From NCBI GenBank assembly GCA_019359015.1, contig JAHHID010000077.1, positions 1 to 33,452 of the forward strand: a DNA stretch of 33,452 nucleotides, written 5' to 3'. This stretch comes from Spirirestis rafaelensis WJT71-NPBG6. Lineage in GTDB: Bacteria; Cyanobacteriota; Cyanobacteriia; Cyanobacteriales; Nostocaceae. A model generated the notes under the pieces. It saw only the letters and a program-made list of their open reading frames with translations. It was not told the origin of the DNA and ran no database searches. The position numbers were made by a program, and so were the translations under genes. Below are positions 1 to 33,452 of the stretch, piece after piece. The stretch's first letter is position 1. Each line of letters starts with the position of its first letter.

Positions 1-1
1 T

Positions 2-714
2 CCCTCTAGCTGTGAAACATCACAGTTACCCGTGATGCTCCTTTGGGATTGGAACAGGTTTTGGACACTAACCTGGAGGAAAATTTTACTTTCCTCACTC
101 AAAACGTGCGACATCGAATCGCACCAACCGTCATTATTTATAGCAACCATAATGCTGGCGCTAATTGTGCCTTTTGGTTGCTAAAAGTATTCGGGCATAA
201 CGATGTACGAGTCATGAATGGTGGTCGCAAAAAATGGCTTGCTGAAAAACGCCCTCTTTCTACTGAAATCCCCACAATCACGCCAACAATATATACAGTC
301 AAGAATTTAGATACAAGTATCCGAGCGCTGAAAGAGCAGGTGCAAGCAGCAATTAACACAGATTCAGTTTTAGCGGATGTACGTACACCCCAAGAGTATT
401 GCGGGGAATTATTTATGATGAAGCCACCAGAAAAAACTGAGCGTGCCGGTCATATAAAGAGTGCAGTTCACGTTTTTTATGAATCAGCTTTGAACGAAGA
501 TGATACTTTCAAATCAGCCGAAGAACTGTATGCTTTATACAACAGTAAAGGCATCACTCCTAATAAGGAAGTGATAACCTACTGTGCAGTTGGGGCACGC
601 TCCTCGCATACTTGGTTTGTCTTAAAGTATTTGCTGGGCTATGAGAATGTACGCAATTACGACGGTTCTTGGAATGAGTGGAGCAGATTACCCGACACAC
701 CAGTTGAGACTTAA
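2..714 (+). CDS. Rhodanese-like thiosulfate sulfurtransferase, 5' end missing and probably frameshifted
   Basis: This is a two-domain rhodanese, a family that transfers sulfane sulfur from thiosulfate or mercaptopyruvate. The first domain is incomplete and ends in the family-typical GGRKKWLAE. The second is complete, with ADVRTPQEY, AGHIKSAVHV, the active-site loop YCAVGARSSHTW (cysteine in CAVGAR) and the terminal YDGSWNEW. The main frame can only be read from a TTG at 43, because in-frame stops lie at 7-15. The +1 frame is open from base 2 and reads WDWN just before position 58, which resembles the conserved start of the linker. A single missing base near 56-64 would join the two. It converges on narB, 34 nt away. 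Whether this is a pseudogene or a sequencing error cannot be decided here. Confidence 0.8.
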
Positions 715-748
715 AACCCCTATAGGGGAAAAGAATCATATAAAAGTC

Positions 749-3076
749 TTATGCGTGCATCTTTATAACTTCTTCTCCCTTTACCCTTTTTTCCTTTCTC
801 CTTTCCCCCTCCTGTCTGGCAATTGGCGCTAGTTGTACCGCACAAGCTTTTAATTCTGGTTGCAGTGAGTCGGGACAAGATTCTGGATGGGTGAGAGCGT
901 TTGCTTCTGAATTTTCTGCCCACAGCGCACCCCAATGCATGGGGACAAAGACTGTACCGGGTGCGATCGCTTTTGTAATTTTTGCCGGAAATTTGGATTT
1001 TCCCCGACGCGATCGCACTTCCACCCACTCGGAATCTGTAATATTCAACTGCGCTGCATCACGAGGATGAATCTCAATAAAGGGTTCGGGATGCATCGAA
1101 CGAATTTTTTCAATCCGACCGGTGCGCGTTTGAGTGTGCCAATGTCCGTAAAGTCGCCCAGTTGTCAAGACAAAGGGATAATCCGGATCTGGTGGTTCTG
1201 CTAGTCCTCGCGAATGATATGCGCCAAATCGAGCGCGTCCATCAGGAGTGTGAAAGCGCAAATCGGTGTACAGTCTTTTGGAGTTAGGAGTTGTAGAGAC
1301 GCGATTAATGAGCCAGCGCGTTGCGGAGGTTCCCTCCGTTGTAGCGTCTGGCGTCGCGTCTGTATTTTCTTCAAAACCGAGAACTCCTGTATCAGAATCG
1401 ATATATATAGGCTCAGGTTTATTTTCTGGGTGGGGCCATTGAGTCGCGCCTTCCGCTTGTAATTGCTCGTGACTGATACCTGTCATGTCGCAAGGACGGT
1501 TGCAAGTCAGTTTGACAAACTCAGTATATACCTCAGCCGAGTTTGTAAAAGAAAATTCTCTCTCAAAACCTAAGCGCCGACCAACTTCGGCAAAAATTTC
1601 CCAATCTGCTTTCGCTTCCCCAAGCGGTGCGCGGAATGCTTTAGATAACGTGACTACTCGTTCGGAGTTTGTCATCACGCCAGTTTTTTCACCCCATTGG
1701 GCTGCGGGTAAGAGGACGTGAGCGTAAGCAGCGGTTTCTGTTGGATAATAGGCATCTTGATAGATTGTAAAAGGCGATCGCCACAATGCTTTCTTTGTCC
1801 GCTCTAAATCCGGCATACTCACAGCCGGATTAGTCGCCGCAATCCACAGTAAACCGACATTACCATTTTCTAACTCGGTAATCATATCCCACACCGACAA
1901 ACCGGGATTTGGGGAAATTTGCCCTGGCTTCAATCCCCAAAATTCCTCAACTTCTTGGCGGTGCTGGGCATTTTTCACCGTGCGATAACCGGGTAACAGA
2001 TGTGATAAACCTCCGGCTTCTCGTCCTCCCATTGCGTTTGGCTGACCGGTCAAGGAAAAAGGTCCTGCTCCAGGCTTACCAATTTGTCCGGTCATTAAGT
2101 GCAAATTAATGATGGTTCTGACTTTAGCTGTACCTTCCGATGATTGATTGACACCCATTGACCACATCGACAGCACCCGCTGTGATTGACCCCAGTAGCG
2201 AGCTGCTGTTTCTAAATCTTCAACGCTGATACCGCAGCGATGAGCTACTACGTCTGGGGAATAATGGCGAATCACCTCAGCGTATGCAGGAAAGTTGCTG
2301 GTACAGTCCTCGATGAACGCGGGATCAATGTAATTCCAGCGCATCAATAAGTGAGCGATACCGTTCATCAAGTCGATATCTGTACCGGGACGAATCGCTA
2401 AATGTAAATCTGCGGCTTCTGCGGTTGGTGTGCGTCGGGGATCGACGACAATCATTTTGACTTTGCGATTTTTTTTGTGGTACTTCTCCAATCGGTTGAA
2501 AATGATTGGGTGACATTCAGCCGTATTCGTGCCTATTAAAAAGGCACAGTCGGTTAATTCTAAGTCATCGTAACAGCACGGGGGACCATCTGCGCCGAAG
2601 CTTTGAATATAGCCAGCTACAGCGCTAGACATGCATAAGCGAGAGTTGGCATCAAAGTTGTTTGTACCCAAACACCCTTTCATCAGTTTCTGAGCGATGT
2701 AATAGTCCTCAGTTTGAAACTGACCGGAGCCGTACATACATAAAGCTTCTACTCCTTGGGTAAAGCGCACAGTTTGAATGCGCTTGGTGATGAGATCAAA
2801 AGCTTCATCCCAAGTTGCGCGGCGAAATTCCTGTTCTAAGGAATCTCGTACCATTGGGTAACGTAATCTATTTTTATCTAAAGATTCGGCGATGGTTGCG
2901 CCTTTGACACACACCATACCTTGGCTCGATGGGTGCGCTTTGTCGCCCCGCACCCGCCAAATAGGAGTTCCTTGGCTATCTCGATTAGTCGCTTTGCCAT
3001 GTTGCGCTGGAGGCGAAACTTCTAGTCCACAGCCGACACCACAGTAAGGACAGACGGTTTTGGTAATTTCAGTCAT
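749..3076 (-). CDS. narB: Ferredoxin-nitrate reductase NarB
   Basis: Cytoplasmic molybdoenzyme that reduces nitrate to nitrite with electrons from ferredoxin. The N-terminus has the [4Fe-4S] motif CPYCGVGC (Cys9, 12, 16) with the fourth cysteine in GMVCVKGA (Cys56). A likely Mo-ligand Cys lies in [12 protein letters not shown] near residue 148, followed by molybdopterin-domain signatures and a C-terminal molydopterin dinucleotide-binding domain ([17 protein letters not shown]). I chose ATG 3076 ([12 protein letters not shown]), the usual NarB start; a TTG at 3100 would add eight unrelated residues. At about 775 aa it exceeds the usual 730-740. The excess is explained by an in-frame repeat insertion (1291-1361) and a basic C-terminal tail of about 22 residues read from a pyrimidine-rich repeat. 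It is the last gene of nirA-nrtP-narB. Confidence 0.95.
1291..1361. repeat. Palindromic repeat inserted in frame inside narB
   Basis: Three nested inverted segments fold this stretch into one cruciform: AGACGCGA (1297-1304) with TCGCGTCT (1354-1361), GCCAG (1312-1316) with CTGGC (1348-1352), and CGGAGG (1324-1329) with CCTCCG (1333-1338) around a TTC loop. From memory, similar GTAGAGACGCG repeats occur between genes in Nostocales. On the narB strand it reads open and encodes about 24 residues ([14 protein letters not shown], then [10 protein letters not shown]), low-complexity and unlike the flanking enzyme. GGAGTTAGGAGTT next to it is another short tandem repeat of the same kind. Confidence 0.75.
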
Positions 3077-3400
3077 GGCGTTTGCACTCTCATTCACCAA
3101 TTGTCTAAATGTTGAACAATAAGGTTTGTAGAGACATAATTAAAAGGAAATAACTGTGTTTACAAACCTTTGAGATAAAATTCGCATCCGAGAAAATATG
3201 ATGGTTTCTGTTAAGAAAATTTCTCAAATTAACTTGGAAAACTTTCGGAAGTTTTCTCGATAGTATTTTTACTCATTGAATATCAATTAAAACAAATAAA
3301 ATGTATTTAATGATACTTTTTATTCATTAACTTGTCGTTTTTTTATTATGCACTTTTGACAATTTAATAACTAAATCTTTGAGAAAAATACAAGTTTAAC

Positions 3401-3446
3401 CACAGATAAACACAGATACACACAGATTTATTTTCTGTGTGTATCT
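3401..3446. repeat. CACAGAT tandem repeat and hairpin between nrtP and narB
   Basis: Three 10-bp units CACAGATNNA (3401-3430) run into an inverted copy. AGATACACACAGA (3414-3426) pairs perfectly with TCTGTGTGTATCT (3434-3446) around a 7-nt loop. It sits in the 432-nt gap between nrtP and narB, about 60 nt after the nrtP stop. It could weaken or partly terminate operon transcription before narB, but no clean T-run follows on the minus strand. The rest of the gap (3077-3400) is AT-rich, and I see no gene or NtcA box in it. Confidence 0.7.
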
Positions 3447-3508
3447 CAGGTGAGATTTGTAGAAGTTTATTAGTAGTAATTTAAAACCTACTAACTACTA
3501 ACTAAATC

Positions 3509-5014
3509 TTATTCTTCCAGTAAAATGGAAGATTTTGGGGTTGCAGTTTCTAATGATTCACCTTCGTAAGCGCCAGCGAAAGAGCCTTTGGGTTCTTTGA
3601 GGAAGAAGGCACACATAAAGGCGCAGATTAAAGCAGCTATACCCATTGTGCTAAACAGAGTTGCTGCATCAGTTAAGCTGAAAATCGTCAGATAAACCAC
3701 ACCGCCGAAATTACCGTAAGCGCCGACATTACCAGCAATTTGACCTGTAGCTTCTTTCTTAATTAAAGGTACGATACCGTAGGTTGCACCGCAGCCAGCT
3801 TGAGCAAAGTAAGCGGCTAATATTGTCACAGCGATCGCTACCGGAATGGGCCAGTTTTTGTTAATAAAATGTGCCATCAAATAACTGACACCAATACCAA
3901 CGCTGATAATTGTCATTGTCCATTTCCGAGAGCGAAATTTATCAGAAATTAAGCCACCGCTAGGACGAGAAATTAAGTTTATGAAAGGATAGATAGAGGC
4001 AATCATCGCCGCTACCACATGTTCTAAACCAAAGGTTTTTTCAAAAAACGCTGGCAGCATGGAAACGGCAGCAAGTTCAGAACCAAAGTTAGTTATGTAA
4101 GTGAATTCGAGTAAAGCTACTTGACCAAATTGATAGCGTTCGGAAGGAGCATAAGTTTTTTTACCAGTTAACAGTTCTCGGTTGACTTTATAAGCTTGGT
4201 AGCTTTGGTAAGCAAATAATCCTGCTAACGCAACCCAAGCCAAATACATTTGGCTTTGATTTAAAAAGTGAATGTTTTTTTGTTCCAAGCGCCAAGCTAA
4301 TAAACCTAAAGCGAAAATCAAACCAAAATTTGAGACAATCATCGCCCAGAAGCTTTTGACACTGGTTACTTCCAAAGAACCATTTTTCTTAGGACGTTTG
4401 TAAGTTTTGCCAGCCGGCGTATCTTGAACGGTGTTGAAATAAATTACACCATAAATTGCGGCAATAATACCTGTAAGAGCGATCGCCAAACGCCAGTTAG
4501 AAGCGCCACCACTCATAAAGCTAGCTACAACTGCAATCAACGGCAGGGCAAACTCAGCGCCGAAAGCACCAAAGTTACCCCAACCGCCATAAATGCCTTG
4601 GGCAATTCCCATATCTTTCGGGGGGAACCATTCCGCCACCATGCGGATACCCACGACAAACCCAGATCCGACAATTCCCATCAACAAGCGACTAATAACC
4701 AATTGGTTAAAGTTTTGCGACAACGCCGTAGCCAAACAGGGAACCACTGCAAAAATCAGCAGTATTGAGTAAGTTTTTCTCGGACCAAAACGATCCAAAA
4801 GCATCCCAATGATAATCCGCGCCGGAATTGTCAGCGCCAAGTTGCAGATGCCCAAAGTTTTAATTTGTTCGGGGGCTAATTGTAATTGCTTACCTATAGT
4901 TGTTGCAAAGGGAGCAAAGTTAAACCAACAAACAAAGGTGAGAAAGAAGGCAAACCAAGTCTGATGTAAGATGCGGTATCGACCGGTAAATGAAAGTAAT
5001 CCTTTGAGCATCAT
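3509..5014 (-). CDS. nrtP: Nitrate/nitrite permease NrtP (MFS, NNP family)
   Basis: Twelve-helix major facilitator of the nitrate/nitrite porter family, carrying nitrate across the plasma membrane. Recognisable features are the start GRYRILHQTWFAFFLTFVCWFNFAPF, the NNP signature region AEWFPPKDMGIAQGIYGG followed by WGNFGAFGAEF, and a second glycine-rich helix NVGAYGNFGGVVYLTIF. The 501-aa length fits NrtP, and the extended loop near residues 200-290 is typical of the cyanobacterial type. The start is ATG-ATG-CTC; either ATG is possible. Placement between nirA and narB shows this strain uses the permease rather than the NrtABCD ABC transporter. No separate promoter is obvious in the 180-nt gap to nirA. 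Confidence 0.93.
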   Translation of the reverse strand: MMLKGLLSFTGRYRILHQTWFAFFLTFVCWFNFAPFATTIGKQLQLAPEQIKTLGICNLALTIPARIIIGMLLDRFGPRKTYSILLIFAVVPCLATALSQNFNQLVISRLLMGIVGSGFVVGIRMVAEWFPPKDMGIAQGIYGGWGNFGAFGAEFALPLIAVVASFMSGGASNWRLAIALTGIIAAIYGVIYFNTVQDTPAGKTYKRPKKNGSLEVTSVKSFWAMIVSNFGLIFALGLLAWRLEQKNIHFLNQSQMYLAWVALAGLFAYQSYQAYKVNRELLTGKKTYAPSERYQFGQVALLEFTYITNFGSELAAVSMLPAFFEKTFGLEHVVAAMIASIYPFINLISRPSGGLISDKFRSRKWTMTIISVGIGVSYLMAHFINKNWPIPVAIAVTILAAYFAQAGCGATYGIVPLIKKEATGQIAGNVGAYGNFGGVVYLTIFSLTDAATLFSTMGIAALICAFMCAFFLKEPKGSFAGAYEGESLETATPKSSILLEE

Positions 5015-5092
5015 TAAAAAACCTTTAGTAAAAGTCCGAGAAATTGCATAAAAAAGCTGGAGGCAATCGTGAAATTGCCCTGAACAAAGTTA

Positions 5093-5133
5093 GGAGTCAG
5101 GAGGAGCGGAGTCAGGAGGAGCGGAGTTAGGGG
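5093..5133. repeat. 15-bp tandem repeat between nirA and nrtP
   Basis: GGAGTCAGGAGGAGC is present twice exactly (5093-5107, 5108-5122), followed by a partial third copy. A pyrimidine-rich stretch at 5147-5181 (CTCCTGTCTTTTGCCTCCTG and following) is roughly complementary, so the operon transcript could form a long imperfect hairpin between the two cistrons. Confidence 0.7.
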
Positions 5134-5194
5134 TAAATTTTTGATTCTGTCTCCTGTCTTTTGCCTCCTGTCTCCCGTCTTCTGAATTCCAGTT

Positions 5195-6763
5195 TTAGAC
5201 TATGACCGCTTCTCGCAAGCGTGCGCCGAAGTTTTCTATTAGCAGTTGGCGTAATACTGGCTGTAAGTCTTCGCAGGGTATGCCTTTAGTGACACAAGTT
5301 CCCAAATGTGCCTCTTTACCAACTTTGCCGCCCATATAAATGTCAACTCCTTCTACAGGTTTGCCATTTTTACGTGCTTTGGTTCCCATTAAGCCGATGT
5401 CTGCAACTTGCGGCTGTCCGCAGGAGTTAGGGCAACCTGTCCAGTGAATTCGCACATTTTGAGTGAATGTTAACTCGCTTTCCAATTCTTTAATCATCGC
5501 TAGGGCGCGGTTTTTGGTTTCGATAAGGGCAAAGTTGCAAAATTGTGCGCCTGTACAAGAAACTAGCGATCGCGTTAACGTACCAGGCTCAATTTTAAAT
5601 CTTTCTAACAACGGCTCTGTTAAAAATGTTGCTAACCTGGAATCAGCAATATTAGGGATAATCACGTTTTGTTCAACCGTCATGCGGATTTCACTGCTGC
5701 CGTAAACTTCCGCTAAACGTGCGATTTGAAACATGTCATCGGCAAAGAAGCGACCGACAGGAACATTAAACCCTACGTAGTTTAATCCGGGTTGCTTTTG
5801 TTTGTATACGCCAATGTGGTCGCGTTTTTCCCAGTCGATTTCGTCTTTTGCCGCTGCGCTGATTAATGGCTTACCCAAACGGTTTTCTACTTCTGAGCGG
5901 AATTTGTCTAAACCCCATTCATCAATTAGCCACATTAAGCGCGATTTTTGGCGATTGGCGCGTAAACCGCGATCGCGAAAAACTTCCAAAATCGCTCTAC
6001 ATACAGCGACTACATCCTCTGGAGCTACCCAAGCATTTAAGGGAATCGCCGCATCACAACGTTTGGCAGAGAAAAAGCCACCAACCAAAACGTTAAATCC
6101 GAATTGGCGTTGAGAACCTTCTTGTCCCTCTTTAAATGCAGGCACGAAAGCCAAATCGTTAATTTCCGCGTGAACTGAATTGTCCCGTCCAGCGGTGATG
6201 GCTATGTTAAACTTGCGCGGCAGGTTGCTAAATTCTGAGTTCCCAACGCCATTGTTGGTAATCATGTCTTGAATTTGCTGTACCAACTCTCGCGTGTCAA
6301 ACAACTCCGAAGCATCCAACCCAGCTACGGGATCGCCTGTGATGTTGCGAACGTTGTCCATTCCTGACTGCACGCTTGTTAAGCCAACAGCCTCAAATTT
6401 ATTAAAGATATCTGGTAAATCTTCAATGCGGATGCCCCGCAATTGGATATTCTGTCTGGTAGTGATGTCAGCGTAGCCGTCTTCCCCGTACCGCTGCACT
6501 ACTTCGGCTAACACACGCATTTGATGAGAAGTAAGAATACCGCTAGGCATCCGCAACCGCATCATAAACTTGCCGGGAGTGACTGGGCGAAAGAACACAC
6601 CCAGCCACTTTAGCCGATGGTCGCGGTCGGTTTCGTCCATTGCTTCCCAGCCCAAGGAGGCAAATTTTTCGATTTCTGCTTTAACCGCGAGTCCATCTTT
6701 TTCTGCCTTTAATTTCTCGAACTTGTTTAAGCTGGGTGTGGTGGTAGTTGCTGTGTCTGTCAT
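5195..6763 (-). CDS. nirA: Ferredoxin-nitrite reductase NirA
   Basis: Soluble siroheme/[4Fe-4S] enzyme that reduces nitrite to ammonium with six electrons from ferredoxin. Two ferredoxin-like half-domains (around RMRMPSGILTSHQMRVLAEV and GFNVPVGRFFADDMFQIARL) alternate with siroheme domains. The four cluster/siroheme cysteines are in SCTGAQFCNFALIE (about residues 402-408) and TGCPNSCGQ (about 442-446). The length of 522 aa is normal. The ATG at 6763 is preceded by GGAAG at good spacing. It is the first gene of the nitrate operon; the promoter with its NtcA box lies at 6954-6995, leaving a leader of roughly 180 nt. Confidence 0.96.
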   Translation of the reverse strand: MTDTATTTTPSLNKFEKLKAEKDGLAVKAEIEKFASLGWEAMDETDRDHRLKWLGVFFRPVTPGKFMMRLRMPSGILTSHQMRVLAEVVQRYGEDGYADITTRQNIQLRGIRIEDLPDIFNKFEAVGLTSVQSGMDNVRNITGDPVAGLDASELFDTRELVQQIQDMITNNGVGNSEFSNLPRKFNIAITAGRDNSVHAEINDLAFVPAFKEGQEGSQRQFGFNVLVGGFFSAKRCDAAIPLNAWVAPEDVVAVCRAILEVFRDRGLRANRQKSRLMWLIDEWGLDKFRSEVENRLGKPLISAAAKDEIDWEKRDHIGVYKQKQPGLNYVGFNVPVGRFFADDMFQIARLAEVYGSSEIRMTVEQNVIIPNIADSRLATFLTEPLLERFKIEPGTLTRSLVSCTGAQFCNFALIETKNRALAMIKELESELTFTQNVRIHWTGCPNSCGQPQVADIGLMGTKARKNGKPVEGVDIYMGGKVGKEAHLGTCVTKGIPCEDLQPVLRQLLIENFGARLREAVIV

Positions 6764-6920
6764 GAGTTGACTTCCGTTGCTTTATTGCTAGTTCGCGCTT
6801 AAATATCTGGATGTAGTTTTATCGGTTTGTCGATCTACGATTTTTAAGTTGGCGGAAGGTATATCTATTTAGAGTAAATTTTTGAGTTTTACGACATTGC
6901 AAATTAGTCAAAGCTCTTTT

Positions 6921-6937
6921 GTTACTAAGCTTGTAAC
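6921..6937. promoter_or_regulatory. GTTAC-N7-GTAAC palindrome in the nirA leader
   Basis: Perfect inverted repeat GTTAC TAAGCTT GTAAC, just downstream of the predicted nirA transcription start. It has the T-N11-A shape of LysR-type operator sites. The nitrate operon is known to be co-activated by the LysR-type NtcB in other cyanobacteria, but NtcB sites usually lie upstream, so the assignment is speculative. Confidence 0.35.
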
Positions 6938-6953
6938 GATTTGCTTACTTTTA

Positions 6954-6995
6954 AGGTTAAGCTTCTATGAATGTTAAAATCGTATAAATAGCTAC
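6954..6995 (-). promoter_or_regulatory. NtcA-activated promoter of the nirA operon
   Basis: On the minus strand GTA-GCTATTTA-TAC (6995-6982) matches the NtcA consensus GTAN8TAC exactly. After 22 nt comes TAACCT (6959-6954), matching the -10 form TAN3T at the canonical NtcA spacing. This predicts a start near 6947 and nitrogen-control activation of nirA-nrtP-narB when ammonium is absent. The palindrome could also be read toward the HEAT gene, but no correctly spaced -10 box is seen in that direction. Confidence 0.85.
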
Positions 6996-7066
6996 TAAAT
7001 TTTGCTAAAATTGACGAAAATGTATCGTTATGATGCATTTTCTGCATCGGCAGTAGAGAAACCATT

Positions 7067-7212
7067 ATGAGAAAGTTCGCTACCTATTCACCTAAAAGCC
7101 TTTTACAAACTTATTAAGTGAAGGAAAATTAATTTACGGTGGGTTTGTAGGTTGGATTGATTCTGATGCTCTAAAGGGGGCTATAAGCAAAATTAGAGAA
7201 GAACTAACATAA
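7067..7212 (+). pseudogene. Small ORF with apparent frameshift, unrecognised
   Basis: ATG at 7067 reads MRKFATYSPKSLLQTY and stops at 7117. The +1 frame then reads KPFTNLLSEGKLIYGGF, VGWIDSDALKGAISKI and REELT to a TAA at 7210-7212. Joined by a one-base change near 7097-7110 this gives a soluble protein of about 47 residues with a helical tail. No start codon opens the second frame by itself. I do not recognise the family. It lies between the nirA promoter and the HEAT-repeat gene. Confidence 0.35.
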
Positions 7213-7248
7213 TTTCCTAGATTGAGGGAAATTCAGTTTTGGTGAAAT

Positions 7249-7306
7249 AGTTAGTGGATAGTGGATAGTGGTTAGTAGAACAACTAACAACTAACAACTA
7301 ATAACC
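7249..7306. repeat. TAGTGG / ACTAAC short-repeat cluster
   Basis: Degenerate 7-mer tandem units (AGTGGAT, then ACAACTA) with opposite-strand character. GTTAGT and ACTAAC can pair around AGAACA. This type of Nostocales intergenic repeat ends only a few bases before the GTG start of the next gene. Confidence 0.6.
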
Positions 7307-7314
7307 AATTAATT

Positions 7315-8613
7315 GTGAATAACATCAACCAGCTTTTGGTGCAAGCGCAGGCAGCACATGATGCAGCTGATTGGTCACTAGTCTTGCAATGCGTCCAACA
7401 GTTGATTCTGGGAGAGGACTTTACACACCCAGATATAGTGAAAAATCAAGAATATTTGCAGGAATTAGCACTATCAATTCTAGAAATGGGGGATTTTCAG
7501 CAACGCTGGGAAATTGCCAAACTGTTTGTCCGTTTGGGAAATGTTGCTATAACCCCGTTGATTGACATCCTAGAAGATGAAGATGCAGAGGAAGAATTGC
7601 GCTGGTATGCAGTGCGAATTTTGGGCGATTTAAAAAATCCAATTGTCATTCCACCTTTGGTAGAATTTCTTAAAAATAGTAACGATGAAGAACTTAAGGC
7701 GATCGCCGCCGGCGCATTAGGACAAATTGGACAAAGTGCGATTACTGCTTTATCAGAACTTTTGGCATCAGAAAATACACGACTTTTAGCAGTGCGATCG
7801 CTTTCTTACATTCGGCAACCTGAAATCATTGCACCTCTATTAAGTGTGGTGCAAGATCCGCTAGTTGAAATACGCGCTATAGCCATTGAAGCTCTCAGCA
7901 GCTTTCACGATCCACGTATTCCACCGATTCTTTTAAAGGCTTTAACTGATGTTGCAGGGGCAGTCAGAAGAGAAGCTGTGCTTGGTTTGGGTGTTCGCTC
8001 TGGCTTACACTCAAGTTTAGATTTAGTGGCGAAACTGCAACCCAAACTTTATGATTGTAATCTAGAAGTTGCTGAAGCAGCGGCGGTTGCACTCTCGCGG
8101 ATGGGTAGTGATGAGGCTGCCGAAAACTTATTTCAAGCGCTAATATCACCCCACACACCGATAAAATTACAACTAGAAATTGTCCGCGCTCTGGGTTGGG
8201 TAAAGACATTATCTGGTTTGGAATATCTCCAAGAAGCATTTAATCAGCTTTCATCACAGACTCTGTGGTTAGAAATTGTCACAGTTTTAGGACGAGTCAG
8301 CAATTCAACATTAAGTGCTGCATCGGCAGGAATTTTGCTTTCAATACTGCGATCGCAACATCCAGCAGTTGAGATTGTTTCAATTAAAAGTGCGATCGCT
8401 TTATCTTTGGGACAATTAGGCAACATTGACGCAATGGAGCCGTTGATTTCTCTACTAGCAGAGAATAATGAAGTCGTCAGACTGCACATCGTCGCTGCCC
8501 TAAAAAATCTCGCAGCAGAAACCGCTTATCAACAATTGCAACAATTATTAAATAGTGCCACACTTACACCAGATTTACGAAAAGGTATTACCGCAGCTTT
8601 GGCGGAATGGTAA
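7315..8613 (+). CDS. HEAT-repeat (PBS-lyase-like) protein divergent from nirA
   Basis: 432 aa made almost wholly of HEAT/PBS-lyase-like helical repeats of about 31 residues. Examples are ELRWYAVRILGDLKNPIVIP, ELKAIAAGALGQIGQSAI, EIRAIAIEALSSFHDPRIPP and AVEIVSIKSAIALSLGQLGN. Such proteins are soluble scaffolds for protein-protein contact; a bilin lyase role is not supported by context. It starts with GTG at 7315, in line with the repeat N-terminus. It is divergent from the nirA operon. A gene called nirB, needed for full nitrite reductase activity, lies next to nirA in some cyanobacteria. Equivalence is a guess from position only. Confidence 0.88.
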   Translation: MNNINQLLVQAQAAHDAADWSLVLQCVQQLILGEDFTHPDIVKNQEYLQELALSILEMGDFQQRWEIAKLFVRLGNVAITPLIDILEDEDAEEELRWYAVRILGDLKNPIVIPPLVEFLKNSNDEELKAIAAGALGQIGQSAITALSELLASENTRLLAVRSLSYIRQPEIIAPLLSVVQDPLVEIRAIAIEALSSFHDPRIPPILLKALTDVAGAVRREAVLGLGVRSGLHSSLDLVAKLQPKLYDCNLEVAEAAAVALSRMGSDEAAENLFQALISPHTPIKLQLEIVRALGWVKTLSGLEYLQEAFNQLSSQTLWLEIVTVLGRVSNSTLSAASAGILLSILRSQHPAVEIVSIKSAIALSLGQLGNIDAMEPLISLLAENNEVVRLHIVAALKNLAAETAYQQLQQLLNSATLTPDLRKGITAALAEW

Positions 8614-8616
8614 TAC

Positions 8617-8663
8617 GTAGTAAGCACTTTAGTGCTTATTTTAAACACTTCAGTGCTTACTAC
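8617..8663. repeat. Hairpin repeat (AGTAAGCACT family)
   Basis: GTAGTAAGCACT (8617-8628) pairs perfectly with AGTGCTTACTAC (8652-8663). Inside, AAGCACT-TT-AGTGCTT forms its own hairpin. It lies 4 nt after the HEAT-gene stop and may act as its transcript end. A relative with GCGCT in the arms lies at 10643-10658. Confidence 0.75.
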
Positions 8664-8685
8664 CCTAGCCACATTTATTATCAAC

Positions 8686-9627
8686 ATGCCAAAATGTGGA
8701 CGCGAAACTAATACATCGGTATTTAGTGTGTTTAAATTTTTTACTAAACTTGATTACCTGCTAAAAGAAACTTTCCTCGGTTTGCTGCGGGGAGGTTGGA
8801 TGAATTGGGCGGCGATAAGTACCGTCACGGTGTTACTATTTTTATTCGGGTTGAGTCTGCAAAGCTCTTGGCAATTAGAAAAGCTTCTCAACCAATTTGG
8901 TAGCCAATTAGAAGTATCAGTTTACCTCGATGCGGGTGCGCGCTTTGATGCGATCGCTCCAATAGTTGAGAAATTACCTGAAGTCGCAGCAATACAAACA
9001 ATCACCAAAGAGCAAGCTTGGAATAAGCTAGTTAAGGAACTAGGAATTTCTGATATTGAAGGTGCTACCCAGCAATTAGGCGATAATCCCTTAGTTGATG
9101 AGATTAAGGTAAAGGCGCGTAACTCGCAAGTTGTCCCCACTTTAGCAACGCAACTTGCTAAAATACCTCAAGTTAATGCAGTGCAATATGTAGATGAAGC
9201 TGTACAACGCATCGCTCAGTTACATCAAGGGTTAAATTGGATTACTTTAACAGTTACTATTATCTTGACTTCAACGGCGATCGCTGTCACTAGCACGACA
9301 ATTCGCTTAATTGTTTTGGCTCGACGTCGAGAAATTGAAATCATGCAACTTGTGGGTGCAACTTCGACTTGGATTTACCTACCGTTTATTTTACAAGGAA
9401 TTGCTTTTGGTTTAGTTGGCGGTGCGATCGCTTGGAGTTTCATTTCTCTAATTCAGCAGTTTGTTAGTAGTTCGCTTACTAATCAACCTGAGTTTATCCA
9501 ATTTATTACCAACGGTTTGCAACTCACTAGCGCACAAACTTTATTATTTCCTTTGATTCTCCTCAGTTTTGGTGCCACAGTCGGATTACTCGGAAGCTTA
9601 TTTGCAGTGCGTCGATTTGCTAGATAA
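8686..9627 (+). CDS. ftsX: FtsX-like cell-division ABC transporter permease
   Basis: Integral plasma-membrane partner of the FtsE ATPase, which links division to cell-wall hydrolases. Layout: a cytoplasmic N-terminus, TM1 (WAAISTVTVLLFLFGLSL), and a periplasmic domain (SQLEVSVYLDAGARFDAI to VQYVDEAVQRIAQL). The FtsX core follows, with three further TM helices and the motif TTIRLIVLARRREIEIMQLV (G at the next residue). I start at ATG 8686 (MPKCGRE), giving 313 aa, close to family size. A GTG at 8632 would begin inside the hairpin repeat. FtsE is not in the window. Confidence 0.88.
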   Translation: MPKCGRETNTSVFSVFKFFTKLDYLLKETFLGLLRGGWMNWAAISTVTVLLFLFGLSLQSSWQLEKLLNQFGSQLEVSVYLDAGARFDAIAPIVEKLPEVAAIQTITKEQAWNKLVKELGISDIEGATQQLGDNPLVDEIKVKARNSQVVPTLATQLAKIPQVNAVQYVDEAVQRIAQLHQGLNWITLTVTIILTSTAIAVTSTTIRLIVLARRREIEIMQLVGATSTWIYLPFILQGIAFGLVGGAIAWSFISLIQQFVSSSLTNQPEFIQFITNGLQLTSAQTLLFPLILLSFGATVGLLGSLFAVRRFAR

Positions 9628-9635
9628 TGGGGTAT

Positions 9636-9677
9636 TGGGCACTGGGCACTGGTCATTGGGCATTGGGCACTGGGCAT
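9636..9677. repeat. Six tandem TGGGCAY heptamers
   Basis: Six consecutive 7-bp units (TGGGCAC, TGGGCAC, TGGTCAT, TGGGCAT, TGGGCAC, TGGGCAT). A complementary CCCAATGCCC lies at 9741-9750. This is a typical short tandemly repeated repetitive (STRR) sequence of filamentous cyanobacteria, placed between ftsX and the DUF3598 gene. Confidence 0.8.
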
Positions 9678-9780
9678 GGAAAGAATTTATGATACAAACA
9701 TCCACTCGCTTATAGCGTCTTTAATAACTTTTTATTCAATTCCCAATGCCCTAATCTAAAATCCAAAATCTAAAATTGCT

Positions 9781-10611
9781 ATGCGATCGCAATGGGAACG
9801 TTTGCTGCAAAATCTCGGTGTCTGGAAAGGTTCATTTAGCCGTTTTTCTCCCCAAGGTGAATTGGTGAATGATACTCCTTCGGTTGTCTCTTTGGAAGGA
9901 TTGAACAATAACCAAACTATTCGTCAAACTATCCGTCTGCGGGAAGATGAAAAAGTTTTAGAATATAGTTCTGTAGGACGAAGTGTTCTATTTTTTGAAA
10001 ATGGCGAATTTTCGCAAGGTTCGATTCAGCTAGCACCATATTCTGAGTTTGGTGCCGAATTTGGATTTATTCGAAAAAATCACCGCTTACGCTTGGTGCA
10101 GATATTTGATAAAAATGGTGATTTAGACCAATTTACTTTAATTCGCGAACATTTGGCAGGAACTGAACCATCACAACGTCCACCTTTAACAATAGATGAC
10201 TTGTTGGGAGAATGGCACGGCGAAGGTGTAACAATATATCCTGATTGGCGATCGCCTAATACTTTTTCTTCTACTTTACAATTACGACTTGATGCTGGGC
10301 GATTAATTCAAAGTTTAACCTTTGGCGATGTCTCACGACAAGCCGCTACGCGTCTACGCACAATTACCTCAACTGCGACAATTAAAGGCTCTATAATTCA
10401 CTTTGACCAAGATCCGCAAAAACAGGTGCAAGTATTACTCTTACCTGATGGTGCTTCTGCTAATTGTCCAGTTAAAATGCAATTACGTCAAAGCTTTATC
10501 TTAGAAGCCGGTTGGTTAATCGAACCTAACTTACGCCAGCGAATGATTCGCAGTTACAGCGATAAAGGCGAATGGGTTAGCTTCACCTTAGTAACAGAAA
10601 GGCGAGTTTAA
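9781..10611 (+). CDS. DUF3598 family (lipocalin-like) protein
   Basis: 276-aa soluble protein. The sequence is rich in beta strands and falls into two similar halves beginning WERLLQNLGVWKGSFSRFSP and DLLGEWHGEGVTIYPDWRSP. This duplicated W-x-G start is the pattern of the cyanobacterial DUF3598 calycin/lipocalin-like family, whose ligand is unknown. There is no signal peptide, so it is likely cytoplasmic. ATG 9781 is part of ATGCGATCGCAATGGG, so a HIP1 octamer overlaps the start. There is no operon link to ftsX because a 150-nt repeat region intervenes. Confidence 0.75.
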   Translation: MRSQWERLLQNLGVWKGSFSRFSPQGELVNDTPSVVSLEGLNNNQTIRQTIRLREDEKVLEYSSVGRSVLFFENGEFSQGSIQLAPYSEFGAEFGFIRKNHRLRLVQIFDKNGDLDQFTLIREHLAGTEPSQRPPLTIDDLLGEWHGEGVTIYPDWRSPNTFSSTLQLRLDAGRLIQSLTFGDVSRQAATRLRTITSTATIKGSIIHFDQDPQKQVQVLLLPDGASANCPVKMQLRQSFILEAGWLIEPNLRQRMIRSYSDKGEWVSFTLVTERRV

Positions 10612-10642
10612 GAGCTATATATTATACTCATACTCAAAAGAA

Positions 10643-10658
10643 AAGCGCTGAAGCGCTT
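10643..10658. terminator. Possible bidirectional terminator hairpin
   Basis: AAGCGCT-GA-AGCGCTT lies between the convergent DUF3598 and pentapeptide genes and is followed by TACTACGTTCTT. It belongs to the same hairpin family as 8617-8663. The stem is strong, but the T-tract is poor. Confidence 0.5.
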
Positions 10659-10667
10659 ACTACGTTC

Positions 10668-12026
10668 TTAAATCTTAATTTTCGACAACGGATTAAACAA
10701 GCTGTAAAATTCATCCTCTTTAAATGTCTCATCCCAATTTGTGGGTAGACGAAAAGGATTAGGATTTTCCCGTGTGGGTATCCGCATGAAGATGTACTCA
10801 CACTTAACTTTATCTAACTTAGTTTCCGAAGTAATCAGCCAATCTTTGATATAAGCACCTGTAAGAGTCGCACCTCTCAAATCGGTTTTGTCTAATTGCG
10901 TTTCTACCAGGTTTGCTCTAGAAAAATCTGCATCTTGCAAATTAGATGCACTTAGATTCGCTCCTATTAAGCTAGCATCTTTGATGTTCGCGGCACGCAA
11001 ATTTATATTTTGCAAATTCCAGCCATTCAGATTTTTGTTTTGTAAGTCTTTCGTAACCAACAATTCTCGTAATTGCAGATCATCAAGATAAGTTGCTCCC
11101 ACAGCCGCAAGATGCAACTTTTTCGCTTGATACCAGCAGGTACGTGTCAAAATAGCTGTGATGAAGTTTGTGTTTTTTAATCTGGCTTCGGTAAAGTCCG
11201 CATCTGTTAAATCGCAGCCTTGAAAGCTAGTTCCATATTTTGCTACTAAAGCGATCGCTAAATTCCGAGTTAACCTTTGCTTTTCATCTCCAAATAAAGC
11301 ATGACAACTGGCGTAAGCGCCCAGTAATACTACTGTTATTGCGACTAGTAACGCTACACCACCAGCCGGAAAATTCACCATTGCTGCTGCCACAGCCACA
11401 GCCCCGGCTATTGCCCCCGCTACTGACACTGTTACTGTTACTGCTAGCAATCCAGCAATAATTCCGGCAAATGCGGCAGATCCAATTATGATTACTGCCC
11501 CTGCTGCCACAATTACTACTGAAACCGATGCGGTCACAATTACTGCTACTATTGTTGCTAATTCCATTGCGCTTGTAACTGCTACTCCTGCCCAAGCTAC
11601 TGCTATTATACCTGCCCAGGCAATCGCCGCCAAACCTGCCCATGTTATCATCATTACCAAAAACCCGCAGGCTGCTGACAATCCTCGGCGGATAATGGTT
11701 ATAAAAAACGCTGACAATACCATTAAGCTAATTACGACAACATAAATATTTTCGCGGTGATTGTTAACCAGAAGAAATCCTAATAGCGAACCACCCACAG
11801 CCGATAAAAGCCCGGATATTGCCGATAGTAGTAATGCAAATATTACCAAAGCGATCGCCCAACGGCGTTGTAAACCTGCTTTCGCATCCCTAAAATTTGC
11901 ACCCGTGAGAATCGCACCAGTAAAATCTGTACCGCGAATATCTGAATTAGAGAAATCTGCGCCTGTTAAGTCTTGCCCTTTAAAGGATTTGCCTCTGAGC
12001 TTCGCACGGCGATAGTTTTGAGCCAT
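10668..12026 (-). CDS. Pentapeptide-repeat protein with central multi-pass membrane block
   Basis: 452 aa in three parts. Residues about 5-50 are pentapeptide repeats (KLRGKSFKGQDLTGADFSNS). Residues about 55-250 are very hydrophobic, Ala/Val/Ile-rich membrane helices, including WAGLAAIAWAGIIAVAWAGV, a visible short internal repeat. Residues about 265-400 are a second block of A(D/N)LXX repeats (NLSASNLQDADFSRANL). The end is a non-repeat tail. Pentapeptide blocks would form right-handed beta-helices on the same side of the membrane. ATG 12026 (MAQNYRR) is preferred over a TTG two codons upstream. The function is unknown and there are no operon partners. Confidence 0.85.
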   Translation of the reverse strand: MAQNYRRAKLRGKSFKGQDLTGADFSNSDIRGTDFTGAILTGANFRDAKAGLQRRWAIALVIFALLLSAISGLLSAVGGSLLGFLLVNNHRENIYVVVISLMVLSAFFITIIRRGLSAACGFLVMMITWAGLAAIAWAGIIAVAWAGVAVTSAMELATIVAVIVTASVSVVIVAAGAVIIIGSAAFAGIIAGLLAVTVTVSVAGAIAGAVAVAAAMVNFPAGGVALLVAITVVLLGAYASCHALFGDEKQRLTRNLAIALVAKYGTSFQGCDLTDADFTEARLKNTNFITAILTRTCWYQAKKLHLAAVGATYLDDLQLRELLVTKDLQNKNLNGWNLQNINLRAANIKDASLIGANLSASNLQDADFSRANLVETQLDKTDLRGATLTGAYIKDWLITSETKLDKVKCEYIFMRIPTRENPNPFRLPTNWDETFKEDEFYSLFNPLSKIKI

Positions 12027-12040
12027 GTTCAATTTGAACA
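12026..12040. promoter_or_regulatory. TGTTCAA-T-TTGAACA palindrome at a start codon
   Basis: TGTTCAA and TTGAACA flank one central base and touch the ATG of the pentapeptide gene, covering its ribosome-binding region. It could be an operator or an mRNA hairpin that occludes the start. It is a single occurrence with no known factor. Confidence 0.35.
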
Positions 12041-12245
12041 GAGTGGGACACTTTTTGCTACAGGTTGTAGGATATCAGTTTTTGGTGAGTTTATTTCTGT
12101 TATGTATTTAAATGTTCAAATCTAGCTTTACAAGGAGTTGGCGAAAGGTATTTGGTTGCATATCCGCTAGCTGGCTGGCGTACCTTATCGTTCTGTAGAA
12201 TAACAAATAGCAGTGTAGAACTTACCTCTCCTAAAGAAACCTTAA

Positions 12246-12809
12246 ATGGTACAGACCCCTGCTAAACGCCTTACTCTAACTGAATTCTTGGATCTGCCAG
12301 AGACAGAACCAGCCAGTGAGTACATTGATGGGCGTATCATCCAAAAACCCATGCCGCAAGGAGAACACAGCGCAATTCAGACTGAGTTAGCACCTGCAAT
12401 TAATTTGGTCGTAAAGCCCAAACAGATTGCGCGGGCTTTTTGTGAGCTTCGCTGTACTTTTGGCGGACGCTCAATTGTGCCTGACATTTCTGTGTTTATG
12501 TGGGACAGAATTCCACGCAAAGAAAATGGTGGGGTTGCTAACGTCTTCTCAATTGCCCCAGATTGGACAATTGAAATTTTATCTCCTGATCAAAGTCAAA
12601 CTAAAGTTACTAAGAATATTCTGCATTGCCTTAAGTATGGAACTCAGATGGGATGGCTGATTGATCCTGAAGAACAATCTGTGTTTGTCTACTTGCCAGA
12701 TCAACCAACCACTTTTTACGAAGAACTAGGAACACAGTTACCAGTGCCAGAATTTGCTAAGGATTTCAGCCTAACAGTAGAAGGTTTATTTAGCTGGTTG
12801 CTAGAGTGA
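12246..12809 (+). CDS. Uma2 family (DUF820) restriction-endonuclease-fold protein
   Basis: 187 aa with the Uma2 layout: LTLTEFLDLPETEPASEYID then GRIIQKPMP at the N-terminus, the nuclease-like core VPDISVF and WTIEILSPDQSQTKVTKNI, and YGTQMGWLIDPEEQSVFVYL. The acidic residues of PDISVF and EILSP correspond to the PD-(D/E)XK-like active site. Cyanobacteria carry many copies whose role is unresolved. The ATG start is clear. It is monocistronic and followed by a degenerate inverted repeat that may act as terminator. Confidence 0.88.
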   Translation: MVQTPAKRLTLTEFLDLPETEPASEYIDGRIIQKPMPQGEHSAIQTELAPAINLVVKPKQIARAFCELRCTFGGRSIVPDISVFMWDRIPRKENGGVANVFSIAPDWTIEILSPDQSQTKVTKNILHCLKYGTQMGWLIDPEEQSVFVYLPDQPTTFYEELGTQLPVPEFAKDFSLTVEGLFSWLLE

Positions 12810-12833
12810 CCAAACAAAGGATGAAGGATAGAT

Positions 12834-12859
12834 GTTGGGTTTTCTAGCGTCAACCTAAC
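12834..12859. repeat. Inverted repeat GTTGGGTT / AACCTAAC at the hicB truncation
   Basis: GTTGGGTT (12834-12841) and AACCTAAC (12852-12859) pair with one mismatch around TTCTAGCGTC. It abuts the in-frame stop of the hicB remnant, as if insertion of this repeat removed the rest of that gene. It also follows the Uma2 gene by 24 nt. Confidence 0.6.
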
Positions 12860-12964
12860 CTAGAAGATCAGCGATCGCACTTTTGTAATACAACCAGGAA
12901 GTGCAGGAACTTCTCCCCAGAAGCCTCCTTCCTTTGCTGGATGAATGACTACTTTGATTTCCAT
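12860..12964 (-). pseudogene. Truncated HicB-type antitoxin remnant
   Basis: The minus strand reads MEIKVVIHPAKEGGFWGEV then PALPGCITKVRSLIF, stop. The first 27 residues match the start of HicB-family antitoxins ([22 protein letters not shown] type, ending the first strand-helix unit). The expected continuation (Q-G-x-T-x-E-E-A) is replaced by KVRSLIF, read from a HIP1 octamer and the adjacent palindromic repeat. No hicA is seen on either side. It is therefore a toxin-antitoxin relic, 34 codons long, missed by length cut-offs. Confidence 0.7.
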
Positions 12965-13076
12965 GTGCTTATCAAATTGTTACCCAGCCTATACTAGGAA
13001 CTATATCTGCTTGTTCTCAAGTTGGGCAAAGTTTTTATAATTGTTGTAACATCTTTAGCATTTTTTCTGCTGAAAT

Positions 13077-13499
13077 ATGGGCGAGGCAAAACGTAGAAAG
13101 CAACAAGACCCGAACTATGGTGAATCTCTAATTTTCTGTGATTATGACAAAATTATTGAGAGTAAGAACTTAGAAGGTGTCTTCGTTTCTGACGCTCCTA
13201 ATACAGGTAAGGGCTTTCTTTGCTCTGCTGTATTAAAAGATAAGAAATGTGATATCAAATGTATAGCTCCTCCTAAACTGGAAATTGACTCACGTTATCC
13301 TCGAAGGGTGTTTGTTGTAACTAGTGATGGCAATGCTCATCACATTGCTAGTGCAGTTGAGGGTAAACCTGTCATTAGAGTTTTGAAGGTAATCATTGAG
13401 ACTTCCCCCATCAAAAGTGAAGATGGAGTGCCTTTAATGCCTATAATCCCAGTTTCTGAGTTTACAGCAATGCTGCGACGATATAAGGAATTTCTTTAA
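13077..13499 (+). CDS. Hypothetical protein with MGEAKRRK start
   Basis: 140 aa, soluble, no signal or membrane segment. The basic start MGEAKRRKQQDPNYGE is a recurrent N-terminus in several unrelated cyanobacterial and proteobacterial small proteins. The body (VFVSDAPNTGKGFLCSAVLK, YPRRVFVVTSDGNAHHIASA) looks like a small alpha/beta fold. I do not recognise a family. The ATG is well defined. It ends convergently on aat with a shared AT-rich terminator. Confidence 0.7.
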   Translation: MGEAKRRKQQDPNYGESLIFCDYDKIIESKNLEGVFVSDAPNTGKGFLCSAVLKDKKCDIKCIAPPKLEIDSRYPRRVFVVTSDGNAHHIASAVEGKPVIRVLKVIIETSPIKSEDGVPLMPIIPVSEFTAMLRRYKEFL

Positions 13500-13510
13500 T
13501 AAGAATGTAT

Positions 13511-13540
13511 AAATGTTATTTTTTATAAAAAATAACATTT
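13511..13540. terminator. Bidirectional terminator between convergent genes
   Basis: AAATGTTATTTTT (13511-13523) pairs perfectly with AAAAATAACATTT (13528-13540) around TATA. The A/T flanks give a U-tract in both directions. It overlaps the last codons of aat, whose C-terminus CYFL is encoded in the hairpin. Confidence 0.75.
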
Positions 13541-14098
13541 ACGTTGCAAAGCTTGGTTGAGTAAAGTTTGATATTCATCATCATCAACTCGATAAGCGCC
13601 AAACCTTTCCAAATGGGGATTCATCATTTGGGCATCAAACAGGACAAATTTAGAAAGCTGCAATCTTTCTACCAACTTCACCATCGCCACCTTAGAACCT
13701 TCAGGAATGCGGTAAAACATCGACTCGCCAATAAAAGCGCCGCCGATCGCAATTCCTAAAATTCCTCCAGCCAGTTCATCACCTTGCCAAGTTTCAAAAC
13801 TATATGCCCAACCAGCTTGGTAGAGTTCCCAATAAATTTCTTCTAATTCTGGTGAAATCCAAGTTGTATCGCGGTTAGCGCACCCAGATACCACAGCCTT
13901 AAAATCACGGTTAATCGCCACAGAAAAACGCTCTTGATTGATAACACGCCGCAAAGACTTGGGGTAGCGGAATCGCTCATCCAAAGGAATTAAAGTGCGA
14001 TCGCGACTGCCATACCACTCCAAGCCATTGCTGTCATCAGCCATGAGAAAATAGCCTTGAGCATAGCCTTGAATAATAGCAGCGATATCATATTGCAT
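13523..14098 (-). CDS. aat: Leucyl/phenylalanyl-tRNA--protein transferase
   Basis: Transfers Leu or Phe from aminoacyl-tRNA to N-terminal Arg/Lys of proteins, feeding the N-degron route. Family motifs: [40 protein letters not shown] then [20 protein letters not shown], and [12 protein letters not shown]. The 191-aa length matches the shorter cyanobacterial form. The start [15 protein letters not shown] is typical for the phylum. The gene stands alone, with convergent genes downstream and a divergent hypothetical gene upstream. Confidence 0.93.
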
Positions 14099-14161
14099 AC
14101 GTTAAGCGCAAAATAAAAAAAGCCATCCTCCACGTATCACTCTGCGTTTAAGATAAAAAAA

Positions 14162-14491
14162 ATGACTGAACCCATTCGCTCAATCACCCTGCCACCGTCA
14201 AAAAATCCCCAACAAGAGGGAGAATGGTTGCGAGAAAACCTGTTGCGGTGGCTAGATACAGAGTTTATCCCCGAAGCCGTAAATCAAATTATCGCCCAAC
14301 GTGCAGGACAGATTTTTGTCCGCCAACGCATGGAAGGAGAAAATGACCTGGGTTCTCTGGTAATTGCCATTGTCACAGAGATGCAGGCATTTGATTTTTC
14401 CAAAAGTTTTTATGGAGAGTTTGCGATCGCCAACGCCGTCAGCGATCTACTCTTAGAAAGTCTCGGAATTGATAAGTGTTGTGGGGAATAG
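14162..14491 (+). CDS. Conserved hypothetical protein
   Basis: 109 aa, soluble and helical, with no signal peptide. Visible segments are EGEWLRENLLRWLDTEFIPE, NQIIAQRAGQIFVRQRMEGE and FAIANAVSDLLLESLGIDKC. The organised helices and normal codon use support a real gene, and I believe similar short proteins occur across cyanobacteria. No function can be assigned. Its start is 63 nt from that of aat on the other strand, so the two probably share a divergent promoter region. Confidence 0.72.
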   Translation: MTEPIRSITLPPSKNPQQEGEWLRENLLRWLDTEFIPEAVNQIIAQRAGQIFVRQRMEGENDLGSLVIAIVTEMQAFDFSKSFYGEFAIANAVSDLLLESLGIDKCCGE

Positions 14492-14496
14492 GATTT

Positions 14497-14621
14497 GGTC
14501 AGTAGTTAGTAGTTAGTGGTTGGTAGTTACTGGTTAATGGTTAGTAATTAGTGGTAAACAATTATCAATTATCAACCAACAACTATCAACCAACAACTAT
14601 CAACTATCAACTAACAACTGA
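14497..14621. repeat. TAGTTAG / CAACTAT complementary short-repeat array
   Basis: The left half is degenerate TTAGTAG/TTGGTAG heptamers; the right half is the complementary CAACTAT/CAACCAA heptamers. Together they can form a long imperfect hairpin between two convergent genes, reaching the last codon of rpsN. Confidence 0.7.
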
Positions 14622-14924
14622 CTACCAACTAGACTTAACCACACCAGGTAAAAGACCTTCGTGTGCCCATTCGCGCATCACATTCCGAGACAGCCCGAAA
14701 TCGCGGTAAACACCTCTAGAACGACCAGTTACCCAACAACGGTTGTGCTGACGGGTAGGAGCGCTATTGCGGGGTAGCTGTTGAATTTTCCGGTGAACTT
14801 CTAGCTTATCAAGCGGAGATTCAGTATTTCGGAACTCTTCCAGCAATGCTTCCCGCTTTTCCGCATACTTTTCAGCTATTCTGACGCGCTTTTTCTCGCG
14901 CTCAATCATGCTCTTTTTTGCCAT
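14622..14924 (-). CDS. rpsN: 30S ribosomal protein S14
   Basis: Small-subunit head protein of the zinc-independent long form: 100 aa, with no CXXC pairs. Signature elements are [45 protein letters not shown] and the end [17 protein letters not shown]. As is common in cyanobacteria, it lies outside the main ribosomal-protein cluster. A complementary short-repeat array begins right at its stop codon. Confidence 0.97.
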
Positions 14925-15060
14925 ATACTTTTTACTTATTTAAAGACAGCATTTTCTATTCTATCGGATGGTATTGAGAAATGGGGCATTTTTTAAGAGG
15001 GGAAAAGGGCATCGGGTATGAGGTATTCAGCATGGGGCATTGGTAATAATTCTTTTCCTT

Positions 15061-15102
15061 TCCTGTTTCCTGTTTCCTGTTTCCTGTTTCCCCTTTCCCC
15101 TT
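15061..15102. repeat. Heptamer array TCCTGTT / TCCCCTT at the nth 3' end
   Basis: Four TCCTGTT units followed by two TCCCCTT units (6 x 7 bp). The array touches the nth stop codon: nth ends SASKEG, in a purine run of the same composition. Confidence 0.8.
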
Positions 15103-15782
15103 TACCCTTCCTTGCTAGCAGAAGGGCATAATTCAGCCAATTGACAAGCAACGCAGGCGGGCGATCGCGCTTTACAAATAGCTCGACCATGATAAATTAG
15201 TCTAATTGACCAATTTTCCCAATCTGGTTGCGGCAATAACTCTATCAAATCTAGCTCAATGCGGATCGGGTCTGTATGTTTAGTTAAGCCCAAACGCTCG
15301 CTGAGTCGCTTGACATGAGTATCTACCGTCACCCCAGCATTAATGCCATACGCATGAGCTAGCACTACATTAGCCGTTTTCCGTGCCACACCTGGAAGCT
15401 GTAAAAGCTGTTCCATCTGGTTGGGCACTTGCGAGTTAAACTGTGTGACAATCATCCGACAAGCAGCTTGGATATTCTTCGCCTTATTGCGATAAAACCC
15501 AGTTGAACGCACCAAGTTTTCTAACTCTGTCAAATCGGCGATCGCCAAACTAGCTGCATCGGGAAATCTTTCAAATAAAGCTGGTGTTACTTTATTTACT
15601 CGCTCATCTGTACATTGAGCGGAGAGGATTGTTGCCACTAACAACTGCACAGGCGTTGAGTAGTTCAAAGAGCAAGTCGCATCAGGATATAAAAGCTTCA
15701 GGCGTAGAAGAATTTCTCGCGCCCGTTGCTTTTTAGATAACCTTTTGCGGGTAGTGCTTACTGGAATAATTTTTGTACCCAC
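15102..15782 (-). CDS. nth: Endonuclease III (DNA glycosylase/AP lyase)
   Basis: Base-excision repair enzyme for oxidised pyrimidines. The helix-hairpin-helix is LPGVARKTANVVLAHAYG with the catalytic Lys, followed by VTVDTHVKRL with the catalytic Asp. The C-terminal [4Fe-4S] loop C-X6-C-X2-C-X5-C is present (CKARSPACVACQLAELC). The length of 226 aa is normal. The start is GTG at 15782, which overlaps the rseP coding end by 25 nt, so the two are translationally coupled. The extreme C-terminus runs into a heptamer repeat. Confidence 0.95.
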   Translation of the reverse strand: MGTKIIPVSTTRKRLSKKQRAREILLRLKLLYPDATCSLNYSTPVQLLVATILSAQCTDERVNKVTPALFERFPDAASLAIADLTELENLVRSTGFYRNKAKNIQAACRMIVTQFNSQVPNQMEQLLQLPGVARKTANVVLAHAYGINAGVTVDTHVKRLSERLGLTKHTDPIRIELDLIELLPQPDWENWSIRLIYHGRAICKARSPACVACQLAELCPSASKEG

Positions 15783-16846
15783 TCCAACTGCGTAGTTTCT
15801 TTAACTATCAGAAAAAGCCCTAAACCTAAAAATAGCACCAAACCAGTTTGCATCACACCTTCTTGAATGCGAGACGGCAGAGGTTTACCGCGCACACCTT
15901 CAATCAGCAAGAAAGCTAGTTGTCCTCCATCCAAAGCCGGAAGAGGCAAAATATTGATAATAGCCAGGTTAATGCTGATAATTGCCGCAAAAGAGAGCAA
16001 ATTTGTACTGTCATTAGCAGCCAACTTTGCACCTACTTTGACAATATTAATCGGTCCCGAAACTTGTCCGGCAGTTTGTTGAAAGTTAGTAATCAACTGC
16101 CCAAAACCGCTGAGTATATTCACAACTAACTGTTGAAATCTTTTAGCAGCAATGCTAAAAATTTCTAACGGGTTGCTGGGACGACGATAAACCTGTGTAA
16201 CATTTGCACCAAGTTGAATACCAATCAAACCTTTGCCATCAGGTCCTTTTTCCGGCGTTAATTTTAGGGTACGTTGTTGATTTTCGTGCTGAATTGTCAG
16301 TTCAATTGGCTGATTTGGATGATTTTGAATTTCTTGTCTGAGTAAAGTGCTGGAATTTTCCGAAGCCGGGAGTTCTTTACCGCCGACAGCAACAATAATG
16401 TCTCTTTCCCTAATTCCCGCTTGGTAGGCGATGGATTGTTCATTAACAGGCTGTACAAGTACACCTGGCTGGTAATTGATTTTCTCCGGAATACCAACGA
16501 TACCGAACTGAAGAACTAGTACTAAATAAGCAAATATTAAATTTGCTATCACTCCCGCACTGATGACAATCGCCCGATCTAAAATTGGACGGTTACGCAG
16601 CAGATTCGGGTCATTCGGCGGAATATCACTATCCGGGTCATCATCGGGAAAACCAACAAAGCCACCCAAAGGAAAAGCGCGGAGAGCATATTCAGTTTGT
16701 GAACCTTGGTACTTGAAAATAGTTGGACCAAAACCTAAAGAAAAACGGTTGGCGTAAATACCTTGAGACCGTGCTGCGATAAAATGTCCCAGCTCGTGTA
16801 CCAAGATCAGAACAGCCAAGACTGCGATCGCTGCTAAAACTGGCAT
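15758..16846 (-). CDS. rseP: RseP-type site-2 protease (M50 zinc metallopeptidase)
   Basis: Intramembrane protease that cleaves membrane-anchored regulators within the bilayer. The zinc motif HELGH lies in the first TM helix (residues 17-21), followed by FSLGFGPTIFKYQGSQTEYA and PLGGFV. A single PDZ domain spans about 120-200 (VNEQSIAYQAGIRERDIIVA). The second catalytic motif is NILPLPALDGGQ near residue 310. The length of 362 aa is typical. The gene lies downstream of serS and overlaps nth. The target (possibly an anti-sigma factor) is not visible here. Confidence 0.93.
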   Translation of the reverse strand: MPVLAAIAVLAVLILVHELGHFIAARSQGIYANRFSLGFGPTIFKYQGSQTEYALRAFPLGGFVGFPDDDPDSDIPPNDPNLLRNRPILDRAIVISAGVIANLIFAYLVLVLQFGIVGIPEKINYQPGVLVQPVNEQSIAYQAGIRERDIIVAVGGKELPASENSSTLLRQEIQNHPNQPIELTIQHENQQRTLKLTPEKGPDGKGLIGIQLGANVTQVYRRPSNPLEIFSIAAKRFQQLVVNILSGFGQLITNFQQTAGQVSGPINIVKVGAKLAANDSTNLLSFAAIISINLAIINILPLPALDGGQLAFLLIEGVRGKPLPSRIQEGVMQTGLVLFLGLGLFLIVKETTQLEWVQKLFQ

Positions 16847-16951
16847 AGAGAAAATTAGTGAACCTATTGAGCTATATATACCTTTATTTTAAAATGTGTC
16901 AAAGTTTAGCACTTGTCAAAAGAGGTATATTTCTCGCTTTCTGGGTAGGTA

Positions 16952-17066
16952 ATTGGGCAATGGGCACGCTCGGATGAGGCATTGGGCATGAAAAAAATCA
17001 TATCTATCCGCGCATCACTATTTAAAGCTTCTTTAATTCCCATTGCCCCCAATCGAGGGTGCCCCA
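16952..17066. repeat. GGGCAATGGGCA repeats with complementary arm
   Basis: ATTGGGCAATGGGCAC (16952-16967) and TTGGGCATG face CCCATTGCCCCCAAT (17039-17053), giving an imperfect inverted repeat with about 70 nt between the arms. It is the same heptamer family as 9636-9677. It fills most of the serS-rseP gap. Confidence 0.6.
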
Positions 17067-17076
17067 TTCCCAACAA

Positions 17077-18357
17077 TCACAACACGTCTCTGGCGATATA
17101 ACGTTGCAGTACTTGTGGTATACGCACCGTCCCATCAGGTTGTTGATAATTCTCCAAAATAGCCGCCATTGTGCGTCCCACAGCCAAACCAGAACCGTTT
17201 AAGGTATGCACGAACTGAGTTCCCTTCTTACCAGCCTCTTTGAAGCGAATATCACCCCGTCGCGCTTGGAAGTCGATAAAATTGGAACAGCTAGAAATTT
17301 CTCGATACTTCCCTGATGAAGGCAGCCAAACTTCTAAATCATAAGTTTTGCAAGAAGAAAATCCCAAATCGCCAGTGCATAACTCCATAACTCGATAAGG
17401 CAACTCTAAAGCTTGTAAAATCGCTTCCGCATTTGCCACCAATTTTTCTAGTTCCTCAAAAGAAGTGCTGGGATGAACAAATTTCACCAACTCAATTTTG
17501 TTGAATTGATGCAGGCGAATCAATCCCCGCATATCTCGTCCATAGCTACCAGCCTCTCGCCGAAAACACGGAGTATAAGCACAGTGGTATACAGGTAAAT
17601 CTTCAGCCGCGAGAATTTCACCACGGTAAAGATTAGTTACAGGAACTTCAGCCGTAGGAATTAGCCACAAATCATCATCAGCGCATTTAAAGCTTTCTTC
17701 GGCGAACTTAGGTAACTGACCTGTAGCCGTCATCGACTCAGTATTAACTAAAATCGGTGGACTAATTTCTATATAACCAGCTTGAGTTTGGCGATCGAGC
17801 ATAAACTGAATCAATGCCCTTTCCAACGCTGCACCAGCCCCTATGAGCGTCACAAAGCGGCTTTGAGCAACTTTCACAGCTCGCTCAACATTCAGAATAC
17901 CTAACTTTTCGCCAATTTCCCAATGAGGGAGAATATTCGGGTTCTGAGGAATATAATCATCACCCCAACGGCGTACTTCTACATTTTCTTCCTCATTCTT
18001 ACCAATGCGTGTAGAGTCGCTTGGTAAGTTAGGAAGCGCAAGTACCAGTTCTTCAATTTTGGCTTTTAAGTCTTTTTCCTGGGGTTCCAGTGGACTCAAT
18101 TGCTCTTTAATGAATTTACCCTCATCCCGCAACGCGAGAATTTCTGCTCCTTTCGGGTCAGAACCAGCTTTAATTTTTTTTGGGATTAAACCTGCAATTT
18201 CATTACTACGTGCTTGGAGTTGATTTCGCTTTCCCTCCAATTCCCGTTGTTGCTGATCCAACTCCAAAATAGGCTGAATGTCATACTTATTTCCGCGACT
18301 ATTCAACCGTTCCTGAACTAATTGGGGATTTTCCCGTATTTGCTTAATATCCAGCAC
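17077..18357 (-). CDS. serS: Seryl-tRNA synthetase
   Basis: Charges tRNA-Ser. It has an N-terminal coiled-coil arm (residues about 25-105, [20 protein letters not shown]) and a class II core. Motif 2 is [20 protein letters not shown], and motif 3 is [18 protein letters not shown]. The tRNA/serine-binding segments [14 protein letters not shown] and [20 protein letters not shown] are present. The length of 426 aa is normal. The start is GTG at 18357 (GTG-CTG-GAT-ATT), matching the family N-terminus LDIKQIREN. Confidence 0.97.
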
Positions 18358-18553
18358 AGATTTTCTCAGTCTCTAGCCTATAATCTTCCAGTCCAACAGA
18401 TCAGCATATACTGATTTTGGCTTGCTATGACCGGAAAAGCAAATAGAACTTATACAGTTGTAACGAAAAACAAGTGAAGGGGGACAAGGTAACAAGGTGA
18501 CAAGGGAACAAGGCGACAATGAGAATAATTCTTTCCCCCTGCTCCCCCTGCCT

Positions 18554-18585
18554 CCCCCACTCCCCCACTCCCCCACTCCCCCACT
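18554..18585. repeat. Four tandem CCCCCACT octamers
   Basis: Four exact 8-bp copies, plus a partial fifth, lie immediately after the stop of the DUF3611 gene and are preceded by CTGCTCCCCCTGCCTC. On the coding strand this is a G-rich tract (AGTGGGGG)n with G-quadruplex potential in the 3' UTR. Confidence 0.85.
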
Positions 18586-18587
18586 CC

Positions 18588-19172
18588 TCATTGCGGTTTA
18601 GTAACGCGATTAAGTAGCCAAATCGTCCCAGCCAACCCGATAAAGTGAGCAACAAGGGTTTGCGTGTTTGCCTGTACAACAACAATATCTAGGGCACTAA
18701 TAATTTGAGAAGGATTAATTTGTAAAAGTCCTGAACCTTGTTGCGGTAAAGTTAATGCCTTCGCCAACAAAGCGCCAACGATCGCTTCTGCGCCCACTAG
18801 CGCTAGTATCAATCCAACTAAATTGACTATTAACCCCGTTCGTAAGAGTACCATCGTCTCTGCCTTCCGGGGACGATTGTTAGGATTGGTGGATTGCAAT
18901 TGTCTGGCGATTCTGGTATAACGAAAAGCCCAAAATATAGAGGCTGCTAAATTAATTACCGCAGCTACTGCAAAAAATATACCTAAACCAGTTCCCACAG
19001 CCGTTTGATTAGCATTCGTGTTGCGAATCAAGCTGGCAAACACCAAAATTCCGCTAGCAATTACCCCCAATACTAACTGCGCCCAAAAGCTAATCCATCC
19101 TGTAAGACGAAATGTTTGGGCTATTTCCGAAAGGGGTGAGGAAGAAGATTGCGATCTGGGCTTTTCTGACAT
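18588..19172 (-). CDS. DUF3611 family membrane protein
   Basis: 194 aa with four predicted TM helices, around WISFWAQLVLGVIASGILVF, TGLGIFFAVAAVINLAASIF, GLIVNLVGLILALVGAEAIV and LVAHFIGLAGTIWLLNRV. The pattern and the central R-(Y)-T-R-I-A-R-Q-L loop fit cyanobacterial/plastid DUF3611 proteins (thylakoid or plasma membrane, function unknown). I start at ATG 19172 (MSEKPRSQ); a TTG four codons upstream is less likely. A Ser-rich cytoplasmic N-terminus precedes TM1. Confidence 0.82.
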   Translation of the reverse strand: MSEKPRSQSSSSPLSEIAQTFRLTGWISFWAQLVLGVIASGILVFASLIRNTNANQTAVGTGLGIFFAVAAVINLAASIFWAFRYTRIARQLQSTNPNNRPRKAETMVLLRTGLIVNLVGLILALVGAEAIVGALLAKALTLPQQGSGLLQINPSQIISALDIVVVQANTQTLVAHFIGLAGTIWLLNRVTKPQ

Positions 19173-19432
19173 AGCGATCACCAACGTGCGCTTACGCTTG
19201 CTAAATTTACTATCACACTTACCAGAAAGGATAAGAGTATCTCAAGTACACAAGTCAGTACTTAATCTCATCTGTGCTGTTGTCAACAGCTTCTTTCAGC
19301 TTTAAACCACTATTTCACATAGCTTAATTCTTTCGGATTGACACTGGGATAATCACCGTAAAAAAAGTGTTTATTAAGTTTTAAAAAAAAAACGCATTTT
19401 GCATTTAAAATTGCTTAGACGGCATCTTATGC

Positions 19433-19622
19433 TTAAGCAGTTCTAACGATCTCGGCATCACTTGACACAAGGATGGCGGTATATTCGTTATCCCATTGCT
19501 CCTCATCACACCGCAAGCTCGCTTGGGTAGAGGTGTAATTTTTTGCGCCTCTAAAAGTAGCATACCCGTCCTACGTTTAACCGCAGGAACTGCTGTAATG
19601 TTTGCGCTTTGGCAATAAAGCC
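19433..19622 (-). pseudogene. Decayed coding fragment, unrecognised
   Basis: The minus strand carries two protein-like segments in different frames. The first is GFIAKAQTLQQFLRLNVGR-VCYF (19622 to about 19554, ending in TAG). The second is RGAKNYTSTQASLRCDEEQ then WDNEYTAILVSSDAEIVRTA (to TAA at 19433). A one-base shift near the TAG joins them into about 60 residues. Composition looks protein-like rather than random, but no start codon remains and I do not recognise a family. The remainder of the 19173-19726 gap is AT-rich; it likely holds the padR promoter. Confidence 0.35.
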
Positions 19623-19726
19623 TTATTAGCGTTAAATATTTACTAATCAGGAGGGTAGCACTATATACTAACCATAGAAATTACAGGTTCAACAACTATA
19701 AGGCATTTTTTAGCCATTCACTAACC

Positions 19727-20074
19727 ATGAAACTTGAGGATATATATCAATTCTTTGAGAATCCTCCGCCAACTTACCTCTGTCAGGAACTAGCAGTTTG
19801 TTACATTTTGCATATTTTGCTAGAAAGTGAATCCTACGGTACTGAGTTGATCCAGAAATTGGAAAACGAATATCCTACCTATAGGCTTTCGGACACTGTA
19901 CTTTACAGTGCGATTAAATTTCTGGAAGACCAAAAGGCAATCACTGGGTATTGGAAGAAACTCGAAGGACGCGGACGCCCCCGGCGGATGTACCAAGTTT
20001 CCCCAGAATGGCTTTCTTTAGCGCAGGATTTAGCTCGGTTGTGGCAAGAATACATACAGCGGAGGACAAATTAA
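19727..20074 (+). CDS. PadR-family winged-helix transcriptional regulator
   Basis: 115 aa. The PadR winged helix-turn-helix is visible in CQELAVCYILHILLESESYG, TELIQKLENEYPTYRLSDTV, LYSAIKFLEDQKAITGYWKK and the wing EGRGRPRRMYQVSPE. It lacks the long C-terminal dimer helix region of large PadR proteins, as in compact cyanobacterial members (the clock-associated Pex protein is also a PadR fold; no claim of orthology). It is followed after 52 nt by the CCB1-like gene on the same strand, a probable operon. Confidence 0.85.
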   Translation: MKLEDIYQFFENPPPTYLCQELAVCYILHILLESESYGTELIQKLENEYPTYRLSDTVLYSAIKFLEDQKAITGYWKKLEGRGRPRRMYQVSPEWLSLAQDLARLWQEYIQRRTN

Positions 20075-20126
20075 CGAATAATTAATAATGAATAAGTCTC
20101 CTCCACTAAAAAACTAACAATTTCCT

Positions 20127-20657
20127 ATGGATACTACTATTCTGCCATCCACGTTGCTGTTAACTGTGTTGTTATCGGTCGGGTTGTTTTTCTTTATCCG
20201 TGCCTCGACCAAAGACCGGATAGAAAAAGCGCAACTAGTGTCCACTCTCGACGAAGATACTTTAATGCCTAAAATAAAGGAGTATTTTCGATCGCGGTCT
20301 TACCGAGTGGCAGCGGTAGACTCTCAACAAAACCAAGTTACGTTTGAAGGGTTTGTTAGACCCAGCTGGTTTTTGGCTTTGTTTTTAACTTTTTTAGCAG
20401 CGGCGGGTATTACTTCTCTATCGTTAGTGTTGTCGCTGCTTTTTCCTAGCCTGAGTAAGGTGTTTGTAGGAATGGTACTGCTGTCGCCCTTGAGTGGTAT
20501 TTATTATTGGAAAAAAGCCGGAAGACTTGAGAAGGTATTGCTCAAAGTAGAAGCAACTGAAAGCCAAAAAGACTTCCCAAGTAAAATAACTGTAATTGCC
20601 CATCGAGATGAACTCAGCGAGTTCCAGAGGGAATTACAGCTACAAATTTCCGAATAA
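20127..20657 (+). CDS. CCB1-like cofactor assembly of complex C (cytochrome b6 heme c-n) protein
   Basis: 176 aa membrane protein. TM1 is at the N-terminus (LLLTVLLSVGLFFFIRAS), followed by a soluble stretch (KIKEYFRSRSYRVAAVDSQQ). The conserved VTFEGFVRPSWFLALFLTFL leads into TM2 and TM3, then YYWKKAGRLEKVLLKVEA. This matches my knowledge of the DUF3529/CCB1 family, which acts in covalent attachment of heme c-n to cytochrome b6 in plastids. The role in this cyanobacterium is inferred. It lies 52 nt after padR. Confidence 0.72.
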   Translation: MDTTILPSTLLLTVLLSVGLFFFIRASTKDRIEKAQLVSTLDEDTLMPKIKEYFRSRSYRVAAVDSQQNQVTFEGFVRPSWFLALFLTFLAAAGITSLSLVLSLLFPSLSKVFVGMVLLSPLSGIYYWKKAGRLEKVLLKVEATESQKDFPSKITVIAHRDELSEFQRELQLQISE

Positions 20658-20819
20658 TCATTGTTTGAGCATGTTTCATGACTCAGATCTAGGCTGGTGA
20701 CGAAAAAAACACTTTACCTGGGGAAAAAAATATTAAATTTCACTCGTAATGCCGTTGAAAGTTTCTTTTTGCCAAAGCAATAAACTTTCCGGAGGAAACA
20801 TAACTCACTTTGTTATTAC

Positions 20820-20849
20820 TTTTACGCGCTACTTGTGTGGTGCGTAAAA
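20820..20849. other. TTTTACGC / GCGTAAAA hairpin in a 480-nt gene-free gap
   Basis: Perfect 8-bp inverted repeat (20820-20827 and 20842-20849) with a 14-nt loop, 25 nt after a strong GGAGG. It sits between the CCB1-like gene and DUF3155. A 63-codon TTG-initiated ORF covers it but looks non-coding. Nothing else is recognisable in 20658-21141. Confidence 0.4.
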
Positions 20850-21141
20850 TTATATTTGTTTCCAGAGGGGCTTTCCGCTTGAACAAATACTTGCTTTATC
20901 AAATTCGCGCTATAGGCGATCGCTTTATTCCCACTCCTTTTAAGTACAAAATAATACAAACAACCAACCCTGGCAAACAAGCGCAGTTTGATAGGGGTTG
21001 ATTGTTTGATAATCTAGACTAGCTTGACTGGCAAATCAGCTGCAAACTTAAAAAAAATTGAAATTTTTAAATAACTGAACAATTTTGCCAGTTAATAATT
21101 GTCACAAGCCCCACTCAATCTGTAAGACAACTATTGATTTT

Positions 21142-21456
21142 TCAACGGCTAGCCAGAGCCATTTCTTGACCTGAAGGATTTTCTAATACCCTCAAGCTAG
21201 GAAACAGAAAATGGTTCTCTTCTACGTATTGAGCACCAAACAGCCCCTTTTCTGCCCAGAAATAACGGTCTGTGGTGTGTTCATTCCGCTTTACGAGTAG
21301 CAAGGCGGGCGGCAATATACCTTCAGCTTGAATGAATTTTCTCGCTGCTGTCACAGGCTTCTCTTCGCCGCTTTCGATGCTATATTGAGGCACATGCTCT
21401 AGGATACGTCGCCCTTCTTGGCGACGACGACTCTTCCGTTTGCGTCTCCTTGCCAA
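21142..21456 (-). CDS. DUF3155 family protein
   Basis: 104 aa, conserved in cyanobacteria. It has a very basic start (ARRRKRKSRRRQEGRRI) followed by LEHVPQYSIESGEEKPVTAA, RKFIQAEGILPPALLLVKRN, EHTTDRYFWAEKGLFGAQYV and ENHFLFPSLR. The basic N-terminus suggests nucleic-acid binding, which is inference. The start is the TTG at 21456: it is preceded at 8 nt by GAGGAGG, the clearest Shine-Dalgarno in this window. A TTG seven codons further up would place that Shine-Dalgarno inside the gene. Confidence 0.83.
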   Translation of the reverse strand: MARRRKRKSRRRQEGRRILEHVPQYSIESGEEKPVTAARKFIQAEGILPPALLLVKRNEHTTDRYFWAEKGLFGAQYVEENHFLFPSLRVLENPSGQEMALASR

Positions 21457-21671
21457 CCTATTTTCCTCCTCTTTCAAGCTACACAGATTGTAGTGATAGC
21501 TACAAAATCCGTCGCTATTATATAAGTTCTAGTAAAAAAAATCAATAGTTTCTTAAGTTTTAATACAAAAAAAGTAATACTTGTGAATGTAAAGAAATTA
21601 AAAGGAACGAAGTATATAATCCCAAAGAGCAAAGCATTAGTTGCAAGTTTTAGTTAAGCTTTATTAAATGA

Positions 21672-21712
21672 ATGAGGGAAAAACTAAGCTATGTTACTTA
21701 ATCATCCCTCAT
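21672..21712. other. ATGAGGGA / TCCCTCAT inverted repeat upstream of the kinase gene
   Basis: 8-bp perfect arms (21672-21679, 21705-21712) with a 25-nt loop, ending 29 nt before the histidine kinase start. It may be an operator or a leader hairpin. Confidence 0.35.
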
Positions 21713-21741
21713 ATTCTGTAATTTTAAGCAAGATGTGAAAA

Positions 21742-23073
21742 ATGTTAATGTCTGCCAGTTCTGAGTTTGTTACTCTGTGCCAAGAGCAAATCGCACTGTT
21801 AACCCAAGGACTGGGAGCAACTCTGAGTGTTGTATATTTGACACAAGAATTGGCAGAGGCGACGACAGGTGAAGCAAAACTAATTCCGATAGTGGTTTAC
21901 CCGGATACGGCAGTAGTTCGGTTCATAGATGACAGTGCCGAGGCGACAGCACGCAAGTCTTTTATAGTGAGAAATGCTATAGCATTACCGAAGCTGAAGC
22001 AAAAGTTATTGCCACCATCAGCATCCCAAACGCCAAATGAGGCGCAACCGCCTTTACAAGAAGAATATGTATTAAATGGCAATCAAATTGTTTTACCTCT
22101 AATCCACGAAGGTGTAATGATGGGATTGTTGGTCACAGCCAGAGAAGACAGAGGATGGGATGAAAAAGAGCGCAGTGAAATTCAAAGAATAGCCCAAACT
22201 CTGGCGATCGCAATCATTTTAGATCAGCGTCGAGCCTGGTTAGAGCACTCGTTGAATCAACAACAAATTATCCAAGAAAAACAACGGGATTTACTGGATA
22301 ACTTATTGCATCAATTTCGCAACCCGCTTACAGCTTTGCGGACTTTTGGCAAACTACTTCTCAAGCGACTGCGATCAGGCGATCCTAACCGGGAAGTAGC
22401 CGCGAGTATAGTTCGAGAAAGCGATCGCCTCCAAGAATTACTGCAACAGTTCGATAAAGTCATTGATTTAACAGCAGCAGATTTAGCACCGTTCAAACTT
22501 CCAGATAAAGAAGTATTTGTAGAAGCAACTGTGCAAAACGAGCCAAAACCAGCGCTCTTATTACCCGGAAGCGAAGAAAAAGAAGCTGACTGCGCTTTAG
22601 TCGATATCTTAAATCCATTATTAGCGTCAGCCAAAGCGATCGCCCAAGAAAGAAAACTGCAATTAATTTCGGAAATTCCAGTAAATTTACCTTTAGTTCG
22701 CGCTAATTTCAAAACATTACGAGAAGTATTAAGTAATGTTATCGACAACGCATTGAAATACACTTTTGCTGGAGGTAAGATTTTAATTCAAGCAGGGCAA
22801 GAAAAACCTCATTTTTGCGGAATTGCTATCAGTGATAATGGTCCTGGGATTCCCCAACAAGATTTAGAACATCTCGGAGAACGACATTATCGAGGTGTAC
22901 AAGCCAAAACAGAAATTCCTGGTTCTGGATTAGGGCTAGCGATCGCTAAACAATTAATAGAACAAATGCAGGGCGAAATTGAAGTTTTCAGCCCTGCAAT
23001 TAACTCAGTTATTAAATCACCCGATGCGCCGGGAACCACTTTTATAATTTGGTTGCCGATTGTTGAGAGTTAG
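21742..23073 (+). CDS. GAF-type sensor histidine kinase, Hik2/CSK-like
   Basis: 443 aa, soluble. An N-terminal GAF-like sensor covers residues about 8-165 (FVTLCQEQIALLTQGLGATL, GVMMGLLVTAREDRGWDEKE). The dimerisation helix carries the phosphoacceptor in LLHQFRNPLTALRTFGKLLL (His190), then the HATPase domain: N box LREVLSNVIDNALKY, G1 ISDNGPGIP and G2 GSGLGLAIAKQL. The H-box HQxRNPLTALRTFGK and the early cysteine (Cys13) recall cyanobacterial Hik2 and its plastid homologue CSK. Those sense plastoquinone redox state and bind an Fe-S cluster. Orthology is inferred from memory. No response regulator is adjacent. Either of two ATGs (21742, 21748) may start it. Confidence 0.85.
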   Translation: MLMSASSEFVTLCQEQIALLTQGLGATLSVVYLTQELAEATTGEAKLIPIVVYPDTAVVRFIDDSAEATARKSFIVRNAIALPKLKQKLLPPSASQTPNEAQPPLQEEYVLNGNQIVLPLIHEGVMMGLLVTAREDRGWDEKERSEIQRIAQTLAIAIILDQRRAWLEHSLNQQQIIQEKQRDLLDNLLHQFRNPLTALRTFGKLLLKRLRSGDPNREVAASIVRESDRLQELLQQFDKVIDLTAADLAPFKLPDKEVFVEATVQNEPKPALLLPGSEEKEADCALVDILNPLLASAKAIAQERKLQLISEIPVNLPLVRANFKTLREVLSNVIDNALKYTFAGGKILIQAGQEKPHFCGIAISDNGPGIPQQDLEHLGERHYRGVQAKTEIPGSGLGLAIAKQLIEQMQGEIEVFSPAINSVIKSPDAPGTTFIIWLPIVES

Positions 23074-23080
23074 GAGTTAG

Positions 23081-23165
23081 TTGATACTTGTTGCTTGAAG
23101 TGTTGGAGCGTTGTTCTATTGTTCTACTACCCACTACCCACTAACTACTATCCACTAACTACTAA
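23081..23165. repeat. ACCCACTA / ACTAACTACT repeat array
   Basis: Degenerate heptamer/octamer units (CTACCCA, CTAACTA) run up to the stop codon of the SLH gene between two convergent genes; GGAGTTAG at the left edge is the opposite-strand counterpart. Confidence 0.65.
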
Positions 23166-24407
23166 CTATTTCAGTGAAACTTGGAAGTCTTGATTGATTG
23201 TCATTTGTAAATCAGTGTCTGGGTCGATTGCGATTAAGTCAACGCTCTTTTTACCAAAGAATAGACCAACCAACGCGCCGATACCAGCGCCACCCAAGAC
23301 TTCTTCTGCACGGATAGCGCGATCGCCTGTGACAGCAGAGACGGCAGCAGCGGCACCTGCGCCTAATACAGTATTCTTAATAATTGCCGAACTACTAGTG
23401 CCCTTTTTAACTGTTTCAGTTTTGCTAATTACTTCAGAAGTAGCGTTGATTTGATACTCTTGACCTGAAGGCAAAACTAATTTCTGAGCAACAAATTGAG
23501 AACCACCTTTAACTGGTTTAAGTTGACCGACAACCTGACTACCAGCGGGAATTACAATAGTTCCTTCTTGTGTTACCACATTTTGCGCCACTGTGAGTGT
23601 CAAAGGTGCTGTTTCTTCCTTAGTGACCAGAATTTTTTCTGCTTTGTCGTACTTGATAGGAATAGCTGTTCCTTGAGGGATTTTTACAGCTACAGGTGTG
23701 GGAGTAGTTGATTGAGTCGCGACAATGTAAGGCGAGTTAATTGCGGAAACTTGATTGGTGCTAACCAACGCTTGATAGATAAAAGCCGCTACCTGTGCTC
23801 GTGTCGCAGTTTGCGTAGGATTGAGGAAGTTAACATTAGGATAGTTGACGACAATTCGCTTTTCAGTCGCTGCGGCGATAGGATTGCGGGCATAGCCAGC
23901 GATATTAGAAGAGTCGTTGTAATATTGCAGAGTGCTTTCAGCGTTACTGCTAGCAGAATATTCTAGACCGTTGGCGAGGGAAACTAAAACCTGTTGGCGA
24001 GGAATAGCTTGGTTAGGCTCGAAGCGATTGCCGGGATATCCTGATAAGAAACCAGTGCTATAAGCTTCTTGAATGGCGCTGTATGCCCAGTAATTGCTAG
24101 CTACATCGTTAAATCGAGTTGCTTCCCGTTTTGGCGCTTTTTGGAAAGCTTTGCGGATCATCGCGGCGAATTGAGCGCGGGTTACTGGTTCTTCTGGGCG
24201 AAATGTACCATCAGGAAAGCCAGCGATGACGCCTCGTTCTGATAATTTTTGAATAAACTCTCCTGCCCAATAGTTAGAGTTAACATCAGAAAAAGTTGTT
24301 TGAGCAAATGATGGTGCAGGTGCAATGAAGGGTGCTATAGCACCTGCTGTTACGCTCAAACTCATCAGTGCAGCTGTTCCAGATTTGCAGCGATTTAAAC
24401 TAAACAT
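23166..24407 (-). CDS. S-layer-homology (SLH) domain exported protein with glycine-zipper-like C-terminal module
   Basis: 413 aa from ATG 24407, which has AGAAAGGA upstream. The signal peptide ends at PAPSFA/QTT. Three SLH repeats follow: TFSDVNSNYWAGEFIQKLSE with FPDGTFRPEEPVTRAQFAAM; FNDVASNYWAYSAIQEA with YPGNRFEPNQAIPRQQ; and a weaker third ending TQTATRAQVAAFIYQAL. The C-terminal 180 residues (IPQGTAIPIKYDKAEKI, IPAGSQVVGQLKPV, TGDRAIRAEEVLGGAGIGAL) are shared with the next gene upstream. SLH proteins anchor the envelope by binding peptidoglycan-linked polymers. VPAG-type beta modules resemble TrbI/VirB10-like folds, but that is inference. Confidence 0.88.
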   Translation of the reverse strand: MFSLNRCKSGTAALMSLSVTAGAIAPFIAPAPSFAQTTFSDVNSNYWAGEFIQKLSERGVIAGFPDGTFRPEEPVTRAQFAAMIRKAFQKAPKREATRFNDVASNYWAYSAIQEAYSTGFLSGYPGNRFEPNQAIPRQQVLVSLANGLEYSASSNAESTLQYYNDSSNIAGYARNPIAAATEKRIVVNYPNVNFLNPTQTATRAQVAAFIYQALVSTNQVSAINSPYIVATQSTTPTPVAVKIPQGTAIPIKYDKAEKILVTKEETAPLTLTVAQNVVTQEGTIVIPAGSQVVGQLKPVKGGSQFVAQKLVLPSGQEYQINATSEVISKTETVKKGTSSSAIIKNTVLGAGAAAAVSAVTGDRAIRAEEVLGGAGIGALVGLFFGKKSVDLIAIDPDTDLQMTINQDFQVSLK

Positions 24408-24425
24408 TGAATCCTTTCTCCCCAC

Positions 24426-25249
24426 AATACTCTTTTCTTCTGTTAATTAAAGACAATCTGTCAGATAAATAGTTCCAAGCTATTTCTGGCTTTTGTCAAT
24501 AGTTTTAGTTGGCTATAACAGTCAAAATCTTGCTATTTTTTAGCCAAGTTTCGGGCTATTTGCACCTAGTTAGATCAAGTTTATTTAATTGCTTTTTTAA
24601 AAAATTGCCTTTAAGCATGACAAACTACTCACTGATGAGCAGTCTGAGCAATGACATAAGTATTTAAATAATCCTTGATATTCAGTAAGACGTGCCGTTA
24701 AAAAAATAGTTGCGGAAAAATTTATTTTTTTTTACTGTTTATTAATCTGGATTCAATCTCCACCCAAACGTTGTAAAAACCAATCCAATCTAGCTTTGGC
24801 AACAATTCGGTTTTGAGTAGGATAAGTATCGTTCTAAAATATAATGTCACCTAACTGACTGCCGACATCCCTCAATCTACTGCAAAGTAACAGTAAGGGT
24901 GCGTGATAAAAGCGGGAGGGAAAAGATACATCTAGTTGCAGCTTTGTGGCTAGCTAAGTTCTTCCGGGAGATGGACAACACAAGAGAGTCGCTGATAGCT
25001 TGGACAGTGGCAGAGGGTGGATGAAAATCGACATCCATACATTTCTCAGGCAACATCTCCAGTGGATAATCTAGCTAATCACATTTTGCACAAAAAAAAT
25101 TGATATTATTTAATTACTCACTATAAAACCCATAACTTTTGATTTAGCGATAAAAGTCAATAAAAAGAAGGTAATCTTATCGCGCATATTTTGAGTATGG
25201 CTGGGTTTATACGGTTAGGTGTAAGAGATTACTATATTAAATTTGTCAC
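24426..25249. other. Gene-poor AT-rich gap between the two paralogues
   Basis: About 900 nt without a convincing gene. It likely holds the SLH gene promoter near 24430-24600. A short GTG-initiated open stretch on the plus strand (24899-25024, VRDKSGREKIHLVAALW and on) faintly recalls an ISAs1 transposase core (IHLV-S/A-A) but continues unlike it. I do not call it a gene. Confidence 0.5.
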
Positions 25250-25296
25250 TGAAAAAGTTAGGCGATCGCACACACATGTTAGAGTGGCGATCGCCT
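25250..25296 (-). terminator. HIP1-built rho-independent terminator
   Basis: AGGCGATCGC (25260-25269) and GCGATCGCCT (25287-25296) form a perfect 10-bp stem with a 17-nt loop. On the minus strand it is followed by AACTTTTTC, 40 nt after the stop of the 222-aa exported protein. Both arms contain the HIP1 octamer. Confidence 0.75.
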
Positions 25297-25336
25297 ATAA
25301 ACGATTATTAAATTCACGACTTAACTAAACTTAAGC

Positions 25337-26005
25337 CTAGTAATTGCTGCGGGATACTACCAAGTTAGAACGCAAAGTCACATTTAAATCTTGTTCTGGC
25401 TTGAGAACGAAGACATTAGTTTCCTTTTTCCGCAACAGCACACTTGCAGCAGCACCAGCTGCCGCACCACCAATCGGTTCTAAGGCTTGAATTCTGCGAT
25501 CGCCTGTAATTAGTGAAATCGCACTTGCAGCACCTGCACCGATCGCTGCATCTGTTAAAATTCTACCTGTATCAGCTCCTTTGCTGATTTTTTCAGTTCT
25601 GGTAATTACCGGAGAAGAAGCATTTATATACTGACGCTGACCAGAAGCAAAAACTAACTCTTGAGCAACGAATTGAACAGCTTGCTTACCATTTCTAGTT
25701 ACTGGTTGCAACTGTCCGACAACTTGAGTTCCCGCAGGAACTAATACATTTCTGGCGCTATCAATAATGTTGGTTGCAACTGTCAGTGTTAAGGGGACAG
25801 TTTCCCCAGGAGTAACAACAACTTTGTCTTTGTCGTAAGCTACAGGAAATGTCACTCCGGTAGGAATAGAAACTGATCTAGATTGACCATAAATGCGTTG
25901 TGCGCTAGCAGGTGTGGATACAAACATGGGGGCAATAGCACCTGTGCTAATTGCCATTGACATGAGTGCAGCCGTTGCATATTTCCAGCGGTTAGGGCGA
26001 GTCAT
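25337..26005 (-). CDS. Exported protein, SLH-less paralogue of the downstream gene
   Basis: 222 aa from ATG 26005. That start aligns the signal peptide (NRWKYATAALMSMAISTGAI, cleavage after ASA) with that of the SLH protein (NRCKSGTAALMSLSVTAGAI). The mature part matches only the C-terminal module of that protein: VPAGTQVVGQLQPV, QFVAQELVFASGQRQYINAS, then TGDRRIQALEPIGGAAAGAA, a Gly/Ala-rich zipper. It ends VFVLKPEQDLNVTLRSNLVV. It is probably periplasmic or envelope-associated with a small-residue helix. The function is unknown. A tandem duplication with SLH gain or loss is the simplest history. Confidence 0.83.
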   Translation of the reverse strand: MTRPNRWKYATAALMSMAISTGAIAPMFVSTPASAQRIYGQSRSVSIPTGVTFPVAYDKDKVVVTPGETVPLTLTVATNIIDSARNVLVPAGTQVVGQLQPVTRNGKQAVQFVAQELVFASGQRQYINASSPVITRTEKISKGADTGRILTDAAIGAGAASAISLITGDRRIQALEPIGGAAAGAAASVLLRKKETNVFVLKPEQDLNVTLRSNLVVSRSNY

Positions 26006-26499
26006 AAGAGGGTTTCCGTTTGTTTTTATCATGTGTTTAATGACGTCGATTTACTGAGATTGTTTCTAAAACTTTTTAAACCTCTCTATAGGCATATTCC
26101 GAAAGTAAAAGAGTTTATCTGACGGTAATTTTAAGTTTATTGTTCCTTGACACATTTATACTGCTGATAAGGCTAAAGAAATCAACGGTCAGACTCATTA
26201 ATGACGCAATGTTACCGAAATTGTTCCACAGTCTTTTTTACTGTTCATGCCCACATATGTATGCCATTGAATAGAAGCGAATCGGCTTACTGCGAACTCT
26301 TACTTATATTGTAGACAAATTTGCAATCTTATGCATAAATAGTTTCTTTTTACTTTAGATTCTCCCCTTAAACTTCTCTTGGCGTAAGTTTTGTCATACT
26401 GAAATTCAGCAACACCAAATTTATAGTAAGTACAGATATTGTCTTGATACCTCGGTCAAGCTTAAACGAAAGCGATCGCAATTAGTTAAAGCAAAATAT

Positions 26500-26565
26500 G
26501 CCTTAGCGACTAGAAGTCGTGGCTATACAAACAAAACCCACCCCGACTTACTTAGTTTTTCAGAT
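26500..26565. repeat. GCGACTAGAAGTCG-type dispersed repeat in a 940-nt gap
   Basis: CGACT-AGA-AGTCG (26507-26519) is followed by GGCTATACAAACAAAACCCA and CCCCGACTTACTTAG. From memory, close versions of this string are scattered through Nostocales genomes. The rest of 26006-26951 holds several HIP1 octamers, AT-rich DNA, and no gene that I can recognise. It separates the exported protein from sbcC. Confidence 0.55.
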
Positions 26566-26951
26566 TATCCAGAAAAAGCGATCGCCTACTATATAAACTG
26601 TGATGGCAAATATAATTCCTGCCTATCCCCCCGATTTTTATTCATCAGTGATGATCAGCAAAAGTATTGGAGGAGGCATCCGACTGTAGGGGAAAGTTCT
26701 TTCTACTATCGGCTTTATTTATCCCCTGGCTTTGTTAAGTACGCAACTGAATACCAAAGCCAGCGACGGGTTAATTTTTCTTTGGAGATAATAAAATTCT
26801 TTTGTCTAACAACAAAAATACGACGATCCTATTGTTAATTTTTGTAAAATTAAAGTCTTCAATACTAGAAACATGATTTCAAGATAGCTAAACTAACTTC
26901 AGTGCATCTGTACTGTTATTTATTAAAAGTAGATGTGGCGCTATAGCCTCG

Positions 26952-29900
26952 ATGATCCCAGTACAACTAATCCTCAAAAACTTTCTCAGTTACCGTGATG
27001 CAACTTTAGATTTTCGGGGTTTGCATACGGCTTGTATTTGTGGTTCCAATGGCGCTGGCAAATCTTCGCTTCTCGAAGCTATCACCTGGGCAATTTGGGG
27101 TCAAAGCCGCGCGGGTGTAGAAGATGATGTGATCCATTCTGGCGCTAAAGAAGTTAGGGTTGATTTCACTTTTCAAAGCAACCAGCAAATTTATCGAGTT
27201 ATTCGCACCCGCCCTCGCGGTGGAACTGGCGTTTTAGAATTTCAAGTGGAAACACCTTCTGGGTTTCGCGCACTTACCGGCAAAGGGGTAAGGGTGACTC
27301 AGGATTTGATTTTAGAACACATCAAGCTCGATTATGATACTTTTATTAACTCCGCCTACCTACGTCAAGGTCGTGCAGACGAGTTCATGCTCAAGCGTCC
27401 AAACGAACGCAAAGAAATTTTAGCAGAGTTATTGAAACTTAATCAATACGATGAATTGGAAGAACGAGCGAAAGAATCGTCCCGTCAGTTCAAAGCTAAG
27501 GTAGAAGAATTAGAGCGCTCTTTGGAGTCGAGCAAAACTCAACTGCAACAACGTGAAGCAACGCAGGCACAACAAGCAGAATTAGAAGTTGAACTTAATC
27601 AACTACAACAAATACAAGCTTTTGATAATATTCAAATCCAAAGTTTGCAAGTTGTCCAGCATCAGCGCCAAAACTGGACTGAACAACTGAGCTTTGTCAG
27701 GCAACAATATCAAAATCTTAGCTCTGACTGCGATCGCCTCCAACAAGAACAATCAGTAATTAATAGTCAGCTATCAGATTTACAAGCTATCTTAAGTCAA
27801 GAAAGCCAGATAAATGCCGGTTACGCCCAATATCAAACGCTGCAATCTCAAGAAGAATCTTTAAGCGCCAAATTTGAAGAATACACGCGCGCTCAACAAC
27901 AGCGTCAACAACTGCACGCTCAACTGACGAAACAAATTAACGAAATCGAACGCCAACTACAACATGCGATCGCTCAATTAGATGTTTTGCAGCAACAAGA
28001 GCGAGAAATCCAGCAGACTCTCACCAAGAAAGAAGAAGTTGAAGCCGCTTTAGCACAACTTACCACAGCGCGTAACCGAGTTGCTCATTTAGATCAACTA
28101 CAAATGCAAGTGTCTCCCTTATTGCAACAGCGAGCGACTTTGCAAAGCCAGTTAGATCGTGTTGGTGCTGGTTTGGTAGCGCGACTAGAACAACTGCAAG
28201 CCACAGAAAATCAACTGCAACGCGCTTTTGGACGCCAACCGCAACTGCACGCAGCGGTAATGGATGTAGGAACGCAAATTGAGGAATTAGAGAAAAAGCG
28301 AGTTTACCTGCAACGAGTGCAGGAAAAAGGACAGGAAAGGCGTCACTTTATCGAACGCTTGCAAGCGCAGCAACGTGAATATGAAAGGCTTTTGGGCGAA
28401 CTGGATCAAAAATTGCAAATGCTGCAAAATCCTAATGCTCTTTGCCCGTTGTGCGAACGTCCTTTAGATGAACATCACTGGAATCGAGTAGCAGATAAAA
28501 CAAAAGCAGAGTACAAGGATACGGAAGACCAGTTGTGGGTATTTCGAGAGCAAATGGCATTTTCAGATAGAGAAATTCAGGTACTCAGGCAGGAATACCG
28601 GGAAATATCCCAAAAATTGGCGAGTTATGATGCATTGCGCGAACAAAGAGGACAATTAGTAGCAAAACTTCAGTCTACTAGTGATGCAGAAGCACAACTA
28701 CAACAAATTGCTGCTGAAAAACAGCATTTAGAGCGATCGCTTGAACTTGGTGATTACGCTCCTGAAAAACAACTTGAATTACAGCAACTAAATGAATATC
28801 TCCAACAACTAAATTACAACGAACAAGACCACGCTCTCGCCCGTAGTGAAGTTGAACGCTGGCGGTGGGCAGAAATTAAACTCCAGCAGATTAAAGACGC
28901 AACTAAGCGAAGTTCGCAAATCGCAGCACGAAAACCACAAATTGAAGCGCAAATTGCCGAATTACAAGTTAAAATTCAGCAAGAACAAATCAATTCTGAA
29001 TGTGCTAAACAAATCGCTGCCCTTGAGCGCCAGATTGCCGAAATAAATTACAGTTCCGAGCAGCATAACAACATACGCATAAGTGTACGCAAAGCCCAAT
29101 CTTGGCAGTTGCGCTATCAACAACTGTTGTCCGCTCAACAGCAATATCCGCAACTCAAAGTGAGATTGAAAGAAGTAGAAGCCTCCAGAGATGCGAGAAT
29201 AACTGAAAGGCAAACAATTGAGCGCCAACTCGAAAGCATCGTTGCCCAACTTGAACAAACAGCAAATCCAACTGCTCAAATTGAAACGCTACAGCAACAA
29301 ATTGCGGCTCGTAGGCGAGAACTCGACGAAAAAATCGGGCAATTAGGGCGTTTAGAACAAGTTGCTCACCATTTGGAAATGCTGCAAACTGAGTTTTTGC
29401 AACAGCAGCAAGAGCTCCAAGAAGCAAAGCGACAACAGCGCGTGTATCAGGAATTAACGCAAGCTTTTGGTAAAAATGGCATCCAAGCACTGATGATTGA
29501 AAATGTCTTGCCTCAACTGGAAGCCGAGACAAATCAATTACTTTCGCGATTGAGTGCAAATCAATTGCATGTGCAATTTGTTACGCAGAAAGCAGGAAGA
29601 AGTAGTAAAGCGAAGAAAAATGCCAAGTTGATAGACACTTTGGATATTTTAATTGCTGATGCCAGAGGAACGCGAGCTTATGAAACCTACTCTGGTGGAG
29701 AAGCGTTTAGAATTAACTTTGCGATTCGTTTAGCTTTGGCGAAACTATTAGCGCAAAGAGCGGGGGCAGCATTGCAATTGTTGATTATAGATGAAGGCTT
29801 TGGTACACAGGATGCCGAAGGATGCGATCGCCTAATTGCCGCGATTAATGCGATCGCTTGCGATTTCGCCTGCATTCTCACCGTCACCCATATGCCTCAC

Positions 29901-29975
29901 CTGAAAGAAGCCTTCCAAGCCCGGATTGAAGTCAATAAAACTCAGCAAGGTTCGCAACTGCATTTGTCGATGTAA
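26952..29975 (+). CDS. sbcC: SbcC-like exonuclease subunit (SMC/Rad50 ATPase)
   Basis: 1,007 aa ATPase of the SbcCD (Rad50/Mre11) complex, which opens DNA hairpins and ends. Walker A is GSNGAGKSS (residues 31-39). Two very long Gln-rich coiled coils flank a zinc hook CPLCERPLDEHHW (about 498). The ABC signature is YSGGEAFRINFAIRLALAKL (about 913), and Walker B is LQLLIIDEGFG (about 942), with a His switch in LTVTHMPHL. The partner nuclease sbcD is not in this window. It is noteworthy beside a palindrome-rich region that such a complex would attack. The ATG at 26952 gives the usual MIPVQLILKNFLSY start. Confidence 0.93.
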   Translation: MIPVQLILKNFLSYRDATLDFRGLHTACICGSNGAGKSSLLEAITWAIWGQSRAGVEDDVIHSGAKEVRVDFTFQSNQQIYRVIRTRPRGGTGVLEFQVETPSGFRALTGKGVRVTQDLILEHIKLDYDTFINSAYLRQGRADEFMLKRPNERKEILAELLKLNQYDELEERAKESSRQFKAKVEELERSLESSKTQLQQREATQAQQAELEVELNQLQQIQAFDNIQIQSLQVVQHQRQNWTEQLSFVRQQYQNLSSDCDRLQQEQSVINSQLSDLQAILSQESQINAGYAQYQTLQSQEESLSAKFEEYTRAQQQRQQLHAQLTKQINEIERQLQHAIAQLDVLQQQEREIQQTLTKKEEVEAALAQLTTARNRVAHLDQLQMQVSPLLQQRATLQSQLDRVGAGLVARLEQLQATENQLQRAFGRQPQLHAAVMDVGTQIEELEKKRVYLQRVQEKGQERRHFIERLQAQQREYERLLGELDQKLQMLQNPNALCPLCERPLDEHHWNRVADKTKAEYKDTEDQLWVFREQMAFSDREIQVLRQEYREISQKLASYDALREQRGQLVAKLQSTSDAEAQLQQIAAEKQHLERSLELGDYAPEKQLELQQLNEYLQQLNYNEQDHALARSEVERWRWAEIKLQQIKDATKRSSQIAARKPQIEAQIAELQVKIQQEQINSECAKQIAALERQIAEINYSSEQHNNIRISVRKAQSWQLRYQQLLSAQQQYPQLKVRLKEVEASRDARITERQTIERQLESIVAQLEQTANPTAQIETLQQQIAARRRELDEKIGQLGRLEQVAHHLEMLQTEFLQQQQELQEAKRQQRVYQELTQAFGKNGIQALMIENVLPQLEAETNQLLSRLSANQLHVQFVTQKAGRSSKAKKNAKLIDTLDILIADARGTRAYETYSGGEAFRINFAIRLALAKLLAQRAGAALQLLIIDEGFGTQDAEGCDRLIAAINAIACDFACILTVTHMPHLKEAFQARIEVNKTQQGSQLHLSM

Positions 29976-30053
29976 TCAACACCTGTTTTTATCCCCTTTG
30001 TTATCAGCAGGCGATCGCTTATAAGGTCATACACTAACAGAGTTACGAGTCGT

Positions 30054-30405
30054 CTCGTTCCTATGCTCTGCAAATTGGTGACAACTTAAGAAAAAGGTAA
30101 GGTTGCGGACGACCTTATTGCTTATCTTATATCATGTCCGGCTAATTAGTTATAATTCCCACATAATAGCAAAAACCGGGAAACCCTCTTTACCCCTGCA
30201 AGAGTGCAAGAGTGCAAGAGTGCGGACAACCATGATAAGTCTTTAACCGGACACGATATTACTTCTCCCAAAAATCGAGATTTGGGAGTTGTTAAATATC
30301 AACCCAAATCTCGATAGCGAGACACTTTGGACTTATCTCCACACCCCACTTGACATTTTGGCGATCGCTTTAAGTTGTCACCAATGGTCAGAGACTGGGA
30401 ATGAG
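30054..30405. mobile_element. Nested MITE-like element, outer unit
   Basis: The 36-nt ends (30054-30089 and 30370-30405) are inverted copies that agree at 29 of 36 positions. This includes a perfect 16-bp core ATTGGTGACAACTTAA. The 280-nt interior has no ORF and contains a second element with its own ends (30129-30259). This fits a non-autonomous, palindromic transposable element. No transposase that would recognise it is identifiable here. Confidence 0.65.
30129..30259. mobile_element. Nested MITE-like element, inner unit
   Basis: The ends ATATCATGTCCGG (30129-30141) and CCGGACACGATAT (30247-30259) are inverted with 12 of 13 matches, and similarity continues about 15 nt inward at a lower level. 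The 131-bp unit contains three exact CAAGAGTG tandem copies (30199-30222). There is no coding capacity. Confidence 0.6.
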
Positions 30406-30417
30406 CGCTCTTAAGGT

Positions 30418-30487
30418 CTGCCTCGTCAATGAAGAGAAGATTGAGGCAGAGCCTCTATAAGTGCATTCCCAGGCTAGAACCTGGGAA
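30418..30487. repeat. Double-hairpin dispersed repeat
   Basis: Two hairpins lie in tandem: CTGCCTC (30418-30424) with GAGGCAG (30443-30449), and TTCCCAGG (30466-30473) with CCTGGGAA (30480-30487). From memory, GCATTCCCAGG...CCTGGGAACGA is a frequent intergenic string in filamentous cyanobacteria. Pyrimidine tracts (30541-30570) follow. Confidence 0.65.
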
Positions 30488-30579
30488 CGAAACATATAAA
30501 GTCGTTAGCGGAAAAGGTATAAAAAATAAAAAATAATATTTTCTTCCCCTTTCCCCTTTCCCCCTCTTTTTCATCTCAC

Positions 30580-30655
30580 CCCTCCAGGAGACCCCCACCA
30601 AAGCTCTACTCAGCTTGGTGGTGGGAGGAATGGAGGGTTAATTGTCACAATTAAC
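30580..30655. other. Palindromic 3' end of the iscB transposable unit
   Basis: Just past the iscB stop come GTTAATTGT-C-ACAATTAAC (30637-30655) and a long nested hairpin. In the hairpin, CCCTCCA (30580-30586) pairs with TGGAGGG (30631-30637). Inside it, CCACCAAAGCT pairs with AGCTTGGTGG with one bulged A and loop CTACTC. IS200/IS605-type elements end in subterminal hairpins rather than inverted repeats, so this is probably the right end of the original insertion sequence, or the iscB terminator. Confidence 0.6.
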
Positions 30656-30662
30656 AAATTTC

Positions 30663-30832
30663 TTAGAATGCATACGAGTAACCATCCTTTTTGTGAATAT
30701 GTTTACAATACTTGTACGAAATTCCTTGAACTAATCCATCCTTTGTTGAAATGTTGAAACTACCTGTTGCACGAGTGGCAATTCTCCCAACATATTGACC
30801 GATTTTCTTGCCTGTAGTGACTGTCGCTTTAA
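30663..30832 (-). CDS. iscB: iscB 3' exon (C-terminal domain)
   Basis: After the intron the minus strand reads KATVTTGKKIGQYVGRIATR, ATGSFNISTKDGLVQGISYK and YCKHIHKKDGYSYAF, then TAA. This is the typical C-terminal region of IscB proteins (VGRIAVRATGSFNI and DGYSY elements). The first two bases (TT) complete the Val codon begun by the last G of the 5' exon. Joined, the two exons give 402 residues with no frame disturbance. Without splicing this part has no start codon and cannot be expressed with the nuclease core. Confidence 0.88.
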
Positions 30833-30873
30833 ATTAAACTCAACGAGGCTGTCACCAACCCCGTTGGTCTTCA

Positions 30874-30907
30874 AAACCGTGCATGAGACTTTCACCTCAC
30901 ACGGCTC
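30874..30907 (-). ncRNA. Group II intron domain V
   Basis: 34-nt catalytic hairpin. GAGCCGTGTGAGG and TCTCATGCACGGTTT form the two strands around a GTGAAAG tetraloop region. The AGC catalytic triad lies in the first GAGCCG, and the opposite strand ends ACGGTTT. It is followed by the domain VI helix and the 3' splice site 41 nt on. Confidence 0.88.
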
Positions 30908-30926
30908 CTCAATGGTTTGGTGCTTG

Positions 30927-31997
30927 TCATGCATACCTCATTACCCATTTATCCTCAACTCTTACGAGTTTTCTGGTGGGCTTAGGCTCGGCACTATTAC
31001 AACCGGATTTTGTGCCAAGACTACCATCATTAGCAGTCTTTGTGTCATGGCAATGTCTATGTAAAAGTTGAAGATTTTTGTAATCATCCTTTCCACCTTT
31101 TGATTTTGGGATAATATGGTCAACTTCCATCACGTCGTTTTCACGGAAAAACATTTTACAATGAGCGCATTTCCCTTTTTGCTTTTTCAGGAGTTTTGAA
31201 GTCCTAATTGGCATTTCTGGGTTATTACCCATTCTTGAACTCCAGTAAACCAGATTCCCATCGTATGGTGACGATTCGCCTTTAACTTTCACATGACGCA
31301 CTATTGGTGTGTCTTTGTGTGATAGTAACCGCAGAGAGGTTTTTCCTTCTTGCCTCGTTGCGAATACCCAATTGTTATCCCCGATGGTATGCCAGTATTT
31401 ATCTATCATCCACTTAATATTTTTGTGTGGATGTCGGCGTTTTACCCAAGCAATTAGCTTTTGGTACATGAGGTGATCTAGATTCGAGTAAGTATCCTTG
31501 CTTACTACAGTTGCATAGTATTTTGCCCATCCCCTGATAATGGGGTTCAAGTGTCTTATTAGTCCCGCTTGCGGGGCTGACTTATGGGATTCTATGACCT
31601 TAGCGATTTTATCGTAGTGTACCTTTTGCTTTTCTTTACTTGGGGTGATGATGGTCTTGAAACCTAGTAATTTTCCGTTGGTATTTTTCCCTGTACGGTA
31701 TTTTCCCGCAGGGAATTGGCGTATATTGAAACCAAGGAATTTGATTCCTGGTTTTTCACCCTTATATTCTGTGAGGGTGTGAGCCAATCTTGTTTTGCTA
31801 GGCTTTAATTCCAACCCAATGCCTTTTAACCATTCCGAGATTATTTCCCGGCATCTTTGGACAACGGTTATGTCTTCGTGGAGAATTACAAAGTCATCGG
31901 CGTATCGAATAAGGCTAACTCTATCGCGTCTACGTGATTTAGAAAGACCTTCTACAGGTAACGACGATTCAGGCGTGTCTTCAAGCCGAGGCTTTAC
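30927..31997 (-). pseudogene. Group II intron maturase, N-terminally truncated
   Basis: The open frame starts after a TGA at 32000 and has no proper start. It begins with residual palm sequence and reaches the RT catalytic motif RYADDFVILHED (YADD at 31904-31893). The thumb/X maturase domain follows (LKPSKTRLAHTL, FLGFNIRQF, LNPIIRGWAKYYATVVSKDT). Last is an HNH endonuclease domain with two Cys pairs (CAHCKMFF, VDHIIPKSKGGKDDYKNLQL, LHRHCHDTK). RT blocks 0-4, including the first catalytic Asp, are absent, so it cannot act as a reverse transcriptase. X/HNH alone might still bind RNA or DNA. An automatic call from TTG 31814 would miss the YADD part. Confidence 0.85.
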
Positions 31998-32221
31998 TCA
32001 TGGGTACTTTGCTTGATGGATTACCAACTTAGGCTGTTAGTAGAGCCACCTTTCATCCCCGCTTTACGGATTGATGACTAGTCGCTACCGTAGGGGAAGT
32101 GCTTTCAGCCTTGCACCTAGGCGGTAGGATTTTCACCTACAAGGTCATTCAGTTGTCTGGCTAATGAAACCAGCTAATCGTCCCTAAGCATTTCTGCTTA
32201 TTTAGATTAAACGAATCGCAC

Positions 32222-33260
32222 CCATGTCGCCAGTTTGAAAACCAAAGTGAAATTTAGTTCTTGAACAATGACGATTTGGAAATCCAAACTTGTCAGTTCT
32301 GCATGATTGACGTGTACCGTGACCATTAGCAATAATCAACAAAGGCTTAACACCTTTAATATTTAAAAGTGGCGTTGATTTCCCAACACAAGCTGCATCA
32401 ACCCAATGGGTTTTTTGTAAGTTCTGTTGACTGCGATTAAACTTTGTTAATCCACCAGAACCAGTTTCTACAGGCAACTTAGTTGCTTTCAAAACTTCAA
32501 ATAATGCAAATCTAGTTGCGTTAACTGCTGCTGCATCTGCCAAAGGTCGTTTAGCTTCTTTAAGAATTTTCTCTAATTTAGATAAGTCTTTTTTCAGAAA
32601 ATATTTAATATCTTTAGTTCCTTTTCTGCTGTTGCACTTCTGGCAACTTAACGTAAGATTGGTGATTGAGTTGGAACCTCCTTTAGCTCTTGGGTGAATA
32701 TGCTCTACTTGCAATGGAACATCTTTGATTCCGCAGTAAGCGCATTGCCTATTCCACTTTTCTAATAGATATTCTCTAGTTTCGTAACCAGTGAGCGTAC
32801 CTTGTTGATACTCTTTACCTTGTATATCAGGATTACGCATTAACTGCATATCAAAGCGTACTAGCTCCTGACTTATTGCTGCGATTGGTGCAAATTTACG
32901 TAGCTTGTTAACCCAAGTTTTGATATTTTCAATTCGACTCTGCAAACTTGGTGCTAGCCATCCTTCTCGTCTAGTTCTGTTTAAGAAACGTGGTTGACGA
33001 TATCTGGTTTTTCTACTCCTTCTACTTCTACGCAATTGTCTTCTAGAAGTTAAACCATCTCGAATAACAAATCCTCTGTGCTTTAATTCAGCAGCAAATA
33101 TTACCTCACCATTGGCATCGTTAACCAATACAATCCCTGTATGCTTTGCACCAGGATCTATCTTTAATCTGAGTGCTGATACTGGCGCTTCAAGACGCGA
33201 TTCCTTAAGAATAATCGTGAATGGAAAACGTCTAAAAACTGCTGCTTTTTGATTCCGCAA
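32222..33260 (-). CDS. iscB: IscB RuvC-HNH nuclease, 5' exon
   Basis: RNA-guided nuclease family of IS200/IS605-related elements, related to the ancestor of Cas9. The order is RuvC-I LRLKIDPGAKHTGIVLV (Asp35), and the Arg-rich bridge helix SRRQLRRSRRSRKTRYRQPR. Then come RuvC-II AAISQELVRFD (Glu132), and HNH with CAYCGIKDVPLQVEHIHPRA (Cys173/176, His187) and CQKCNSRKG. RuvC-III is KTHWVDAACVG (His285, Asp288), so all catalytic residues are present. The reading runs on into the intron for six codons (stop at 32202), but the homologous protein ends at GFQTGDM. TTG 33260 is only the first possible start. The frame is open further up (NRQLISTRQLLRNQKAAVFR), yet the usual N-terminal PLMP-type segment is missing, cut near the neighbouring IS630. 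Confidence 0.9.
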
Positions 33261-33342
33261 TAGTTGTCTAGTAGATATTAATTGACGATTGCCGGATAAT
33301 TTTTCAGGGATTGGCCATCACAAAGCCGGAAAAGGGGGGGCA

Positions 33343-33452
33343 ATGGAACGACCAAGGTATATCGTGCGGCTCAGTACAGAAGAACGGGCAGAATTGGAAA
33401 GCATCGTCAAAAAGGGGAAAGGGAGCGCACACAAGATTCGTAACGCACAAAT
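33343..33452 (+). CDS. IS630-family transposase, N-terminus only (runs off the window)
   Basis: 36 codons are visible: MERPRYIVRLSTEERAELES then IVKKGKGSAHKIRNAQ. This matches the first helix-turn-helix of IS630/Tc1-mariner-like transposases (RLSxEERxxLExxVxxGKxxAxKIRxAQ). A G7 run two bases before the ATG serves as ribosome-binding site. The element faces away from iscB. Its left end should lie between 33272 and 33342, where GCCGG occurs twice, but the exact border and TA target cannot be fixed. Its insertion probably removed the 5' end of iscB. Confidence 0.75.
   Translation, partial: MERPRYIVRLSTEERAELESIVKKGKGSAHKIRNAQ

What the first reader, a model, noticed from the sequence alone, without database searches (positions are those of the whole stretch)
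30663..33260. IscB nuclease gene split by a group II intron, with exact in-frame exon junction
Removing 30833-32221 joins GGC GAC ATG G to TT AAA GCG, restoring GDM-V-KAT and a 402-residue IscB with all RuvC and HNH residues. The intron starts GTGCG, ends in AT, has domain V and VI, and CCATG at 32003-31999 can pair with exon CATGG. A self-splicing retroelement sitting in an RNA-guided nuclease of another transposon would make nuclease production depend on intron splicing.
Basis: partly seen in the sequence, partly recalled or inferred. Interest (0 to 1): 0.88.

Follow-up and report, generated by a model that had tools for sequence, protein, structure and literature searches.

The report
Decayed group II intron inside IscB
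A cyanobacterial gene for an RNA-guided DNA-cutting enzyme is interrupted by a retroelement (a group II intron) at an exact, reconstructable point, but this copy has lost most of its working core and the gene is also broken by a second transposon, so it is almost certainly a dead relic; intact-looking introns of the same kind do sit in this enzyme's gene in some other bacteria.

Summary
The intron and its junction are real: the joined exons read ...QTGDMVKATV... where intact IscBs read ...QTGDIVKAVV..., and D5/D6 match Rfam. The functional inference fails at this locus. (1) The intron is a 1389-nt remnant; two close full-length relatives are 2493 nt. The missing 1104 nt hold the rest of domain I with the EBS1 loop, domains II-III and the first part of the maturase. 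The proposed EBS (CCATG) is a motif conserved in relatives at unrelated exons. (2) IscB is cut again at codon 23 by an IS630-like element; the IscB start and HEARO guide-RNA gene lie beyond it on contig C28. So this is a nested, decaying pile of mobile DNA. Searching outward, group II introns recur in IscB: one case in Nostoc foliaceum and three IscBs in each of two Ktedonobacterales genomes. In one of these the three introns are full-length and identical (2409/2409 nt) although exons differ (77-83%, except one identical 5' exon pair), and two of the loci hold another group II intron inside the HEARO gene. Splicing was not tested anywhere.

The parts
30663..30832 (-). IscB 3' exon: last 2 bases of codon 372 to the stop codon
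   Evidence: join of flanks; homologues
30833..32221 (-). group II intron remnant, 1389 nt, inserted in phase 1 of IscB codon 372
30833..30909 (-). domains V and VI
   Evidence: RF00029 53.5 bits
30927..31997 (-). open frame of the intron-encoded protein from just before the RT YADD motif: end of RT, maturase (GIIM) and HNH; no RT start
   Evidence: (RVT_1 profile 146-205 of 205, GIIM 3-80 of 80, HNH)
31922..31958 (-). deletion junction: 5' matches to relatives stop at intron nt 263-264, 3' matches restart at nt 300-310; 1104 nt shorter than two full-length relatives
31999..32003 (-).
32222..33270 (-). IscB 5' exon from codon 23 to first base of codon 372 (RRXRR/RuvC parts, HNH), with the TA duplication at its 5' edge (33269-33270)
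33271..33452 (+). one end of an IS630-like element (terminal repeat, start of a transposase-like frame near 33343) that cuts IscB at codon 23; runs to the contig end. The other end is at C28:1-122 of the same genome
   Evidence: the family name is recalled, Pfam gave no family

Best explanation
An IscB (OMEGA) element in a cyanobacterium (inferred host) was invaded twice: by a group II intron that inserted into codon 372, and by an IS630-like element that inserted at a TA in codon 23. The intron copy later lost about 1.1 kb from the middle of domain I to the middle of its reverse transcriptase gene. Shown by sequence: both insertion points, both empty sites, the missing stretch, the absence of the EBS1 loop. 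Inferred: the remnant no longer splices, IscB protein is not made, and a read-through transcript ends in a truncated protein (reading passes 5 intron codons after GDM and then stops). The order of the two insertions is not known.
For: Junction and empty site. Length 1389 nt against 2493 nt in the two full-length relatives, 5' matches ending at intron nt 263-264 in 7 of 9 relatives compared and 3' matches restarting at 300-310 in 4 of 9. Pfam finds only the last part of RVT_1. EBS1 loop identified in four relatives and absent here. TA duplication, 20 of 27 identical terminal-repeat bases and restored codons PIHPAQA/RQLLRNQK joining C28 and the window. HEARO at C28:208-458, none at window 30000-33452 up to E 10, while 10 of 10 IscB loci that I chose had HEARO next to IscB. 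Other copies in this genome with internal losses (L016, L018). [quoted passage not shown]
Against: Both frames are still open: IscB has no internal stop and the maturase-HNH frame is open for over 350 codons, so decay is recent or something still constrains them. D5/D6 are well kept. A second multi-copy intron family whose 3' end is 80% identical (contigs C101, C124) could supply proteins in trans. The link of C28 to the window through the IS is inferred from sequence, since both contigs end inside it.
Confidence: 0.9

Rival explanations
1. The remnant still splices with help in trans: missing domain I-III parts and maturase come from another intron copy, in the manner of fragmented organellar or Euglena group III introns.
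For: Intron ends and D5/D6 are intact and the exons are open. The genome holds a full-length intron of another lineage with a 579-codon open frame (L017). A yeast intron with its EBS1 stem-loop removed was rescued by that stem-loop in trans (PMC4424553, passage). In T. elongatus some intron proteins splice several ORF-less introns (PMC2882425, passages).
Against: The loss is internal to domain I and takes EBS1, not only the ORF. The best other match in this genome is 82% identical over 89 nt and 79% over 945 aligned positions. Even if spliced, IscB lacks its start.
Confidence: 0.04
2. The internal deletion is an assembly error joining two intron copies.
For: Draft assembly of 143 contigs; introns are repeats.
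Against: No other stretch of this genome is more than 82% identical to any part of the intron, so there is no near-identical copy held to join with. Seven of nine relatives lose similarity at the same base.
Confidence: 0.05
3. One reading: an intact self-splicing intron gating an active IscB.
For: Exact in-frame junction, GTGCG end, D5/D6.
Against: Missing core and EBS1; IscB cut at codon 23 and separated from HEARO.
Confidence: 0.01

Closest known systems
Bacterial group II introns with an RT-maturase-HNH protein, in other mobile elements (Ll.LtrB in a relaxase gene; T. elongatus introns in IS elements and in each other)
   Same: A group II intron inside a gene of another mobile element; decayed copies beside better ones. 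Passages of PMC6003770, PMC2882425, PMC4424553, PMC8919778.
   Different: The host gene is IscB; this copy lacks the middle of the intron, so the host-gene control shown for Ll.LtrB cannot be assumed.
IStrons (group I intron joined to an IS200/IS605 or IS607-type element)
   Same: A self-splicing intron combined with an IS of a related transposon world (PMC4227781, passages).
   Different: Group I, not group II, and a fused mobile unit; here the intron is an insertion at a site inside the coding region.
IscB/HEARO (OMEGA) elements
   Same: IscB of 427 codons if uninterrupted, HEARO upstream on C28.
   Different: Cut at codons 23 and 372.

Membership tests
group II intron | 5' end GTGYG and 3' end AY | tested here: met
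   GTGCG...TTTAAT
group II intron | domains V and VI | tested here: met
   RF00029 and RF04357
group II intron | complete domains I-IV | tested here: not met
   1104 nt missing against two full-length relatives. Rfam D1-D4 models are no test: they missed the intact relatives L140, L141 and L143 too
group II intron | EBS1 loop pairing with the 5' exon | tested here: not met
   loop located in four relatives by pairing; region absent in the window
group II intron | full reverse transcriptase-maturase | tested here: not met
   only the end of RVT_1, GIIM and HNH; hence filed as a remnant of a group II intron
group II intron | splicing | not testable with these tools
   needs RNA
IscB | RRXRR/RuvC and HNH domains | tested here: met
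   PF14239 206 bits (profile from position 19), HNH 51.1 bits
IscB | N-terminal PLMP-type stretch in the same frame | tested here: not met
   replaced at codon 23 by the IS-like element; the stretch is on C28
IscB | adjacent HEARO (omega) RNA | tested here: not met
   none in window 30000-33452 up to E 10; one at C28:208-458
IS630 | TA target duplication, inverted repeats, DDE transposase | tested here: inconclusive
   TA duplication and 20 of 27 repeat bases; Pfam gave no family for either short transposase piece; family name recalled

The most novel reading that the evidence does not exclude
IscB/HEARO elements are a recurrent niche for group II introns. In Ktedonobacterales an intact, apparently mobile intron homes to one conserved IscB codon in divergent paralogues, and another lineage sits inside the HEARO guide-RNA gene, so that making both the nuclease and its guide RNA would depend on splicing. 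The window would be a dead member of this wider pattern. The recurrence is shown by sequence; homing and dependence on splicing are inferred.
Probability: 0.4. Interest if true: 0.72.

Novelty: new member of a known kind. Interest (0 to 1): 0.42.

Why it matters
At this locus little: it is a well-resolved example of mobile elements nested in mobile elements and decaying. What it led to may matter more. If intact group II introns in IscB and HEARO genes splice, they would place an RNA-guided nuclease and its guide under ribozyme control, and give a natural, testable system for how two kinds of mobile element interact. The known parallel is Ll.LtrB, which lowers expression of its relaxase host gene (PMC6003770, passages).

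Tried and rejected
Rfam D1-D4 models as evidence of the deletion: rejected, because they also missed three intact relatives. CCATG as EBS1: rejected. A second IscB with an intron at the same site: pattern search over 388 genomes of the order gave the window's own site and one hit in G395, whose surroundings match neither IscB nor the intron. The pattern allows no mismatch, so other spellings would be missed. EBS1 loops were picked by eye and the L142 loop is one base longer (offset 6, not 5). At free offsets two foreign exons reach 5 of 6, and the L143 loop pairs 5 of 6 at two offsets. Among the 80 IscB loci (92 relatives found, best 80 kept), 8 were not full single matches: L073 and L106 hold group II intron 5' ends, L109 an internal deletion, L085 a frame break, L102 ends at a contig end, L069 and L100 begin near the start of the held locus, L105 in overlapping pieces not followed up. 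No intron-protein match other than HNH cross-matches was found in the 80 loci.

Results against the wider reading: the D5/D6 of the Ktedonobacterales IscB intron does not reach Rfam's threshold in L205, L206, L207 or in the D. arantiisoli pieces, and only just in L209 (40.1 against 40). It is called group II from its protein (55.7% identical to the cyanobacterial one) and its D5-like sequence. Its 5' end reads CTGCG, not GTGCG, and its 3' end is not fixed: three offsets leave the frame open. One of the three G439 copies (L208) has no IscB in the 5.5 kb fetched, one (L209) carries an extra 1.3 kb and lies in a broken IscB, and the third was not fetched. In the search of 47 genomes of that order, 4 had a match, one of them (G438) only a weak 51-base one.

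Full report
Observation. The window is the whole of contig C77 of a 7.07 Mb genome in 143 contigs. On its minus strand, 32221 to 30833 is a 1389-nt stretch that starts GTGCG, ends TTTAAT and has domains V and VI by Rfam (RF00029 53.5 bits; RF04357 59.7 bits). Joining its flanks gives 402 codons from TTG 33260. Intact relatives (118 stretches, 92 relatives, best 80 kept; 17 of these examined at both ends) read ..FQTGDIVKAVV.. in most cyanobacterial cases; the joined window reads ..FQTGDMVKATV... So the intron lies after the first base of codon 372, and the empty site is right.

The intron is a remnant. Two relatives in other genomes, L140 (G001) and L141 (G048), are 2493 nt each and hold open frames of about 600 codons. 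The window copy is 1104 nt shorter. Its similarity to relatives stops at intron nt 263-264 in 7 of 9 loci compared (the other two at 244 and 228) and restarts at 300-310 in 4 of 9 (the other five show no restart there). What remains is the first part of domain I, the protein from just before YADD onward, and domains V and VI. Pfam agrees: RVT_1 only at profile positions 146-205 of 205, then the complete maturase domain and HNH. Rfam's domain I-IV models cannot be used as evidence, as they miss intact relatives too.

CCATGAGTAA is present on the right strand in 7 of 22 other intron loci scanned with this motif as the anchor (the other 15 lack it, lack that part of the intron, or, in L017, show it only on the other strand). 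It fits 1-2 of the last 5 exon bases in the five of those loci whose exon was read. A variable loop about 60-90 bases further on pairs with the own exon in L140, L141, L142 and L143 (6, 5, 6, 5 of 6) and with foreign exons in 1-4 of 6 at the same offset. These loops were picked by eye; at free offsets two foreign exons reach 5. That loop falls in the stretch that the window has lost.

IscB is cut again. Intact IscBs start MSKVFVIDxxKRPLxPIHPAQARQLL... The window keeps IscB only from codon 23, next to a TA (33269-33270) and a 182-base stretch up to the contig end that also occurs at the end of contig C69 (99%). Contig C28 of the same genome begins with the other end of such an element (also at C10), then, reading outward, the first 22 codons of IscB and a HEARO RNA (C28:208-458, 109.3 bits). 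Together they restore VSKVFVIDSEKRPLLPIHPAQA/RQLLRNQK and a gene of 427 codons, the length of the intact reference. The two element ends share 20 of 27 bases. I call it IS630-like from the TA duplication and recalled transposase features; Pfam gave no family for the short pieces. The link of C28 to the window is inferred, because both contigs end inside the element. In 10 of 10 IscB loci that I chose to test, HEARO lies directly before IscB; the window has none up to E 10. The genome has another, uninterrupted IscB with its HEARO on C2 (62% identical).

Reading. The locus is a doubly interrupted IscB with an intron that lacks the parts needed for exon recognition and the catalytic core as known. 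I infer that it does not splice and that IscB is not made. Frames still open suggest that the damage is recent. An assembly error is unlikely: no stretch elsewhere in this genome is more than 82% identical to any part of the intron. [quoted passage not shown]

What lies beyond the window. In Nostoc foliaceum FACHB-393 an IscB stops after KFGF with GTGCGATTCG.. at a contig end (L073), and another contig has a group II intron end (RF00029 44.7 bits) followed at once by PSRH.., the next codons (L180). In Dictyobacter arantiisoli (Ktedonobacterales) three IscB 5' parts end after codon 276 and three 3' parts begin at codon 277, all at contig edges, with identical intron ends (113 and 115 bases compared), while exons are 64-78% identical. 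In G431, of the same order, three IscBs hold a 2409-nt intron there with a 579-codon open frame; the introns are 2409/2409 identical, 5' exons 643/830, 643/830 and 831/831, 3' exons 324/420, 336/420 and 347/420. This is what recent movement into an existing site would leave, though gene conversion is possible, especially for the pair with identical 5' exons. In two of these three loci the HEARO gene itself is split by another group II intron of about 2.4 kb (RF02012 92.6 and 90.9 bits, RF00029 65.8 bits, 631-codon frame; HEARO halves on both sides); the two loci are 99.6% identical over 3.3 kb and so may count as one event. Caveats are listed in Tried and rejected.

Novelty. Searches for IscB with group II intron (15 papers; passages seen in three), HEARO with group II intron (1), IscB with intron and cyanobacteria (7), Ktedonobacter with group II intron (3; passages of one) and a four-term search (0) showed no report of a group II intron inside IscB or HEARO in what I saw; most of those papers I saw only as listings. 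As a kind, a group II intron in a mobile-element gene is known.

Noticed in passing
L205, L206, L207 (G431:C1); L106, L188, L189, L190 with L181, L182, L184 (D. arantiisoli): A group II intron at the same IscB codon (276/277) in three IscBs of each of two Ktedonobacterales genomes; identical introns in divergent exons in G431.
   Followed up: partly
L210 and L211 (G431:C1), also L212 (G439:C8) near the IscB start: A second group II intron splits the HEARO guide-RNA gene in L210 and L211; in L212 an intron end lies about 15 bases before the IscB start, after a HEARO match.
   Followed up: partly
L073 and L180 (Nostoc foliaceum FACHB-393): IscB interrupted by a group II intron between KFGF and PSRH, ends on two contigs.
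   Followed up: partly
L016 around 8193-9769 and L018 around 1220-3369 (same genome as the window): Two internally deleted introns, each lying in the protein gene of another group II intron at the same SYGFRPG stretch (nested introns).
   Followed up: partly
contigs C101 and C124, bases 1-127: Identical intron 3' ends at the very start of two contigs, 80% identical to the window's: a multi-copy intron probably lost from the assembly.
   Followed up: no
G004:C148 and G004:C99 (same genus): IscB genes split into overlapping pieces, as if by frame shifts.
   Followed up: no
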